From Rhizobium sp. Q54 (GTDB taxonomy: Bacteria > Pseudomonadota > Alphaproteobacteria > Rhizobiales > Xanthobacteraceae), in NCBI GenBank assembly GCA_945907045.1, contig CAMDSH010000005.1, forward strand, positions 62,001 to 126,000: 64,000 nt of DNA. Reading direction: 5' to 3'. Shown one piece after another: positions 1 through 64,000 of the stretch (its first letter is position 1; each line of letters opens with the position of its first letter). A program made the translations under genes and the position numbers. The notes under the pieces are model-generated. The model was not told the DNA's origin. It saw nothing but the letters and a program-made list of their open reading frames with translations, and made no database searches.

Positions 1-145
1 GGCGCGGCGGCGGCGGCGGAATGTCGGCGGGCATCGGGACACGGGCTTCGATCGGCTCGCGCGGCGCGGCAATGGCGCCGTCCGCGAGGAAAGATCCTGC
101 GAGAATTGTGCCGGCCAGCAGGCGGGCGATACGGGCGCTACGCAT
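1..145 (-). CDS. Exported protein, N-terminal part only (runs off the window)
   Basis: An open frame starts at an ATG (143-145, minus strand) and runs off the left edge with 48 codons visible. The N-terminus is a clear Sec signal peptide: basic MRSARIAR, a hydrophobic LLAGTILAGSFLA core and a likely AxA cleavage site near residue 27. A proline run (five prolines) follows at the edge. Family cannot be assigned from this much. It is transcribed in the same direction as the response regulator to its right but is separated from it by about 150 bp containing a hairpin. Confidence 0.6.
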   Translation of the reverse strand, partial: MRSARIARLLAGTILAGSFLADGAIAAPREPIEARVPMPADIPPPPPR

Positions 146-271
146 AACGCTACTCCACGCTACAAAATGTTTTTAACTCTTCGCCGTTTTCGGCTGACTT
201 ATATTATGCGCTTGAACTGTGCGTGATTTCGATCAAATTCAAGCGAACGCGCTCGTCATATTTCTTAAAGA

Positions 272-299
272 GCTAACGCATGGCCGCCATGCGCGTTAA
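272..299 (-). terminator. Hairpin downstream of the response-regulator gene
   Basis: An inverted repeat (TAACGCATGG at 274-283 against CCATGCGCGTTA at 287-298, one bulge) lies just past the stop of the sigma-54 regulator. On the minus strand it is followed by GCTCTTTAAG, a weak U-tract. A transcription terminator is the simplest reading. The AT-rich stretch to its left (about 165-265) probably holds the promoter of the exported protein gene. Confidence 0.45.
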
Positions 300-301
300 T
301 G

Positions 302-1822
302 TTACTCGGCGGCCACGGTTTCGCGCGTTGATGCGCCGTCTTCGTCAATTCCGAGCCCTTCAAGCTTCCGGTAAAGCGTCGAGCGCCCGATTTGCAACCG
401 GCGCGCGACTTCCGACATCTGTCCGCGGTAATGCGAGATCGCGAAGCGGATGATGTCCCGCTCCAGCTCATCGAGCGTGCGGACCTCGCCGTGCTGGTCG
501 ATCAGGCGGAGCGTCGGCGCGTTCATGGTTAACGCCGCGCCGGTGCGCTCCATCGGCGTGATTTTATCGTGTGACGGCGGCCAGCCGCCGATGATGGCGC
601 TTTCCACATCGGCCATGGGCGCAAGGCCGATGTTTTCCGGCGCGTGCGCGGCGATCTGCGGAAATTCAGCGACGCCGACTTCCTCGCCTTCGGCCATCAC
701 GACGGCGCGAAAGACGGTGTTTTCAAGCTGGCGCACATTGCCCGGCCACGGGAAGGCGGCGAGCAGCGAGAGCGCCTCGGCGCTGATGCGGCGCACGCGC
801 TTTCCTTCTTCCGCGGCGAAACGGGCGAGGAAATGCCGGGTGAGATCGGGAACGTCTTCCGAACGTTGGCGCAGTGGCGGCAGCGTGATCGGGAAAACGT
901 GCAGGCGGTAGAATAAATCCTCGCGGAAGCGCCCGGCCTTCACGTCGTCGATCAGATTGCGGTTGGTGGCCGAAATAATGCGTACATCGACCTTAACAGG
1001 TTTGCGCGCGCCGACAGCTTCGACTTCGCCCTCCTGCAAAGCGCGCAACAATTTCACCTGCGCCGCCAGCGGCAGCTCGCCGACTTCATCAAGGAACAGT
1101 GTGCCGCCGTTCGCCTCGACGAATTTTCCGGCGTGGCGTTCGGTGGCGCCGGTGAAGGCGCCTTTCTCGTGCCCGAACAAAATCGACTCCACGAGATTTT
1201 CCGGCATCGCGCCGCAGTTCACCGCGATGAAGGGTTTGGCGCGGCGCTCGCCGCTGCCGTGGATCGCGCGCGCGATCAATTCCTTGCCGACGCCGGATTC
1301 GCCCTCGATCAAAGCGGGGATGGCGGAAGCGGCGGCCTTTTCGGCGTTGCGCAGCACCGCGCGCATCGGCTCCGAGCGTGTCACCACGTCGGTAAATGTC
1401 AGCGTGCCTTCGCGGCTGCGTTTGACGCGCGCGAGTTCGCCTTCCAGCGTCCTGGCGGCGAGCGCGTTGCGCAACGACACTTCAAGCCGTTCGGCGCCCG
1501 CCGGCTTGACCACGAAATCGGCCGCGCCCGCGCGCATCGCCGAGACGACGTTGTCTATGCCACCATGCGCGGTCTGCACGATGACGGGAATATCGAGTCC
1601 GGCGTCGCGCATGCGCGCCAGGACGCCGAGCCCGTCGAGATCGGGCATGACGAGATCGAGCACGACGCAATCGACGTGCTTGGGTTCGGGGCCACACAAA
1701 ATCACCGTCGCGGCGTCGCCACCTTCGGCCGTGATGGCGTCGTAGCCGAAACGCTGCACCATGTTCTCGACCAGGCGGCGCTGCACCGGATCGTCATCGA
1801 CGATAAGAACGCTCTGCGGCAT
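302..1822 (-). CDS. Sigma-54-dependent response regulator (receiver-AAA+-Fis)
   Basis: About 506 residues in NtrC-type order. A receiver domain (residues 1-120) has the acidic pocket VLIVDDD and phosphoacceptor D56 in LDLVMPD. The AAA+ domain has Walker A GESGVGKE and the sigma-54 contact loop GAFTGA. A C-terminal Fis-type helix-turn-helix ends the protein (EVARRLQIGRSTLYRKL). It should activate sigma-54 promoters when phosphorylated. No sensor kinase is adjacent, so its input is unknown. The ATG at 1822 was preferred over the one at 1861 because GGGAG sits six bases upstream and the receiver domain starts there. Confidence 0.93.
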   Translation of the reverse strand: MPQSVLIVDDDPVQRRLVENMVQRFGYDAITAEGGDAATVILCGPEPKHVDCVVLDLVMPDLDGLGVLARMRDAGLDIPVIVQTAHGGIDNVVSAMRAGAADFVVKPAGAERLEVSLRNALAARTLEGELARVKRSREGTLTFTDVVTRSEPMRAVLRNAEKAAASAIPALIEGESGVGKELIARAIHGSGERRAKPFIAVNCGAMPENLVESILFGHEKGAFTGATERHAGKFVEANGGTLFLDEVGELPLAAQVKLLRALQEGEVEAVGARKPVKVDVRIISATNRNLIDDVKAGRFREDLFYRLHVFPITLPPLRQRSEDVPDLTRHFLARFAAEEGKRVRRISAEALSLLAAFPWPGNVRQLENTVFRAVVMAEGEEVGVAEFPQIAAHAPENIGLAPMADVESAIIGGWPPSHDKITPMERTGAALTMNAPTLRLIDQHGEVRTLDELERDIIRFAISHYRGQMSEVARRLQIGRSTLYRKLEGLGIDEDGASTRETVAAE

Positions 1823-1915
1823 GGGGGCTCCCGCGGCATCGGTTGTGCCGATTTGGAGCATCCTCGCCGAGTTGGCTTAATGAGCTGTTAAGTCTGACCC
1901 GCAAAGGCGGGGGCA

Positions 1916-2368
1916 TCAGCGATGATGATGGCCGGTCTTGTGTTTTGGACGCGCACTCTTTTTGGCCGTCTCGGTCGGGATCACCACCACGCGGCCATAG
2001 CGCACGCCACGCTCCGCGATGATGTGGTCGGCGAAGTGCTGCACATCGGCGCTCGGCCCCTTCAGGGCGGTCACTTCCATGCAACTGTCGTCGTCGAGAT
2101 GGACGTGCAGCGTCGCGAGCGAGAGATCGTGGTGGTGATGGAAATTCTGCGTCAGCCGCTTGGTCAGATCGCGCGCGCCGTGGTCGTAAACGTAAACCAG
2201 CGCGGCGACGCAATCGCCCGCGTTGCCGGTTTCCTGCTTGGCCTGCGCCAGCCCCGCGCGCGCCAGATCGCGAACGGCTTCCGAGCGGTTCTGATATCCG
2301 CGCAGCGAAATCATCCGGTCGAGATCGGCGAGCAGGTCCTCGTCGAGAGTCACGGTCACGCGCTGCAT
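1916..2368 (-). CDS. nikR: Nickel-responsive repressor NikR
   Basis: 150 residues, the usual NikR length. The N-terminal ribbon-helix-helix (MQRVTVTLDEDLL...) is followed by an ACT-like nickel-sensing domain. The expected high-affinity nickel ligands are visible as a histidine run at 77-80, H88, H90 and C96, one residue out of register with H76/H87/H89/C95 of E. coli NikR. With nickel bound, NikR represses uptake genes. The ATG at 2368 has an AGGAG Shine-Dalgarno. The gene diverges from a TonB receptor, and a perfect NikR operator lies between them, so autoregulation plus receptor control is likely. The His-rich C-terminal tail is short. Confidence 0.93.
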   Translation of the reverse strand: MQRVTVTLDEDLLADLDRMISLRGYQNRSEAVRDLARAGLAQAKQETGNAGDCVAALVYVYDHGARDLTKRLTQNFHHHHDLSLATLHVHLDDDSCMEVTALKGPSADVQHFADHIIAERGVRYGRVVVIPTETAKKSARPKHKTGHHHR

Positions 2369-2383
2369 GGCGGCTCCTGTCGG

Positions 2384-2411
2384 GTATGATGATTAATTGA
2401 CAATATCATAC
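2384..2411. promoter_or_regulatory. NikR operator between nikR and the TonB receptor
   Basis: GTATGA (2384-2389) and TCATAC (2406-2411) form a perfect inverted repeat with exactly 16 bases between them. That is the E. coli NikR operator consensus GTATGA-N16-TCATAC. The site sits 15 bp from the nikR start and 40 bp from the receptor ATG. A TTGACA box (2397-2402) lies inside the spacer on the plus strand, so bound NikR would cover a -35 element. Confidence 0.88.
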
Positions 2412-2451
2412 TTGCGCGCCAACCTTCGCGGGCTGGGTGGTTGGGGGCGTT

Positions 2452-4521
2452 ATGTTACTCGATTTGCGTGCGTGGCGCCGCGCGGCGGGACCGCTGCTGC
2501 TTTCGATCTTTGCCGCGCCCGGCATCGCGCTCGCCACCCCGCCGATCGAACTCCCCGAGATCCTCAACATCGCCGGCTCCGGCGAAGCCACGCCGCCCGC
2601 CGCCGCGAGCGAAAAGATTTTCACCCGCGAGCGGATGCAGGCCAATCCGGCGGTGCGTCCCGGCGAAGTGCTGGAAGAAGCGCCCGGCCTCATCGTCACG
2701 CAGCACAGCGGCGAGGGTAAAGCCAATCAGTATTTCCTGCGCGGCTTCAATCTCGACCACGGCACCGATCTGGCGATCACCATCGACGGCATGCCGGCGA
2801 ACATGCGCACGCACGGCCACGGGCAGGGCTACGCCGATGTGAATTTTCTCATTCCCGAACTGATCCAGTCGATGCGCGTTCGCAAGGGGCCGTACTTCGC
2901 CGATGAGGGCGACTTCGCCTCCGCCGGCGCTATCCGCATCGATTATGTCGACCGGCTGGAGAAAAATATCGCGCTCGCCACCATCGGCAGCTTCGGTTAC
3001 CGGCGCGCGCTGGTCGGCGGCTCGACGCAACTCGCCAACGGTTCGCTGATCGCCGCGATGGAAGCCAACACCTACAACGGCCCGTGGGCGGTGCCGGACG
3101 ATGTGCGCAAGTTCAACGGCATGCTGCGTTACAGTCAGGGCACGGCGGCGGACGGATTTTCCATCACCGGCATGGCCTATTCCAACAACTGGACCTCGAC
3201 CGATCAGGTCGCTCAGCGCGCCGTCTCGTCGGGAATGATCGACCGCTTCGGCTCGCTTGATGCGACCGACGGCGGTCTGTCGAGCCGCTACAGCCTGTCG
3301 GGGCGCTGGAGCCAGACAGCGGGAAACACCGCGACCAAGGTCGAGGGCTATCTCATCCGTTCGTCAATGCGGCTGTTCAATAACTTTACTTACTTTCTCG
3401 ACGATACGGTCAACGGCGATCAGTTCAGCCAGCTCGACAAGCGCACGCTCGTTGGCCTCAACGCCAGCCACACCATCAAGGGCCGCTTCGCGGGGTTCGA
3501 GATGGAGAACGTGTTCGGCTTGCAGACGCGCTACGACGATATCGATGTCGGCCTCTACAAGACGATGCAGCGCGTCACGCTCTCCACCGTGCGCGAGGAT
3601 CACGTGCAGGAGGGAAGCGTCGGGGTCTACGCGCAGAACACCATGCGCTGGACCAGCTGGTTTCGCACTGTCGCCGGCATTCGCGGCGACCGCTTCGATG
3701 GCAAGGTGGCGAGCGACAATCCGGCGAATTCCGGCAACGCGGGCGCTTACATCGCCAGCCCGAAATTCAGCATGATCTTCGGGCCGTTTTCGGGAACGGA
3801 ATTTTTCATCAATGCCGGGCGCGGATTTCACAGCAACGATATGCGCGGCGCCACCATTTCGGTCGATCCCGGCACCGGGCAGCCAGCGCCAAAGGTGCCG
3901 CTATTGGTGCGCGCGCAAGGCGGCGAGGTCGGCGTGCGCACGCAGGCGATCCAGGGTCTCGACAGCTCGCTTGCGTTCTTCGTGCTCGATTACGCTTCTG
4001 AATTGTTGTTCGTCGGCGATGCGGGGACGACGGAAGCCAGCCGTCCCAGCCGCCGCGCCGGCGTCGAATGGACCAACCACTACAAGCCCGTGCCGTGGCT
4101 CGGCTTTGACGTGGACGTGGCGTTCACCCGCGCGCGTTTTACCGATGATGATGCTGATGCTGCGGGTAACCGCATCCCCGGCGCCCCCGCGATGGTGGCG
4201 TCCGCGGGCGTCGTCGTTGGCAACGCGACCGGCTGGTTCGGCGCGATGAAGCTGCGTTACTTCGGCCCGCGTCCGCTGATCGAGGACAACAGCGTGCGTT
4301 CGGACCCCACCGCGATCGTGAATGCGCGGCTCGGCTACAGGTTCGAGAACGGCCTGCGTGTGCAGCTCGATGCGTTCAACCTGTTCAACGCCAAGTCGAG
4401 CCAGATCGACTATTATTATACGTCCCGCCTGCCGGGCGAGGTGGCGACGGGCATCGCCGACCGGCACTTTCACTCGGTGGAGCCGCTCGCGCTGCGGCTC
4501 ACCGCGGCGGCCAACTTCTGA
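2452..4521 (+). CDS. TonB-dependent outer-membrane receptor, probably for nickel
   Basis: About 689 residues with a signal peptide (hydrophobic to about residue 30, ending ALA-TPP), a plug domain (VLEEAPGLIV, RGFNLDHGTDLAITIDG, then RVRKGPYFADEGDFASAGAI) and a beta-barrel ending in an aromatic-rich strand. The plug has a histidine-rich loop (MRTHGHGQGY) that could touch metal. TonB receptors import scarce substrates across the outer membrane using the ExbBD-TonB system. The substrate is inferred as nickel from the divergent nikR and shared operator. An in-frame GTG at 2437 is an alternative start. No inner-membrane nickel permease, urease or hydrogenase lies in the window. Confidence 0.85.
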   Translation: MLLDLRAWRRAAGPLLLSIFAAPGIALATPPIELPEILNIAGSGEATPPAAASEKIFTRERMQANPAVRPGEVLEEAPGLIVTQHSGEGKANQYFLRGFNLDHGTDLAITIDGMPANMRTHGHGQGYADVNFLIPELIQSMRVRKGPYFADEGDFASAGAIRIDYVDRLEKNIALATIGSFGYRRALVGGSTQLANGSLIAAMEANTYNGPWAVPDDVRKFNGMLRYSQGTAADGFSITGMAYSNNWTSTDQVAQRAVSSGMIDRFGSLDATDGGLSSRYSLSGRWSQTAGNTATKVEGYLIRSSMRLFNNFTYFLDDTVNGDQFSQLDKRTLVGLNASHTIKGRFAGFEMENVFGLQTRYDDIDVGLYKTMQRVTLSTVREDHVQEGSVGVYAQNTMRWTSWFRTVAGIRGDRFDGKVASDNPANSGNAGAYIASPKFSMIFGPFSGTEFFINAGRGFHSNDMRGATISVDPGTGQPAPKVPLLVRAQGGEVGVRTQAIQGLDSSLAFFVLDYASELLFVGDAGTTEASRPSRRAGVEWTNHYKPVPWLGFDVDVAFTRARFTDDDADAAGNRIPGAPAMVASAGVVVGNATGWFGAMKLRYFGPRPLIEDNSVRSDPTAIVNARLGYRFENGLRVQLDAFNLFNAKSSQIDYYYTSRLPGEVATGIADRHFHSVEPLALRLTAAANF

Positions 4522-4660
4522 GCCGCCGATCACGCCGACTTGTCTCGCGCGCGGTTGATTACCGCCGCCAGCCACGCAATATGTTGAAACCGGCGGTGGC
4601 TGCCATTCCTTCGCCATATCATTTGACGATCAAATAACTCCACCCGGAATTTAAGCCCTT

Positions 4661-6484
4661 ATGCCGACCCGCTCTCCCGCCAAAAAAGCCGCCAAAGTCG
4701 CGTCCAAACCCGGCGCCAAACTGGAGGCGCTGCCGGAATGGAATCTGACCGATCTCTATTCCGGCATTGAGGGCGCCGACCTCAAGCGCGATCTGCATCG
4801 CTCGGAAGCGGAATGCGTGGCGTTCGAGAAGGATTTCAAAGGCAAGCTCGGCGGGATGGTGGCGGCGGCGATGCTGACTGCCGTGAAGCGCTTTGAAGCG
4901 CTTGACGATCTGCTCGGCCGGCTCGGCTCCTACGCCGGGCTGGTTTATGCCGGCAATTCGGCCGATCCGATTTACGCGAAATTCTTCGGCGACATGCAAG
5001 AGCGCCTGACCGCCGCCTATTCGCATTTGCTGTTCTTCACGCTCGAGCTCAACCGCATCGACGACGCGGCGATCGAGACCGCGCTGCGCGATCCAGCGCT
5101 CGGTCACTATCGCCCGTGGTTCGAGGACATCCGTAAGGAAAAGCCGTACCAGCTTGAGGACCGCGTCGAGCAGTTGTTTCACGAAAAATCCGTGACGGCT
5201 TATTCCGCGTGGAACCGGCTGTACGATGAAACCGTCGCGGGTCTGCGTTTCAAGGTGAACGGCAAGTCCCTCGCGATCGAGCCGACGCTGAATTTATTGC
5301 AGGACGCCGACGGGAAAAAGCGCAAGGCCGCCGCGGAAGCGCTCGCCGCCACATTCCGTGCAAACATCCGGCAGTTCGCGCACATCACCAACACGCTCGC
5401 CAAGGACAAGGAAATTTCCGACCGCTGGCGCGGCTTTGCCGATGTCGCCGACGCGCGGCATCTTTCCAACCGGGTGGAGCGCGAAGTCGTCGATGCGCTG
5501 GTCTCCGCCGTGCGCGACGCCTATCCGCGGCTCTCGCATCGTTACTATGCGCTGAAGGCGAAATGGTACGGCAAGAAAACGCTGCCGCACTGGGACCGCA
5601 ACGCGCCGCTGCCTAAAGTCGCCAGCCGCGCGATAGGCTGGGGCGAGGCGCGCGAAACGGTGATCACGGCCTACGGCGCGTTCTCGCCGAGGATGGCGGC
5701 GATTGCCGACGACTTTTTCACCAAGCGCTGGATCGACGCGCCGGTGCGTCCCGGCAAGCAGCCCGGCGCATTTTCGCATCCCACCGTGCCGTCGGCACAC
5801 CCCTACGTGCTGCTCAATTACCAGGGCAAGACGCGCGACGTGATGACGCTCGCGCACGAGCTTGGCCACGGCGTGCATCAGGTGCTCGCAGCATCCAACG
5901 GCCCGCTGATGGCGCCGACGCCGCTCACGCTGGCGGAGACTGCAAGCGTGTTCGGCGAGATGCTCACTTTCAAGAAACTGCTGGCGGAAACCACCGACAA
6001 GAAGCAACGCAAGGCCATGCTTGCCGGCAAGGTCGAGGACATGATCAATACCGTGGTGCGGCAGATCGCGTTTTACAGCTACGAACGCAAGGTCCACACC
6101 GAGCGGCGCAAGGGCGAACTCACCGCCGACAAGATTTGCGAACTCTGGATGTCGGTGCAAAGCGAGAGCCTCGGCCCCGCGATCGATCTCAAGCCCGGCT
6201 ACGAGACGTTCTGGACTTACATCCCGCACTTCATTCATTCGCCGTTTTACGTTTACGCGTACGCTTTTGGGGACTGCTTGGTGAACTCGCTTTATGCGGT
6301 TTACGAGAAATCCGCCTCCGGTTTCGCGGAGCGTTATCTTGCGATGCTCTCCGCCGGCGGCACCAAGCACCACGCCGAACTGCTCAAGCCGTTCGGCCTC
6401 GACGCGACGGACCCTAAATTCTGGCAGGGCGGGCTGTCGGTTATCGAGGGTATGATTGCCGAACTCGAAGCGCTCGAAAGCTAA
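4661..6484 (+). CDS. pepF: M3-family oligoendopeptidase (PepF-like)
   Basis: 607 residues, normal for the M3B oligoendopeptidase F family. The zinc site is intact: HELGH with H399, E400 and H403, and the third ligand E426 in AETASVFGE. The C-terminal half carries the family sequence around WTYIPHFIHSPFYVYAYAFGD. These are cytosolic metallopeptidases that trim short peptides. The N-terminus is lysine/alanine-rich and has no signal peptide. The start ATG has no strong Shine-Dalgarno. The 139 bp gap before it holds only a loose GC-rich inverted repeat. It is convergent with the next gene and overlaps it by 4 bp. Confidence 0.92.
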   Translation: MPTRSPAKKAAKVASKPGAKLEALPEWNLTDLYSGIEGADLKRDLHRSEAECVAFEKDFKGKLGGMVAAAMLTAVKRFEALDDLLGRLGSYAGLVYAGNSADPIYAKFFGDMQERLTAAYSHLLFFTLELNRIDDAAIETALRDPALGHYRPWFEDIRKEKPYQLEDRVEQLFHEKSVTAYSAWNRLYDETVAGLRFKVNGKSLAIEPTLNLLQDADGKKRKAAAEALAATFRANIRQFAHITNTLAKDKEISDRWRGFADVADARHLSNRVEREVVDALVSAVRDAYPRLSHRYYALKAKWYGKKTLPHWDRNAPLPKVASRAIGWGEARETVITAYGAFSPRMAAIADDFFTKRWIDAPVRPGKQPGAFSHPTVPSAHPYVLLNYQGKTRDVMTLAHELGHGVHQVLAASNGPLMAPTPLTLAETASVFGEMLTFKKLLAETTDKKQRKAMLAGKVEDMINTVVRQIAFYSYERKVHTERRKGELTADKICELWMSVQSESLGPAIDLKPGYETFWTYIPHFIHSPFYVYAYAFGDCLVNSLYAVYEKSASGFAERYLAMLSAGGTKHHAELLKPFGLDATDPKFWQGGLSVIEGMIAELEALES

Positions 6485-7233
6485 TTCCTGAATTTCGAGA
6501 TCGTGGCAGTGGCCGTGTCCAGTGCGGGGCGCGCCTCGCTGTTCACGGTGGAGGAGCGCTTGAGCAGTTCGGCCAGCTGCGTGCGTTCGTCTGCCGTCGT
6601 GTAGGGCAGCCAGGCATTGGCGGTGTCGCGGAGCGAGGCGGCGATGACGGCCGCATTGCCGGGCTTCATCGTCATCGAAGCCAGCATGCCCGAAGTGCTG
6701 AGCACGGTCCCCACCAGTTGGCGCGTATATCCCTCGAAACCGCGCTTGCGGATGTCGGTGCGCTGCTCGGGCGGCAGCGATTCCATGAACAGCGGGCCGG
6801 TGCGCGCCATGCGGGACTGCAGGCGCAGCGTGAAGGACAAGCCGGAGGAAATCTCGTTCTCGTGATCGATCAAGTTGCGCGCCGCCGACTGCGGCCCGCC
6901 GTCCTTGCCGGCCTCGTACCGCACGAGGATCTTGTAGCCGATGTTCGCGCTGTCGCCCCAGTCCAGCAGCCATTCGATATCGCCGGCCTTCTCGGGCGGT
7001 AGTGCGGCGAGCGCGTCGAGATCGAAAATGCGCTTGAGGTGGCCGGCGATTGGCGCCGTGGTGTAGTTGGGGCGCTCGCCGTTCTTCGCGGCCGTCTCGG
7101 TATAGGCGACGAGCGCTGCGGCCGACGCCTTGGCCGCCGCCGCGGATTGCGGGCCGTCGCTGGCGAAAGCGGGCGCGGCGAGGGCGATCGTGCAGGCGAT
7201 CGCAACCGAGAAAAATGTTTGCTTGAGAGTCAT
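6481..7233 (-). CDS. Exported protein of unknown function, copy A1
   Basis: 250 residues with a signal peptide (MTLKQTFFSVAIA...APAFA-SDG). The mature part is helix-rich with no domain I can name. It is a clear paralogue of the protein encoded at 8417-9157: both share a KRIFD/RRIFD segment, AALPP, a W-L-GDxAN stretch, LRLxSRM and the block LPPEQRT. The ATG at 7233 has AGGGG upstream and overlaps the stop of the preceding gene (ATGA), so it is translationally coupled to copy B1. Function unknown; periplasmic location is inferred from the signal peptide. Confidence 0.8.
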   Translation of the reverse strand: MTLKQTFFSVAIACTIALAAPAFASDGPQSAAAAKASAAALVAYTETAAKNGERPNYTTAPIAGHLKRIFDLDALAALPPEKAGDIEWLLDWGDSANIGYKILVRYEAGKDGGPQSAARNLIDHENEISSGLSFTLRLQSRMARTGPLFMESLPPEQRTDIRKRGFEGYTRQLVGTVLSTSGMLASMTMKPGNAAVIAASLRDTANAWLPYTTADERTQLAELLKRSSTVNSEARPALDTATATISKFRN

Positions 7234-7715
7234 TGGCAGCCCCTTCGTCCACCCGTTGTTGAAAGCTGATATTCCATGCATTGCATGGTGATCTCTCGCG
7301 CCGGTTCGTTGTCGCGCTGCATCGTATAGACCTTGCGGAAGGTGTCGATGCTTTCGTCGCGGTTGCAAACCAGTCTGGAGCGGCTTGAGATTTTCTTCGA
7401 GGATTTTTCGGTCAGGACGAGCGTGCGTTTCTCGGCCTCGCGCTCGAATTTCATCTCTGGCAGGAAACCAGAATTGACGTCGATCATGTCCCAGCGGTTA
7501 TCGAGGTCCTGCGGGCCGGCCGTCAGATCGTCCTTGTGAACGATGACATCGAGCTTACCGCGCGCGGGCTTTTCCGGCGCGACGACGAGGGAATAGCGGT
7601 TGAACACGATCTGCTGGTCGCCGGCCGTCCCGCTGCAGCCCCATTTCCAGACGCCAGCTCCGGCGGACACGGGTACAGCCGCGATGAGCGCCGCCAGAAA
7701 AGCAATTCGCCGCAT
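7230..7715 (-). CDS. Exported protein of unknown function, copy B1
   Basis: 161 residues with a signal peptide ending near residue 20. The mature protein begins VWKWGCSG and shares with the protein at 7911-8399 the VFNRYSL/VFNKFSL strand, VVAPxKPxRG, a lysine-rich middle and the C-terminal block MxCxEYQLST-GGRR. Two conserved cysteines, one early and one in the C-terminal block, could form a disulfide in the periplasm. GGGGGAG precedes the ATG at 7715. Its stop overlaps the start of A1, making a two-gene operon. No known family recognised. Confidence 0.78.
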   Translation of the reverse strand: MRRIAFLAALIAAVPVSAGAGVWKWGCSGTAGDQQIVFNRYSLVVAPEKPARGKLDVIVHKDDLTAGPQDLDNRWDMIDVNSGFLPEMKFEREAEKRTLVLTEKSSKKISSRSRLVCNRDESIDTFRKVYTMQRDNEPAREITMQCMEYQLSTTGGRRGCQ

Positions 7716-7772
7716 GGCTCGTCTCCCCCAAGCAAGTTCCCATATTGGTAACATGAGGGCGGCCGCAGGTTC

Positions 7773-7934
7773 ATGACCGACATCGAGAAAAATCGCTTCA
7801 CCGCCCGCGCCCGGCGCTACGCCAATGTAGGCACCCGGCTCGGCGGCACGGCCGCCCGCATGGCCGGCGCACGCTTTTTCGGCGTGACGTTGGATCGCGG
7901 CAAGAACGCGCTAGCGCCGCCCCCCGCGCGTTGA
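7773..7934 (+). pseudogene. Broken 5' copy of the ABC1/UbiB-like kinase gene
   Basis: The first 47 codons match the start of the intact kinase gene at 9255 (both read MTDxEKNR, then ARMAGARFFGVTLDRGKNAL). The nucleotide match is about 75-80% early but uninterrupted over the last 38 bases or so (TTTTTCGGCGTGACG onward). Homology stops at 7912, after which six unrelated codons lead to a TGA. The break falls on the stop codon of the opposite-strand B2 gene. No kinase motifs remain, so this is a duplication scar. A 53-residue peptide could still be made. Confidence 0.8.
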
Positions 7935-8399
7935 GAGCTGATACTCGGCGCATTCCATCGTGATGTTGCGCGGCGGTTCGCTCTCGCGGACATAACTGTA
8001 AACTTTCTTGTAAAGCTCGGTGCTCTCGTCGCGCCCGCCAAGCAGTTTGTTTTTCCGCGACATGCGTTGTGAGGAAACTTCCGTCAAGGTGAGTTTCTTG
8101 TTCGGCTCGCCTTCCTTTGCGAACTTCATCACCTGCACCAAACCAAAATCGTCACTCATCGAGTCGTAGCTGTTCTTGAGGTCTTCCGGGCTCTTGATGA
8201 GATTGTCCTTGCGGATGATGTCGCGAATGTTTCCGCGCGAGGGTTTCAGCGGCGCGACAAGCAGCGAAAATTTGTTGAACACGACCTGCTCGCTGTCGGT
8301 CTGGCCCTTGCAGCCCCACACCCACACCGCGGCACTCGCGGGCGAAGCTTGCGCCATCAGCGCGGCGGCGCACGCGCACGCTGAAAATATTGCCCTCAT
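7911..8399 (-). CDS. Exported protein of unknown function, copy B2
   Basis: 162 residues with a signal peptide (MRAIFSACACAAALMAQASPASA) and the same architecture as copy B1: VWVWGCKG at the mature start, VFNKFSLLVAPLKPSRG, and a C-terminal MECAEYQLST-RGGRR. The gene ends with a TAG at 7911-7913 that coincides with the breakpoint of the truncated ABC1 copy on the other strand. It follows A2 by 17 bp, so the two are probably cotranscribed. Family unknown. Confidence 0.78.
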   Translation of the reverse strand: MRAIFSACACAAALMAQASPASAAVWVWGCKGQTDSEQVVFNKFSLLVAPLKPSRGNIRDIIRKDNLIKSPEDLKNSYDSMSDDFGLVQVMKFAKEGEPNKKLTLTEVSSQRMSRKNKLLGGRDESTELYKKVYSYVRESEPPRNITMECAEYQLSTRGGRR

Positions 8400-8416
8400 C
8401 GCGAATGTCTCCCGTC

Positions 8417-9157
8417 TTATTTTTCCGCCGCGATCATCGACGCCAGAACTTTCAGGCCTTCCTCGACGTTGCCGTCTTTCTTTGCCTTGCGCGCTTCGCC
8501 GATGACATACAGCAGCCGTGCGCGCTCTTCCGGTTTCGTCGTGATGACCCAGCCGGGCGCGGTGTCGCGCAATGCCGATATCAGGATGCGCTCGTTTGCG
8601 GGTTTAAGTCCGGCCGCGATCGTGATCAGCGTGCCCGTGATCATCTCGACATAACCTGTGCGCGCTTGCGAAGCGCCTTCGATCCGTACTGCCGTCCGCT
8701 GTTCCGGCGGCAGCTCCTTGAAGAATTGCGGCATCGCGACGGACATGCGCGAATTCAGGCGAAGCATGAAGCTCCATGCCGTGACCATCGCGTCTTCATT
8801 ATCGGTCATGTTGCGGCCGATCGCGGCGTTCTGATCCACGCCCGGACCGGTACCGAACAGCATCAGTATCTTGTTGGTGGAATTTGCCGCATCGCCCAAA
8901 TTCACCAGCCAGGGTACGTCGCTCCCCTGCGGCGGCGGCAAGGCGGCGAAAGCTTGCGTGTCGAATATCCGCCGCATGTAATCCGATGCCGGCGGCGCGG
9001 AATAATCCGGGCGCTTGCCGGCCTTGGCGAGACCTTCGGTGTGGGCGATGAGTTCGCGCGCCGCCTTCATGGCGGCCTCGGCGGATTGCTGGCCGTCCGC
9101 GCGCGCAGCGGGCGCGAGCAGGAGAACGAGACAGACGATGGCGAAGGGGAATCGCAT
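8417..9157 (-). CDS. Exported protein of unknown function, copy A2
   Basis: 246 residues with a signal peptide (MRFPFAIVCLVLLLAPAARA-DGQ). Paralogue of the protein at 6481-7233, sharing RxDxxAFAALPPPQ, the GDAANSTNK region, a MLRLNSRM segment, LPPEQRT and a C-terminal ISALRDTAPGW that parallels AASLRDTANAW. It diverges from the ABC1-like kinase gene across 97 bp. The order here is A2 then B2, whereas the other set reads B1 then A1, so the duplicates are not simple tandem copies. Function unknown. Confidence 0.8.
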   Translation of the reverse strand: MRFPFAIVCLVLLLAPAARADGQQSAEAAMKAARELIAHTEGLAKAGKRPDYSAPPASDYMRRIFDTQAFAALPPPQGSDVPWLVNLGDAANSTNKILMLFGTGPGVDQNAAIGRNMTDNEDAMVTAWSFMLRLNSRMSVAMPQFFKELPPEQRTAVRIEGASQARTGYVEMITGTLITIAAGLKPANERILISALRDTAPGWVITTKPEERARLLYVIGEARKAKKDGNVEEGLKVLASMIAAEK

Positions 9158-9254
9158 GCGGCATGCTCCGTACGCTTTCCCCGGACGAACGAGATGGCGT
9201 TCCCCGGGGAATGGCTTATGTAGCCATAGGCCGCACATCTGACATGCAGGGTTC

Positions 9255-10604
9255 ATGACCGACAAGGAAAAAAACCGCCTCTCCGCCCGCGCCAAACGCT
9301 ATGCGAAAGTCGGCACCAACGTGGGCGGCGTCGCGGCGCGGATGGCGGGCGCGCGGTTTTTCGGCGTGACGTTGGATCGCGGCAAGAACGCGCTGGAATT
9401 GGCCGCGGCGCTCGGCGGGCTGAAGGGTCCGATCATGAAGGTGGCGCAGCTGCTCGCCACCATTCCCGACGCGCTGCCGCCGGAATACGCGACCGAACTC
9501 ACCAAGCTGCAGAGCCAGGCGCCGCCGATGGGCTGGGCGTTTGTGAAACGGCGGATGAATGCTGAACTCGGCGCCGACTGGCAGAATAAATTCGCCAGTT
9601 TCGAACATCATCCGGCGGCGGCCGCGTCGTTGGGCCAGGTGCATCGCGCGCGCTCGCATGACGGCAAGGAGCTGGCGTGCAAGCTGCAATATCCCGACAT
9701 GCAGTCGGCGGTCGAAGCCGACCTGAGCCAGCTGCAATTGCTGTTCGCCATTCGCAGCCGTTTCGATCCCGGCATCGACACCTCCGAGATCGCGCAGGAA
9801 ATCGGCGCGCGGCTGCGCGAGGAACTCGATTACGTGCGCGAGGCGAAGCACGTCGCCCTTTATCGCGCGATGCTCAGCAACGAGCCGCAAATCCGCGTGC
9901 CGGGCGTGTGGCCGGAGCTTTCCACCGGGCGTCTGCTCACGCTCGACTGGCTTGAGGGACGAAAGCTGCTCGATCACAAGAACGATCCGCTCGATGTGCG
10001 CAATTCGCTCGCGACCGCGATGTTCGCGGCGTGGTGGCATCCGTTCAGCCGTCTCGGCGTCATCCACGGCGATCCGCACTTGGGCAACTACACGGTGTTC
10101 GATATCGACGGAAAACCCGCTGGCATCAATTTGCTCGACTACGGCTGCATCCGCATTTTTCCGCCTTCATTCGTCGGCGGTGTGGTCGATCTTTATCGCG
10201 GGCTTGAGCGCGGCGACGATGCGCTGGTGGTGCACGCCTACGAGACCTGGGGCTTCAAGCGGCTCAATCGCGAGCTGATCGATATTCTCAACATCTGGGC
10301 GAAATTCATCTACGGCCCGCTGCTCGACAATCGCGTGCGCACGATCGCGGACGGGGTGAAGCCCTCGGAATACGGACGGCGCGAAGCTTTCCGAGTCAGC
10401 CGCGCGCTGAAGGAAAAAGGCCCGGTGACGGTGCCGCGCGAATTTGTGTTCATGGACCGCGCGGCCATCGGCCTTGGCGCAGTGTTCCTGCATCTTTCGG
10501 CAGAGCTGAATTTCTACAAATTATTCAACGAAGCGATCGAGGATTTTTCGGTCGATAAAGTCGCCGCCCGGCAACAGGCCGCGCTCACGCAGGCGGGACT
10601 ATAA
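9255..10604 (+). CDS. ABC1/AarF (UbiB-like) atypical kinase
   Basis: 449 residues with the ABC1 hallmarks. The KxGQ-like segment appears here as GGLKGPIMKVAQLLA. The alanine-rich loop is AAAASLGQVHRA, a VEADLSQL helix and GRLLTLDWLEG follow, then HGDPHLGNYTV (catalytic loop) and LLDYGCIR (metal site, DYG in place of DFG). Family members support ubiquinone biosynthesis or act as ATPase/kinases on lipid precursors. No ubi genes are adjacent, so the exact role is open. Its first 47 codons are duplicated at 7773-7912. It ends 20 bp inside the convergent EamA gene. Confidence 0.9.
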   Translation: MTDKEKNRLSARAKRYAKVGTNVGGVAARMAGARFFGVTLDRGKNALELAAALGGLKGPIMKVAQLLATIPDALPPEYATELTKLQSQAPPMGWAFVKRRMNAELGADWQNKFASFEHHPAAAASLGQVHRARSHDGKELACKLQYPDMQSAVEADLSQLQLLFAIRSRFDPGIDTSEIAQEIGARLREELDYVREAKHVALYRAMLSNEPQIRVPGVWPELSTGRLLTLDWLEGRKLLDHKNDPLDVRNSLATAMFAAWWHPFSRLGVIHGDPHLGNYTVFDIDGKPAGINLLDYGCIRIFPPSFVGGVVDLYRGLERGDDALVVHAYETWGFKRLNRELIDILNIWAKFIYGPLLDNRVRTIADGVKPSEYGRREAFRVSRALKEKGPVTVPREFVFMDRAAIGLGAVFLHLSAELNFYKLFNEAIEDFSVDKVAARQQAALTQAGL

Positions 10605-11484
10605 GCTTTGGCGTTGCTTTGCTGCCCGGCAGCACGACGATGGCGAGACCCGCGAGGATCAGCGCCATGCCGCCGTAGCGAATGGGCGGAAACACTTCCC
10701 CGAAAACAATCGCCGACGCCAATATGCCGGTGCACGGCACCAGCAGCGAAAACGGCGTCACCACCGCGGCGGGATAACGCGTGAGCAGGTGACCCCAGAT
10801 CGCGTAGGCCAGAACCGTCGAAACCGTTCCGAGATAAATCACCGATGCGAGGCTGATCCACGATGCTTTCGTCACCGCATCCAGCAACGACGCATCGGTA
10901 TCGAAAAAGTATGACAGTGCGAGCGCTGGCAGCGGCGGCACGAGACTGAGCCACGCCATCAGCGGCACCATCGGGATCGGTTTTTTTGAATTCTTGCTGG
11001 CGTGCTTCAGCAGAATATTTCCAATGCCCCAGCTGAACGCGGCGGAAAGCGCAAGGCCGAGCGCGATCAGCGGCAGGTCCACGCCTGCCGAAAAAGCGAT
11101 CAGCACCAAGCCGGAAAACGCCACGACGATTCCCGCCGTTTGCCGCCGCGTCGGAATCTCGTGCATGAAAATCGCCGCCATCAGCACCGTGAAGAAAACG
11201 TGCACCTGCTGCGTCGCGGAGGCGAGCCCGGCCGGCATGCCGTAGCGGAAGGCAAGGAAGACCAGGAAAAACTGTCCGAGGAACAGCGTCGCCCCGGTCG
11301 CGATCAGTAGCGGCCATGAAATGCGCGGGCGGGGGAGAAGCAGCACGGGGATGCAGGCGATGAAAAATCGCAGTGCGGTGAGCTGCGCCGCCGTGAAGCT
11401 TTCCACCCCCCAGCGGGTCGCCAGAAATGACAGCCCCCAGATGACCGAGGCCAGCACCGCCAGCAGGATGTCGCGCGGCTTCAT
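10585..11484 (-). CDS. EamA/DMT-family transporter
   Basis: 299 residues with ten predicted membrane helices and two EamA repeats. The N-terminus (LLAVLASVIWGLSFLATRWGVESF) and the mid-protein Trp/Gly helix SAAFSWGIGNILLKHASK are typical of the drug/metabolite transporter superfamily. Such proteins usually export amino acids, amines or other small metabolites across the inner membrane. Substrate cannot be read from sequence. It is convergent with the ABC1 gene, with overlapping 3' ends. Confidence 0.88.
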   Translation of the reverse strand: MKPRDILLAVLASVIWGLSFLATRWGVESFTAAQLTALRFFIACIPVLLLPRPRISWPLLIATGATLFLGQFFLVFLAFRYGMPAGLASATQQVHVFFTVLMAAIFMHEIPTRRQTAGIVVAFSGLVLIAFSAGVDLPLIALGLALSAAFSWGIGNILLKHASKNSKKPIPMVPLMAWLSLVPPLPALALSYFFDTDASLLDAVTKASWISLASVIYLGTVSTVLAYAIWGHLLTRYPAAVVTPFSLLVPCTGILASAIVFGEVFPPIRYGGMALILAGLAIVVLPGSKATPKLIVPPA

Positions 11485-11675
11485 TCAACAGGCCTCGTTG
11501 GCGGGGGTGGCGGCGAGAAGTGGCGCGATCCTAGAGACGCGGGCAGGGCGGCGGCAAACGACTAATTTTGATGGCGGCTATCAACCGATGCGCCCTTTGT
11601 CGCCGTTGCCCTGACCGGCCATTTGCGGTAACCGGATGGACCGCTTGATATCTTTGAGACTGCTTGGAGACTGCA

Positions 11676-11828
11676 ATGGCCGACCACGGACACACCGAAT
11701 ACGCGACCGCCGAGGGCAACGATTACGCCGAGCACGAGGCGACCTACGAGTTGTTCATCAAGCTGGTGAAATGGAACGCGGGCGTCATCATCTGCATCGT
11801 CGTCCTGATGGCCTATTTCCTCGTCTGA
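11676..11828 (+). CDS. aa3-type cytochrome c oxidase subunit IV-like small protein
   Basis: A 50-residue gene. An acidic soluble head (MADHGHTEYATAEGNDYAEHE) leads to one C-terminal membrane helix (GVIICIVVLMAYFLV). This is the layout of the bacterial aa3-type cytochrome oxidase subunit IV family, which in many Rhizobiales sits directly upstream of pntA, as here (24 bp before pntAA). The oxidase core genes are not in the window. It is probably the first gene of the pnt transcript; the 190 bp gap upstream would carry the promoter. Confidence 0.82.
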   Translation: MADHGHTEYATAEGNDYAEHEATYELFIKLVKWNAGVIICIVVLMAYFLV

Positions 11829-11852
11829 GGAATATCTTGAGGCTTTCGGGTC

Positions 11853-12986
11853 ATGAAAATCGCGGTCGCCACCGAAACTGATCCCGCGGAGCCGCGGGTC
11901 GCGGCCACGCCCGAAACCGTCAAAAAATTTATCGCTCTTGGCGCCGAAGTAGCGGTCGCGCGCGGCGCGGGCGCGGGCTCCGGCATTCCGGATTCCGAAT
12001 TCCAGGCGGCCGGCGCGAGCATCGGCGAGAGCGTCACCAAGGACGCCGACATCGTTCTGAAAGTCCGCCGCCCGGCGCCGGCTGAGCTTTCCGCATATAA
12101 AAAAGGCGCGCTCGTCATCGCCATCATGGATCCCTTCGGCAACGAGGCCGCGCTCAAGCAAATGGCGGATGCCGGCATCGCCGCCTTCGCCATGGAGCTG
12201 ATGCCGCGCATCACGCGCGCACAGTCGATGGACGTTCTCTCCAGTCAGGCCAATCTCGCCGGTTATCGTGCGGTGATCGACGCCGCGGCCGAATATGGCC
12301 GCGCGTTGCCGATGATGATGACGGCGGCGGGCACCGTTCCGGCGGCAAAGGTTTTTGTCATGGGCGTCGGCGTTGCCGGTTTGCAGGCCATCGCCACCGC
12401 GCGCCGCCTCGGCGGGATCGTCACGGCGACCGACGTGCGTCCGGCGGTGAAGGAACAAGTGCAGTCGCTCGGCGCGAAATTCATCGCGGTCGAGGACGAG
12501 GAATTCAAGCAGGCCGAGACCGCCGCCGGTTACGCCAAGGAAATGTCGAAAGAGTATCAGGCGAAGCAGGCGGCATTGGTCGCCGAGCACATCAAGAAAC
12601 AGGACATCGTCATTACCACCGCGCTCATTCCGGGCCGTCCGGCCCCGCGTCTTGTCACCAAGGAAATGGTGGCGTCGATGCGCCCGGGTTCCGTGATCGT
12701 TGATCTTGCGGTCGAGCGCGGCGGCAATGTCGAAGGCGCAAAAGCGGGCCAGGTCGCGGTCGTCGGCGGCGTTAAGATCGTCGGCCACGCCAACGTACCG
12801 GGCCGCCTCGCGGCGTCATCCTCGGCGCTGTACGCGAAAAATCTTCTGACCTTCGTCGAGACCATGATCGACAGGAAGGAAAAGAAACTGGCGATCAACT
12901 GGGACGACGAGATCATCAAAGGCACAGCGCTCACGCGCGACGGTGCGATTATTCACCCGAATTTCAAGCCGAAGAGCGTGGCGTGA
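11853..12986 (+). CDS. pntAA: NAD(P) transhydrogenase alpha subunit, soluble part (PntAA)
   Basis: 377 residues: the NAD(H)-binding domain I of proton-pumping transhydrogenase. It starts MKIAVATETDPAEPRVAATPE. A Rossmann segment (FVMGVGVAGLQAIATARRLG) is followed by the RPAVKEQVQSLGA strand and the ITTALIPGRPAPRL loop. PntAA carries hydride from NADH to NADP on the membrane-bound partner, using the proton gradient to make NADPH. The alpha subunit is split into two genes as in other alphaproteobacteria. TTGAGG precedes the ATG. Confidence 0.95.
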   Translation: MKIAVATETDPAEPRVAATPETVKKFIALGAEVAVARGAGAGSGIPDSEFQAAGASIGESVTKDADIVLKVRRPAPAELSAYKKGALVIAIMDPFGNEAALKQMADAGIAAFAMELMPRITRAQSMDVLSSQANLAGYRAVIDAAAEYGRALPMMMTAAGTVPAAKVFVMGVGVAGLQAIATARRLGGIVTATDVRPAVKEQVQSLGAKFIAVEDEEFKQAETAAGYAKEMSKEYQAKQAALVAEHIKKQDIVITTALIPGRPAPRLVTKEMVASMRPGSVIVDLAVERGGNVEGAKAGQVAVVGGVKIVGHANVPGRLAASSSALYAKNLLTFVETMIDRKEKKLAINWDDEIIKGTALTRDGAIIHPNFKPKSVA

Positions 12987-13013
12987 TGATGAAAACAAAC
13001 CGCGATTTCCTTT

Positions 13014-13140
13014 TTATCCCTCCCCTTGAAAAGGGGAGGGTGGCGAGCCGCGTTTGCGGCGAGACGGGTGGGGATCGGCTACGGACCCCCACCCGCCTCG
13101 CTGCGCTCGGCTGCCCTCCCCCTTGCAGGGGGAGGGATAA
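13014..13140. repeat. Palindromic GC-rich repeat inside the pnt operon
   Basis: A 127 bp element bounded by an inverted repeat (TTATCCCTCCCC at 13014-13025 and GGGGAGGGATAA at 13129-13140). Each end also forms its own hairpin (CCCTCCCC/GGGGAGGG at the left, CCCTCCCCC/GGGGGAGGG at the right), and inside it GGTGGGGATC pairs with GACCCCCACCC. It looks like a dispersed intergenic mobile palindrome of the RPE/MITE type. It fills the pntAA-pntAB gap, so it would be transcribed as a strong stem in the operon mRNA. Confidence 0.8.
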
Positions 13141-13157
13141 GAAGTAAGGGAGTCCGC

Positions 13158-13478
13158 ATGGAACACATCACCGCAGTCGATCCCTTCGTCTTTCGCTTCT
13201 CGATTTTCGCGCTGGCGGTTTTCGTCGGCTATTACGTCGTGTGGTCGGTGACGCCGGCTCTGCACACGCCGCTGATGTCGGTGACGAACGCGATTTCCTC
13301 GGTGATCGTGGTCGGCGGCCTGCTCGCGGTCGGCGTTCCGCTTGCGACCAACGATCAGGGCCCGCTGTGGGCGCGCATGCTCGGATTCGCCGCGCTCGTT
13401 CTCGCCTCGGTCAATATTTTCGGCGGCTTTCTGGTGACGCAGCGCATGCTGGCGATGTACCAGAAGAAAAAGAAGTAA
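13158..13478 (+). CDS. pntAB: NAD(P) transhydrogenase alpha subunit, membrane part (PntAB)
   Basis: 106 residues with three or four membrane helices. It contains the conserved [21 protein letters not shown] segment and the [17 protein letters not shown] end, as in the C-terminal membrane domain of the alpha subunit. It pairs with PntB to form the proton channel. The ATG at 13158 has AAGGGAG upstream. It is separated from pntAA by a palindromic repeat and from pntB by 7 bp. Confidence 0.94.
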
Positions 13479-13485
13479 CAGCGCC

Positions 13486-14880
13486 ATGAACGCCAACATC
13501 GCCGCGCTGCTCTATCTGGTCTCCGGGATTTTGTTCATCCTGGCGCTGCGCGGCCTGTCGAATCCGGAAACGAGCCGGCAGGGCAACCTGTTCGGCATGG
13601 TCGGCATGGCGATTGCGATGCTCACGACGCTCGCCGCGCATCCGCCGTCCGACAGCATCGGCTGGGGGCTCGTTGTTGGCGGCCTTGTGATCGGCGGCGG
13701 CGCCGGCGCGGTGATCGCGCGCAAGGTGCCGATGACGTCGATGCCGGAACTGGTCGCCGCGTTCCACTCGCTCGTCGGCATGGCGGCGGTGCTGGTCGCG
13801 GCCGGCGCTTTTTACGCGCCCGGCGCGTTCGACATCGGCCTGCCCGGCGCGATCCATAAATCGAGCCTCGTCGAAATGTCGCTCGGCGTCGCCATCGGCG
13901 CGATCACGTTCACCGGTTCGATCATCGCATTTCTGAAATTGTCCGGCCGGATGAGCGGGGCGCCGATCATGCTGCCCGTCCGCCACATCATCAACATCAT
14001 CATCGCGGCGGCGATGGTCTTCTTTATTTTCGGCCTCGTCGTCTCGCAAAGCCAGATGGACTTCTGGCTGGTGACCGGCCTCGCGCTTATCCTCGGCATC
14101 CTCATCATTATCCCCATCGGCGGCGCGGACATGCCGGTCGTCATCTCGATGCTCAATTCGTATTCCGGCTGGGCGGCGGCGGGGATAGGCTTCACGCTCG
14201 GCAATAGCGCGCTCATTATCACCGGCGCGCTGGTCGGCTCGTCCGGCGCGATTTTGTCCTACATCATGTGCAAGGGCATGAACCGCTCCTTCATCTCGGT
14301 CATTCTCGGCGGTTTCGGCGGCGAAGTGGCGGCGGGCGCGGGCGGCGCCGAGCAGCGCCCGGTCAAGCTCGGTTCGGCGGAAGACGCCGCCTACATTATG
14401 AAGAACGCGTCGAAAGTCATCATCGTGCCGGGCTACGGCATGGCGGTGGCGCAGGCGCAGCACGCGTTGCGCGAACTCGCCGATCGTCTCAAGAAGGAAG
14501 GCGTCGAGGTTAAATACGCCATCCATCCGGTCGCGGGTCGCATGCCGGGACACATGAACGTGCTGTTGGCGGAAGCCAACGTGCCTTACGACGAAGTGTT
14601 CGAACTCGAAGACATCAATTCGGAATTCGCGCAGGCCGACATCGCCTTCGTCATCGGCGCCAACGACGTGACCAATCCGGCGGCGGAAGACGACAAGTCG
14701 TCGCCCATTTACGGCATGCCGGTGTTGCAGGTGTGGAAGGCGGGCACCGTGATGTTCATCAAAAGATCTCTGGCTTCCGGTTACGCCGGGATCGACAACC
14801 CGCTATTTTACCGCGATAACACCATGATGCTGCTCGGCGATGCCAAGAAAATGACCGAAGGCATCGTCAAGTCGGTGTGA
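13486..14880 (+). CDS. pntB: NAD(P) transhydrogenase beta subunit (PntB)
   Basis: 464 residues. The N-terminal half is a bundle of membrane helices forming the proton path. The C-terminal domain III binds NADP(H), seen as VPGYGMAVAQAQHA, YAIHPVAGRMPGHMNVLLAEA, FVIGANDVTNPAA and the terminal IKRSLASGYAGIDNPLFY. It completes the three-gene transhydrogenase that produces NADPH at the cost of proton-motive force. The length and motifs are intact. Confidence 0.96.
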   Translation: MNANIAALLYLVSGILFILALRGLSNPETSRQGNLFGMVGMAIAMLTTLAAHPPSDSIGWGLVVGGLVIGGGAGAVIARKVPMTSMPELVAAFHSLVGMAAVLVAAGAFYAPGAFDIGLPGAIHKSSLVEMSLGVAIGAITFTGSIIAFLKLSGRMSGAPIMLPVRHIINIIIAAAMVFFIFGLVVSQSQMDFWLVTGLALILGILIIIPIGGADMPVVISMLNSYSGWAAAGIGFTLGNSALIITGALVGSSGAILSYIMCKGMNRSFISVILGGFGGEVAAGAGGAEQRPVKLGSAEDAAYIMKNASKVIIVPGYGMAVAQAQHALRELADRLKKEGVEVKYAIHPVAGRMPGHMNVLLAEANVPYDEVFELEDINSEFAQADIAFVIGANDVTNPAAEDDKSSPIYGMPVLQVWKAGTVMFIKRSLASGYAGIDNPLFYRDNTMMLLGDAKKMTEGIVKSV

Positions 14881-14902
14881 TAGCGGCAAAGGGAGAATTT
14901 TC

Positions 14903-15265
14903 ATGGCTGACAATAAAAGCAAGCGTGGCGGCGCGGATCGCGCATTGATCGCGGTGAGCGAGCCTTATGAAGTGCGTTACTGGTCGAAGAAGCTCAAGGT
15001 GACGCCCGCGAAGCTGAAATACGCGGTGAAGAAAGTCGGCCATTCGTCCAAGAAGGTCGCGGCCTATATCAAGATGCAAAAGCACAAGGCGCGCGACAAG
15101 GCGCTGATCGCGCTCAGCCAGCCTTACGAAGTCCGCTACTGGTCGAAGAAGTTCAAGATCACGCCGGCCAAGCTCAAGGCGGCTGTGAAGGTTGCCGGGC
15201 ATTCGTCCAAGAAGGTCGCGGCCTATCTGGCGAAGAAGAAAAAGCGCCGGGTGAAGCGCAAGTAG
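14903..15265 (+). CDS. Tandem DUF3606 basic protein
   Basis: 120 residues built from two copies of one unit of about 50 residues: SEPYEVRYWSKKLKVTPAKL...VGHSSKKVAAYI, then SQPYEVRYWSKKFKITPAKL...AGHSSKKVAAYL. Each matches DUF3606, normally found as a single copy in 55-70 residue proteins. The tail is almost all Lys/Arg (KKKKRRVKRK), so nucleic-acid binding is plausible but unproven. The ATG has GGGAG upstream. It follows pntB by 22 bp but likely has its own role. A terminator lies at 15314-15343. Confidence 0.82.
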   Translation: MADNKSKRGGADRALIAVSEPYEVRYWSKKLKVTPAKLKYAVKKVGHSSKKVAAYIKMQKHKARDKALIALSQPYEVRYWSKKFKITPAKLKAAVKVAGHSSKKVAAYLAKKKKRRVKRK

Positions 15266-15313
15266 AAATTAGGCTCGCGAGAGCCTCCGTCCAAATCTTC
15301 CGAGACATCACCT

Positions 15314-15343
15314 ACGCGCGGGTAAAACCGCGCGTTGGTTTTT
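15314..15343 (+). terminator. Rho-independent terminator after the DUF3606 gene
   Basis: A perfect 8 bp stem (ACGCGCGG at 15314-15321 with CCGCGCGT at 15328-15335, loop GTAAAA) is followed by TGGTTTTT. A second small hairpin (AGGCTCGCGAGAGCCT, 15281-15296) precedes it. It lies between convergent genes and would stop plus-strand transcription from the DUF3606 gene. Confidence 0.75.
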
Positions 15344-15354
15344 ATGTGTCCGGC

Positions 15355-15723
15355 TTATTCCCCGAGGAATGACGTCGTGTCGCTGGAGCGGTTGTATTTG
15401 AGCGTCAGCTTGTCGATCTGGCAAAGATTGACGTTGCGCCAAAGCACGTCCGGGTAACCCGGCTCGGCCCACGAAATGCGGAAATTCCAGACGCAGCCTT
15501 TGTCGGCATTGTTGAATTTCACGAAGACCTTGTCGCCGTCGTCGAGCACGCCGCCAAGTTCGTTGTCTGACCACTCATTGTCGCCGGGATTGTTGAACCC
15601 AAGGAACTTGATGCCGTAACCCGTGCCGTTGACGACGGTCACGTTGCGCTCGTCGGCCGCGAAGCTCGGCGACCCGGCCAAAGTTGCGACGGCGATAACA
15701 AATCCGAGAAACAATGATTTCAT
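15355..15723 (-). CDS. Small exported protein, unknown family
   Basis: 122 residues with a signal peptide (MKSLFLGFVIAVATLAGSPSFA-ADE). The mature part is beta-rich (VTVVNGTGYGIKFLGFNNPGDNEWSDNELGG). Two cysteines, in KGCVWNFR and NLCQIDKL, probably form a periplasmic disulfide. Start placed at 15723, where the signal peptide begins. It is a single-gene unit; the 170 bp upstream shows nothing beyond a possible promoter. Function unknown. Confidence 0.75.
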   Translation of the reverse strand: MKSLFLGFVIAVATLAGSPSFAADERNVTVVNGTGYGIKFLGFNNPGDNEWSDNELGGVLDDGDKVFVKFNNADKGCVWNFRISWAEPGYPDVLWRNVNLCQIDKLTLKYNRSSDTTSFLGE

Positions 15724-15896
15724 GACGCTTGTCCTTTGTGTCGGCAGCAGACAGTCCGTCGCCGCGCAAAAACGGTCAAGCCTATTTGCGCGGCAGTCCG
15801 CATAAACGCTGTGTAAAGCCACGTCGTTATGACGCGAAATATATTTTATGAGTGGCGTGAGACGACGATTACGGAATGAATCGAATGTGATGCGCG

Positions 15897-16406
15897 CTAC
15901 AGCGTCCGGAACATCACCAATGCATCGGCATCACCCAACCGCGGATGCGCAAAAACGCCGGGCAGGCATGCCAAAATCTCAAAGCCGCAGGACTGCCACA
16001 GCTTCACCGCGCGCTCGTTTGTGGCGATGACGAAATTGAATTGCATCGCGCGGAAGCCGCGCGCCTTTGCATGGCTGAGCGAATGTTCGCACATCGCGCG
16101 CGCGACGCCGCGTCCCTGCGCTTCGGCTGCAACCATGTAACCGCAATTGGCGACATGCGCGCCGCCGCCCTGATTGTTGGCGCGCAGGTAATAAGTGCCG
16201 ATGATTTTTCCGTTATCTTGTTGGTTGCCGTCTTGCGCGACGAAAACTTCGTGTGCGGGAGCCCGCCAATAATCGAGTGCTTGAGTCTTGCTCCAATCGC
16301 GCGGCAGGGGATAGGTTTCGCCCGCGCGGATGACCGGTTCAAGCACGCGCCAGATCGCGTCGCCGTCTTTTGCGGTGGCGGGGCGGATCGCGACGGGCGT
16401 GCTCAT
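15897..16406 (-). CDS. GNAT-family N-acetyltransferase
   Basis: 169 residues with the GNAT fold. The acetyl-CoA P-loop is seen as VAAEAQGRGVARAMCEHSLSHAK (Q/RxxGxG/A). Strands before it read VFVAQDG and IIGTYYLRAN. A FNFVIATNERAVKLWQSCGF segment is typical of the fourth strand and last helix. The acceptor substrate is unknown. It lies 13 bp downstream of the MgtC gene on the same strand, so cotranscription is likely. Confidence 0.88.
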   Translation of the reverse strand: MSTPVAIRPATAKDGDAIWRVLEPVIRAGETYPLPRDWSKTQALDYWRAPAHEVFVAQDGNQQDNGKIIGTYYLRANNQGGGAHVANCGYMVAAEAQGRGVARAMCEHSLSHAKARGFRAMQFNFVIATNERAVKLWQSCGFEILACLPGVFAHPRLGDADALVMFRTL

Positions 16407-16419
16407 CGCGCCAATGATT

Positions 16420-17127
16420 CTAGTCGCCCGCCGGCGTGATGCGGAATTCCTTCACCTGCCTGAGCCCCAGCAGATGCTTGGAGAGCGCTTCGACCGCGCG
16501 CGGATCGCGGCTGCTGATGGTCATGCGGTACTCGAACAGCTTGCCGCCCTCGCTCAGCCGCGACGACAGGTTGGCCAGCGAAAATCCGTATTTGCCGATC
16601 AGCTTGCGCAGTTGCTCCTCGCTCATCACCGACTTGCGGTCGAAGCCGATGACGTGATGCGCGTAATATTCCGACGGCAGCATGCTCTCGATTTTCCGGA
16701 ACACGTGCAGCACCGCGATGACGATGAGCGCGCCCAGCACGGCGGGAAAATAAAACCCGATCCCGACCAGAATGCCGATGGCTGCCGTAATCCAGATCGA
16801 CGCCGCGGTGGTAAGCCCGCGCACGTTGAGGCCTTCCTTGAAGATAACGCCGGCGCCGAGGAAGCCGATGCCGGTCATGATGCCCTGCGCCATGCGGGTG
16901 GGGTCGGCGCGGATGGTGTCGAGCGGCACCTCCGTCATCCAGTGGAGCTGGTAGACCGTCACCAGCATGAGGAGCGACGACGCCACGCACACCAGCGAAT
17001 GGGTGCGGAATCCGGCGGGCCGCCCGTGCAGGCTGCGCTCAAGGCCGATGAATCCGCCGATGGCGAGCGCCACCGCCAGCCGCACCACGATGACGAGTTC
17101 GTCGTGAGTCATGAAAGTTTGTGCCAT
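16420..17127 (-). CDS. MgtC/SapB-family membrane protein
   Basis: 235 residues. The N-terminal MgtC domain has about five membrane helices with the family signatures FIGLERSLHGRPAGFRTHSLVC and GIGFLGAGVIFKEGLNVRGLTTAASIW. A cytoplasmic C-terminal ACT-like domain follows (FEYRMTISSRDPRAVEAL...). MgtC proteins aid growth at low magnesium and during host or acid stress, in some species by inhibiting the F-ATPase. It is paired with the GNAT gene and divergent from the hydrolase. Confidence 0.92.
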   Translation of the reverse strand: MAQTFMTHDELVIVVRLAVALAIGGFIGLERSLHGRPAGFRTHSLVCVASSLLMLVTVYQLHWMTEVPLDTIRADPTRMAQGIMTGIGFLGAGVIFKEGLNVRGLTTAASIWITAAIGILVGIGFYFPAVLGALIVIAVLHVFRKIESMLPSEYYAHHVIGFDRKSVMSEEQLRKLIGKYGFSLANLSSRLSEGGKLFEYRMTISSRDPRAVEALSKHLLGLRQVKEFRITPAGD

Positions 17128-17189
17128 AAATCTGTCATATCGCCAGTTGGCGGCGAGGCCAAGCTTTTCTGAGTGGTATCGGTCCGGAC

Positions 17190-17993
17190 ATGACGACCCT
17201 GAAATGGCTCCTGATCGTGGCGCTCGCCGGTTACGGCGGCATTCTGGCGCTGATGTACGTCTTCCAGCGCACGCTGATGTATTTCCCCGACACCGCGCGC
17301 ACGCCGCCTGCGTTGGCCGGGCTGCCGCAGGCGGAGGAAGTCACCCTCACCACCGAAGACGGCGAGCGCGTCATCGCCTGGCATGTGCCGCCGCAAGGCA
17401 GCAAGCCGGTGGTTTTGTATTTCCACGGCAATGGCGGCGCGCTGAACTTGCGGGCAAACCGTTTCCGCAATCTGGTCTCGGATGGCAACGGTTTGCTGGC
17501 GCTGTCCTATCGCGGCTATGGCGGCTCGACCGGCAAGCCCAGCGAAGAGGGGCTGATCCGCGATGCCGGGGCGGCCTATCAATTCGCCGCCTTGCGTTAC
17601 GGCGCGGCGCGGATCGTAATTTTCGGCGAGTCGCTCGGCACCGGCGTTGCGGTGGCGACAGCCGCGGCGCACCCCGCGGCGGCGCTGATACTGGACGCGC
17701 CGTTCACGTCAGCCGCCGACGTCGGCGCTTCGGCCTATCCGTTTTTGCCGGTGCGCTGGCTGATCCAGGATTCGTTCCGCTCGGACGAGCGCATCGCGCG
17801 CGTGAATGTGCCGCTGCTCGTGCTGCACGGCGAGGCCGACCGCATCATTCCCATTTCGTTTGCCGAGAAACTGTTCGCGCTGGCGCGCGAGCCCAAGCGC
17901 TTCGTGCGCTTTCCCCGCGGCGGCCACGTCAATCTGGATGAATTTGGCGCGACGGAAGCGGTGCGCGCGTTCCTTGCAGAACGCTTTCCCTAA
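17190..17993 (+). CDS. Alpha/beta hydrolase (Bem46/YfhR-like)
   Basis: 267 residues with an N-terminal membrane anchor (WLLIVALAGYGGILALMYVF). The hydrolase fold has VVLYFHGNGG (oxyanion loop), the nucleophile elbow GESLG, an acid in LVLHGEADRIIP and a catalytic histidine in PRGGHVNLDEFG. This matches the membrane-anchored Bem46-type serine hydrolases. Substrate unknown. It is divergent from mgtC by 62 bp and ends against the rpsU terminator. Confidence 0.88.
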   Translation: MTTLKWLLIVALAGYGGILALMYVFQRTLMYFPDTARTPPALAGLPQAEEVTLTTEDGERVIAWHVPPQGSKPVVLYFHGNGGALNLRANRFRNLVSDGNGLLALSYRGYGGSTGKPSEEGLIRDAGAAYQFAALRYGAARIVIFGESLGTGVAVATAAAHPAAALILDAPFTSAADVGASAYPFLPVRWLIQDSFRSDERIARVNVPLLVLHGEADRIIPISFAEKLFALAREPKRFVRFPRGGHVNLDEFGATEAVRAFLAERFP

Positions 17994-18024
17994 AACAAAA
18001 GCGCGGGCCGTAAAGCCCGCGCTT
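17991..18024 (-). terminator. Terminator of rpsU (usable from both strands)
   Basis: A perfect 10 bp stem (AAGCGCGGGC at 17999-18008, GCCCGCGCTT at 18015-18024). On the minus strand it is followed by TTGTTTTAG, giving rpsU a rho-independent terminator. It also lies right after the plus-strand hydrolase stop, where the U-tract is weaker. Confidence 0.82.
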
Positions 18025-18052
18025 GGAATTTCGTCAGCAATCGAAAAGCAGA

Positions 18053-18352
18053 TCAGCCGAAACGCGGCGGACCGCCACGGCCGCGGCCACCTGCGCCGCC
18101 CGCACCGCCAGGTCCACCGGCGCCGGGAACGACGCGGGGCTTCATCGGCAGCAGGCCTTCGCGCTGCATCTTCTTGCGCGCGAGCTTGCGGGCGCGGCGG
18201 ACGGCTTCCGCCTTTTCCCGCGCCTTCTTTTCCGACGGTTTTTCGTAATGGCCGCGAAGCTTCATCTCGCGGAAAATGCCCTCGCGCTGCATCTTTTTCT
18301 TCAGCGCCTTGAGAGCCTGGTCGACGTTGTTGTCGCGAACGAGAACCTGCAC
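18053..18352 (-). CDS. rpsU: 30S ribosomal protein S21
   Basis: 99 residues. The S21 core is clear: [27 protein letters not shown], the basic [17 protein letters not shown] helix and arginine/lysine-rich continuation. S21 binds the 30S platform and helps initiation. The protein extends past the usual 70-75 residues with a Gly/Pro/Arg tail ([20 protein letters not shown]...), a lineage feature of unknown role. It stands alone with its own terminator. Confidence 0.93.
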
Positions 18353-18516
18353 GCTTGCTCCTTTATCCCTAACCGCGGTCGGGTTGATTGTCTGGGAACC
18401 CGGTAATGGGGGCTCCGTGAGTTGCGCCGAAGTAACAGAAAAGGGGTTAAGAGTCTATCCGCGAAGCCTGTTTCGTGAGGCCTGGACAGGGCTTTAACCG
18501 CCGGATTTCGGGCCTT

Positions 18517-18900
18517 TCAGAACATCGTATTGGGGTTGGCCGCCTTCTCGGGGACGACCTGCAGCACGTCCCAGTGTTCGACCACCTTGCCCTCGTCATC
18601 GAGGCGGAAAATGTCGATCCCGGCCCAGGTGTGATCGCCCGGCCATTCCTGCCGGCAGTGCAGGACCACATAGTTCCCTTCCGCGATGACGCGCACGAAC
18701 TCGACCCGCTTGCCGGGGTATTCGCGCGCGGCCTCCTCGAAATAGTCGATGAAGGCCTGCTTGCCGTCGGCGACGCTGGGGTTGTGCTGGATATATTGCG
18801 CCCCGGCGTAGCGCTCGATCGCCTCGCGGGGGCGGCACTGGTTGAACATCAGGTCGTAAAAGGCCGTGACGTTGCGCTTGTTGCGCTCCAGATTACTCAT
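18517..18900 (-). CDS. NTF2-like / SnoaL-type protein
   Basis: 127 residues with the cone-shaped NTF2-like fold. An N-terminal helix ([13 protein letters not shown]) leads to [23 protein letters not shown], then the strands [21 protein letters not shown] and [22 protein letters not shown]. The family includes SnoaL cyclases and many uncharacterised stress-linked proteins. The ligand is unknown. No partner gene is evident; the ATG at 18900 is the first in-frame start. Confidence 0.85.
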
Positions 18901-19051
18901 TTCGTCTAACCCTTAAACGCTTGGCCTATTTTGCGGTCCGGCCGGCGCCTGGAAAGTAACCCACAGCCGCAATTTGTCCTCTTCATACGGCAAAGTTTGG
19001 TGTAAACCTTGTCGTTTCCAGTAAGCAGCGAAAGCGGATTGGGAACCTGCC

Positions 19052-20365
19052 GTGAACATACAGATGTCTGAGCGCCTGACCACGAAGCATTCACTTGGCG
19101 CCCTTGTGATCGAGGGCAAGACGAAAAAGGTCTATCAGATCAAAGGCGGTGCCGATCTGGTGGCCGTGATCTCGAAGGACGACATTACGGCGGGCGACGG
19201 CGCCAAACACGACATCATCCCCGACAAGGGCCGCCTCGCCAACGCGACCACATCCAATGTCTTCCGCCTGCTCAAGGCGTGCGGTTTGCCGGTCGCCTTT
19301 GTCGAGCAGGACAGCGCCACTTCGTTCGTCGCGCCGAACTGCGTCATGCTGCCTTATGAGGTGGTGGTCCGCCGCGAAGCGCACGGGTCTTATCTCAAGC
19401 GCAATCCGCATTTCGCGAAGGGGCAGTTGTTTCCGCAACTGATCGTCGAGTTCTTCCTCAAGACCAAGGACAAGGACTGGAAGGGCAAGCCGCTCACCTG
19501 CGATGATCCGCTGCTGATCTATTCGAAGGACGCCGAAAAAATTCAGCTGTTCAATCCGGCAAAACCGCTGCAGGGGCAGGAGCCGTTCCTCACCCTCGCG
19601 CAGTCGGACGTGTTCAGCCGCGACGACGAATGGAAGATTTTCCCCGACATGCGGCGCATCGCGCGCCACGCTTTTCTTGTGCTGGAGAAAGCCTGGCAGC
19701 TCGAAGGCGGCGCGCTGGTCGATTTCAAGGTTGAGTTCGGTTACGACCAGAAAGGCAATCTGTTGCTCGCCGATGTGATCGACAACGATTCATGGCGCGT
19801 GATCGAGGGCGGCTCCTATATCGACAAGCAGGTCTATCGCGACGGCGGCGCGCTCGACGACGTTGCCGCGAAATACCGGCGCGTCGCGGAGATCACCGGT
19901 CATTTCCAGGTGCCCCGCCAGCGCATCATTCTTTGGCGCGGTTCGGAAAAGGACAATCCGGAAGCCTTCACCAAGGCGCTCGGCGAGCTGGCGGACCTGA
20001 TGACGGTGGTGACCTGCTCCGTGCACAAGGAGCCCGTCGCTGCCGCCGGCATTTTCAGCCGCATGCAGCAGGAGGTTCCGGACACCGTGGTGATCGCCTA
20101 TATCGGGCGCTCGAACGGCGCGGGTCCGGTGCTGTCCGCCATGTCGACCGTTCCGGTCATCACGGTGCCGGCCAGCGTGAAGGAATTCCCCGACGATGTA
20201 TGGTCGTCGTTGCGGGCGCCGAGTTCGGTTCCGGTCATGACGGTGCTTGAGCCCGGCAACGCGGTGCTCGCCGCTTTGCAGATTCTATCCGCGCGCAGTC
20301 CCCGGCTTTACGCCTATGTGCGCGGCGAAATTGAAAATCGGGCAGTGAATACCATTCAGCTATGA
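19052..20365 (+). CDS. PurC-PurE fusion resembling eukaryotic PAICS
   Basis: 437 residues from a GTG start with GGGAA upstream (433 from the ATG at 19064). Residues 1 to about 270 are SAICAR synthetase: VIEGKTKKVYQI, PYEVVVRREAHGSYLKRNP, DFKVEFGY and ADVIDNDSWR. Residues 290-437 align with the AIR-carboxylase half of animal PAICS: an SxHKxP loop, YIGRSNGAGPVLSA and DVWSSLRAPSS. The two domains normally act at adjacent steps of purine synthesis (AIR to CAIR to SAICAR). The usual GSxSD is WRGSEKD here, so carboxylase activity may be changed. The last four bases overlap the next start. Confidence 0.85.
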   Translation: MNIQMSERLTTKHSLGALVIEGKTKKVYQIKGGADLVAVISKDDITAGDGAKHDIIPDKGRLANATTSNVFRLLKACGLPVAFVEQDSATSFVAPNCVMLPYEVVVRREAHGSYLKRNPHFAKGQLFPQLIVEFFLKTKDKDWKGKPLTCDDPLLIYSKDAEKIQLFNPAKPLQGQEPFLTLAQSDVFSRDDEWKIFPDMRRIARHAFLVLEKAWQLEGGALVDFKVEFGYDQKGNLLLADVIDNDSWRVIEGGSYIDKQVYRDGGALDDVAAKYRRVAEITGHFQVPRQRIILWRGSEKDNPEAFTKALGELADLMTVVTCSVHKEPVAAAGIFSRMQQEVPDTVVIAYIGRSNGAGPVLSAMSTVPVITVPASVKEFPDDVWSSLRAPSSVPVMTVLEPGNAVLAALQILSARSPRLYAYVRGEIENRAVNTIQL

Positions 20366-20952
20366 CCGGAGCGCCGGACCGCGGGGCGGTACCGGCGGCC
20401 CCGCTGCTCGCCGAGGTCAGCAAGCTCAAGGCCGAACTTGCCGCGGCGCGCGCCCGCATCGCCGAGCTTGAAGCGAGAGCCGATGTCGATCCGCTCACCG
20501 ATATTCTCAACCGGCGCGGTTTTGAGCGCGAACTGGCGCGCTCGCTGGCGCATGTGAAGCGCTACGGCAGCAAGGCCGTGCTGATCTATCTCGATCTCGA
20601 CGACTTCAAATCGGTCAACGACCGCCACGGCCATGCCGCGGGCGATGCGCTGCTCAAGGGCGTGGCGGCGCGGCTGACGCGCCATGTGCGCGCCTCCGAT
20701 GTGACGGGGCGGCTTGGCGGCGACGAGTTCGCGGTGATGATGTGGAATCTCGACATGGCGGCGGCCGAGGCCAAGACGCGCGAGATGGAAACGCTGATTG
20801 CAAAAGAGCGGGTGAATCACGGCGGGGTGGAAATATCGGTCGGTGCCTCCGCCGGCTTTGCCGCGCTTGAGAAGGGCCACACGGCGGCGCAGGCGATCGA
20901 TGCCGCCGACAAATCGATGTATGCGCGCAAGAACGCGCGGCGCGGAACTTAA
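20362..20952 (+). CDS. GGDEF diguanylate cyclase
   Basis: 196 residues. A short coiled coil (LAEVSKLKAELAAARARIAELEARA) is followed by one GGDEF domain with DPLTDILNRRGF, LDLDDFKSVND and an intact active site RLGGDEFAVMM. It should make c-di-GMP. The residues just before the active site do not form a clear RxxD inhibitory site. It starts inside the stop of the purC-purE gene (ATGA), so synthesis is translationally coupled to a purine enzyme. No membrane segment, hence cytosolic. Confidence 0.9.
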   Translation: MTGAPDRGAVPAAPLLAEVSKLKAELAAARARIAELEARADVDPLTDILNRRGFERELARSLAHVKRYGSKAVLIYLDLDDFKSVNDRHGHAAGDALLKGVAARLTRHVRASDVTGRLGGDEFAVMMWNLDMAAAEAKTREMETLIAKERVNHGGVEISVGASAGFAALEKGHTAAQAIDAADKSMYARKNARRGT

Positions 20953-21155
20953 GCGATGATGTCCGGTGTGAGCTGGTCGTCGATGCGGCGGATCTGGTCG
21001 CGCAGCACCAGTTTGCGTTTTTTCAGCCGCTGTACCTGGATGAGGTCGGAACCCGGCGAATCAATCAGCGCGTCGATAGCCGCGTCGAGGTCGCGATGCT
21101 CCTGAAGCAGGCGCGCCAGTTGCTCCCGCAGCTCATGTTCTTCTTGCGTGTTCAT
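20949..21155 (-). CDS. DUF465 (YdcH-like) small coiled-coil protein, copy 1
   Basis: 68 residues, almost entirely helical: MNTQEEHELREQLARLL, HRDLDAAIDALI and QRLKKRKLVLRDQIRRI. This is the DUF465/YdcH pattern with the conserved LKKRKLxLxDQI. Function is unknown for the family. ATG at 21155 chosen because upstream residues are out of family. It is convergent with the diguanylate cyclase (4 bp overlap) and divergent from a second DUF465 gene. Confidence 0.85.
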   Translation of the reverse strand: MNTQEEHELREQLARLLQEHRDLDAAIDALIDSPGSDLIQVQRLKKRKLVLRDQIRRIDDQLTPDIIA

Positions 21156-21384
21156 CGCCACCGCAGGTTGGCGGCCCGGCCTTTGGCCGGCCGTCGGTGC
21201 GCTTAAATCTAGATAATTATTACGTTTTCCACAGGGGGCGTTCAAGCGCCGGGGCCATGCCGGTAACGCTTTGTGGCGTTTGTCGCAATTTATTACCCAC
21301 AAACACAGGCCGGAGGTCGACTTGCGGCGGCCCTGATGTAGACTTAGCTCGTCAGGGAAACACATGATTGAGGAGACATGCTGT

Positions 21385-21570
21385 ATGTCGATGCAATCGC
21401 ACCTTGTAGAACTCGAAAAGCGTCATCAGGCACTTGAGAGCGAGATCCACGAAGCTCTCGCGCACCCCGCCGAAGACGGCCTTAAAATCGTAGAACTTAA
21501 ACGCCGCAAGCTGCTGCTGAAGGACCAGATCGCGCGTCTTCGGCAGGATCACAGCGCCAGCGTCCATTAA
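21385..21570 (+). CDS. DUF465 (YdcH-like) small coiled-coil protein, copy 2
   Basis: 61 residues: MSMQSHLVELEKRHQALESEI, a short turn, then KIVELKRRKLLLKDQIARL. Paralogue of the protein at 20949-21155. The start at 21385 has GAGGAG nine bases upstream; an earlier in-frame ATG at 21364 lacks a ribosome site. The 230 bp between the two DUF465 genes should hold both promoters. A terminator follows. Confidence 0.85.
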   Translation: MSMQSHLVELEKRHQALESEIHEALAHPAEDGLKIVELKRRKLLLKDQIARLRQDHSASVH

Positions 21571-21607
21571 ATCGCCCGCACCGGGCATTTGTTATTTTTG
21601 CATGCGT

Positions 21608-21643
21608 AACCGCCGGCTCGCTGCCGCGAGGCGGCGGTTTTGC
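21608..21643 (+). terminator. Terminator after DUF465 copy 2
   Basis: A long GC-rich hairpin with AACCGCC at the left, GGCGGTT at the right and an inner CTCG/CGAG stem spans 21608-21639 and is followed by TTGCG. The U-tract is short but the stem is strong and well placed after the stop at 21570. Confidence 0.6.
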
Positions 21644-21695
21644 GTTATAGTGCCCCCAACAAAAAAGCCGATCCGAAGCCTCGGGGGAGGAAGCC

Positions 21696-22673
21696 ATGCC
21701 CAAATTCACCAGAGCTGTTGTGCTCATTCTGGCCGCGCTCGCCTGCGCGCTGTGCGCTCCTGCATCGGCGGCGGAATATCCCACACGCACGATCACGCTG
21801 GTGGTGCCTTATCCGCCCGGCGGCGGCGTCGATGCGATGGCGCGCATTCTCGCCGACAAATTATCGGCGGCGCTCAAGCAGAATGTTGTCGTCGATAATC
21901 GCGGCGGCGGCGGCGGAAATATCGGCACCCGCGTGGTGGCGCGTGCCGAGCCGGACGGCTACACGCTGCTCCTCGGCCACACCGGCACAATCTCGATCAA
22001 TCCCAGCCTCTACACCAATGCCGGCTACGATCCGCGCAAGGATTTCGCGCCCATCGGGCTTGTCGCATCGATGCCGGTCGCGCTGATCGCGCATCCGTCT
22101 TTCCCGGCGAAGACGATCGCCGATTTTATCGCAATGGCGAAGAAACAGCCGGGCAAGTTCAATCTCGGCACCTCGGCGATGGGCACCGGCGGCTACATGT
22201 GCGCGGAACTTTTCAAGTCGCTCGCCGGCATCGATGTCGCGATCATTCCCTACAAGGGCACCGCGCCGGTGATGAACGATCTGCTCGGCGGGCATGTGCC
22301 GGTGGCGTTCGGCGTGCTGCCGCCCGCGCTCGGCAACATCGAATCCGGCAACCTGCGCGCCATCGCGGTGACCAGCCTCAAGCGCACGACGCTGCTGCCG
22401 AACGTGCCGACCTTCGATGAGTCGGGCCTGCCCGGCTTCGAGGCGGTGCTGCATTATGGAGTGCTGGCGCCCGCCGGAACGCCGAAGGAAATCATCGACC
22501 GGCTCAACGCGGAGCTGATCAAGATCGTCGGCACCGATGATGTGAAGAAGCGCATCAATTCGGAAGGCGGCGATCCGATGACCTCGACGCCGGCGGAATA
22601 CGCCAAGGACATCGACCGGGAAGAAACCAAATGGGGCGGGCTGGTTCGCAAACTGGGCTTGAAGGTCGAGTGA
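21696..22673 (+). CDS. Bug/TctC-family periplasmic binding protein, copy 1
   Basis: 325 residues with a signal peptide (hydrophobic VVLILAALACALCAPASA, cleavage AxA). It has the Bug-family pattern: YPTRTITLVVPYPPGGGVDAMAR, the VVDNRGGGGGNIGT ligand loop, GYTLLLGHTG, and NLGTSAMGTGG plus PYKGTAPVMNDLLGGHV in the second lobe. These proteins capture carboxylates for TctAB transporters or for signalling. No TctA or TctB gene lies nearby, so it may serve a distant transporter. Confidence 0.93.
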   Translation: MPKFTRAVVLILAALACALCAPASAAEYPTRTITLVVPYPPGGGVDAMARILADKLSAALKQNVVVDNRGGGGGNIGTRVVARAEPDGYTLLLGHTGTISINPSLYTNAGYDPRKDFAPIGLVASMPVALIAHPSFPAKTIADFIAMAKKQPGKFNLGTSAMGTGGYMCAELFKSLAGIDVAIIPYKGTAPVMNDLLGGHVPVAFGVLPPALGNIESGNLRAIAVTSLKRTTLLPNVPTFDESGLPGFEAVLHYGVLAPAGTPKEIIDRLNAELIKIVGTDDVKKRINSEGGDPMTSTPAEYAKDIDREETKWGGLVRKLGLKVE

Positions 22674-23647
22674 TGCGCCACAAGCCGGGGCACGTTTTCG
22701 CCGCGCTGCTGGCGGCTGCTTTGTCCGTGTTTTGCGCCGCCGCATCGGCGCAGGACTATCCCAATCACCCGATCACGCTCGTTGTGCCGTTTGCGCCTGG
22801 CGGCGGCAACGACACGATGGCGCGCCTCGTCGCGCAGCACATGAGCCAAACGCTCGGCCAGCAGGTCATCGTCGACAATCGCGCTGGGGCAGGCGGCACC
22901 ATCGGCACCCGTTTCGTCGCGCGCGCAGCGCCCGATGGCTACACCTTGCTGCTCGGCCACAGCGGCGTGATGGGCGTCGGGCCGTCGTTCTATCCGAATG
23001 TCGGCTACGATCCGCGCAAGGATTTCGAGCCGCTCGGCCTGATCGCATCGCTGCAATACGCCATGGTGGTCACGCCATCGCTGCCCGCCAATACGGTGGC
23101 GGAATTCATCGCGCTCACGAAAAAGCAGCAGGTGAACTATGCCTCCGCCGGCGTCGGCTCCGGCTCGCACATCGCGACCGAGCATTTCGCCGCCATGGCG
23201 GGAATTCAGATGACGCACGTGCCCTATCGCGGCACCGGACCGGCGCTCAACGATCTTGTCGGCGGCCACATCGCCATGCACATGGGGCCGATCCCCGCCC
23301 TCATCGGCCTCATCCGCGGCGGCAGTGTGCGGGCGATCGGGGTGACCGGCATGGCGCGCTCGCCGGTGATGCCGGATGTTGCGACCGCGAACGAATCCGG
23401 CCTGCCCGGTTACGAGACGGTGCTGCATTACGGATTGCTGGCGCCCGCCGGGACGCCGAAGGAGATCGTCGAGAAGCTGAACAAGGCCATGCGCGCGGCG
23501 CTCACCGACAAGAATGTTCGCGCGCGCATTATCGACGACGGCGGCGAGCCGGTCGGCTCGACGCCTGTGCAGCACGCCGCCTACATCGACAGTGACGAGA
23601 AGAAATGGGGTTCGCTGGTGCGCAAGCTCAATTTGAAGGCGGAGTAG
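22673..23647 (+). CDS. Bug/TctC-family periplasmic binding protein, copy 2
   Basis: 324 residues with a signal peptide ending AAASA-QDY. Close paralogue of the preceding gene: YPNHPITLVVPFAPGGGNDTMAR, IVDNRAGAGGTIGT, PYRGTGPALNDLVGGHI and a shared LAPAGTPKEIVEKLN near the C-terminus. The ATG overlaps the previous stop (TGATG), so the pair is coupled. It probably arose by tandem duplication, with possible divergence in ligand. Confidence 0.93.
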   Translation: MRHKPGHVFAALLAAALSVFCAAASAQDYPNHPITLVVPFAPGGGNDTMARLVAQHMSQTLGQQVIVDNRAGAGGTIGTRFVARAAPDGYTLLLGHSGVMGVGPSFYPNVGYDPRKDFEPLGLIASLQYAMVVTPSLPANTVAEFIALTKKQQVNYASAGVGSGSHIATEHFAAMAGIQMTHVPYRGTGPALNDLVGGHIAMHMGPIPALIGLIRGGSVRAIGVTGMARSPVMPDVATANESGLPGYETVLHYGLLAPAGTPKEIVEKLNKAMRAALTDKNVRARIIDDGGEPVGSTPVQHAAYIDSDEKKWGSLVRKLNLKAE

Positions 23648-23944
23648 ATGATGATGCTTCGCGCCGCCGCGTTATTTGCGTTTCTGCTGATCGCATTTCC
23701 CGCGCTGGCGCAGGACGTGCGCGGCCTCGAACTGTGCACGAGTGAAAAGCAGATGGAGCGGCGCACATCTTGTCTGCAAAGCAACGTTGAATTTCTGCAG
23801 CAGAAGATCAACAAGAACGCGCTCGAAGCGCAGCAGAAGTTGACGGCGGCGCACAAGGAAATCGTGGCTCTGAAAGAGACGCTGGCGAAAATGCAGGTGT
23901 CGCTGGACGAATTGAAGAAGGCGAAGCCTGCGGGGAAACCCTAG
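23648..23944 (+). CDS. Small exported coiled-coil protein
   Basis: 98 residues with a signal peptide (MMMLRAAALFAFLLIAFPALA-QDV). The mature part is a heptad-like coiled coil (FLQQKINKNALEAQQKL...IVALKETLAKMQVSLDELKK) preceded by two cysteines (LCTSEKQMERRTSCLQ). It starts one base after the stop of the second TctC gene, so it belongs to that operon. It may multimerise in the periplasm. The function is unknown. Confidence 0.75.
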   Translation: MMMLRAAALFAFLLIAFPALAQDVRGLELCTSEKQMERRTSCLQSNVEFLQQKINKNALEAQQKLTAAHKEIVALKETLAKMQVSLDELKKAKPAGKP

Positions 23945-25569
23945 ACCGCTTTCGTCATCTCTCTCAATTTGAATTTCTGAATCTTGCCCGTGCTCGTCTT
24001 CGGAATTTCCGCGAACACGACGTAGCGCGGGCATTTGTAGGCGGCCAAATTCTTCCGGCACCACTGCATCAGGTCGTCGGCGCTTGCCTGCTGCCCCGGC
24101 TTCAATTCAACGAAGGCGCAGGGCGTCTCGCCCCATTTCTCGTCCACCTTGGCAACGACCGCCGCCGCAGCGACGGCGGGATGTTTGTAGAGCGCGTCTT
24201 CGACTTCGATGGATGAGATGTTCTCGCCGCCGGAAATGATGATGTCCTTCGAGCGGTCTTTGAGCTGGATGTAACCGTCCGTGTGCATGACACCGAGATC
24301 GCCGGTGTGGAACCAGCCGCCGGCGAAAGCCTTTTCGGTCGAAGCCTTGTTTTTCAGGTAGCCCTTCATCACCACGTTGCCGCGCATCATCACTTCGCCC
24401 AGCGTCTCGCCATCGCGCGGCACGGGGGCAAGCGTGTCGGGATCGAGCACGTCGAGTGCCTCCAGCGCGCCGTAGCGCACGCCCTGGCGCGCTTTCTTCG
24501 CGGCCTGTTCGGCGTTCGGCAATTTGTCCCACGCCGCGTTCCAGTCGTTCACCACCGAGGGGCCGTAACATTCCGTCAGCCCGTAAAGATGCGTGACGTT
24601 GAAGCCCGCGCCCTTCATGGCGGCGAGCACGGCCTCCGGCGGCGGAGCGGCGGCGGTGAAAAATTCGACGACGTGCGGCAGCGGCTTCTTCTCAGTTGCA
24701 GGCGCGTTGAGCAGCGTCGACATCACGATCGGCGCGCCGCACAGGTGCGTGACCTTGTCGTTGGCGATGGCGTCGAACATCGCGTTCGCGCGCACTTGCC
24801 GCAAACACACATGCGTTCCGGCGACGACCGAGATCGACCACGGGAAGCACCAGCCGTTGCAGTGGAACATCGGCAGCGTCCAGAGATAAACCGGATGCTT
24901 GCCCATGCCGCAGGTGACGATGTTGCCTGTCGCCAGCAGATACGCGCCGCGATGGTGATAGACGACGCCCTTCGGATCGCCGGTTGTCCCCGATGTGTAG
25001 TTGAGCGAGATCGCGTCCCATTCGTCATCCGGCATTTTCCACGCGAAGTCCGGATCGCCGTTCGCGATGAAGTCCTCGTATTCGATCTTGCCCAGCCGCT
25101 CGCCGGCGCCGGTGAATTCGGGATCGTCGTAGTCGATCACGAACGGTTTGGCTTTGCAGAGCGAGAGCGCTTCCTTCATCACCTTGGAAAATTCGCGGTC
25201 GGTGATCAGCACCTTCGCGTCGGCATGATCGAGCGTGAAGGCGAGGATGGCGGCGTCGAGGCGCGTGTTGAGCGAGTTGAGCACCGCGCCGGTCATCGGC
25301 ACGCCGTAGTGCGCCTCCAGCATCGCCGGCGTATTCGGCAGCAGCACCGACACGGTATCGCCGCGCCCGATGCCGCGCTTTGCCAGCGCCGAGGCGAGCT
25401 TTCGCGAGCGCGCGTAAAAATCCCGGTAGTTACGGCGGATCTTGCCGTGGATGACGGCGGTGTGGTCGGGGAATACGGCGGCCGCGCGCTCCAGAAAGCC
25501 GAGCGGCGTCAGCGGCTGAAAGTTCGCCGGATTGCGATCGAGATCGGTGTCGTAAGGCGATTTCGCCAT
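23941..25569 (-). CDS. Medium/long-chain acyl-CoA synthetase
   Basis: 542 residues of the AMP-forming (ANL) superfamily. The AMP-binding P-loop is LNYTSGTTGDPKGVVYHHRG. Further motifs are YGLTECYGPSV, WFHTGDLGVMHTDGYIQLKDRSKDIIISGGENIS and the catalytic lysine near the C-terminus in KTSTGKIQKFKLRE. The closest pattern is the alkK-like fatty-acid CoA ligase group that loads fatty or aromatic acids for beta-oxidation. It is convergent with the preceding small gene (4 bp overlap). Confidence 0.92.
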   Translation of the reverse strand: MAKSPYDTDLDRNPANFQPLTPLGFLERAAAVFPDHTAVIHGKIRRNYRDFYARSRKLASALAKRGIGRGDTVSVLLPNTPAMLEAHYGVPMTGAVLNSLNTRLDAAILAFTLDHADAKVLITDREFSKVMKEALSLCKAKPFVIDYDDPEFTGAGERLGKIEYEDFIANGDPDFAWKMPDDEWDAISLNYTSGTTGDPKGVVYHHRGAYLLATGNIVTCGMGKHPVYLWTLPMFHCNGWCFPWSISVVAGTHVCLRQVRANAMFDAIANDKVTHLCGAPIVMSTLLNAPATEKKPLPHVVEFFTAAAPPPEAVLAAMKGAGFNVTHLYGLTECYGPSVVNDWNAAWDKLPNAEQAAKKARQGVRYGALEALDVLDPDTLAPVPRDGETLGEVMMRGNVVMKGYLKNKASTEKAFAGGWFHTGDLGVMHTDGYIQLKDRSKDIIISGGENISSIEVEDALYKHPAVAAAAVVAKVDEKWGETPCAFVELKPGQQASADDLMQWCRKNLAAYKCPRYVVFAEIPKTSTGKIQKFKLREMTKAV

Positions 25570-25613
25570 TGGTTTTCCCCTTGCAGGAAAACCTAGCGGC
25601 CAATCTCTGACTT

Positions 25614-25702
25614 GTCATCGCCGGGCTTGTCCCGGCGATCCCGCCTAGGGAGGCAATGCGGTGCAAAAAAGTCGGGATGGCCGGGACAAGCCCGGCCATG
25701 AC
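25614..25702. repeat. REPIN-like pair of inverted REP palindromes
   Basis: An 89 bp unit made of two inverted 29 bp arms (25614-25642 and 25674-25702). Each arm is itself palindromic: GCCGGG-CTTGT-CCCGGC in the left arm and the reverse in the right arm. The 31 bp between them contains AGGCAATGCG, also found at the same place in the unit at 44329-44416. It fills the gap between the acyl-CoA synthetase and TauE genes and carries no coding signal. Confidence 0.85.
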
Positions 25703-25710
25703 GGTAAAAA

Positions 25711-26526
25711 CTATCCGTGCAGCAATTCCAGCGTCCCCGAGCGCACCAGCTCGATGGAGATGAGGAACAGCAGCACCAGCGTGATCTTGTAGAAAATCTC
25801 GGTCGGCGTGCGCCGCACCAGCCAGAAGCCGAAGGCATTCGCCGCCATCGCCAGCGGTAATAGCGCCAGCGAGGTGCCGAGCCCCTTGGCGGAAAATTGC
25901 CCCAGCGCGAAATAGGGCGGCACCTTGAGCACGTTCAACGTCGCAAAGAAGATCGCGTTGGTGCTCACGAACGCCATCTTCGCCATTTTCAGCCGCAGCA
26001 CGTACATCTGATAAGGCGGCCCGCCCGCCTGGCAGATGGTCGATGTGAAGCCCGAAAGCGCGCCCCAGAACAGGCCGCCGGCGACGCTGGCGCTGCCCAC
26101 TTCGGCGGCGACGCGCTTGGGCCCCATCCAGGCGCCGATCCAGGTGTAGAGCACGAAGGCGATGGTGATGACGCCGACGAAGACGCGCACCATGGATTCG
26201 GAAATATGCGCCGCCAGCGCCCAGGCGGCGGCGACGCCGATGACGGCGCCGGGCAGCGCGATGGCGAGCACGCGCCCGTTCCAGTCCTTGCGGTAAACCC
26301 ACACGGCGGCGGAATCCTGCGCGATCATGATGGGCAGAAAGATCGCGGCGGCTTCCAGCGGCGGCATCACCAGCGCCAGCATTGGCGTGGCCATTTGCCC
26401 CATGCCGGCAAAGCCGCCCTTGGAGAGCCCAAGCGCGATCACCGCCGGGATGGCGAGGACGTAAAACAGCGGATCGGTGATGACGGTCACGGGCGGGCCT
26501 TCGGCGATGCGCCTCTGACTACGCAA
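25711..26526 (-). CDS. TauE/SafE-family membrane exporter, copy 1
   Basis: 271 residues with about eight membrane helices. The N-terminal ALGLSKGGFAGMGQMATPMLAL and mid-protein GALSGFTSTICQAGGPPYQMYVL are the conserved TauE/SafE repeats. Members move sulfite, sulfonates or organic acids out of the cell. An in-frame GTG at 26490 (VTVITDPLF) is a likely alternative start, since residues before it are hydrophilic and unusual for the family. A distant relative lies at 62743. Confidence 0.88.
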   Translation of the reverse strand: MRSQRRIAEGPPVTVITDPLFYVLAIPAVIALGLSKGGFAGMGQMATPMLALVMPPLEAAAIFLPIMIAQDSAAVWVYRKDWNGRVLAIALPGAVIGVAAAWALAAHISESMVRVFVGVITIAFVLYTWIGAWMGPKRVAAEVGSASVAGGLFWGALSGFTSTICQAGGPPYQMYVLRLKMAKMAFVSTNAIFFATLNVLKVPPYFALGQFSAKGLGTSLALLPLAMAANAFGFWLVRRTPTEIFYKITLVLLFLISIELVRSGTLELLHG

Positions 26527-26611
26527 TCACCCCCGCCTTCACCAGCCTTGTTTGCGCATGGCCGCCGCGACACAATCGGGGTCAACGAGAATAAACGGGA
26601 GGAAGGCTAAG

Positions 26612-28528
26612 ATGGACGCCCGCGCGAGCCGATACCAGGAAGTCTATGCGCGCGCCTGCCGCGATCCGGAAGGGTTCTGGGCGGAAGCGGCGCGCGAGAT
26701 CGACTGGTACGAGTCGGCCAAAAAAGTGTTCGACCCGAACGCAGGCGTCTACGGCCGCTGGTTCGTGGGCGCGTCCTGCAACACCTGCTTCAACGCCATT
26801 GACCGTCACGTGCAGCGCGGGCGCGGCAAGCAGCCGGCGCTGATCTATGACTCGCCGATGACCGGCACGAAAACGACGTTCACCTACGAGCAACTGCTCG
26901 ACGAAGTGAAAACGCTCGCTGCGATCTTGCAGGATTTCGGCGTCGTCAAAGGCGACCGCGTTATTCTCTATATGCCGGCGGTGCCGGAGGCGCTGTTCGG
27001 CATGCTGGCCTGCGCGCGCATCGGCGCCATTCATTCGGTGGTGTTCGGCGGTTTCGCGCCGAAGGAACTCGCGACGCGCCTGAACGACTGCAAGCCGAAA
27101 CTGATCCTCTCCGCGAGTTGCGGGCTCGAGCCCGGCCGCGTGGTGAAATACAAGCCACTGCTCGACGACGCGATCAATCTCGCAAAAGAAAAACCGCAGG
27201 CCGTGCTTATTCTCCAGCGCCCGCAGGAAACCGCGGAACTTAGCCAGGGCCGCGATCACGACTGGGGTGCGCTCCGCGCTGCCGCCATCAAGGCAAAAAA
27301 ATCCGCCGACTGCGTTCCCGTCGCTGCCACCGATCCGCTTTATATCCTCTACACCTCGGGCACGACCGGAATCCCGAAAGGCGTGGTGCGCGACAACGGC
27401 GGGCATCTGGTCGCGCTGAAATGGTCGATGAAAAATTTCTACGACATCGATCCCGGCGAAGTGTGGTGGTCGGGCTCCGACGTCGGCTGGGTGGTCGGCC
27501 ATTCCTACATCGTCTACGCGCCGCTGTTCCACGGCTGCACGACGGTTCTCTACGAAGGCAAGCCGGTCGGCACGCCGGACGCCGGCGCGTTCTGGCGCGT
27601 GTGCGCGGAACATAAAGTCGCCGCGCTGTTCACCGCGCCGACGGCGTTCCGCGCCATCAAGAAGGAAGACCCGAAAGGAACGCTGATCAAGAATTACGAC
27701 CTGTCGAAATTCCGCACGCTGTTTCTCGCCGGCGAGCGCGCCGATCCGCCGACGGTGGAATGGGCCGAACAGGTTTTGAAAGTGCCGGTGATCGACCACT
27801 GGTGGCAGACGGAAACCGGCTGGTGCATCGCCGGCAATCCGGTCGGCCTCGGCGCGCTTCCCGTCAAGCACGGCTCCGCCACCGTGGCGATGCCGGGTTA
27901 CGAAATCGACATCGTGGACGACGCCTGCAAGAAATTACCGCGCGGCACGATCGGTTCGATCGTCGTCAAGCTGCCGCTGCCGCCCGCGTGCCTGCCGACG
28001 CTGTGGCAGCAGGACGGCCGCATGCGCGAATCCTATCTCGACGAATTTCCCGGCTACTACAAGACGGCGGACGCCGGCTACATCGACGACGATGGCTACA
28101 TCTACGTGATGAGCCGCACCGACGACATCATCAACGTCGCCGGCCACCGGCTCTCCACCGGCGGCATGGAGGAGGTGCTGGCCGGCCACCACGACGTTGC
28201 GGAATGCGCGGTGCTCGGCATCAAGGACGATCTCAAGGGAGAGGTGCCGTGCGGCTTCATCGTGCTCAAAGCTGGCGTCAACCGCCCGCCGAGCGAGATC
28301 GAGGCCGAGATCGTCGCGCTGGTGCGCGAGAAAGTCGGGCCGGTCGCGTCCTTCAAGCTGGCGATCACGGTGGCGCGTTTGCCGAAAACGCGCTCGGGAA
28401 AAATCCTGCGCGGCACCATCAAGAAAATCGCCGACGGCGATGCGTGGACCATGCCGGCCACCATCGACGATCCGGCAATTCTGGATGAGATCAAGGGCGC
28501 GTTGAAGGGGAAGGGCGTGGGGGCGTAG
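26612..28528 (+). CDS. prpE: Propionyl-CoA synthetase (PrpE-like)
   Basis: 638 residues, the length of acetyl/propionyl-CoA synthetases. It has the ACS N-terminal segment (GRWFVGASCNTCFNAIDRHVQRG), a YTSGTTGIPKGVVRDNGGH P-loop, WWQTETGWCIAGNP and the acetylatable lysine in RLPKTRSGKILRG. The ASCNTCFNAIDRH and RDNGGH forms resemble PrpE more than Acs. It activates propionate to propionyl-CoA. The ATG at 26612 has GGGAGGAAGG upstream. It is divergent from tauE. Confidence 0.92.
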   Translation: MDARASRYQEVYARACRDPEGFWAEAAREIDWYESAKKVFDPNAGVYGRWFVGASCNTCFNAIDRHVQRGRGKQPALIYDSPMTGTKTTFTYEQLLDEVKTLAAILQDFGVVKGDRVILYMPAVPEALFGMLACARIGAIHSVVFGGFAPKELATRLNDCKPKLILSASCGLEPGRVVKYKPLLDDAINLAKEKPQAVLILQRPQETAELSQGRDHDWGALRAAAIKAKKSADCVPVAATDPLYILYTSGTTGIPKGVVRDNGGHLVALKWSMKNFYDIDPGEVWWSGSDVGWVVGHSYIVYAPLFHGCTTVLYEGKPVGTPDAGAFWRVCAEHKVAALFTAPTAFRAIKKEDPKGTLIKNYDLSKFRTLFLAGERADPPTVEWAEQVLKVPVIDHWWQTETGWCIAGNPVGLGALPVKHGSATVAMPGYEIDIVDDACKKLPRGTIGSIVVKLPLPPACLPTLWQQDGRMRESYLDEFPGYYKTADAGYIDDDGYIYVMSRTDDIINVAGHRLSTGGMEEVLAGHHDVAECAVLGIKDDLKGEVPCGFIVLKAGVNRPPSEIEAEIVALVREKVGPVASFKLAITVARLPKTRSGKILRGTIKKIADGDAWTMPATIDDPAILDEIKGALKGKGVGA

Positions 28529-28545
28529 ACATAGTCCTCTCAGCC

Positions 28546-28577
28546 GTCATGGCCGGGCTTGTCCCGGCCATCCACGC
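28546..28577. repeat. REP-like palindrome, left flank of the GIY-YIG gene
   Basis: A 32 bp arm (starts GTCATGGCCGGG, ends CCATCCACGC) that is internally palindromic. It matches the inverted arm at 28891-28922 in 30 of 32 positions. The GIY-YIG start codon lies 17 bp downstream, so the gene is boxed between the two arms. Confidence 0.85.
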
Positions 28578-28594
28578 CTTGCTTCAATCGGTAA

Positions 28595-28882
28595 ATGACA
28601 GGCGGCTGGGTTTATTTCATCACTAATAAACGCGACGGCGTTCTCTATGCCGGAGTGACGAACGATCTCGCGCGCCGCGCATTCGAACATCGCGAGGGAC
28701 TCGTGAAGGGATTCACAAAACGTCACGGCCTGAAGCGGCTGGTCTACTACGAGTGGTTCGACGATATCCGCGATGCCATTCAGCGCGAATCGACGATCAA
28801 GCATTGGCCGCGCGCATGGAAGGTTCGGCTGCTGCACGGGATGAACTCGGAATGGAATGATCTGTACGACACGCTTCTCTGA
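28595..28882 (+). CDS. GIY-YIG nuclease-domain protein framed by REP palindromes
   Basis: 95 residues, a single GIY-YIG domain of the YhbQ/UPF0213 type. The core WVYFITNKRDGVLYAGVTNDL holds the two tyrosine motifs (VYF and YAG in place of GIY and YIG). The catalytic arginine is in DLARRAFEH, and the metal-binding glutamate in IQRESTIKHW. It should be able to nick or cut DNA. There is no clear Shine-Dalgarno. The gene lies between two inverted 32 bp palindromes, unlike ordinary housekeeping genes, which suggests a selfish or repeat-maintenance unit. Confidence 0.88.
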   Translation: MTGGWVYFITNKRDGVLYAGVTNDLARRAFEHREGLVKGFTKRHGLKRLVYYEWFDDIRDAIQRESTIKHWPRAWKVRLLHGMNSEWNDLYDTLL

Positions 28883-28890
28883 GCAGGAAT

Positions 28891-28922
28891 GCGTGGATGG
28901 CCGGAACAAGTCCGGCCATGAC
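28891..28922. repeat. REP-like palindrome, right flank of the GIY-YIG gene
   Basis: Inverted partner of the arm at 28546-28577 (starts GCGTGGATGGCC, ends CGGCCATGAC). It begins 8 bp after the GIY-YIG stop codon, so the gene and its two arms form one 377 bp unit. Confidence 0.85.
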
Positions 28923-29040
28923 GAGAATTGAAGCGTCAGCAGTGAAGACGTGGATTGCCGGGTCAAGCCCGGCAATGACTAGAGAGGATTAAGTCCGGCC
29001 ATGACGAAAATAGAAGCGTCAGCAATGAAGGCGTGGACGC
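28908..29040. repeat. Decayed REP copies and 83 bp tandem duplication
   Basis: The stretch AAGTCCGGCCATGACGA followed by GAAGCGTCAGCA and TGAAG-CGTGGA occurs at 28908-28953 and again at 28991-29037, 83 bp apart. Between them lies another intact arm (28949-28979, core GCCGGG-TCAAG-CCCGGC). The last copy keeps only half an arm. The region to 29257 holds no gene; it looks like an array of repeats growing by slippage, plus the leader of the next gene. Confidence 0.75.
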
Positions 29041-29257
29041 CCTTTTGAAATACGGGCGCGGAAGCGTGTCCTCCGGGACGAATAAACCGGCGCGCGGGCT
29101 GTTTAAAAGATGGATGGCCGGTGCGTTGAAAGGCCGCGAAATCACGCAATAGTTGATCGCAAGCCCGGCGCGATCCGGGTTAAACTACAGCCGGACGATG
29201 ACTTTCCGGCCGGCGGCCGAAAGCGCCGTTGTGCCCGCCCGCAGGAGCGGCACTGCC

Positions 29258-30994
29258 ATGGCGTCCACGCACGAGACGAGCAGCGAGGCTCCGGCGCCGG
29301 ACGAAATCCGCGCGGCGGTTGAGCGCATGCTGGTGAGCGACGTCTTCAGCCCCTCGCCGCAGCTGGTCGCATTCCTGCGCTTCGTGGTCGAGGCGCTGTT
29401 GCACGGCAAGGCTGACCGCATCAAGGGCTACACCATCGGCGTCGAGGTGTTCCGGCGTGACATCAAATTCGATCCGCAGCTCGATCCGATCGTGCGCGTG
29501 GAAGCGACGCGACTGCGCCGCACCATCGAGCGTTATTACGCCGGTGCCGGCGCGTTTGAGACGATCATCATCGACCTGCCGCGCGGCTCTTACGTTCCGG
29601 TTTTCCGCCGCCGCGGAGCGGAAGCCCCGATGCCGTCCCGGCGGCCGCTGGAAATTTTAAGCCACGCCGCGCGGCGGCGGCCGGTGCTGGCGTCCGCGAT
29701 AGCGGCTGTGTTCATCGCGGCCGTCATCACAGCCGGCGTCACCTTGAATACTTTCATTCAGCAGGCGCTGTCTTCCGGCACATATTCGTCTGCCGATGCC
29801 ATCGGCCCGCTACGGCCCGGCAACGGCATGCCGACCCTCGTTGTGCAGCCGTTCGATGTCGTGGGCACCGCCGATCCGCGTTTGCCCTCGGCGCCAAGCC
29901 TGCTGGAAAAAACGCGCGATGCCTTCTCGCGCTTCGATGCCATCAACATCGGATCGGAATCGTTGCCTGCCGGCGAGCGCGTCGATTACCGGCTGTTCGG
30001 GTTCATCGAATATCACGGCGACGGCACGGCCAGTCTCCGGTTCCGTCTGCTGGATGTCGTCGATGGCAATTCGGTGTGGACGCGGACTTTCGACCGGCTT
30101 GCCGTGGGGCGGGATCGCGCGGCGTCGGAAGACGGCATCGTGTTTGAGCTGGCGGCCACGTTGCTGCAGCCATTCGGACTTATCCGCTCGCGCGAGCGCA
30201 ACAAAAGTCTTACCTCCAGCGACGCAAGCGATCCCCGCTACCGCTGTCTTCTGCTCACCTCCGATGCGTTCCGCACTTTCGATCCGCCCGAATACGATCG
30301 CGCGCGCTCTTGTCTTGAACAGCTGATCGCGATCAGCCCGAGCTTTGGCGACGGGTTCTCTTATTTGGCCTCGCTCTATAATCGTGAGTATCTGTATGGA
30401 TTCGGAAAAGGCGCCGACGATCCGCGAACGCTCGACCGCGCTTTGCAATTGGCCCGGCGCGGCATCGAATTGCAGCCGGTGAGTGCGCGCGCCAACCAGG
30501 TGTTGAGCGCGGTGCTTTTCACCCGGCGGGACACCACCGCCGCCTTCGCGGCCGTCGAAAGGGCGATGGCGCTCAACCCGTACGATCTGATCATCGTGGG
30601 CGAATATGGCGGCCGGCTGATTACCTCCGGCGAAATTGAGCGCGGCATGCAGGTGCTGCAGCGCGCGGCTGGCGACGGGGGCTTGCGCCCCTCCTGGCAC
30701 CATTTTTATTTATTCCTCGGCAGCTATCTCAACGGCGATCTGACCGAGGCAACGCGCCAGGCCGCCGAAATGACCAGCGATACCTATACGCATGGACTTA
30801 TGGCGCGCGCGCTCGCGGCGGCGGCCAATAAAGACCAAGCGAGAGCGCGCGAGGCCTTGGAACGGCTGGTCGCCTTGCGCCCGGCCTGGCGCTCCAATCC
30901 CCGTGGCGAACTGGAGAAGTACATTTCATCGCCCCTGATCGTGGACCGCCTCGTCCGCGATCTTGCCGCCGCCGGCCTGCCGGGCGGGGTTTGA
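29258..30994 (+). CDS. Membrane TolB/TPR protein with N-terminal regulator-like domain
   Basis: 578 residues. The N-terminal 120 form a conserved alphaproteobacterial domain (LRFVVEALLHG, IKGYTIGVEVF, PIVRVEATRLRRTIERYYA, LPRGSYVPVF) that resembles the winged-helix part of CadC-like regulators. One membrane helix follows (VLASAIAAVFIAAVITAGVTL). The outer part has a TolB-like beta domain (LVVQPFDVVG...YRLFGFIEYHG) and then TPR-type helices to the end. A one-component sensor/regulator or scaffold is plausible. ATG at 29258 chosen with GGAG upstream; ATG 29198 is an alternative. Confidence 0.75.
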   Translation: MASTHETSSEAPAPDEIRAAVERMLVSDVFSPSPQLVAFLRFVVEALLHGKADRIKGYTIGVEVFRRDIKFDPQLDPIVRVEATRLRRTIERYYAGAGAFETIIIDLPRGSYVPVFRRRGAEAPMPSRRPLEILSHAARRRPVLASAIAAVFIAAVITAGVTLNTFIQQALSSGTYSSADAIGPLRPGNGMPTLVVQPFDVVGTADPRLPSAPSLLEKTRDAFSRFDAINIGSESLPAGERVDYRLFGFIEYHGDGTASLRFRLLDVVDGNSVWTRTFDRLAVGRDRAASEDGIVFELAATLLQPFGLIRSRERNKSLTSSDASDPRYRCLLLTSDAFRTFDPPEYDRARSCLEQLIAISPSFGDGFSYLASLYNREYLYGFGKGADDPRTLDRALQLARRGIELQPVSARANQVLSAVLFTRRDTTAAFAAVERAMALNPYDLIIVGEYGGRLITSGEIERGMQVLQRAAGDGGLRPSWHHFYLFLGSYLNGDLTEATRQAAEMTSDTYTHGLMARALAAAANKDQARAREALERLVALRPAWRSNPRGELEKYISSPLIVDRLVRDLAAAGLPGGV

Positions 30995-31143
30995 GGGAAG
31001 CCATTGTTTTTAAATCGTTATTTTCGCGCCTAGCACCCAGATAACAGTAAGTTTCTTCCGCTTTCGCTCCGGACAAGACAATAAACCGCGCGCGCTCCAA
31101 TTAGGGCGCGAGTCGAGAGTCTTGTTGAGGGGCACATCAAGCG

Positions 31144-31584
31144 ATGACGGGCTGCAAAAAGAGTTTTTCCGCCGTTACGGGCGCGGATGTCATCTCGATG
31201 GCAGACCGCGGCAGCGTTTTGCCGCAGCCCCCGGAGAGCATGGTGCTCACGATCGGCAATGTCGCGAAGATGTTCAATGTATCGCAGCTTGTTCTGCGGT
31301 TTTACGAACTCCGCGGCCTGATCAGGCGGCGCGAAGGTATGGGCGGCGTCCGGGTTTATAGCTGGACGGATTGCAGCCGGATCGTCTTCATCAACAAATG
31401 CCGAAAGGTTGGCCTAAGCCTTTCCGATATCGCTCCTATCATTGCAGCCGCCGGCAAGAATGTTTCCGCTCAGGATATGCGGCGCGCGCAGGAAGCCTGC
31501 GTCGATCTGGTCAAGCGGCTTGAGGGGCAACGGAAGGTTATCGACGGCGTGCTCGCGGAAATCGCGCACATTTATCCGGTGTGA
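31144..31584 (+). CDS. MerR-family transcriptional regulator
   Basis: 146 residues. The helix-turn-helix is LTIGNVAKMFNVSQLVLRFYELRGLI, followed by the wing GGVRVYSWTDCSRIVFINKCRKVGLSL and a short C-terminal dimer helix. The C-terminus lacks a cysteine-rich metal site, so it is not a classic mercury or copper sensor. GAGGGG lies 13 bases before the ATG at 31144; ATG 31201 is an alternative without a ribosome site. Target genes are not obvious. Confidence 0.87.
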   Translation: MTGCKKSFSAVTGADVISMADRGSVLPQPPESMVLTIGNVAKMFNVSQLVLRFYELRGLIRRREGMGGVRVYSWTDCSRIVFINKCRKVGLSLSDIAPIIAAAGKNVSAQDMRRAQEACVDLVKRLEGQRKVIDGVLAEIAHIYPV

Positions 31585-31593
31585 CCTTCGCCG

Positions 31594-31887
31594 TCACCAC
31601 GGCAGACACGGAAACACGGTGTCCGAAGCGAGGATGACTACCGCGGCGCCGAGCAGGGCGGCTAATTTGAGCCAGCGGCCGAGGACGCCGAGCACCAGCG
31701 TGGGGAGCACCAGCACCACGAAGAACGCGGTCGAGAGCGCGACTCCCATCAGTTCGAATCCGTCGCGGCGCGCGTTCGAGATGTTCCACCACTGCACGAT
31801 GCTGCCGAGCCAGAACAAGGTACCGAGGCCGGCGGCCACGAGCACGGCGATTCGTAACGGTGAATATTTCGCGGTCGTGCCGGACAT
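31594..31887 (-). CDS. Small membrane protein, three helices
   Basis: 97 residues with three hydrophobic segments: IAVLVAAGLGTLFWLGSIV, VALSTAFFVVLVLPTLVLGVL and LAALLGAAVVILAS. No family recognised. It is convergent with the merR-type gene (9 bp apart) and in line with the DUF427 gene upstream. A tRNA-like GTTCGAATCC inside it is coding (see rejected list). Confidence 0.65.
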   Translation of the reverse strand: MSGTTAKYSPLRIAVLVAAGLGTLFWLGSIVQWWNISNARRDGFELMGVALSTAFFVVLVLPTLVLGVLGRWLKLAALLGAAVVILASDTVFPCLPW

Positions 31888-31917
31888 CGTCGCCTTCCCC
31901 GGTAATGCGCGGGCAGG

Positions 31918-32199
31918 CTAGCCGACTTTGACGTCTTTCCAAAATCCGAACCGCTCGGCGGTTTGCTGCATCTTCGGCAGCGGCTTTTCGTATTGCCAGG
32001 CGTTGCGGGCGTGGCGCACGCCGTCGATCACGACATCGTAAAACTGCACGCCGTGCGGGCAGGCAAGGTCGTCGTCGGTTTGCGCGGCCTTCTCCAGCCA
32101 CTCGCGGCGCACGGCTTGCGCCGGAAAATATCGGTAGCCGCCGGCCTCAATGGCATCGGCGCTGTCGGCGATGACTTTATCGTTGAGCGTGGCTTTCAT
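31918..32199 (-). CDS. DUF427-domain protein
   Basis: 93 residues covering a whole DUF427 domain: MKATLNDKVIADS, YRYFPAQAVRREWLE, CPHGVQFYDVVIDG and NAWQYEKPLP. DUF427 proteins form a small beta-rich fold and are common in alphaproteobacteria and actinobacteria; their role is unknown. The ATG at 32199 has GGGAG upstream. It follows the TrcR-like gene by about 30 bp, so they may be cotranscribed. Confidence 0.85.
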   Translation of the reverse strand: MKATLNDKVIADSADAIEAGGYRYFPAQAVRREWLEKAAQTDDDLACPHGVQFYDVVIDGVRHARNAWQYEKPLPKMQQTAERFGFWKDVKVG

Positions 32200-32230
32200 C
32201 GCGCGCTCCCGCGCACTCACCGCGAGCGGA

Positions 32231-32962
32231 TCAATTCTCGTCCGCGTCGGCCTTGTCCTTGCCGCCGAGCTGCTTGAGCTTGGCGAACACGGCGCTCACG
32301 TTCAGGTCGCTGCCGCCCGGCTGAGCGGCTTCGGCTTCCGCCGCGGCGGCTGCGGCTTCCGCTTCCTTGCGCGCGGTGGTCTCGGCAGCGGGGAGCAAGG
32401 TTGCGCCCGCGGCTTCCACCGGCGCCGGCTTTTCCTTGTTCGCGCGGTTCACTTCGAGATCGAGATCGGTCTGCGAGCACAGGCCGAGCGTCACCGGGTC
32501 CATCGGAACCAGCGTCGCGGCGTTCCAGTGCGTGCGTTCGCGGATGGCGGAGATGGTCGACTTGGTGGTGCCGACCAGCCGCATGATCTGGCTGTCTTTC
32601 AGTTCGGGATGATTGCGCACCAGCCACAAGATTGCGTTTGGGCGGTCCTGTCGGCGCGAGACCGGCGTGTAACGGGGGCCCTTCTTGCCGCCGCGGTCGG
32701 CATCGGACATCGGCACTTTCGGCTCGGAGAGTACGAGCGATTTGCTGTGATCGGCCTCGGCTTCGGTGATCTGCTCGCGGGTGAGCTGCCCCGTTTGGAC
32801 GGGATCGAGGCCCTTGATGCCTTGCGCGGCGTCGCCGTCGGCGATCGCTTTGACCTCGAGCGGATGCAGCTTGCAGAATTCGGCCACCTGATCGAACGAG
32901 AGCGAGGTGTTCTCCACCAGCCATACGGCGGTGGCTTTCGGCATCAATGGCGCGTTCGACAT
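32231..32962 (-). CDS. trcR: DUF1013 protein, cell-cycle regulator TrcR-like
   Basis: 243 residues. The conserved core is MPKATAVWLVENTSLSFDQVAEFC, AIADGDAAQGIKGLDP, RPNAILWLVRNHPEL and IMRLVGTTKSTISAIRERTHWN. These are helix-turn-helix-like blocks kept across alphaproteobacteria, and the family is now named after the cell-cycle regulator TrcR. The C-terminal third is a low-complexity Ala/Glu linker with a conserved VFAKLKQLGGK end. The name is by family, not by test in this organism. Confidence 0.85.
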   Translation of the reverse strand: MSNAPLMPKATAVWLVENTSLSFDQVAEFCKLHPLEVKAIADGDAAQGIKGLDPVQTGQLTREQITEAEADHSKSLVLSEPKVPMSDADRGGKKGPRYTPVSRRQDRPNAILWLVRNHPELKDSQIMRLVGTTKSTISAIRERTHWNAATLVPMDPVTLGLCSQTDLDLEVNRANKEKPAPVEAAGATLLPAAETTARKEAEAAAAAAEAEAAQPGGSDLNVSAVFAKLKQLGGKDKADADEN

Positions 32963-33167
32963 GGGTTGGCCTCCGGCAAATGTCCCCTGAGCTTCGCCCG
33001 CCCTTCCGGACGAAGCACCAGATCATCGGGGATGATCGGAAAGTGGCCGGAATATAGGCACCGCGAGGGTGATGCGCAACCTTGGCTTGAGCCTGTGAAT
33101 TTGGGGCCGCAGGCGCGGGAATCGTGCGAAAATCCCTTTTTGCGGCAATAAAACGAAAGCCACCTGC

Positions 33168-34424
33168 ATGAGCGATGTCGAACTTGGCCGGCTGCTGTTG
33201 GGCCTCGTCAGTTTGCTGATGATGGCGTTGGCCTTCGGCCGCCTGTTCGAGCGGCTCTCGATGCCGCATGTGGTCGGCGAAATCGTCGGCGGGCTGCTGC
33301 TGGGGCCGAGCTTGCTCGGGCTGTTCCTGCCCGACGTGCATGCCTGGATTTTCAAGGCCTTCCCGGCGCAGGGCGCGCTGCTTGCCGCCTTCTACTGGAT
33401 CGGTCTCATTCTGCTGATGTTCGTCGCCGGCTTTCGCGTGCAGCGCGAGCTTACCAGCGGCGACTGGCGCAGCGTTTCGGTCATGCTGATTTCCAGCATC
33501 GTCTTTCCGATGCTGGGCGGCTGGTATCTCACACTGCTGATCGACCAATCGCGCATGATGGCGCCCGGCGCCAATCCGCTTTCGTTCCATCTCGTGCTGG
33601 CGATCGGCACGGCGGTCACTTCCATTCCGGTGATCTCGCGCATCTTCCTCGAACTCAATTTGATGTCGACGCGCTTTGCCAAGGTCGTGCTGATGACCGC
33701 GACCTTGCAGGACCTTGTGCTGTGGACGGCGCTGGCGGTTGCGACCGGGCTTAATTCCGGCCGCAGCGCGGATGGTGCGCGGCTCGGCATCGTGATTGCG
33801 ACGACGGTGTTCTTCATCGGACTGTCCATAGTGCTCGGTCCCCCGCTGCTGCGCTGGATGGGGCGTCACATGCCGATCAAGCGCGACACCTCGGCATTGG
33901 TCGGCTACGCGCTGCTGGTGTGCTTTGCGCTCACCGCCGTGGCGAGCCTTTTGGAAATAAACGTCGTCTTCGGCGCCCTGGTCGCCGGCATCGTTGTCGG
34001 AACCTTGCCCGCGAAACAGCTCGATGACGTCAAGCAGCGAATATCCGATGTCGCGCTCTGGTTCTTCGTGCCGATCTATTTCGCCATCGTCGGGCTGCGG
34101 ATCGACCTTCCCAACCAGTTCGACCTGCAAATGGTGGTGGTGTTCATTTTGGTGTCGTCGGCGCTTAAATTTCTCTCGGTCGGCATCGCCTTGCGGTTTG
34201 CCGGCAAGCCGTGGCTCACCGCGATCAATTACGGCGTCGCGATGAATACGCGCGGCGGCCCCGGCATCGTGCTCGCCTCGGTGGCGTTGGCGTTCCAAAT
34301 CATCACCGAGAGCTTCTTCGTCACGCTGGTGATGGCCTCCATTGTCACGTCTTTGTTCACCGGGGTGTGGTTGCGAATTCTGGTCCGGCGGGGATATTCC
34401 TTCGGCAGCGCGGCTGCGGGATAA
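33168..34424 (+). CDS. CPA2-type cation:proton antiporter
   Basis: 418 residues with about 12-13 membrane helices. The N-terminus reads RLFERLSMPHVVGEIVGGLLLGPSLLGLF, with a proline-kinked VVGEI helix as in KefB/GerN-type exchangers. A later LMTATLQDLVLWTALA helix holds the expected acidic residue. There is no C-terminal TrkA-N domain. It probably exchanges Na+ or K+ for H+. Divergent from the TrcR-like gene across 205 bp that should hold both promoters. Confidence 0.88.
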   Translation: MSDVELGRLLLGLVSLLMMALAFGRLFERLSMPHVVGEIVGGLLLGPSLLGLFLPDVHAWIFKAFPAQGALLAAFYWIGLILLMFVAGFRVQRELTSGDWRSVSVMLISSIVFPMLGGWYLTLLIDQSRMMAPGANPLSFHLVLAIGTAVTSIPVISRIFLELNLMSTRFAKVVLMTATLQDLVLWTALAVATGLNSGRSADGARLGIVIATTVFFIGLSIVLGPPLLRWMGRHMPIKRDTSALVGYALLVCFALTAVASLLEINVVFGALVAGIVVGTLPAKQLDDVKQRISDVALWFFVPIYFAIVGLRIDLPNQFDLQMVVVFILVSSALKFLSVGIALRFAGKPWLTAINYGVAMNTRGGPGIVLASVALAFQIITESFFVTLVMASIVTSLFTGVWLRILVRRGYSFGSAAAG

Positions 34425-34501
34425 TCGCCGCCTGCCGTGCTTGACAGGCGCGGGGTTGAGCCGCCATCTCGGCATTAACGACACGAATTGTGCGGAAAAC
34501 T

Positions 34502-35491
34502 ATGACCTCTGCCAAAGCCCCGATTGCGAAGGAAAAGCCGCTGCTCAAGGTGCTGCTGTGCTCCCCGCGCGGCTTTTGCGCCGGGGTGGTTCGCGCCATC
34601 GACTCGGTCGAGCGTGCGCTGAGCATCTATGGGCCGCCGGTCTATGTCCGCCACGAGATCGTGCACAACCGCTATGTGGTCGAAAGCCTGCGCGCCAAGG
34701 GCGCGATCTTCGTCGAGGAACTGGACGAAATCCCCGACACCACGGCCCCGGTAATCTTCTCCGCGCATGGAGTTCCGCGCTCGGTGCCGGAACAGGCGAC
34801 GAAGCGGAATTTCTTCGCGCTCGATGCGACCTGTCCGCTGGTGACCAAGGTGCATCGCGAGGCCGAGATTCATTTCCGCCGCGGACGCGAGATCGTGCTC
34901 ATTGGCCACGCCGGGCACCCGGAAGTGATCGGCACCATGGGGCAACTGCCGCAAGGCGCGGTGCGCCTGATCGAGACCTTGGCGGACGCGGCGGCGTTCG
35001 TGCCGCAGGATGCCGGAAAATTGGCCTATGTGACGCAGACCACTTTGTCGGTGCATGACACCGCCGAGATTGTCGAACACCTCAAGGCGCGTTTCCCGGC
35101 CATCGTCGGGCCGCACAAGGAAGACATCTGCTACGCCACCACCAACCGGCAGGAAGCGGTCAAGCAGGTCGCGCCTGTTGTCGACGCCATGATCGTGGTC
35201 GGCGCACCGAATTCGTCGAACTCGCAGCGGCTCAAAGAAGTCGCCGAACGCGCCGGATGCCCGCACGCGGTGCTGGTGCAGGGCGCGGCGGAAATCGACT
35301 GGAGCAATTTCGGTTCGATCGCGCGGCTCGGCATAACCGCGGGCGCGTCGGCGCCGGAAATTTTGGTCGAGCAGATCATTGACGCTTTCGCCGAGCGCTA
35401 TGCGGTGAGCGTGGAAACCGTTTCCGCGGCGGAGGAGGGCGTGTTCTTCCCGCTGCCCCGTCCGTTGCGCGAGAACCAGGCGGCGGAGTGA
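34502..35491 (+). CDS. ispH: 4-hydroxy-3-methylbut-2-enyl diphosphate reductase (IspH)
   Basis: 329 residues. The iron-sulfur enzyme ends the MEP pathway, reducing HMBPP to IPP and DMAPP. Three conserved cysteines are visible: in [23 protein letters not shown] and [10 protein letters not shown]. The substrate loop PNSSNSQRL and the [10 protein letters not shown]-type motif ([10 protein letters not shown]) are present. A GTG at 34490 is a possible alternative start. It leads a three-gene run with thrB (7 bp gap) and rnhA. Confidence 0.95.
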
Positions 35492-35498
35492 AGCTGAG

Positions 35499-36464
35499 AT
35501 GGCCGTCTATACCGACGTCGCGGCTGACGACCTCACCCGTTTTCTCTCCGGCTATGAGATCGGCGATCTGCTCTCGTACAAGGGCATCGCCGAGGGCGTG
35601 GAGAATTCAAACTTCCTCGTCCACACCACAGCCGGGAATTACATTCTCACGCTTTATGAGAAGCGCGTCGCCGAGGGCGATCTGCCGTTCTTCCTTGGGC
35701 TGATGGAGCATCTGCACGCGCGCGGCATCACCTGTCCGCAGCCGGTACAAAATAAACAGGGCGGCATGCTCGGCAAGATCGCCGGGCGGCCCGCGGCGCT
35801 GGTGACTTTTCTCGATGGCATGTGGATGCGCCGGCCGAGCGCGGGCAACTGCGCCGCCGTCGGCGAGGCGCTGGCCGCGCTGCATCTTGGCGGCGCGGAT
35901 TTCAAGATGAAACGGCCGAACGCGCTGTCGGTCGAGAGCTGGCGCCCGCTTTACCAGCAAGCCAAAGACGGCTGCGACAAGGTGCATTCGGGATTGTCCG
36001 ACAGCATCGCGGCGGAACTCGATCATCTCGAACGCGCATGGCCGCGCGCACTGCCGCAGGGCGTCATTCATGCGGATTTGTTTCCCGACAACGTGTTCTT
36101 TCTCGGCGACAAGCTCTCCGGCCTGATCGATTTCTATTTCGCCTGCACCGATACGCTCGTCTACGACGTCGCCGTTTGTCTCAACGCGTGGTGCTTTGAG
36201 GTGGATCACTCCTACAATGTCACCAAGGGCCGCGCGCTGCTGAAAGCCTATGCGAAAGGGCGTGCGCTGTCGGCGGCGGAGCGCGAGGCGCTGCCGCTGC
36301 TGGCGCGCGGAGCCGCGCTGCGGTTTCTGCTTACAAGGCTGGTCGACTGGCTGGCGGTGCCGGCGGGCGCGCTGGTGAAACCGAAGGATCCGATCGAATA
36401 TTTCCGCAAACTGCGCTTCCATCAGTCGGTCAAAAGCGCGAGCGACTATGGTTTCAGCGCATGA
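35499..36464 (+). CDS. thrB: Homoserine kinase (ThrB, APH-like type)
   Basis: 321 residues of the aminoglycoside-phosphotransferase-like homoserine kinase found in alphaproteobacteria. It starts [16 protein letters not shown], with [24 protein letters not shown], the catalytic loop [14 protein letters not shown] and metal site [10 protein letters not shown]. It phosphorylates homoserine for threonine synthesis. It lies between ispH and rnhA; its last four bases overlap the rnhA start. Confidence 0.93.
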
Positions 36465-36916
36465 CTGAGCAGCGCGTAACGATCCATACCGACGGCGCCT
36501 GTTCCGGCAATCCGGGACCGGGCGGCTGGGGCGCGATCCTGTCGTTCGGCGATCATGAGAAAGAACTCAAGGGCGGCGAGACGCACACCACCAACAACCG
36601 CATGGAATTGATGGGCGCGATCTTAGCGCTCGAAGCGCTGAAGAAACCCTGCGCGATCGACCTCTACACCGACAGCAAATATATGCGCGACGGAATTATG
36701 AAATGGATTCACGGTTGGAAGAAAAACAACTGGCGCACCGCCGACAAGAAGCCCGTGAAGAACATCGATTTATGGCAGCGCCTTGACGCCGCCATCGAGC
36801 GGCATGACCTGCATTGGCACTGGGTAAAGGGCCACGCCGGTCACAACATGAACGAGCGCGCCGACCAACTGGCGCGCGACGCCATCGCGGAACTCCGCGC
36901 AGCATCGCGCGCCTGA
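36461..36916 (+). CDS. rnhA: Ribonuclease HI
   Basis: 151 residues. The catalytic carboxylates are all present: D11 in [12 protein letters not shown]49 in NRMELMG, D71 in YTDSKYM and the last Asp in NERADQLA. It removes RNA from RNA-DNA hybrids during replication. The family basic handle (GWKKNNWRT) is intact. ATGA overlap with thrB. The thrB-rnhA order is common in this class. Confidence 0.96.
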
Positions 36917-36921
36917 TCCGG

Positions 36922-37407
36922 TTACATCGACTTGAGCAGATTTTCCGCGCTGCTCATCTCGGCTTTGCCGGGAGTGTCCTCGACGTTGAGCACTTTCACG
37001 ACGCCGTTGTCGACCAGCATCGCGTAGCGCTTCGAGCGCGTTCCGAGTCCGTTGCCGGAGCCGTCGAAGGTGAGATCGATCGCCTTGGCGAATTCGGCGT
37101 TGCCGTCCGCGAAATAAGCAATCTTGCCCTCGGCGTCGGATGCCTTGACCCACGCGTCCATGACGAAATGGTCGTTGACCGCGGTGACGGCAATCATATC
37201 GACGCCCTTGGCCTTGATGGCATCGGCGTTGCGAACGAACGACGGCATGTGCGCCTTATGGCAGGTGCCGGTGAATGCGCCCGGCACGCCGAACAGCACG
37301 ACCTTCTTGCCCTTGAACAGCTCGTCCGTGGTTTTCCACGCCGGGCCTTCCGGCGACGCCACGCGCAATTTGGCTTGGGGCAAATTGTCGCCGACCTTGA
37401 TAGGCAT
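36922..37407 (-). CDS. Peroxiredoxin (Prx5-like)
   Basis: 161 residues, thioredoxin fold. The peroxidatic cysteine is C49 in VPGAFTGTCHKAHMPSF; the usual FTPTC is FTGTC. The rest follows the Prx5/AhpE pattern (DMIAVTAVNDHFVMDAWVKA, AKAIDLTFDGSGNGLGTRSKRYAMLVD). It reduces peroxides in the cytosol, likely with glutaredoxin or thioredoxin. Convergent with rnhA. The upstream gene on the same strand encodes a DsbD-N-like protein. Confidence 0.93.
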   Translation of the reverse strand: MPIKVGDNLPQAKLRVASPEGPAWKTTDELFKGKKVVLFGVPGAFTGTCHKAHMPSFVRNADAIKAKGVDMIAVTAVNDHFVMDAWVKASDAEGKIAYFADGNAEFAKAIDLTFDGSGNGLGTRSKRYAMLVDNGVVKVLNVEDTPGKAEMSSAENLLKSM

Positions 37408-37467
37408 GTCTCATCCTCCGATGTGCTTGTTGGTTGATCGGCGGACAAACTAGGTGACTGAGCCCAA

Positions 37468-38310
37468 CTAGTCGAGATGGGTCGTGATCTCGGCTGCCTT
37501 GCCCCCGGTCACCACCGTGAAGGTTAGCTCGAATGGCCCTTTCGGATCGACGCCGGGCGGCAGGCCATCGAGTTCGAAACCGAAATGCCGACGGTCCGGC
37601 GGCGCGCCTTGCGCCTGATTGGGAATGGGCAAAGCCCACTCGGCCGTCGGTCCTTCGGCGAAAATCTCGACATTGGCTCCCGGCGGGGCGGCGAGATCGA
37701 CATAGACCAGCGGCTTGGACGATGCGGTCACGCGCTTTGCCGTGAACTGCGCCTCGGCGGCGGTCACGCGTTTCGGCACCAGCGCCTCGGCGCCGGCCAA
37801 GGATTTCTCAAGCGTGCTGGGGCTCCCGGAAAGCGCAAGCTCCGCGCTCCCTTGCGCCGGCACGCAGAGCTTTTCGCACACCGCATAGTCGAGCTTGAGG
37901 CGGAGCGTTACCGGCTTGCCGCTGTCCCGTGGCACGACGTGGACGGGAAAAATGACGTTCTCTTTGTAACCGATCGAGGTGCCGCTCTCGTCAGTGAAAC
38001 GATGCGGCGCGGGCCATTGCACGGCCGCGGACTTGACGTTGTCGGACGCGGAAAAATCGAAACGCGGCGGCACGCCGGAATCGCCGGGATAGCGCCAGTA
38101 GGTTTTCCAGCCCGGCTGCATCTTGATCTCGACGCCGGCGCGCAAAAAAGTGGCATTGGATGCCGAACCGGCGATCAGCCGCATCGACGAGCGCAGGTCC
38201 TCGGACCACGCCGAAGCGTCATCGGCGAGCGCAGGCTGGGCCGACGCGGCAAGCATCAGCGATGCGCAGAAAATAACCGCCGTGGAGAAATCTTTAAGCC
38301 GCCCTGTCAT
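37468..38310 (-). CDS. DsbD N-terminal-like exported protein
   Basis: 280 residues with a signal peptide (AVIFCASLMLAASAQPALA-DDA). The body matches the periplasmic alpha domain of DsbD: SNATFLRAGVEIKMQPGWKTYWRYPGDSG, GYKENVIFPVHV and a CxxxC-type pair in VCEKLCVPAQG. There is no membrane part, so it is a stand-alone thiol carrier-like protein. It may pass electrons to periplasmic disulfide enzymes. It lies 60 bp upstream of the peroxiredoxin gene, so the two may be cotranscribed. Confidence 0.85.
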   Translation of the reverse strand: MTGRLKDFSTAVIFCASLMLAASAQPALADDASAWSEDLRSSMRLIAGSASNATFLRAGVEIKMQPGWKTYWRYPGDSGVPPRFDFSASDNVKSAAVQWPAPHRFTDESGTSIGYKENVIFPVHVVPRDSGKPVTLRLKLDYAVCEKLCVPAQGSAELALSGSPSTLEKSLAGAEALVPKRVTAAEAQFTAKRVTASSKPLVYVDLAAPPGANVEIFAEGPTAEWALPIPNQAQGAPPDRRHFGFELDGLPPGVDPKGPFELTFTVVTGGKAAEITTHLD

Positions 38311-38487
38311 GCCATTCGTCTATGGCGAAGGCGCAAGAAGCGCCACTGAATTCATCGTGACTTTGCGGTGAACGGAATATGAGGGAGCCGCCATTTTGCC
38401 CAAATCTTGCTGTCCAACGCCATTAGAATTGAACTTTATCCTGCAAGTTGCGTTTGCAAAGACGGAATCGTGAGGTAACCTTTTTTC

Positions 38488-39105
38488 ATGAAGTCTCCTC
38501 GCAAGCCGGCGGCCAAAAGCTCCACGCGCGGTTATCTGGATGGCCAGATGCTGATCGCGATGCCGGCCATGCACGACGAGCGCTTCGCCCGCACGCTGAT
38601 TTACGTTTGCGCGCATTCGACCGAAGGCGCGATGGGCATCATCGTCAACCAGCCGGCGGCGAACATCAATTTTCCCGATCTGCTCGTGCAGCTTGAGGTA
38701 ATCCCGGCGGCCGAGCGCATTCAGTTGCCCACGCGCGTTGAGGAAGTGAAGGTGCTCAAAGGCGGACCCGTCGAGACCGGCCGCGGTTTCGTGCTGCATT
38801 CCGCCGATTTTTTTCTGGAAAACTCGACGCTGCCGATCGACGAAGGCATCTGCCTCACCGCGACTCTAGACATTCTGAAAGCGATCGCGCTCGGCAACGG
38901 TCCGGCCAGCGCCATCCTCGCGCTCGGCTATGCCGGCTGGGCGCCGGGGCAGCTGGAAAACGAGATTCAGGAAAACGGCTGGCTGCATTGTTCGGCCGAT
39001 CCGGAATTGATCTTCGGCGCCGACATCGAGAGCAAATACGACAAGGCGATGAAAAAGATCGGCATCGCGCTTGGCCAGCTTTCGAGCGAAGCCGGGCACG
39101 CGTAA
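38488..39105 (+). CDS. YqgE/AlgH-family protein
   Basis: 205 residues of the UPF0301 (YqgE/AlgH) family: [62 protein letters not shown] and [15 protein letters not shown]. In Pseudomonas AlgH is linked to alginate regulation; elsewhere function is unknown. The gene is divergent from the DsbD-N-like gene with 177 bp between. No RuvX gene follows, unlike the yqgE-yqgF arrangement of gammaproteobacteria. Confidence 0.93.
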
Positions 39106-39161
39106 GCAACGCGATCAGCAAAAGTGGGTATCGGTTTGCGTCCGGACGCGGGACCAAAAAG

Positions 39162-42100
39162 TTAGCGAACCACTTCCATCTGGTCGCCCTGCAGCAATTT
39201 TTCCGCCTCTTGCGCCGTCATCGGCTGGCCGAAGGCAAAACCCTGAGCGTATTCACAGCCCAGCTGATAAAGCTCGACGGCGTCCGAATCCGTCTCGGCG
39301 CCTTCCGCCACCACTTCCATGCCGAGATCATGCGCGAGCGCGATGATCGAGCGCAGGATGACAGGACGCGTGCCGCGCGCGGTCATGCGCACGAACGATT
39401 GATCGATCTTGATGGTGTCGAACGGGAAGCGCTGCAGATAAGCAAGCGAGGAATGCCCTGTGCCGAAATCGTCGAGCGCCAGTCCCGCGCCAAGCTCGCG
39501 AATGCGCGTAAGCAGTTGCGCCGCTTGTTCAGGATTCTCCATTACCAGCGATTCAGTCAACTCTAATTTAAGCGTGCCGCGCACCAGCGGCGTACGGGCG
39601 AGCACGCCGCGCAAATCCTGCACCAGGTCGTGGCGCAGCAATTGCCGTGACGAGACGTTGACGCTGGCAAAAACCGGGTCGCGTACGCGCACGGAACGTT
39701 GCCATTGGCCGAGCTGCCGCGCGGTGTGATCCAGCACGAACAGCCCGAGATCGACGATCAGTCCGATTTCCTCGGCGATTGAAATGAACTCTCCGGGCGA
39801 CAGGCGGCCCATCTTCGGATGGTCCCAGCGCGCAAGCGCCTCGAAGCCGGCGACGACGCGGTCTTCCAGCCGGATGATCGGCTGATAGAGGATCGTGATT
39901 TCCTCGCGCTCGATGGCGCGGCGCAGTTCCGATTCCATCGTAAGCCGGTCGGTCTTGCGCGAGCGCATCGCCGCCTTGAACACTTCGATGCGATCGCCGC
40001 CGATGCGCTTGGCGTGATACATCGCGAGTTCCGCGTCTTTCAACACTTCTTCCGTGCGGTGCGGCTGCGTATCGGACAGTGCCAGCCCGATCGAGGCGGT
40101 GAGGAAAATCTCGCGGTCGTTGAACGCAATCGGCGCGCGCAGCGCACGGCGCAACGTTTCGGCAAAGGCCACAATGCGCGCAGGCTCGCGCTCGGAAATC
40201 AGGATGAGCGCGAACTGATCGCCGGAAAGCCGCGCCAGCGTGTCCTGCGGCTTGAGCAGGCGGCCGAGCCGCCGCGCCATCGTCAGCAAAATTGAATCGC
40301 CGACCGCCATGCCGACGGAATCGTTGACCTGCTTGAAGCGGTCGATGTCGACGACCATCACGGTCGGACGAATATTGGCGTCCGCGCGCGCGAAGCCGAA
40401 CGCCGCCTCAAGCCGGTCGAGGAACAGTTCGCGGTTCGGCAGGCCGGTCAGGTTGTCGTGCACGGCGTCGAACAGCAGACGCTCCTCAGCGTTCTTGAAG
40501 TCGTTGACGTCGGTGAGCGTGCCGACGAGGCGCACGACTTCGCCGTCCGATCCCACCACTGGGCGCGCTTTCAGCGTGAACCAGAGGAACTGGCCTTCCT
40601 GCGTGCGCAGGCGGAAATCCTGCATCAAGCGTCCGCGCCGCTGTTCCAGCACGCTGTCGAGCGAGGTGCGGAAACGGTCGCGGTCGAGCGGGTGCAGCAC
40701 ATCAAGCCAGCGCACCGCCGGCCCTTCAAGCGTGCCGCGTTTCAGTCCGAGCAGATGTTCGGTCTCCGGGCTGGTGAACACCTTGTCGGCGGAAACGTCC
40801 CAGTCCCAGATCATGTCGCCGGCGCCGGTCAGCGCCAGCGCACGCCGCTCAACATCCGAGACGATGCCGTGAGTAATGCCGCCGGCGAAAGCGTGCTGCA
40901 TCACCGTGAAGCCGATCAGCATGACGATCAGCACGAGGCCGCCCAACAGAGCGGGACCGATGATGTCGTTGGTCACGAGCCCGGTCACGGTGAGGCTGGC
41001 GGCGAAGGCCCACACCAGCAGCAACAACCAGGTCGGAATCAACAGCACCGCGCGGTCGAAGCCATGGGTCGAGAGATACACGACGAGGGCAAAGCCGCCA
41101 ACAGCGATGGCGCCAAGTGAAAGACGCGCGATGCCGGAGGCGATGGCCGGATCGAACAGCGCCACCGCCATCAGCGCGGCAAGACCCACGAGCCAAGCCA
41201 CGGTGATGTGCGCGTAGCGCACGTGCCAGCGGCTGAGATTCAAGTAAGCGAACAGGAACACCAGAAGCGTCGCCGCCAGGATCGCTTCGCCGGACGCGCG
41301 CCAGATGCGCTCCGCGCCCGCCGACATGTCGAACACCTTGCCCCAGAATCCGAAATCGATGCCGATGTATACGAGCACCGCCCAGCCAAGCGCGGCGGCG
41401 GCGGGGAACATCACGCTGCCTTTGACCACGAACAGGATCGTGAGGAACAGCGCGAGCAGGCCGGCGATGCCGATGACGATGCCGTAATAGAGCGTGAAGC
41501 TGTTGATCTTGTCTTTGTAGGAGTCGGGCTCCCACAAATAAATCTGCGGGAGCCGGTCGGTGCGCAACTCGACGACGAAGGTAATGACGGTGCCGGGGTC
41601 GAGCGTGACGCGGAAAATATCCGCGACGTTGCTGTCTTGCCGGTCGGGGCGGTCACCGGAACTTGGCGTGATGGCGACGATGCGCGAGAGTCCAAGATCG
41701 GGCCAGATCAGTCCGGAGCCGACCATGCGATAATGCGGAACTACGATCAGCCGGTCGATCTGCTCGTCGCCGCTGTTCGCGAGCGCGAACACCGCCCAGT
41801 TCGGCGAGCCCTCGCGCGCGCGCACCTCGATGCGGCGGACGATGCCGTCGGGGCCGGGCGCGGTGGAAACCTGAATGCGGTCGGCTTCGGTCTTCTGCCG
41901 CTCGACCGCGTCGGTGAGATCGATCGCGGATGCATCGACGCGCACGTTCACCGCGTCGAGCGCGCGCGCGGGCGACGCGGCGATAAAGCTGGCTGCGATG
42001 CAAACGAGTATCGGCGTCAGGACGCGGCAAAAACTCAAACAAAAACCTCCGGCCCGGAAAATTCGGCGGATCGGGCTTTCCGCGCCACCGGCGGAAGTAT

Positions 42101-42167
42101 TCGCACGCAGATCCAATCCGCTCATTTTACGCTTGGCATTGTGCCGTTTTCGCGGCTTGGGGTCCAT
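39162..42167 (-). CDS. 7TM-sensor GGDEF-EAL c-di-GMP protein
   Basis: 1001 residues. After a signal-anchor comes a periplasmic beta domain (residues 75-200), seven membrane helices (7TM-DISM-like, about 220-430) and a PAS domain (DMIWDWDVSADKVFTSPE). The GGDEF domain has its signature changed to LSGDQF. The EAL domain is intact: FEALARWDHP, KLELTES, LDDFGTGHSSL and IKIDQSFV. It is expected to hydrolyse c-di-GMP; the cyclase half is likely inactive or GTP-sensing. The ATG abuts the stop of the quinone oxidoreductase gene. Confidence 0.93.
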   Translation of the reverse strand: MDPKPRKRHNAKRKMSGLDLRANTSAGGAESPIRRIFRAGGFCLSFCRVLTPILVCIAASFIAASPARALDAVNVRVDASAIDLTDAVERQKTEADRIQVSTAPGPDGIVRRIEVRAREGSPNWAVFALANSGDEQIDRLIVVPHYRMVGSGLIWPDLGLSRIVAITPSSGDRPDRQDSNVADIFRVTLDPGTVITFVVELRTDRLPQIYLWEPDSYKDKINSFTLYYGIVIGIAGLLALFLTILFVVKGSVMFPAAAALGWAVLVYIGIDFGFWGKVFDMSAGAERIWRASGEAILAATLLVFLFAYLNLSRWHVRYAHITVAWLVGLAALMAVALFDPAIASGIARLSLGAIAVGGFALVVYLSTHGFDRAVLLIPTWLLLLVWAFAASLTVTGLVTNDIIGPALLGGLVLIVMLIGFTVMQHAFAGGITHGIVSDVERRALALTGAGDMIWDWDVSADKVFTSPETEHLLGLKRGTLEGPAVRWLDVLHPLDRDRFRTSLDSVLEQRRGRLMQDFRLRTQEGQFLWFTLKARPVVGSDGEVVRLVGTLTDVNDFKNAEERLLFDAVHDNLTGLPNRELFLDRLEAAFGFARADANIRPTVMVVDIDRFKQVNDSVGMAVGDSILLTMARRLGRLLKPQDTLARLSGDQFALILISEREPARIVAFAETLRRALRAPIAFNDREIFLTASIGLALSDTQPHRTEEVLKDAELAMYHAKRIGGDRIEVFKAAMRSRKTDRLTMESELRRAIEREEITILYQPIIRLEDRVVAGFEALARWDHPKMGRLSPGEFISIAEEIGLIVDLGLFVLDHTARQLGQWQRSVRVRDPVFASVNVSSRQLLRHDLVQDLRGVLARTPLVRGTLKLELTESLVMENPEQAAQLLTRIRELGAGLALDDFGTGHSSLAYLQRFPFDTIKIDQSFVRMTARGTRPVILRSIIALAHDLGMEVVAEGAETDSDAVELYQLGCEYAQGFAFGQPMTAQEAEKLLQGDQMEVVR

Positions 42168-43166
42168 TCAGACGGTCAGCACGATCTTGCCGATATGCGC
42201 GCTTGTCTCCATGCGCGCATGCGCCGCGGCGGCTTCGCGCAGCGGAAACGTGCTGTCGATGACCGGCTTCACGCGGCCCGCAGCGATAAGCGGGAGCACG
42301 TTCTTTTCGATCGCCGCCGCGATGGCGCCTTTGTCGGCGACTGTGCGTGAGCGCAGCGTCGAACCGGTATGGTGCAGGCGTTTGAGCATGATGCGGCGGA
42401 AATCGACGGTTGCTTTCGGGCTGCCCTGGAATGCGATCTGTACGATGCGTCCTTCGGGGGCCGCGGCCTCGTAATTACGCTCGATGTAATCGCCGCCCAC
42501 CATGTCGAGTATAACCTCGACGCCCTTGCCGGCGGTCGCCGCCTTGGCGGCTGCGACGAAGTCCTCGGTTTTATAGTTAACGGCGGCGTCGGCTCCCAGT
42601 CTGCGCGCGGCCTCGCATTTTTCCGCGGAACCGGCGGTGACGATGATGCGCGCGCCGAATGCCTTGGCGAGCTGGATCGCGGTGGTGCCGATGCCGGAGG
42701 TTCCGCCGTGCACCAGCAAGGTTTCTCCGCTTTTAAGCGCGCCGCGCTCGAACACGTTGTGCCAGACGGTGAAGAACGTCTCCGGGATAGCGCCCGCTTC
42801 CACGTTTGATAATTTTTCCGGCACGGAAAGCGCGTGCGTTTCATGCGCGAGGCAATATTCGGCGTAGCCGCCGCCGATCACCAGCGCCATCACGCGCTCG
42901 CCGAGCTTCCAGCGTTTGGCGCCTTGCCCCAGCGCGATGACTTCGCCGGCGATTTCCAGGCCTGGAATATCGGGCGCGCCTTTCGGCGGCGGATAAAGCC
43001 CCTGCCGTTGCATCACGTCGGGCCGGTTGACGCCGGCGGCCGCGACCTTGACCAGAATTTCTCCTTCGCCGGGCGTTGGAACCGCGCGCTCCTCGGGAAC
43101 CAGAACCTCTGGGCCGCCGGGCTTGGAAATGGCAATCGCGGTCATGCGGGAAGGCAGCTTGCTCAT
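42168..43166 (-). CDS. NAD(P)H-quinone oxidoreductase (PIG3/QOR type)
   Basis: 332 residues of the zinc-free MDR superfamily: TAIAISKPGGPEVL, AAAGVNRPDVMQRQGLYPPP, IPGLEIAGEVIALG and the NAD(P) fold LVHGGTSGIGTTAIQLAKAFG. It resembles PIG3, which reduces quinones. ATG at 43166 has AAGGA upstream. Its stop TGA is followed directly by the start of the 7TM GGDEF-EAL gene, so the two are cotranscribed. Confidence 0.92.
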   Translation of the reverse strand: MSKLPSRMTAIAISKPGGPEVLVPEERAVPTPGEGEILVKVAAAGVNRPDVMQRQGLYPPPKGAPDIPGLEIAGEVIALGQGAKRWKLGERVMALVIGGGYAEYCLAHETHALSVPEKLSNVEAGAIPETFFTVWHNVFERGALKSGETLLVHGGTSGIGTTAIQLAKAFGARIIVTAGSAEKCEAARRLGADAAVNYKTEDFVAAAKAATAGKGVEVILDMVGGDYIERNYEAAAPEGRIVQIAFQGSPKATVDFRRIMLKRLHHTGSTLRSRTVADKGAIAAAIEKNVLPLIAAGRVKPVIDSTFPLREAAAAHARMETSAHIGKIVLTV

Positions 43167-43267
43167 GGGTCGGTCCTTGGCGTGGGGATCGGGCATCTTT
43201 AGTAGGGCCAAGCGGGTGTGACAACCTTGCGGTGCTGCTATTATCTTTGTGGGCGCGGAGACGAGCG

Positions 43268-43462
43268 ATGCCAGCAATCGACGAAGACGACCGGCCGAAG
43301 AAAAAGATCACCCATGAGATTGGGCAGGATCTCTCGTTGCTCTCGGGCGCGGAATTGGCCGAGCGGGTGCAGCTTCTGCGCGACGAGATCGCACGTCTGG
43401 AAGCCGACATGATGAAAAAGAAAGTCTCGCGCTCCACCGCCGACGACTTCTTCAAGCGGTAA
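43268..43462 (+). CDS. DUF1192 small protein
   Basis: 64 residues: MPAIDEDDRPKKKITHEIGQDLS, then LSGAELAERVQLLRDEIARLEADM and a basic end. The DUF1192 pattern (LSxxELxxRIxxLxxEIxRLE) is clear. Probably a short coiled coil; function unknown. GGAG precedes the ATG. It is divergent from the quinone oxidoreductase and followed by a structured 3' region. Confidence 0.85.
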   Translation: MPAIDEDDRPKKKITHEIGQDLSLLSGAELAERVQLLRDEIARLEADMMKKKVSRSTADDFFKR

Positions 43463-43785
43463 TTTCGCCGCGCCCCTCGCGCAAAAATACCGGTTCCAAG
43501 CGCAGGCTTAACGCGTCGTTAAGCTTTCCCCTTCATTACTAATAACTGTCCATTTTCATGGACATTGAGTGGCTCCTGTCCACTCTGTTTGACGCCTCCC
43601 TGTTATAAACTTTAAGCCGCCGGCAACGGCGGCTTCTTTTTTTGTCCCGTTTCGGGGCAGTTTTCCCCTTTTCCGCCGGCAACTATGTCGGCAGGCAGCG
43701 CTGGACGAGCCGCGGCGATCCGGTACATGCTTCATCCATTGAAGGGGCGGAACAAAAGCTCCGGGTTGGGTGAGGCGTAAAGCGT
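43463..43785 (+). other. Gene-free 323 bp with consecutive hairpins upstream of rcdA
   Basis: After the DUF1192 stop, three perfect stems follow. GCTTAACG pairs with CGTTAAGC (43506-43524), TGTCCAT with ATGGACA (43547-43564) and GAGTGG with CCACTC (43567-43585). A strong terminator ends the block at 43643. This could be a structured 3' UTR of the DUF1192 mRNA or a separate small RNA. The remaining 140 bp to rcdA should hold the rcdA promoter. No ORF with a ribosome site is visible. Confidence 0.6.
43614..43643 (+). terminator. Strong rho-independent terminator upstream of rcdA
   Basis: Perfect 9 bp stem (AAGCCGCCG at 43614-43622, CGGCGGCTT at 43627-43635) with a GCAA loop and a CTTTTTTT tail. 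It is the best rho-independent terminator in the window and ends whatever transcript covers the upstream hairpins. Confidence 0.9.
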
Positions 43786-44310
43786 ATGTCCGAGAAGTCC
43801 ATCATCGAGGCGCAGCCCGTTTCGTTCGGCGAGCGGCTGGCGAATTCGCCGGCGTTTTCAGATTTGTTCCGCGACGGCATGGCGCTGGTGGAAGAGACCG
43901 CGACCTATCTCGACGGTCCCGGCCGGCAGCAATCCAAGAAGCTTGAGCGCTCCGCCGCGCTCGCTTATGCGACCGAGAGCATGCGCCTGACCACGCGCCT
44001 GATGCAGCTGGCCTCATGGCTGCTGCTGCATCGTGCGGTGAAGGAAGGCGAGATGTCGCTGGCGCAGGCCAACAAGGAAAAGAGCAAGGTCAAGCTTTCG
44101 GTCGGCGAGTCGAGCGAGCCGCAGAATTTCGAATTGCTGCCAGAGCCTTTGCAGATGCTGATCGACCGTTCGCAGAAATTGCAGCTTAAAGTGCGCCGGT
44201 TGGATGCCACCATCCACAATCGCGTCGCGCCCGAACAGGCCGTTCTCACCAATCCGGTGGAACGCCAGCTGGGGCTGCTCAAGGCTGCTTTCGAGCAAGA
44301 CGCGCGTTAA
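43786..44310 (+). CDS. rcdA: DUF1465 protein, RcdA (CtrA-degradation adaptor) family
   Basis: 174 residues of mostly alpha-helical structure: SFGERLANSPAFSDLFRDGMALVEETATYLDGPGR, LERSAALAYATESMRLTTRLMQLASWLLLHRAV and a C-terminal helix followed by a flexible tail. This is DUF1465, the family of Caulobacter RcdA, which helps ClpXP destroy the master regulator CtrA at the cell pole. Whether CtrA turnover is the role here is inferred. Confidence 0.88.
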   Translation: MSEKSIIEAQPVSFGERLANSPAFSDLFRDGMALVEETATYLDGPGRQQSKKLERSAALAYATESMRLTTRLMQLASWLLLHRAVKEGEMSLAQANKEKSKVKLSVGESSEPQNFELLPEPLQMLIDRSQKLQLKVRRLDATIHNRVAPEQAVLTNPVERQLGLLKAAFEQDAR

Positions 44311-44328
44311 TTCATTATCTGTACGATT

Positions 44329-44416
44329 GTCATCACCGGGCTTGTCCCGGTGATCCCGATCATAAGGCAATGCGTGCCTTCCTAAGCGGGATGGCCGGAA
44401 CAAGTCCGGCCATGAC
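44329..44416. repeat. REPIN-like pair of inverted REP palindromes
   Basis: An 88 bp unit with two inverted 29 bp arms (44329-44357, 44388-44416). Each arm is palindromic (ACCGGG-CTTGT-CCCGGT left; GCCGGA-ACAAG-TCCGGC right). Layout, arm length, spacer length and the spacer word AGGCAATGCG match the unit at 25614-25702. It lies just after rcdA and could fold into one long hairpin in the rcdA 3' UTR. Confidence 0.85.
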
Positions 44417-44435
44417 GAAAAAGGCCAGCCAACAA

Positions 44436-44466
44436 AAAACCCCGCGCGAGCGGGGTTTTGTATTTT
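44436..44466. terminator. Bidirectional terminator between rcdA and rpmE
   Basis: Perfect 10 bp stem (AAAACCCCGC at 44436-44445, GCGGGGTTTT at 44450-44459, loop GCGA). It has T-rich tails on both strands (GTATTTTT on the plus side, TTGTTGG after the stem on the minus side). It ends rpmE from the right and rcdA from the left. Confidence 0.88.
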
Positions 44467-44489
44467 TAGCCTCTGCCGTAACGGCGGGC

Positions 44490-44759
44490 TTATTTCTTCT
44501 CTTTCTTGGCGGGTTCCTTGCCGCCTTCTTTTTCGCCGTCCTTCATGAAGCCGGAGAACTTCTTCTGGAAGCGCGACAGGCGGCCGCCGCGATCCATCAA
44601 TTGCTGCTGTCCGCCGGTCCAGGCCGGGTGCGACTTCGGGTCGATGTCGAGGTTCATGACATCGCCTTCCTTGCCCCAGGTCGAGCGGGTGACGTACTCG
44701 GTCCCGTCGGTCATCACGACCTTGATGTTGTGATAGTCGGGATGGATTTCAGGCTTCAT
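44490..44759 (-). CDS. rpmE: 50S ribosomal protein L31
   Basis: 89 residues: [46 protein letters not shown], and [17 protein letters not shown]. No zinc-binding CxxC is present, so it is a C-minus form that needs no zinc. A lysine/glutamate tail ([14 protein letters not shown]) extends the core. It has its own terminator and is divergent from the ABC exporter across 180 bp. Confidence 0.95.
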
Positions 44760-44940
44760 GGTCTCGGTTCCCGCAGCGCTTTTGCGCCGCTGCTATAGGT
44801 GGATTTGGCGGGGTCTATACAGGAGGCGGGCGGGCGCGGCAAGCCGCCGCAATTGCCTTGAAAACATAAGCCCTGAAAAGGCATGGTCCGCCCAGACCGG
44901 CGCTCTCTCTGGCGCCGCGTGTTGAGGAGCGTTGCGGCGC

Positions 44941-46752
44941 ATGAGTTCTGCCGGGGCAAACGATGGACGCGGCGGGCTCGACAGCCCCGCCGATTTTTCG
45001 GGCAAGCGCAAATTGAAGCTCAAGCCGCTGATCTCGCTGCTGCCCTATGTCGGGCGTTATCGCGCACGCGTGGCTGCGGCGTTGATCGCGCTCATCGTGG
45101 CGGCGCTAGCGACGCTGGCGGTGCCGCTCGCGGTTCGCCGCATGATCGACTTCGGCTTTTCCGCCGAAGGCGTCGCGTTGATCGACAGTTATTTCGCGGT
45201 GATGATCGCGGTGGTGGCCGTGCTCGCGGTCGCCAGCGCCACGCGTTATTACCTCGTCATCACGCTCGGCGAGCGCATCGTAGCTGACCTGCGCAGCGAC
45301 GTTTTCGCGCACCTTACGCGGCTCTCGTCCGCGTTTTTCGATCAGGCCAGAACCGGCGAGATGGTCTCGCGGCTCACCGCCGACACGACGCAGATCAAGT
45401 CGGCGGTCGGCGCCTCGGTGTCGATCGCGCTGCGTAATCTCGTGCTGTTCCTCGGCGCCAGCGCGATGATGGTGATTACCAGCCCGCGCTTGTCCGGCTT
45501 CGTACTCGCCGCCATTCCGGTGATCGTGCTCCCTCTGGTCGCGTTCGGACGATCGGTGCGGCGGCGCTCCCGGATCGCGCAAGACACGCTGGCGGATGCT
45601 TCGGCTTATGCCTCTGAAGTGATCGGCGCGGTGCGCACGTTGCAGGCCTATACCCACGAACGTGCCGCGCAGTCGCGGTTTTCATCCGCCGTCGAGCTAG
45701 CCTATGACGCGGCGCGCTCATCGACGCGTGCGCGGGCGGTGCTCACCGCCATCGGCATCTTTTTGGTATTCGCGAGCGTTGTGCTGGTGCTCTGGGTCGG
45801 CGCGCAGGACGTGCTGGCTGGGCGCATCACGCCGGGGCGGCTCTCGCAGTTCGTGCTCTACGCGGTATTTGCCGCCGGAGGCCTTGGCGAATTAAGCCAG
45901 GTGTGGGGCGAGATCGCGCAAGCGTCCGGCGCGGCGGAGCGGCTGTTCGAAATCCTCGACGTCGAGCCGAAGATCGCGCGGCCGAAAAATCCGGTAGCAC
46001 TCCCCACCCCGGCGCGCGGCGAGGTCGCTTTCGACAACGTGCGTTTCGCCTATCCGACGCGGCCTGAGACCGCCGTGCTGGATGGCATTTCGTTTCGCGT
46101 AAAACCGGGCGAGAAGGTCGCCATCGTGGGTCCCTCCGGCGCTGGCAAGAGCACGATCTTCCATCTCATTTTGCGCTTCTACGATCCGCTGGCGGGCGCG
46201 GTGACGCTCGACGGCGTGCAGCTCGCCCAAGCCGATCCGCTCGACGTGCGCTCGCGTATCGCGCTGGTGCCACAGGACAGTGCGGTGTTCGCAGCTTCCG
46301 TGCGCGACAACATCGGCTTCGGGCGCACCGATGCGAGCGATGCCGGGATCGCGCGGGCGGCGGAACTGGCAAACGCCACCGAATTCATCAACCGCATGCC
46401 GCAGGGCTTCGATACGCCGGTCGGCGAGCGCGGCATTACGCTCTCCGGCGGGCAACGCCAGCGCATCGCAATTGCGCGTGCAATCTTGCGTGACGCGCCG
46501 CTGCTGCTGCTGGACGAGGCGACGTCCTCGCTCGACGCCGAAAGCGAGAGGTTCGTGCAAACGGCGCTTGAGCATCTGACGAAAGATCGCACCACCATCG
46601 TCATCGCGCATCGGCTGGCGACGGTGCTCTCGTGCGACAGAATTTTAGTGATGGAGCAGGGCCGCATTGTCGAGCAGGGCACGCACGCGAGCCTTGCCGT
46701 CGCCGGCGGACTTTATTCGCGGCTGGCGAAATTGCAGTTCGAGACGGCGTAA
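44941..46752 (+). CDS. ABC exporter, fused membrane and ATPase domains (MsbA-like)
   Basis: 603 residues. The membrane domain has six helices (residues about 30-310, SAFFDQARTGEMVSRLTADTTQIKS). The ATPase follows: Walker A GPSGAGKST, Q-loop LVPQDSAVF, signature LSGGQRQRIAIARAIL, Walker B LLLLDEATSSLD and H-loop IVIAHRLATV. A homodimer should export lipids, drugs or peptides. ATG at 44941 chosen; a TTG at 44932 is closer to GAGGAG and may be the true start. Confidence 0.93.
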   Translation: MSSAGANDGRGGLDSPADFSGKRKLKLKPLISLLPYVGRYRARVAAALIALIVAALATLAVPLAVRRMIDFGFSAEGVALIDSYFAVMIAVVAVLAVASATRYYLVITLGERIVADLRSDVFAHLTRLSSAFFDQARTGEMVSRLTADTTQIKSAVGASVSIALRNLVLFLGASAMMVITSPRLSGFVLAAIPVIVLPLVAFGRSVRRRSRIAQDTLADASAYASEVIGAVRTLQAYTHERAAQSRFSSAVELAYDAARSSTRARAVLTAIGIFLVFASVVLVLWVGAQDVLAGRITPGRLSQFVLYAVFAAGGLGELSQVWGEIAQASGAAERLFEILDVEPKIARPKNPVALPTPARGEVAFDNVRFAYPTRPETAVLDGISFRVKPGEKVAIVGPSGAGKSTIFHLILRFYDPLAGAVTLDGVQLAQADPLDVRSRIALVPQDSAVFAASVRDNIGFGRTDASDAGIARAAELANATEFINRMPQGFDTPVGERGITLSGGQRQRIAIARAILRDAPLLLLDEATSSLDAESERFVQTALEHLTKDRTTIVIAHRLATVLSCDRILVMEQGRIVEQGTHASLAVAGGLYSRLAKLQFETA

Positions 46753-46755
46753 AAT

Positions 46756-47208
46756 TTAAGCCCGCCAGCTCATCTTGCTCACCGGCTTTCCCGACACCGG
46801 GTTCACATCCTCTCCCGCATAACGAAAGCCGTGCTTCTCGTAAAAGCGGATGGCGCGTGCGTTGTCTTTATTGACCAGCAGGTCGAGCCCTTGCGGCGAT
46901 ATCCGTTTTGCCTCGGCGAGCAAAGCCTCCGCGACGCCGCTGCCCCACGCCTCGGGCGCGACCACGATCTGATCGAGATAAAGCGTTTTCGGATCGACGG
47001 TGACAAAGCCCGCCAGCGCGCCATTCATTTCGGCGAGGACGATACGCGCGGCCGGGACAAGCTCGTTGCGCCAACGCTCGCGCCACCAATCGACGCGTTT
47101 GTTGAAGTCCAGACGCGGATAATGGTGAGTCCAGGTGCGGCGCCACAACTCGATCGCCGCGTCTTCATCGGCGGGCGTGTAAGGGCGCAGCTTGCAGGTG
47201 GCGCTCAC
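46756..47208 (-). CDS. GNAT-family N-acetyltransferase
   Basis: 150 residues: LRPYTPADEDAAIELWRRTW, ALAGFVTVDPKTLYLDQIVVAPEAWGSGVAEALLAEAKR (acetyl-CoA loop with the G-S-G turn), and NKDNARAIRFYEKHGFRYAGED. The start overlaps the stop of the OmpA-like gene by 4 bp (ATGA), so it is cotranscribed with the MotA/OmpA pair, an unusual partner. It is convergent with the ABC exporter gene, 3 bp from its stop. Confidence 0.9.
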   Translation of the reverse strand: MSATCKLRPYTPADEDAAIELWRRTWTHHYPRLDFNKRVDWWRERWRNELVPAARIVLAEMNGALAGFVTVDPKTLYLDQIVVAPEAWGSGVAEALLAEAKRISPQGLDLLVNKDNARAIRFYEKHGFRYAGEDVNPVSGKPVSKMSWRA

Positions 47209-48191
47209 CGCTCGGTCAGCTTGAACTCGATGCGGCGATTGCGCTTGTACGCTTCTTCGTTCTTCTCGGTGTCGAGCGGCTGAAACTCGCCAAATCCGGC
47301 GGCAACGAGCCTTTGCGGCGGAATGCTTTTGATCGCGAGGTATTGAACCACCGCGATGGCGCGCGCCGCCGACAGATCCCAGTTCGACTTGAACACCGGG
47401 CCGGCTATCGGCCGCACGTCGGTGTGGCCGTCGACCCGCAATACCCAGGCGATGTCGGCGGGGATTTTCTGGCTCAGCTCGATGATCGCGGTGGCGATCT
47501 TGTCGATCTCGGCGCGGGCCTCGGGGCGCAGCTCGGCCTTGCCGGTCTCGAACAGCAATTCGGATTGCAACACGAAGCGGTCGCCGACGATGCGGATGTC
47601 CGGCCGGTTGCCGAGAATTTCGCGCAAACGCCCGAAGAAGTCCGATCGGTATTTGTTCAGCTCCTGCACCTTCTGGGCGAGCGCCACGTTGAGCCGCTGG
47701 CCGAGATCGGCGATCTGCGTCTGCGAGTCCTTGGCTTTCTTTTCCGACGCATCGAGCGCCTGCTCGATCGCGGCGAGCTGGCTGCGCAGCGCGGCGATTT
47801 GCTGATTGAGTGTCTCGACCTGCACCAGCGCGCCGGAGGATATCTTCTTCTCGCCTTCGACCTGCGAGGTGAGCGCGCCGATCCCTTGCTTGAGCACGTC
47901 GCGTTCGTTGGTTATCGCCGCGAGCCCGGCGCTCACTTGCGACAGTTGCCGTTCGGCATCCACCTTGCCGGCCTTCTCAAGCGCCAAAATTTCGTTGAGC
48001 TGCGCGATCTGCACGTTCAACTGGCCCAAAGCGGTGTCCTTGTTCGCCACTTCCTGCTGCAGGAAGAACTGCATGACGACGAAGACCGTGAGCAAAAATA
48101 TGATGCCGAGGATCAGCGTCGAGAGCGCATCGACGAAGCCCGGCCAGTAATTCATGCCGCTGTCGCCGCGGCGGGCTCGTGCAAGCGCCAT
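47205..48191 (-). CDS. OmpA/MotB-like peptidoglycan-binding protein with long coiled coil
   Basis: 328 residues: one N-terminal membrane helix with an aspartate before it (WPGFVDALSTLILGIIFLLTVFVVMQFFL), like the MotB/TolR proton-channel helix. A coiled coil follows (residues about 45-180), then an OmpA C-terminal domain that binds peptidoglycan (LLFETGKAELRPEARAEIDKIA, VDGHTDVRPI, NWDLSAARAIAVVQYL, RNRRIEFKL). It pairs with the MotA-like protein upstream to make an ion-driven envelope complex. Confidence 0.9.
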   Translation of the reverse strand: MALARARRGDSGMNYWPGFVDALSTLILGIIFLLTVFVVMQFFLQQEVANKDTALGQLNVQIAQLNEILALEKAGKVDAERQLSQVSAGLAAITNERDVLKQGIGALTSQVEGEKKISSGALVQVETLNQQIAALRSQLAAIEQALDASEKKAKDSQTQIADLGQRLNVALAQKVQELNKYRSDFFGRLREILGNRPDIRIVGDRFVLQSELLFETGKAELRPEARAEIDKIATAIIELSQKIPADIAWVLRVDGHTDVRPIAGPVFKSNWDLSAARAIAVVQYLAIKSIPPQRLVAAGFGEFQPLDTEKNEEAYKRNRRIEFKLTER

Positions 48192-48206
48192 GATCTAATC
48201 CATCGC

Positions 48207-49184
48207 TTAAAGTTTGTTGGCGTTCTCGCGCGCCAGAATTTCCAGCAGGCGGCGGATTTCGCGGTGCTGCTCGGATTGGGAGTCGACCCAGTCGCGGATC
48301 ATCTGCTGTTCGGTGCGCATGTGATGCACGAGGCCCTGGATCGCTTCCGCGAGGTTGGCCATCGCGCTGGTCGCGGCCTTGTTCGATCCCGCTTCGCCGA
48401 TGGCGTCCTTCAGTCGTTCGATGGCGCCGCGCATCTCGCCGCTGGTCGCGCCCGCGGCGGGTTCGCTGCCGTGGTCGTAAACGGTGGTGGAGAGCCAGTC
48501 TTCCAGTTCGGTGTAGAAACGGTTTTGCGCCTGGCTCGATTGCAGATCGAGAAAACCAAGCACGAGCGAGCCGGCAAGACCGAACAGCGACGACGAGAAT
48601 GAAATTCCCATGCCGCCGAGCGGCGCGGCCAACCCTGTGCGCAGGGATTCGAACATGCCACCTGCGTCGCCGCCGGGCTTGAGGTTTTGAATGACGGCGC
48701 CGACGGAGCCGACGGTATCGATCAATCCCCAGAACGTGCCAAGCAGGCCGAGGAACACCAGCAAGCCGGTCATGTAGCGCGAGATGTCGCGCGCTTCATC
48801 GAGGCGGGTCGCGATCGAGTCGAGAATGCCGCGCATCAGTTGCGAGGACATCGCCATGCGGCCGACGCGGCTTCCCAGGATCGCGCCCATCGGTGCGAGC
48901 AGCACCGGCGGGCGATCGACTGCGAGGCCGGGATCGGCGAGGCGGAAATTATTGACCCACGAAATCTCCGGATAAAGCCGGATCACCTGGCGGAAGGAGA
49001 GAACGATGCCGATGCACAGCACGCCGATGATGAGGCCGTTCAATCCGGGATTGGCCATGAAGGCGAATATGATCTGCTTGTTGAGCGCGAAGACGACACA
49101 GGCGCAGATCGTGACGAACAGCAGCATCCGGACCAGATAGTTCCGGGGCGAGGAGAGTTTGAGCGGGTCGAGGTCTTTCGCCAT
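48207..49184 (-). CDS. MotA/TolQ/ExbB-like channel protein
   Basis: 325 residues with about three or four membrane helices: MLLFVTICACVVFALN, FMANPGLNGLIIGVLCIGIVLSF, YMTGLLVFLGLLGTFWGLIDTVGSVGAVI and GMGISFSSSLFGLAGSLVLGFLDL. The last two helices are typical of the MotA/TolQ/ExbB family. It is followed 15 bp later by the OmpA/MotB-like gene. No flagellar genes are near, so the complex is more likely an envelope or gliding-type motor than the flagellar stator. Confidence 0.88.
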   Translation of the reverse strand: MAKDLDPLKLSSPRNYLVRMLLFVTICACVVFALNKQIIFAFMANPGLNGLIIGVLCIGIVLSFRQVIRLYPEISWVNNFRLADPGLAVDRPPVLLAPMGAILGSRVGRMAMSSQLMRGILDSIATRLDEARDISRYMTGLLVFLGLLGTFWGLIDTVGSVGAVIQNLKPGGDAGGMFESLRTGLAAPLGGMGISFSSSLFGLAGSLVLGFLDLQSSQAQNRFYTELEDWLSTTVYDHGSEPAAGATSGEMRGAIERLKDAIGEAGSNKAATSAMANLAEAIQGLVHHMRTEQQMIRDWVDSQSEQHREIRRLLEILARENANKL

Positions 49185-49321
49185 TGGCTCTAAAGCTCAA
49201 TGCTGGATTGGGTATCGCAATATGACACAGACCGGGCGGAAGGAAAAAGCGTGGCTTGCCGGGACGCCGCCATTAAACGGTGGATTGAGTTGAAATTACG
49301 GTGTTGGGCGGATTAACCGTT

Positions 49322-50110
49322 TCAGGCGGTCTTCAGGACGCGCAGCACTTCGCGCTGCATCGCCTCGTTGCCGGCGACGATCGAGCCCTTGGCGAACATG
49401 TCCTCGCCGCCGTCCAGGTCAGTGGCGAAGCCGCCGGCCTCGCGCACGAGGATGATACCAGCCGCCATGTCCCACGGTTTGATATCGCGCTCCCAATAGG
49501 CATCTAACCGTCCAGCCGCCACCCAGGCGAGATCCAGCGCAGAAGCGCCGAAGCGGCGCAGGCCGGCGACCTGGCCCTGCATCGCGCCGACTTCGCGCTG
49601 CCCGCGCGGGATGTCGCCATGTCCGAGATGCGGCAGGCCGCATGAGAGCACCGCGTCGGCGAGACGCGTGCGCCCCGCTACCCGCATGCGCTGATCGTTG
49701 AGGAATGCGCCCTTGCCGCGCTCGGCCAAGAACAAATCCTCGCTGGCCGGATTGTAAACCAGCCCGGCGACGATGGTGTTCTCGCGCTCAAGCGCAATCG
49801 AAATGGCGAATTGCGGAATGCCGTGCAGAAAATTCGTCGTGCCGTCGAGCGGATCGACGATCCAGTTGTGGGTCTTATCGGCGCCTTCGCGCTTGCCGCC
49901 TTCTTCGCCCAGGAAGCCGTAACCGGGGCGCGCCTTGTTCAGTTCGGCGTAAATCGTCTCCTCGGCGCGGCGGTCGGCGGCGGTGACGAAATTGGCCGGT
50001 CCCTTGAGCGAGACCTGCAGCTTTTCAAGTTCGCCGAAGTCGCGCTTGAGCGCGCGCGCGGCTTTGCGCGCGGCGGCGACCATCACATTGAGGAGTGCGG
50101 AGCGAAGCAT
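49322..50110 (-). CDS. Inositol monophosphatase-family phosphatase
   Basis: 262 residues with the metal sites of IMPase: FLGEEGGKREGADKTHNWIVDPLDGTTNFLHGIPQFAISIA, the GAFLNDQRMRVA loop and the second site KPWDMAAGIILVREAGG. It dephosphorylates inositol phosphates or related sugar phosphates such as 3'-phosphoadenosine derivatives; which one is not clear. It likely starts at 50110. It lies 137 bp from the MotA-like gene. Confidence 0.93.
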   Translation of the reverse strand: MLRSALLNVMVAAARKAARALKRDFGELEKLQVSLKGPANFVTAADRRAEETIYAELNKARPGYGFLGEEGGKREGADKTHNWIVDPLDGTTNFLHGIPQFAISIALERENTIVAGLVYNPASEDLFLAERGKGAFLNDQRMRVAGRTRLADAVLSCGLPHLGHGDIPRGQREVGAMQGQVAGLRRFGASALDLAWVAAGRLDAYWERDIKPWDMAAGIILVREAGGFATDLDGGEDMFAKGSIVAGNEAMQREVLRVLKTA

Positions 50111-50143
50111 GCGGCGTCGGTCTGCCCGCCGCCGGTTGCGGCG

Positions 50144-51067
50144 TCAAGTGCGTGGGCGCTGGAGCAGGGCAATCCAGGGTTCGGCTGCCTTCTCGGCGGC
50201 GGCGCGGATTTCCGGTTTCTGCTTGGCGGCGAAATCGTCGAGCCCCGGATCGCCGCGTCCGCCGGCTTTGGCGATCAGGTGCCATTTGATGGCTTCAGTG
50301 GGATCGGCAGGGGCGCCGCGTCCGGCGGACAGGATCAGTGCCAGACGGTTCTGTGCGATCGGACTGCCGCGTTGCGCGGCCTTGCGGAACAGCGCGGCGG
50401 CGGCGGTCTCGTTTTTGGCCGTGCCGGTGCCGTTGAATTGCGCGATGGCGAATTCGACCATGGCGTCGAGATTATCGGCGAGCGCCGCCTGGCTCATGAG
50501 TTGCGCCGACTCGCGCGGATCCTTCGGCACGCCGCGGCCGTCCTTGTACATGGTGGCGAGCGCGTATTGCGCTTCGGGATTTCCGGCCTTCGCGGCGGCG
50601 CGGAACAAATCGGCGGCGCGGCGATAGTCTTGCGTAAATTGCTGGCCTTCGAGATAGAGCAGGCCGAGATTGTAATTGGCTGCGGGGTGGCCGAGCTTCG
50701 CCGCGGCGGTGAGCAATTTTGCGGCTTCATCGGCATTGCGTGCGCCGTTGCGGCCCTCGAAGCGGAACATCGCCAGTGCGAAGATGGCGTCACGGTCGCC
50801 GCGGTCGGCGGCGAGCTTGTACCACTCAGTCGCCTTGGCATCGTCGCGCGCGACGCCGAAGCCGTTGGCATAGAGTTCACCGAGCAGCGTCATCGCCTTG
50901 ACGTCGGACTTTTCCGCGCGGCGCGTCGCTTCGGAAAACGCCGTGAGATAATTGCCGCGTTGGTAAGCGCCATAAGCAAGATCGGGCGCGCTTTTTTGCG
51001 CGAGCGCCGGATGAACGGCGAATGCGCCCAAGCAAGATGCCAGCAGGATTATTGCACGGGCGTTCAT
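50144..51067 (-). CDS. Exported Sel1-repeat protein
   Basis: 307 residues with a signal peptide (IILLASCLGAFAVHPALA). The rest is about six Sel1-type TPR repeats of 36 residues, e.g. KAMTLLGELYANGFGVARDDAKATEWYKLAADRGD and EAQYALATMYKDGRGVPKDPRESAQLMSQAALADN. Such proteins act as periplasmic scaffolds. The start overlaps the stop of the ThiE-like gene by 4 bp (ATGA), so they are coupled. Confidence 0.9.
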   Translation of the reverse strand: MNARAIILLASCLGAFAVHPALAQKSAPDLAYGAYQRGNYLTAFSEATRRAEKSDVKAMTLLGELYANGFGVARDDAKATEWYKLAADRGDRDAIFALAMFRFEGRNGARNADEAAKLLTAAAKLGHPAANYNLGLLYLEGQQFTQDYRRAADLFRAAAKAGNPEAQYALATMYKDGRGVPKDPRESAQLMSQAALADNLDAMVEFAIAQFNGTGTAKNETAAAALFRKAAQRGSPIAQNRLALILSAGRGAPADPTEAIKWHLIAKAGGRGDPGLDDFAAKQKPEIRAAAEKAAEPWIALLQRPRT

Positions 51068-51723
51068 GCGATCTTCTCCGGCAGCGTGAGCCGTGCAGCT
51101 GCGGCGGTGACCGCCATGCGGGGGCCGCGCGCATCGCTCCAGATGAGATCGCCGAGCGCGACAAAATCCGCGCCTGCCGCGACCAGCGCCGCGATCTCGT
51201 CATGGGTGGCCGCAAAGCCGACGCACGGCAGCTCGAACACTTCCGCCCACCAGGCGATGCGTTCCTCGACAACTACGAAATCCGCCGGCTCGCCGTCATC
51301 GCTTGGTCCGCCGAACATGACGTAGTCGGCGCCGTATTCCGCCGCGAGCATGGCGTCGTGCCGGGTCTCGATACCGCCGATGCCGGCGATGCGATCGGGC
51401 TTGAGCACCTCAAGCGATGCCTGAAAGGCTTCCGTGCCTGTTAAGTGGCCGCCGTCCGCTCCTGCGCGCGCGGCGATATCTGGCAGATCGCCGAGCAGCG
51501 CCGCCGCTCCGTTGCGTTGCACGAGCGGGACCAGCACCTTCGCGCGGTTGATAAGCGTGCGCTCGTCGGCCGTGGCGAAGCGAATCCACACGGCCGCGAT
51601 GTCGGCGCCTTCAAGCGCGGCGGCCAGATCGGGCGCAAACGCATCGGCGTCCTCGACGTGCGGCGTCACCAGAGTGAGGCGCGGGGCGGGACGCGGGTCT
51701 GCTTTTTGCGGGCGAGGGGCCAT
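51064..51723 (-). CDS. Thiamine-phosphate-synthase-like protein (ThiE/TenI family)
   Basis: 219 residues with the TIM-barrel of ThiE/TenI: PRLTLVTPHVEDADAFAPDLAAALEGADIAAVWIRFA, LVQRNGAAALLGDLPDIAARAGADGGHL, and GADYVMFGGPSDDGEP. The pyrophosphate loop and catalytic lysine region are weaker than in true ThiE, and no thiamine genes are near, so a TenI-like role is equally possible. Start at 51723. Coupled to the Sel1-repeat gene. Confidence 0.8.
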   Translation of the reverse strand: MAPRPQKADPRPAPRLTLVTPHVEDADAFAPDLAAALEGADIAAVWIRFATADERTLINRAKVLVPLVQRNGAAALLGDLPDIAARAGADGGHLTGTEAFQASLEVLKPDRIAGIGGIETRHDAMLAAEYGADYVMFGGPSDDGEPADFVVVEERIAWWAEVFELPCVGFAATHDEIAALVAAGADFVALGDLIWSDARGPRMAVTAAAARLTLPEKIA

Positions 51724-51786
51724 GACGTCCGCATGGTAGAGCAATACGGCGGAAATGACGCAAGGCGCTAAGCGCCGCCGTGGACC

Positions 51787-52701
51787 TCAATTTTCGTCGG
51801 CGAGCGCGTCCACCACCCGCGTGCGTTTTGCCGGGGAGTTCTTCTTTGCCAGCCTGGAGTTCTCGGTCTGCCGCTTTATCGCGCTCAGGAGTTTTGCCCG
51901 GGCCGGTTTGATCGCGGCGGTCAGCAGGCGAGGCTGCTTGAACGGGGCGGAGATCGCGGGATAACCCGCCTCGCGCTGACAGGGCGCATGTGCCGGTACG
52001 CTCAGGTCCGAATCGGCGGGGTTCGTCCCCTTCCAGTGCTCGGGCGCCTTGCCGGTGACGATGTGGACGTAAGAGCGCGTCTCGTCCGGCAATTTGCCGC
52101 GCCTCGCGAGCCAGGCGAGAATCCGCCTCGGGCCGGCGTTATAGGCCGCGGCGGCAAGGCCCAGATTGCCGAACTGCTCGAACAGGTCCCGCAGCATGCG
52201 GGCCGACGCCGGCAGCGCCTGCAGCGGGTCGAACGGATCGGCGAGGCCGCGCTCGGCGGCGGTGCCAGGCATAAATTGTGCGACGCCTTGCGCCCCGGCA
52301 CGGCTCACCAGCTTCGGGTTGAAATTGCTTTCCTGCAAAATCAGCCGCAGGAAAAATGGAACCGGCAAGCCGTTCGTCTGCGCGGCCAGCGCCAGCGTCT
52401 CGCATACTTCCTGGCGGCCGGCGGCACGCGGCGGCACTGGCGGGCCCGACGGAACCGTTTCGGCTTGCGTGGATGACGCGCCGTCACCCTCGGCGATCCC
52501 GGTTGCGGAGTCCTGCTGCGGTTCGGTCTCAACACGATTGAGCGTCAGATTTTTGCCCGGCGGCAGCCGAGGTCCATGATTTTTTGCGACGACGGTCACG
52601 CCGCCCGCTTCTTCCATCGGCGGCGAGCTTTCGAATCCGGTCACGGTTGTCCACGCCATCAGGCACAGGCAGGTTGGAACAACGAGCCGCATCGTGCGCA
52701 T
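51787..52701 (-). CDS. Lytic transglycosylase (SLT domain)
   Basis: 304 residues with an N-terminal signal segment, a low-complexity linker and an SLT goose-lysozyme-like domain. The catalytic glutamate is in LILQESNFNPKLVSRAGAQGVAQFMPGTA, followed by NLGLAAAAYNAGPRRILAWL. It cleaves peptidoglycan during cell-wall growth. The C-terminal 60 residues are basic and rich in alanine/lysine, perhaps binding wall or DNA. It is followed by the ThiE-like gene 63 bp away. Confidence 0.9.
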   Translation of the reverse strand: MRTMRLVVPTCLCLMAWTTVTGFESSPPMEEAGGVTVVAKNHGPRLPPGKNLTLNRVETEPQQDSATGIAEGDGASSTQAETVPSGPPVPPRAAGRQEVCETLALAAQTNGLPVPFFLRLILQESNFNPKLVSRAGAQGVAQFMPGTAAERGLADPFDPLQALPASARMLRDLFEQFGNLGLAAAAYNAGPRRILAWLARRGKLPDETRSYVHIVTGKAPEHWKGTNPADSDLSVPAHAPCQREAGYPAISAPFKQPRLLTAAIKPARAKLLSAIKRQTENSRLAKKNSPAKRTRVVDALADEN

Positions 52702-52831
52702 ATCCAGATGCTCGCGGCCCTTGCGCGGGCGCCGCGTGAATTTTCAGATGAAGGAAGAATCCCCCAGTTCGCTTCGGTCATGTGACGCACGAAGCGGACC
52801 GATTTATGAAGAAGTTGCGGCGAGATAAAAT

Positions 52832-52876
52832 TTTTGGCGCGTGTTGCAGCAGTGCCGCAAGTTCCACGCGCCAAAA
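52832..52876. terminator. Long hairpin between GST and lytic transglycosylase genes
   Basis: A perfect 12 bp stem (TTTTGGCGCGTG at 52832-52843, CACGCGCCAAAA at 52865-52876) encloses 21 nt with an inner TTGC/GCAA pair. It sits after the GST gene, so it probably ends that transcript on the minus strand (A5T4 follows). Its symmetry would also work the other way. Confidence 0.6.
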
Positions 52877-52952
52877 CTTTTAAAGTCAAAAATCAGTAAG
52901 CGGGATTCGAGAAAACAGGTTCCATCCTGAAGCCGCGTTCAGTGTTCCACAC

Positions 52953-53582
52953 TCACGGCATGGGAACGTCGCCCATGTCCTTCGGAACTTTGTATCCCTT
53001 CTGCACGGCGGGACGCTTGGCGATGGTTTCGTACCAGCGCTTTACGTTCGGATATTGCTTCATGTCGATGGTCTGCCACTCGAAGCGCGAGATCCACGGC
53101 CAGATCGCGATGTCGGCGATGGAATATTCGTCGGCGACGAAGTTGCGCCCTTCGAGGCGCGTGTTGAGCACCTTGTAGAGCCGGTGCGCTTCCTTCAGGT
53201 AGCGCTCCTCGGCGTAGGGCGCCTTGCCCGGATTATATTTCACGAAGTGATGCACCTGTCCGAGCATCGGGCCGGGGCCTCCCATCTGCCACATCAGCCA
53301 TTCGATCACGCGGTAGCGCGCCTCGCCCGACTTCGGCAGCAGCTTCCCCGTCTTGTCGGCGAGATAGATCAGGATCGCGCCCGACTCCATCAGCGTCATG
53401 CCGTTGTCGCGATCGACGATCGCAGGGATGCGGTTGTTCGGCGAAATTTTCAGAAAATCCGGCGCGAATTGCTCATCTTTGCCGATGTCGATGGCGTGCA
53501 CGGTATAGGGCAGACCGAGTTCTTCCAGAGCGATGGAAGCCTTGCGGCCGTTCGGCGTGGTCCATGTGTAGAGATCGATCAC
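52953..53582 (-). CDS. Glutathione S-transferase (YfcG/Ure2-like)
   Basis: 209 residues. The N-terminal thioredoxin fold begins MIDLYTWTTPNGRKASIALEELGLPY. The TTPN segment holds the glutathione-contacting asparagine of YfcG/Ure2-type enzymes. The helical half has YLADKTGKLLPKSG, LMWQMGGPGPMLGQVHHF and IADIAIWPWISRFEWQ. It is likely a disulfide-bond reductase using GSH. It stands alone with a hairpin terminator. Confidence 0.93.
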   Translation of the reverse strand: MIDLYTWTTPNGRKASIALEELGLPYTVHAIDIGKDEQFAPDFLKISPNNRIPAIVDRDNGMTLMESGAILIYLADKTGKLLPKSGEARYRVIEWLMWQMGGPGPMLGQVHHFVKYNPGKAPYAEERYLKEAHRLYKVLNTRLEGRNFVADEYSIADIAIWPWISRFEWQTIDMKQYPNVKRWYETIAKRPAVQKGYKVPKDMGDVPMP

Positions 53583-53679
53583 GTGTCATTCCTTTATTGC
53601 GCAGAGTGATTGCAGGAACATTCGGGAGAGGCGGGCGTTGTCTTGGATCATATCATTCCAATAACGCATGAGGCGACCC

Positions 53680-53973
53680 ATGAAACTCAACGTTCTCGCT
53701 ATCGCGCTGGCTGCGAGCGCATTCGGCTCGCTTTCCGCCACTGCGCAGACCACCACCATCATCGAAGATCGCCGGGCTCCCGCCGTCGTTATCGAACAGC
53801 CGGCTCCGTCGACAACGATCACGACCCAGGAGCGTGGCGGTTTCCTCGGCACCGAGTCCAAGACCACTACGACAACGACCGGCACCGGCCTGACCGGCGA
53901 CTGCGCCACGCGTACGATGCATAAGCAGGATCTGACCGGCGAGAAGACCGTCAGCCGGACCGACTGTCCGTAA
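53680..53973 (+). CDS. Small exported Thr-rich protein
   Basis: 97 residues with a signal peptide (MKLNVLAIALAASAFGSLSATA-QTT). The mature part is rich in threonine and prolines (VVIEQPAPSTTITTQERGG, SKTTTTTTGTG). It ends with two cysteines, in TGDCATRTMHKQD and SRTDCP, possibly one disulfide. GAGG precedes the ATG at 53680. Function unknown. It is followed by its own terminator. Confidence 0.72.
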   Translation: MKLNVLAIALAASAFGSLSATAQTTTIIEDRRAPAVVIEQPAPSTTITTQERGGFLGTESKTTTTTTGTGLTGDCATRTMHKQDLTGEKTVSRTDCP

Positions 53974-53996
53974 TTACGCGATAAACATAATACGCA

Positions 53997-54028
53997 AAGA
54001 AGGCCGCGCGGTTTGCGCGGTCTTTTTT
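53997..54028 (+). terminator. Terminator between the Thr-rich protein and aldolase genes
   Basis: Stem CCGCGC (54004-54009) with GCGCGG (54015-54020), loop of about five bases, extended by AAGG/TCTT pairs and followed by TTTTTTG. It ends the exported-protein transcript and lies a few bases from the aldolase stop on the other strand. Confidence 0.85.
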
Positions 54029-54033
54029 GTGGG

Positions 54034-55062
54034 TCACGCGGCCTTTTTCTCGAGGTCGGCTTTCCATTGCCCCATGGCGGCGAGGCCGTTCATGCGCGCG
54101 CGATGCGAGAAGGCGCGCTGCGCGGCGGCGACGTTTTCCGTCTTGCCCGACCACGCCTTCTGCGGTGCCGCCTGCAATGCGCGCCCATAAGAGAAGGTGA
54201 GCTTCCACGGCAGTCCGCCCAGTCTGTTCATGGCGTCGAGATGCGCGGTTGCTTCCTCGTCGGATTGCCCGCCGGAGAGAAATGCGATGCCCGGCACCGC
54301 GCCCGGCACGCAATTTTTCAGCATGCGCACGGTCTTTTCCGCGACTTCCTCGGCGGAAACTTTCTTGCCGCTTTTCTTGCCCGGCACCGCCATGTTCGGC
54401 TTGAGCACGATGCCTTCAAGCGCGACGCGGTTATGGAACAGTTCCTGAAATGTTTCTTTCAGCACCCACTCGGTGACTTCGACGCAGCGGTCGATGTCGT
54501 GGCCGCCGTCCATCAGCACTTCCGGCTCGACGATCGGCACGATCTGCGCCGCCTGGCACAGCGCCGCGTAGCGCGCGAGCGCGTGAGCGTTCGCCTTCAC
54601 GCAAGTGTAGCTCGGCATGCCGTGCGGGCCGATGTCGTAGACGCCGCGCCATTTCGCGAAGCGCGCGCCCTGCTCGTAATATTTCGGCAGGCGCTTGGCG
54701 AGCTGGTCGAGGCCAGCGGTGATGAGTTCGCCCGGACAATTCGGCAGCGGCTGGGTGCCTTCGTCCACCTTGATGCCGGGGATCGAGCCGGCTCGTCTGA
54801 TGAGTTCGACCAGCGGCGTACCGTCTTTGGCTTTCTGCCAGATAGTCTCGTCATACAGAATGACGCCGGAGATGTGCTTCGACATCGCCTCGGTGGCGCG
54901 GAACATCATCTCGCGATAATCGCGGCGGGTGTCCTCGGTCGACTCCACGCCAATGGCGTCGAAGCGTTTCTTGATGGTGCCGGAGGATTCGTCCGCCGCA
55001 AGAATGCCGCGGCCGGGCGCTACCATCGCCACGGCGATCTTGTTCAGTTCAGCGAGATCCAT
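54034..55062 (-). CDS. Class I fructose-bisphosphate aldolase
   Basis: 342 residues of the eukaryote-like class I type: MDLAELNKIAVAMVAPGRGILAADESSGTIKKRF, GVILYDETIWQK, PIVEPEVLMDGGHD and the Schiff-base lysine in EGIVLKPNMAVPG. It cleaves fructose-1,6-bisphosphate in glycolysis, or joins triose phosphates in gluconeogenesis and the Calvin cycle. It is last in the tkt-gap-pgk-aldolase run. Confidence 0.95.
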   Translation of the reverse strand: MDLAELNKIAVAMVAPGRGILAADESSGTIKKRFDAIGVESTEDTRRDYREMMFRATEAMSKHISGVILYDETIWQKAKDGTPLVELIRRAGSIPGIKVDEGTQPLPNCPGELITAGLDQLAKRLPKYYEQGARFAKWRGVYDIGPHGMPSYTCVKANAHALARYAALCQAAQIVPIVEPEVLMDGGHDIDRCVEVTEWVLKETFQELFHNRVALEGIVLKPNMAVPGKKSGKKVSAEEVAEKTVRMLKNCVPGAVPGIAFLSGGQSDEEATAHLDAMNRLGGLPWKLTFSYGRALQAAPQKAWSGKTENVAAAQRAFSHRARMNGLAAMGQWKADLEKKAA

Positions 55063-55093
55063 CGCGCTCTCCCTAACCTCTGGCTCTTTTGCC

Positions 55094-56287
55094 CTATCTT
55101 ATCCGCAACACCTCGACGCCAGGCAAGGGCTTGCCCTCCATCCATTCCAGGAAGGCGCCTCCGGCGGTCGAGACATAAGTAAAATCATCGGCGACATGCG
55201 CGTGGTTCAGGGCGGCCACGGTGTCGCCGCCGCCCGCCACCGAAATGAGCTTTCCCGCTTTGGTGCGTTCGGCGGCATGGCGGGCCACGGCCACGGTCGC
55301 CTTGTCGAACGGCGGCATTTCAAACGCGCCGAGCGGCCCGTTCCACACCAGTGTCTCCGCGTCGTCGATCACCGCTGCGATCCGCTCGACCGAGAGCGGA
55401 CCGACGTCGAGGATCATCCCGTCGTCCGGAATGGCGTCGATGCCGTAGTCGTGGCTCGGCGCGTAGGCTTCGAAGTGGAACGAGACGATGCCGTCGATGG
55501 GAAGAATGATCGCGCAGTTCCGGTGTTCGGCCTTGTCGAGAATACGCCGCGCGGTGCCGGCGAGGTCCTTCTCCGCCAGCGACTTGCCGATGCCGATGCC
55601 CTGCGCATGCAGAAAGGTGTTGGCCATGCCACCGCCGATGACGAGGCCGTCGACCTTGGCGATGAGATTTTCAATCAGGTCGAGCTTGGTCGAGACCTTG
55701 GCGCCGCCGATGATGGCGATGACGGGCTTCTTCGGAGCCTCCAGCGCTTTTTCCAGTGCCTGCAGCTCGGCTTGCATCGCGCGGCCGGCGTAGGCGGGCA
55801 GCATGCGCGCGATTCCTTCGGTCGAGGCGTGAGCGCGGTGCGCGCAGGAAAAGGCGTCGTTGACGTAGAGGTCACCGAGTTTGGCGATGGCGGCGGCGAA
55901 TGCGGGATCGTTCTTTTCTTCTTCCTTGTGGAAGCGGGTGTTCTCAAGACAGAGAATGTCGCCCGGTTTCATCGCGGCGACGGCTTTCTCCGCGGCTGCT
56001 CCAACGCAGTCCTCGGCAAACGCGACGGGCCGCTTCAACACGCGCGAGACTTCCTGCGCGACGGGCTTGAGTGAATCCTGCGGCTCGCGGCCCTTGGGCC
56101 GGCCGAAATGCGAGAGCAGGACGACCTTGCCGCCCTTCTCCGCGATTTCGCGGATGGTTGGCGTGGAGCGTTCAATGCGGGTGGCGTCGGTGACCTTGCC
56201 GCTTTCGAACGGCACGTTGAGGTCGACGCGCACGAGCACGCGCTTGCCCTTCACGTCGGCGTCGTCGAGGGTGCGAAAATTCGGCAT
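55094..56287 (-). CDS. pgk: Phosphoglycerate kinase
   Basis: 397 residues. The N-terminal domain has [14 protein letters not shown] and [12 protein letters not shown]. The hinge and nucleotide domain have [45 protein letters not shown] and [12 protein letters not shown]. It transfers phosphate between 1,3-bisphosphoglycerate and ADP. It lies 20 bp downstream of gap. Confidence 0.97.
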
Positions 56288-56306
56288 TAGAGAATGACGG
56301 GCTGAA

Positions 56307-57314
56307 CTAGAGCAGCTTCCCCATCGCCACCGCGGTATCGGACATGCGGTTGGAGAAGCCCCATTCGTTGTCGTACCACGACATCACGCGCACCAGCGTG
56401 CCGTCCATTACCTTGGTCTGATCCATGTGGAAGACTGAGGAATGCGGATCGTGGTTGAAATCGATGGAGACGTTGGGCGCGTCGGTGTAGCCAAGGATGC
56501 CCTTGAGCTGTTGCTCGGCCGCGCGCTTGATCGCGCCGTTGATCTCGTCCTTGGTCGTGGCGCGCTTGGCGACGAACTTGAAATCCACCACCGATACGTT
56601 CGGCACCGGCACGCGGATGGCGACGCCATCGAGCTTGCCGTTGAGCTCGGGCAGCACGAGGCCCACCGCTTTCGCCGCGCCGGTTGAAGTCGGAATCATC
56701 GAGAGCGCCGCGGCGCGTCCGCGATACAAATCCTTGTGCATCGTGTCGAGCGTCGGTTGGTCGCCGGTATAGGCGTGGATCGTCGTCATGAAACCCTTAT
56801 CGATGCCGACGGCGTCATTGAGCACCTTGGCGACCGGCGCGAGGCAATTGGTCGTGCACGAGGCGTTGGAGACGATCTTGTGATCTTTGGTGAGCTTGTC
56901 GTGGTTGACGCCGTAGACGACGGTCAGGTCCGCTCCGTCGGCGGGCGCGGAAATCAGCACGCGCTTGGCGCCGGCGCTCAGGTGCAGCGACGCTTTATCC
57001 TTGGCGGTGAAGATGCCGGTGCATTCCATCGCGATGTCGACGCCGAGGTCTTTCCACGGCAGCGTGGCGGGGTCCTTGATGGCGGTGACCTTGATGGCGC
57101 CGTTGCCGACGCTGATGGTGTCGCCCTTGACCGTCACCACGCCAGGGAAGCGGCCGTGCACGCTGTCGAAGCGCAGCAGATGCGCGTTGGTTTCGACCGG
57201 CCCCAGATCGTTGATGCCGACGATTTCGATGTCCTTGCGACCCGACTCGGCGATGGCGCGTAAGACATTGCGGCCGATGCGGCCAAATCCATTGATGGCG
57301 ACGCGAACAATCAT
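56307..57314 (-). CDS. gap: Glyceraldehyde-3-phosphate dehydrogenase
   Basis: 335 residues. It has the Rossmann start [17 protein letters not shown], catalytic C153 in [15 protein letters not shown], then [20 protein letters not shown] and [13 protein letters not shown]. Asp36 in GINDLGP favours NAD. It catalyses the phosphorylating oxidation step of glycolysis. It is 36 bp after tkt on the same strand. Confidence 0.97.
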
Positions 57315-57350
57315 TTCACCCGACTCCTGAACTCATTTACGTCGTATCTA

Positions 57351-59399
57351 TTACTTTTTTCCCAGTTTGCTCAATGCGGCGTTTGCGACTGCTTCCGCCG
57401 TAATGCCGAACTGCTTGTACAGCTCTTTATATGGCGCGCTGGCGCCAAAACCAGTCATGCCGACGAAAGCGCCGTCCGAGCCGATGATGGCGTCCCAGCC
57501 CTGGCGCACGGCGGCTTCCACGCCGATCTTCACCTTGGCATCGCCGATGACGGCGCGGCGCGCAGCTTCCGGCGCCTCCGCCAGTAATTCAAAGCTCGGC
57601 ACCGAGACGACGCGGGCGGAAACGCCCTTCGCCGCCAGCAGCTTCTTTGCTTCGACGGCAAGAGAGACTTCCGAGCCGGTGGCGAAAATCGAAACGTCCG
57701 CCTTGCCCTCGGCAGCGGCGATCTCGTAGGCGCCGGCGGCGCAGCGGTTCTGCTCGTCGAGAGTCAGGCGAAGCTGCGGGAGATTTTGCCGCGTCAACGC
57801 CAGTACGCTCGGGCGCTCGCGCGATTCCAGCGCAAGCTGCCAGCACTCCAGCGTCTCCACGGCGTCGGCGGGGCGGAACACCAGCAAATTCGGGATCGCG
57901 CGCAAGGCGGCGAGATGCTCGACCGGCTGATGCGTTGGCCCGTCTTCGCCGAGACCGATAGAGTCATGCGTCATCACATGAATGACGCGCTCGCCCATCA
58001 ACGCCGCGAGCCGGATCGACGGGCGGCAATAATCCGCAAACACGAGGAACGTGCCGCTGTACGGAATAATGCCGCCGTGCAGCGTCATGCCGTTCATCGC
58101 GGCGGCCATGCCGTGCTCGCGGATGCCGTAATGGATGAAGCGCCCGGAGAAATCCGACGCCGACATCGCCTTCATCGATTTGGTGCGCGTGTTGTTGGAG
58201 CCGGTGAGGTCCGCCGAGCCGCCAATCATCTCCGGCACCGCGGGGATCAGGCTCTCCAGCGCAAATTCGGACGACGAGCGCGTTGCGATATCCTTCGGCG
58301 TGGCGGCGAGCGTTTTCTTCACCGCATGCACGGCATCTTTAAGCGCTTGCTTGGGCAGATCGCCTTTCATCCGGCGCTCGAACTCGGCGCGCTTGCCAGC
58401 GTCGAGTGCCTTCATCCGCTTGTCCCAGTTCGCGTGCGCGGCGCCCGAGCGCTGCGCGGCCTTGCGCCAGGCATCAAGAATGTCGGCGGGAATGTCGAAC
58501 GGCGCGGCGGTCCAGCCCAGCGCCTTGCGCGCACCGGCGATTTCTTCCGCGCCCAGGGGAGAGCCGTGCGAGGACGCTTTCCCGGCTTTGGTCGGCGCGC
58601 CGAAGCCGATGGTGGTCTTGGCTGCGATCATCGTCGGGCGATCCGACTTTTGCGCCTTCTCGATTGCGGCGGCGATGGCGGCGGGGTCGTGGCCGTCGAT
58701 GCGCGAAGCGGCCCAGCCGGCGGCTTCGAAACGTTTCACCTGATCGACGCTGTCTGAGAGCGAGAGCGCGCCGTCGATGGAAATGCCGTTATCGTCGAAC
58801 AGCACGATCAGCTTGGACAATTTCAGATGTCCGGCAAGGGCGATGGCTTCCTGGCTGATGCCTTCCATCAGGTCGCCGTCGGAGGCGAGCACGTAAGTCT
58901 TGTGATCGACCGCCTCGGCGCCGAACACGGCGGCGAGATGCCGCTCGGCAATCGCCATGCCGACGGCGTTGGCGAGGCCCTGGCCGAGCGGGCCGGTGGT
59001 GGTCTCGACGCCCGCGGTGATGAAATTTTCCGGATGACCCGGCGTCTTCGAGCCGGTTTGGCGGAAGCGTTTGATCTCCTCGATGCTCATGCCTTCGTAG
59101 CCGAGCAGATAGAGCAGCGAGTAAATCAGCATCGAGCCGTGGCCGGCGGAGAGCACGAAACGGTCGCGGTCCGCCCAGCGCGGATTGGCCGGATCGAATT
59201 TCAGGAAGCGCGTGAACAGCACCGTGGCGATATCGGCCGCGCCCATCGGCAAACCGGGGTGGCCGGATTTCGCCTGCTCGACCGCGTCCATCGCCAGCGC
59301 GCGGATGGCGTTGGCCATGCGGTCGTGCTGCGCACGGGGGACAGCCGCCACGTCCACGGCAGCGTTCACGGCGGCCGTCGGCGAGGCTGTTGCGCTCAT
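57351..59399 (-). CDS. tkt: Transketolase
   Basis: 682 residues. The thiamine-pyrophosphate domain has [58 protein letters not shown] and the [11 protein letters not shown] metal motif. The pyrimidine-binding domain has [15 protein letters not shown] and [20 protein letters not shown]. It moves two-carbon units in the pentose phosphate pathway and Calvin cycle. It is first in the carbon operon and diverges from the DUF4164 gene across 218 bp. Confidence 0.97.
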
Positions 59400-59617
59400 G
59401 GAATGGGGCCTGATTTCAAGGGGCGTGGGATAGCATGTGAGTCCGTTGAGTCAATGTGACGGCGGCTCCCCCGCCGCGCCATGCACAGGCGGCAAGAACA
59501 GCGGGGCTGGACAAAAGCCGGGCGTTGACGCCGCGATAGTGCAGCACTTAAGGTTCTTTCCCTAAACAATTGCCCGCGCGGGATATTTTCGACGCACAGC
59601 CGGGTCAAGACCGGACC

Positions 59618-59899
59618 ATGACGGATCAAAGCGCACTCGACACATCGGTGAAGCGTCTGGCGCTCGCGCTCGATGCGCTCGATGCCGCCGTGGAGCGCCG
59701 CCGCGAGGCCGACCGCGGCCAGGAAGGGCTGGCCAGCCAGTTGCACGCGCTCGGTACCGACCGCTCGAAGCTTGCCGCGCAGCTCGACGGCGAGGCCGCG
59801 CGCACGCGCCTGCTGGAAGACGCCAACCGCGAGATCGCGCGACGGCTCGATCTCGCCATCGACACCATTCGCGGCGTGCTCGACGCCAACGACCGCTAG
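59618..59899 (+). CDS. DUF4164 coiled-coil protein
   Basis: 93 residues, a single long coiled coil (LDTSVKRLALALDALDAAVERRREADRGQEGLASQL...) with a helical end. It fits DUF4164, which sits upstream of zapA in many Rhizobiales, perhaps as a ZapA partner in cell division. The start at 59618 is the first ATG where the family begins. It lies 11 bp before zapA. Confidence 0.8.
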   Translation: MTDQSALDTSVKRLALALDALDAAVERRREADRGQEGLASQLHALGTDRSKLAAQLDGEAARTRLLEDANREIARRLDLAIDTIRGVLDANDR

Positions 59900-59910
59900 A
59901 AGAAAACCTC

Positions 59911-60294
59911 ATGGGCCAGGTCAACGTCACCATCAACGGCCGCCAGTTCCGTATCGCCTGCGACGACGGGCAGGAAGCGGGGCTGGAGGCGCTGGCGAAA
60001 AATCTCGACGCGCGCATCGAGGGCCTGCGGGGAAATTTCGGCGAGATTGGCGACACGCGTCTCACCGTGATGGCCGCCATCCAGGTGGCGGATGAACTGG
60101 CCGAGGCCGCGCGCCGCATCCGCCGCATGGAGGAGGAATTGACCGCGCTGCAGGACGCGCGCGTGGTGTCCTCCGACCGCGCCAAGGCGGCGCAGGCGGG
60201 CGTGATCTCGGCGTTCAATTCCGCCGCCGAGCGCATCGAAGGCATCACCAAAAAACTTAACCAGACTCTGGGGAACGGCGTCGCGCTCGGGTAG
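59911..60294 (+). CDS. zapA: Cell division protein ZapA
   Basis: 127 residues: MGQVNVTINGRQFRIACDDGQEAGLEALAKNLDARIEGLRGNFGEIGDTRLTVMAAIQVADEL, then a coiled coil. ZapA tetramers bundle FtsZ filaments at the division site. It is followed by the 6S RNA and the fau gene, the conserved order in proteobacteria. Confidence 0.95.
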   Translation: MGQVNVTINGRQFRIACDDGQEAGLEALAKNLDARIEGLRGNFGEIGDTRLTVMAAIQVADELAEAARRIRRMEEELTALQDARVVSSDRAKAAQAGVISAFNSAAERIEGITKKLNQTLGNGVALG

Positions 60295-60354
60295 CGTTGC
60301 CCGCGTCCAGGCACTACATTGATCGGGCGGGGCTGCGGGGCGCGTTAGGAGTTA

Positions 60355-60480
60355 CATTCCCCGGGGCCTTACGATCCTGAAGGGAGCTGTCCCTGGCCGG
60401 GGCCCTGGTTCCGGTCATATGGCGCCCACCTACTTATGTAGGTTCCCGGGATCAGACTCCGACGGCCCTTCGCGGCTCCG
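60355..60480 (+). ncRNA. ssrS: 6S RNA (ssrS)
   Basis: The 200 bp between zapA and the 5-formyltetrahydrofolate cyclo-ligase gene is the standard 6S RNA locus. The sequence folds into the expected long hairpin. GGGGCC near 60363 pairs with GGCCCT near 60473, and CCTGA near 60377 with TCAG near 60452. Between them lies a large internal region with CCTGGCCGGGG and CTACTTATGTAGG. 6S RNA binds sigma-70 RNA polymerase as a promoter mimic. The exact ends are approximate. Confidence 0.8.
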
Positions 60481-60494
60481 CACTCTTGCCTTTC

Positions 60495-61091
60495 ATGACA
60501 ACAACGACAGCGACCGAAAACCCCAAGGTTGAGTTGCGCCAGGCAGCGCTGGCGCGGCGCGATGCGCTGCCCGCGGATGCGCGCGCGGCGGGGGCGCAAG
60601 TAATCGCGGAACGGAAATTTCCTGTTGCGGTCCCTGCTGGCGCAATCGTCTCGGGATTTTCGCCGATGAAATCCGAAATCAATCCGGTGCCGCTGATGCG
60701 GAAATTGGCGGACGTGGGCGCGAAGCTCGCACTTCCCGTTGTCGCCGGGCGCGGCAAGCCGCTCATCATGCGCGCCTGGGCGTTCGGCGATGCGATGGCG
60801 TCTGGCGTCTGGGGCATCCGCGAGCCGAAAGCCGACGCTCGGCAAGTCGAGCCGGACATTCTGCTGGTGCCGCTCGCGGCCTTCGACCGGCGCGGACATC
60901 GCATCGGATACGGCGCGGGATATTACGACATGACGATCAATCGGCTGCGCGCGATGAAAAAAGTCGTCGCCATCGGTCTTGCGTTTGCGGCGCAGGAAAT
61001 TCCCGCAGTCCCTGCGACGGAGCGCGACGCCCGGCTCGATCTCGTGCTAACGGAGCATGAGATCATCGACTTTCGTGAGATCAAAAACTAA
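60495..61091 (+). CDS. fau: 5-formyltetrahydrofolate cyclo-ligase
   Basis: 198 residues: VELRQAALARRDALPADARAA, VSGFSPMKSEINPVPLM, and the ATP/folate motif HRIGYGAGYYDMTI. It returns 5-formyl-THF to the active folate pool. An in-frame TTG lies at 60486; the ATG at 60495 is preferred. Its stop overlaps the next start by one base (TAATG). Confidence 0.93.
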   Translation: MTTTTATENPKVELRQAALARRDALPADARAAGAQVIAERKFPVAVPAGAIVSGFSPMKSEINPVPLMRKLADVGAKLALPVVAGRGKPLIMRAWAFGDAMASGVWGIREPKADARQVEPDILLVPLAAFDRRGHRIGYGAGYYDMTINRLRAMKKVVAIGLAFAAQEIPAVPATERDARLDLVLTEHEIIDFREIKN

Positions 61092-61912
61092 TGCGCATTC
61101 TCTTCATCGGCGATGTTGTTGGCCGCTCCGGGCGTGCGATTGTGCTCGAACGCCTGCCGGGTCTCATTTCAAAATGGAAACTCGATCTCGCCGTCGTCAA
61201 CGGCGAGAACGCGGCCGGCGGCTTCGGCATCACCGAGGTGATCTACAACGAACTGATCGACGCGGGTGCGGACGCCATCACGCTCGGCAATCACGCGTGG
61301 GATCAGCGTGAAGCACTTGTGTTCATCGAACGCGCGCCGAAGCTCATACGCCCGGTGAATTTTCCCAAAGGCACGCCGGGGCGCGGCGCGGCATTGATCG
61401 ACACCAAAAACGGCAAACGCGCGCTGGTCATCAACGTCATGGGCCGCGTCTTCATGGACCCGCTCGACGATCCCTTCTCGGCGGTCGAGCGTGAGCTTGC
61501 CGCCTGCGCGCTCAAGTCCGGAGCGGATGCCATTCTCATCGACATGCATTGCGAGGCGACCAGCGAGAAGCAGTCGATGGCTTATTTCGTCGACGGCCGC
61601 GCCAGCCTCCTGGTCGGCACGCATACGCATGTGCCGACCGCCGATCATCGTGTGCTGCCGGGCGGCACCGCGTTCCAGTCGGATGTCGGCATGACCGGCG
61701 ATTTCGATTCCGTCATCGGAATGGTGAAGGACCAGCCGCTGGAGCGTTTCCTGCGCAAGCTGCCGACCTCGAAATTCGAGGCAGCGACCGGCCCCGGCAC
61801 CCTGTGCGGGCTTGCCGTCGAGACCGACGATAAAACCGGGCTGGCCAAGCGTGTCGCGCCGGTGCGGCTCGGCGCGCATCTGGAAGAGGCGCGCCCGGCG
61901 TTCTGGGAATAG
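61091..61912 (+). CDS. YmdB-type metallophosphoesterase (TIGR00282)
   Basis: 273 residues: MRILFIGDVVGRSGRAIV, DLAVVNGENAAGGFGIT, ADAITLGNHAWDQREAL, LIDMHCEATSEKQSMAYF, and VGTHTHVPTADHRVLPGGTAFQSDVGMTGDFDSVIG. The D-N-H metal ligands match YmdB, a 2',3'-cyclic nucleotide phosphodiesterase in Bacillus. In alphaproteobacteria the gene regularly lies with zapA-fau-yebC. Coupled to fau. Confidence 0.93.
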   Translation: MRILFIGDVVGRSGRAIVLERLPGLISKWKLDLAVVNGENAAGGFGITEVIYNELIDAGADAITLGNHAWDQREALVFIERAPKLIRPVNFPKGTPGRGAALIDTKNGKRALVINVMGRVFMDPLDDPFSAVERELAACALKSGADAILIDMHCEATSEKQSMAYFVDGRASLLVGTHTHVPTADHRVLPGGTAFQSDVGMTGDFDSVIGMVKDQPLERFLRKLPTSKFEAATGPGTLCGLAVETDDKTGLAKRVAPVRLGAHLEEARPAFWE

Positions 61913-61973
61913 GATTTTGTTTTATCGCGGCGGCATTTTATAAAGTGCCGTACGAAAAACGTAGCGGACACCC

Positions 61974-62720
61974 ATGGCCGGTCATTCCCAATTCAAGAAC
62001 ATCATGCACCGCAAGGGGCGCCAGGATAAGGTGCGCTCCAAGCTGTTCGGCAAGCTGGCGCGCGAAATCACCGTCGCCGCCAAAATGGGCCAGCCCGACC
62101 CTGCGTTCAATCCGCGCCTGCGCGCGGCCATTCTGGCGGCGCGCGCGGAAAACATGCCGAAGGACAACATCGAGCGTGCCATCAAGAAGGCGACGGGCAA
62201 CGACGCCGAAAGCTATGACGAGATGCGTTACGAGGGCTACGGGCCGGGCGGCGTCGCGGTCATCGTCGAGGCGCTGACCGACAACCGCAACCGCACTGCC
62301 GGCGAAGTACGCGCTGCCTTCACCAAGAACGGCGGCAACCTCGCCGAAACCGGCGCGGTGTCGTTCATGTTTGTGCATGTCGGCGCGGTCGAGTTCGAGC
62401 CCAAGGTCGCGAGCGCCGACGCCATGCTGGAAGCCGCGATTGACGCCGGCGCCGAGGATGTGACGTCGGACGAGGGCGGCCATCAGATTTTCACCACGCC
62501 CGATACGTTGCGTGACGTGGCGAAGGCGCTGGAAGCAAAGTTCGGCGAGCCGCGCAAGGCGGCGCTGGTGTGGAAGCCGCAGAACACCATCGCGCTTGAC
62601 GACGCCAAGGGCGAGCAGTTGTTCGAACTGATTTCCGCGCTCGAAGAGCACGACGACGTGCAGAACGTCTATGCCAATTTCGAAGTGTCCGACGCGCTGA
62701 TGCAGAAGATGAGCGCGTAA
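61974..62720 (+). CDS. YebC/PmpR-family protein
   Basis: 248 residues: [84 protein letters not shown] and the acidic C-terminal domain [15 protein letters not shown]. YebC proteins bind DNA or ribosomes; recent work links them to polyproline translation. It is 61 bp after the ymdB-type gene. Confidence 0.95.
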
Positions 62721-62742
62721 CGCGCTGTTGCCGGATCATGTT

Positions 62743-63522
62743 CTAGCGCAAAATTCCGTCGAGCAGCGGCAGGCTGATGAGCGCCGACAACGCCACGATC
62801 ACCAGCGCTATCTGCCTGTAGGATTTCTCCGACGCAAAACGAAACAGGTAAGAGCCCGCCGCCATGCCGATGACGGTGACCGGCGTCACGAACGCCGCAA
62901 GCGCGAGCACGAAGGCCGTCATCAGACCGTGCAGTGCGTAAGTGACGATCGAGGCGGCGGAGAACAGCGAGAAGTACGCAAAGAAATTCGCGCGCAAAAT
63001 ATCCGCGGGTAGTCCGCTGCCAAGCCAGTAGACGATGATGGGCGGGCCGGAAATTTGCACCGCCCCGCCGATCAATCCGGCGAGCAATCCCACCATCAGC
63101 GTGGCGGCCAGCATCGGCTTGCCGTGATAGCGCCAGCCCGACGCCAGTATCGCGACGACGCCGCACACGAAGATCGACAGCGCCCAGCGCAGCGTGACCG
63201 GATCGGCATATTGCAGAATCAGCGTGCCGAACTGGGCGGCGAAGATGGCGGCCGCCGCCATCACCAGCACGTCCCGCCAGTGCGCCTTCTGCCAGATGCC
63301 CGAAAGGAACAGCACGCCGCACACAATGTCCTGCAGCACGAATGTCGCGGCCGCCACCTGCGGGCTGTACACCGCGCTCATTAGCGGCACGTAGATGAGA
63401 GCCGAACCAAAACCGGAAAAGCCGCGCACCAGCCCGGTCAGCACCGCAATGCCAATGGCGGCGGGAAACCGCGGATCGGCCATGACGGCTGCGAAGGTCG
63501 CGCTGGTGGGGAGATCGATCAC
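62743..63522 (-). CDS. TauE/SafE-family membrane exporter, copy 2
   Basis: 259 residues with about eight helices: GIAVLTGLVRGFSGFGSALIYVPLMSAVY, AAATFVLQDIVCGVLF and MVGLLAGLIGGAVQISGPPIIVYWLGSG. It is the TauE/SafE family. Distantly related to the protein at 25711-26526. Substrate unknown. It is convergent with yebC, with only 22 bp between. Confidence 0.88.
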   Translation of the reverse strand: MIDLPTSATFAAVMADPRFPAAIGIAVLTGLVRGFSGFGSALIYVPLMSAVYSPQVAAATFVLQDIVCGVLFLSGIWQKAHWRDVLVMAAAAIFAAQFGTLILQYADPVTLRWALSIFVCGVVAILASGWRYHGKPMLAATLMVGLLAGLIGGAVQISGPPIIVYWLGSGLPADILRANFFAYFSLFSAASIVTYALHGLMTAFVLALAAFVTPVTVIGMAAGSYLFRFASEKSYRQIALVIVALSALISLPLLDGILR

Positions 63523-63545
63523 AGGGGAACCGGCAGGAGAAAAAG

Positions 63546-63571
63546 CCCCTTCCCTTTAGGGGGAGTAGGGT
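63546..63571. repeat. Remnant of the GC-rich palindromic repeat
   Basis: CCCCTTCCC (63547-63555) followed by TAGGGGGAGTAGGG resembles the ends of the palindrome at 13014-13140, including the CCCTT/AGGGG hairpin. Only one end is present. It fills the gap between the TauE and ruvC genes. Confidence 0.45.
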
Positions 63572-63661
63572 TGGGAAGCCTGCTTCGCAAACCAACCTCG
63601 GCTTTTCAAGAGGAAGTACAGCGGTGCACCTATGCAAGGCTCGGCAGGGTAGATTGCTGCC

Positions 63662-64000
63662 ATGAGGCGTCCGATTCGCATTCTCGGCATCGACCCCGGG
63701 CTTCGCAGCACCGGATGGGGGCTCGTCGAATCCGACGGCAACCGGCTCGTTTACGTCGCTTGCGGCTCGGTCGAGACCAGCGACAAGCTCGCACTCGGCG
63801 TCCGGCTCGTGGCTTTGCACGATGGGCTTTGCCGGGTGATCGATGAATTCAAGCCGGACGAGGCGGCGGTGGAGTCGACCTTCGTCAACGTCAATGCGGC
63901 TGCGACGCTGAAATTGGGCCAGGCGCGCGGCATCGCCATGCTGGTGCCGGCGAAAGCGGGGCTGGATGTCGCCGAATACGCGCCCAACCTCGTGAAGAAA
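63662..64000 (+). CDS. ruvC: Holliday junction resolvase RuvC, N-terminal part
   Basis: 113 codons are visible before the window ends. The start ATG at 63662 begins [20 protein letters not shown]. Catalytic D11 (GIDPG) and E71 (AVESTFVN) are seen, with the conserved [15 protein letters not shown] and [20 protein letters not shown]. The remaining Asp pair lies past the edge. RuvC cuts Holliday junctions in recombination. In this lineage it sits close to the yebC gene, as is common. Confidence 0.95.

Follow-up and report, generated by a model that had tools for sequence, protein, structure and literature searches.

Small GIY-YIG nuclease genes and the inverted CGTC-REP palindromes that flank them in alphaproteobacteria

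What is a gene for a small GIY-YIG nuclease doing between two inverted copies of a palindrome? The question is raised by a locus within a 64,000-nucleotide stretch of DNA (the window; G000:C5:62001-126000), which comes from a 74-contig, 3.32-Mb assembly (G000). A first-pass annotation had described a 95-residue GIY-YIG gene boxed by two inverted 32-bp arms, alike at 30 of 32 positions, with spacings of 17 and 8 nt. All of this is borne out (Table 1). The left arm starts 17 nt past the stop of the upstream neighbour gene, which by appearance encodes an acyl-CoA synthetase-like protein, and ends 17 nt before the ATG of the nuclease gene; the right arm starts 8 nt past its stop. Aligned at greater length, the two arms agree over 39 nt at 90%. 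From the sequence, their two mismatches amount to one compensated stem pair (G-C to A-T), so both arms are still perfect hairpins. Folded as single-stranded DNA, they have z-scores of -4.6 (left, 28545-28583) and -5.5 (right, 28885-28923). In both, the ATCCACG tail faces the gene and the GTC end points outward. Arms with the loop CTTGT and the tail ATCCACG are called T1 here; T2 has CTTGT and ATCCCG, and T3 has CTTGAC and ATCCAT. A half palindrome (28991-29006) lies near the third palindrome beyond the right arm, and the direct repeat that begins at 28986 is probably what remains of a duplication of the unit's right end.

Table 1. Features of the window that bear on the gene-bearing unit (positions within the window)
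Feature	Position	Strand	Support or remark
Gene-less inverted palindrome pair, REPIN-like, left tail ATCCCG	25614..25702		fold z -8.2 (ssDNA, 25611-25705)
Upstream neighbour gene	26552..28528	+	precedes unit also in G004, G010, G017
Left arm: T1 CGTC-REP palindrome with tail ATCCACGC; GTC end points outward	28546..28577	+	sequence comparison, ssDNA fold
GIY-YIG nuclease gene, P0001, 95 aa	28595..28882	+	Pfam PF01541, E 5.7e-15
Right arm: inverted copy of left-arm palindrome	28891..28922	-	30/32 identical to left arm
Third palindrome, loop CTTGAC, just outside gene-bearing unit	28954..28979	-	pattern search
Direct repeat of 28903-28954 (88%), includes half palindrome	28986..29037	+	repeat families D2, I18
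Second gene-less inverted pair, tails ATCCCG	44329..44416		fold z -6.1 (44326-44419)

The protein itself (P0001) has the fold and the catalytic residues of the GIY-YIG superfamily, as judged by Pfam, alignments and a structural model. R28, E65 and N84, which by analogy with UvrC and I-TevI we take to be the catalytic residues, are invariant in alignments of 18 and 27 members. The AlphaFold2 model has a pLDDT of 95.6, and the sole solved fold that it matches at E < 0.001 is that of the UPF0213 protein 1zg2; the next are Slx1 (E 0.02) and the nuclease domain of UvrC (E 0.2). In sequence, size and fold P0001 resembles the UPF0213 and small GIY-YIG proteins whose structures have been solved (1zg2, 1ywl). 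A gonococcal homologue is 44% identical over 86 aa. In phages there are distant homologues only (10 records, at most 35.1% identity).

What kind of palindrome flanks the gene? The CGTC-REPs have been described as repeats with a CGTC, TGTC or CCTC tag, an 8-9 bp stem starting with AT, a 4-5 nt loop and a tail that is mostly CCA, present in many copies and mostly as dimers (PMC3733652). They are found across alphaproteobacteria, including Bradyrhizobium, S. meliloti and A. lipoferum, and in other phyla too (PMC3733652). The palindromes studied here carry the same unpaired end tag, CGTC (or TGTC, CCTC). The pattern search over all loci gave 387 matches, of which 326 are paired in at least seven of the nine stem positions and 284 in all nine. 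Across the 326, each stem pair is Watson-Crick in 93.9-99.4% of cases, with several pair types at most positions, the search pattern itself having required GTC, CTTG and CC. Their 9-bp stem opens with A-T in 303 and continues with T-A in 305, and the loop is CTTGA or CTTGT in 319 of the 326. The CCA tail is matched by the CCAC of T1 and the CCAT of T3, whereas the CCCG of T2 departs from it. The palindromes are also numerous. A pattern allowing up to three mismatches finds seven in the window, where 0.03 are expected, and a looser pattern (up to two mismatches) finds 57 in the 3.3-Mb assembly G000, compared with none for its reversed form. A relative, G017, has 106, many of them in pairs 50-90 nt apart, although singles occur too. 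By the criteria tested the palindromes are CGTC-REPs. One difference is that the repeats described by Di Nocera et al. (2013, PMC3733652) are, as far as the accessible text of that paper goes, unassociated with transposase genes and apparently without a dedicated transposase, whereas those here are tied to a GIY-YIG gene. The term 'GIY' is absent from the main text of PMC3733652, the available text of PMC12306157 names no transposase, RAYT or nuclease, and among the matches listed from the open-access literature none joins GIY-YIG genes and REPs.

Is the arrangement peculiar to one locus? P0001 has matches in 46 of 60 relatives, up to nine per genome. For each gene the 250 bp upstream of the start were compared with the 250 bp downstream of the stop, and the inverted repeat that scored best without gaps was taken (+1 for a match, -2 for a mismatch); arms were called at a score of at least 16. 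In a first set of 95 loci, arms flank 65 of 93 homologues but only 1 of 1160 random 288-bp intervals from the same loci. The second set, consisting of the best 80 loci of 316 relative-encoding stretches from a contig scan and having at least seven genes in common with the first, gives 59 of 81 genes and 2 of 1200 random intervals. Other open reading frames in the surveyed loci have arms in 10 of 601 cases; one of these ten is itself a second GIY-YIG gene, and two more are the same gene, met at two loci, with a GIY-YIG unit on either side. A class-wide survey found a homologue at E 1e-15 in 37 of 115 genomes, and among the best 29 loci outside G000 (one per genome) arms are present at 12, compared with 0 of 104 intervals. 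A plasmid collection yielded 39 records with a match, 17 of which were examined. The first 11 loci include eight with arms (Rhizobium CIAT894, S. meliloti, two Shinella, Neorhizobium, Azospirillum, Novosphingobium and Sphingobium) and three without (Sinorhizobium K101, R. tumorigenes and Planktothrix). Among the six further, non-alphaproteobacterial loci, the gonococcal one alone passes the score, by way of repeats around the gene, and the Aeromonas locus has such palindromes on both sides of the gene, not inverted.

The link of this subfamily of GIY-YIG genes to inverted palindromic arms is strong, although not universal. The association across relatives had been set beforehand as the test of the idea, and it survived, lying far above the frequencies at random intervals and at other reading frames of the same loci. 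At the strict score, 28 of 93, 22 of 81, 3 of 11 and 17 of 29 genes in the four sets are without arms, and the within-genus counts are not phylogenetically independent. More distant GIY-YIG subfamilies, included for contrast, have arms at 3 of the 19 scoreable loci among 20, all of them another CGTC-like repeat, and a 111-aa GIY-YIG group has them at none of seven. Distant members at L294, L295 and L297 are flanked by a different inverted repeat, starting CGTCATCCTGAGGTG or CGTCACCCTGAGGTG.

What if the gene had merely been caught between two repeats by chance, an alternative that the first-pass annotation had left standing? The repeats are frequent in G000 (57), and one relative has T1 arms around a different insert (L189, discussed later). 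Nevertheless, the random-interval and other-ORF controls reject such an accident, the arms match the clade of the protein (see below), and we give it hardly any credence.

Conservation was measured on 20 orthologous dnaN-gene-recF units from Bradyrhizobium and relatives. Identity is 96.3% for the left arm and 99.7% for the right, figures that are somewhat inflated because the units were chosen by arm pattern. The unselected 25 nt outside the arms are 34% and 41% identical. Loop and tail are conserved along with the stem, and the linker that follows the stop has a length of 7 nt in every one of the 20 units. The genes are 57% identical at codon position 3 and have a median dN/dS of 0.056 (19 equal-length sequences); three of the 20 contain one in-frame stop each. 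Both gene and arms are under constraint. Could an ordinary gene simply have hairpins here that terminate transcription or stabilise its mRNA? Strong hairpins closely flanking the coding sequence would suit that role. However, conservation reaches beyond the stem into loop and tail, the repeat of which the arms are inverted copies occurs genome-wide and has tails specific to the clade, and other reading frames at the same loci mostly do without them (the 10 of 601 given above). An explanation by terminators or stabilising hairpins is improbable.

The layout had been likened at the outset to REP/RAYT systems, and in several respects the likeness stands. In the REPIN-RAYT system (PMC8049555; PMC3116915), as here, REPs form inverted doublets whose short spacer varies. 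In both the enzyme gene is flanked by its own REPs, often at shared sites, and the repeats are commoner where the gene is present (PMC8049555). The enzyme is another matter. That of REPIN-RAYT systems is an HUH tyrosine transposase and their tag is GTAG, whereas here there is a GIY-YIG nuclease, a CGTC tag and several gene types per genome. A search for the Y1 transposase (RAYT, IS200 type; PF01797) gave no match in G000, G004, G010, G011, G017 and G019, and a single match among the seven genomes, in G025. With no tyrosine transposase found in six of the seven, the system is not a member of the REPIN-RAYT group, and this part of the comparison did not hold. Might RAYT or Y1 transposases nevertheless move the repeats while the nuclease gene rides along? 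The REPIN-like shape of the pairs would fit, and tyrosine transposases do occur in several CGTC-positive species (PMC3733652). However, the six genomes without PF01797 include the single-contig G004 and G011, which have 34 and 62 T1 palindromes, and the accessible text of PMC3733652 reports no tyrosine transposase gene flanked by CGTC repeats. A RAYT as the mover is largely refuted for those six genomes, and overall it is very improbable.

If the nuclease and the repeat belong together, does each kind of nuclease have its own kind of repeat? Placed on the protein tree, arm types T1, T2 and T3 need two changes over 23 genes, which is the minimum, whereas 500 shuffles need at least seven; the tree comprises 89 short proteins, with 37 of 86 inner branches unresolved, and labelling by regular expression left 26 of the 89 genes without a type. 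Other protein clades carry other palindromes. Arm type follows protein clade. A single genome can hold all three combinations: G017 has genes with T1 arms (C34, C79), T2 arms (C37) and T3 arms (C54), and also populations of palindromes with each of the three tails. Across 36 Pseudolabrys genomes, with two arms per gene subtracted, cognate palindromes are commoner where the gene is present than where it is absent, with medians of 40 and 11.5 for T1 (p 0.02), 6.5 and 2 for T2 (p 0.017) and 16 and 0 for T3 (p 0.008). Two cross-comparisons also reach significance, one between T3 palindromes and T2 genes (p 0.0001) and the other, weakly, between T1 palindromes and T3 genes (p 0.046). Genomes with more GIY-YIG matches tend to have more palindromes (rho 0.43, p 0.009). 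A T1 gene was not found in T1-rich G006, G020 and G012 (71, 47 and 36 palindromes), whose assemblies are 80-91% complete.

The same tails bear on the pairs without a gene. Two units of about 88 bp elsewhere in the window had been said to share the arms of the gene and suggested to be its dependents. The units exist, and the palindrome core is common to them and the gene-bearing unit. However, the inner tail differs, being ATCCCG in the gene-less units and ATCCACG beside the gene, and the former type is that of another clade. The two units are therefore probably not dependents of the window's gene. A gene of the clade that matches the ATCCCG tail was not found in the 91%-complete assembly G000, despite its 12 T2 palindromes.

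Gene-less T1 pairs in G004 and G017 are often asymmetric, with arms GGCCGGGCTTGTCCCGGCC and GCCCGGCCTTGTGCCGGGC. Unlike these, T1 units with a gene mostly carry GGCCGGGCTTGTCCCGGCC on both sides. A tandem pair of T1-armed GIY-YIG units is found at G004:C1:3817602-3818635 (L009, L200), with a frame break in the unit that is farther from the synthetase-like gene.

Does the gene-bearing unit move? The GIY-YIG genes belong to several clades per genome and their presence is patchy. Many are at orthologous sites, as seen among the matches listed and in the 20 dnaN-recF units, and therefore the gene itself seems to move rarely. The proposal that the gene-bearing unit is an autonomous mobile element has not fared well in this respect, since active jumping is not borne out and many genes, lying at such sites, look vertically inherited. 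At the window's own locus the unit lies behind the common neighbour gene in G004, G010 and G017, and remnants are found in G023 and G025. Altogether 30 loci behind that gene were compared (6 of 36 matched genomes being left out). They comprise three intact units, two remnants, one locus with both arms around another insert and 24 loci without a GIY-YIG match. Because the DNA beyond the neighbour gene is not conserved, the insertion point of the window's unit cannot be fixed. The locus with another insert is L189 of G065 (33-399, behind the synthetase-like gene), where inverted T1 arms about 340 bp apart enclose a small ORF-like stretch without a GIY-YIG match. This is possibly a cargo swap.

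The spacer between dnaN and recF gives a similar mixture. Of the best 30 loci of 282 matched genomes, 5 have a gene-bearing unit there and 2 (L212, L230) a clean T1 pair without a gene; the other 23 have single, altered, other or no matching palindromes. These spacers are too diverged for a target-site duplication to be read.

Gene-less pairs were also followed from G017 to G025, where 20 sites gave 17 flank matches and 14 alignable, syntenic sites. The pair is kept in 4 of the 14 (L248, L255, L261, L264) and not in 10. At L247, L252, L253, L259 and L262 G025 has another palindromic pair, and at L249, L257 and L266 it has unlike repeats. At L260/L283 a gene-less pair in G017 corresponds in G025 to a gene-bearing unit whose arms are of another kind and whose GIY-YIG gene is incomplete. 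At L251 (G017:C6:53680-53760) a gene-less T1 pair lies in frame inside an ileS-like ORF, which stays open, and the matched gene of G025 is without the pair, but also diverged. The in-frame pair is reminiscent of the in-frame palindromes of Rickettsia. Apart from this diverged case, the check for empty alleles produced no clean empty site or target-site duplication. Movement is suggested only indirectly, by the differing repeats at syntenic spacers. At most of the ten sites that differ there is a different repeat instead, and replacement by recombination could account for that.

A longer pair family (CCCGGGCGC...CCGGGAC/T) takes the place of T1 or T2 pairs in G025 at L252, L253, L262 and L260/L283. 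A palindrome similar to that of this family flanks another GIY-YIG clade.

What might the nuclease do to its repeats? That nuclease and repeats are associated in a real system is an observation. We think it fairly likely that the unit is a nuclease gene carrying its own target sites, and that the enzyme recognises and nicks the flanking palindromes, which would allow them to spread. Binding and cutting of the palindrome, the preference for single strands and the part of the nuclease in spread are what we infer from sequence. Most likely the 95-aa enzyme would recognise the flanking CGTC-REP palindromes as single-stranded hairpins, reading stem, loop and clade-specific tail and nicking beside the stem. 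The single-stranded DNA would probably arise at the replication fork or in the course of uptake. Two inverted sites would then define whatever lies between them as a unit, whether a gene or the short spacer of gene-less REPIN-like pairs, and repair or copying of the cut strand might occasionally, at low frequency, put that unit into other spacers. The gene copy would be kept by selection on the host or on its repeats, as for RAYTs (PMC8049555).

A parallel comes from Neisseria. The gonococcal homologue of P0001 (L310, 2270-3605) lies amid 11 dRS3-like repeats in 6.3 kb, and we take it to be the neisserial Ssn. The Ssn proteins, reportedly the subject of work by Chenal et al. in 2025, are said to be GIY-YIG superfamily nucleases that cut single-stranded DNA site-specifically, at a repeated sequence cognate to them, and their reported role is in the control of natural transformation. 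Ssn would share with P0001 the combination of a small GIY-YIG protein and a cognate repeat, in addition to the sequence identity noted above. P0001 is probably a single-strand-specific nuclease of the Ssn family, to judge from these comparisons.

What if such a system works without any transposition? In this scenario the cutting of single-stranded DNA at the repeats would shape uptake, recombination or repair, as is reported for Ssn in Neisseria. The repeats would spread by other means and flank the gene as regulators or as selected targets. The gonococcal arrangement (44% identity over 86 aa, 11 dRS3-like repeats) speaks for this, as does the fact that the dRS3 repeats of Neisseria are CGTC-1 REPs (PMC3733652). 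The shared sites and the dN/dS of 0.056 likewise fit a resident host function. However, taken alone it leaves two observations unexplained, namely that the gene lies inside an inverted pair at a near-constant distance and that the clade-specific tail types recur in gene-less pairs throughout the genome. We regard a purely resident nuclease-target system as a serious possibility, though one that falls short of being probable. Returning to the preferred reading, in which the enzyme nicks its flanking palindromes and so lets them spread, a wider version can be put forward tentatively, at a little under an even chance. Small GIY-YIG nucleases may be the missing dedicated enzymes of the CGTC-REPs, forming minimal mobile units that encode nothing but such a nuclease between its own hairpin targets and that have REPIN-like, gene-less dependents. 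Their origin would be independent of the RAYT transposases, although the architecture is shared, and several enzyme-repeat pairs would operate side by side within a genome as competitors for the same intergenic spacers.

With these results an orphan class of repeats gains a specific candidate partner enzyme, and a link is made to the neisserial dRS3 repeats and the GIY-YIG homologue that adjoins them. The three matched enzyme-target types within one genome are also a source from which rules of recognition could be drawn. And if the nuclease spreads the repeats as well, REPIN-like populations would have arisen by two independent routes.
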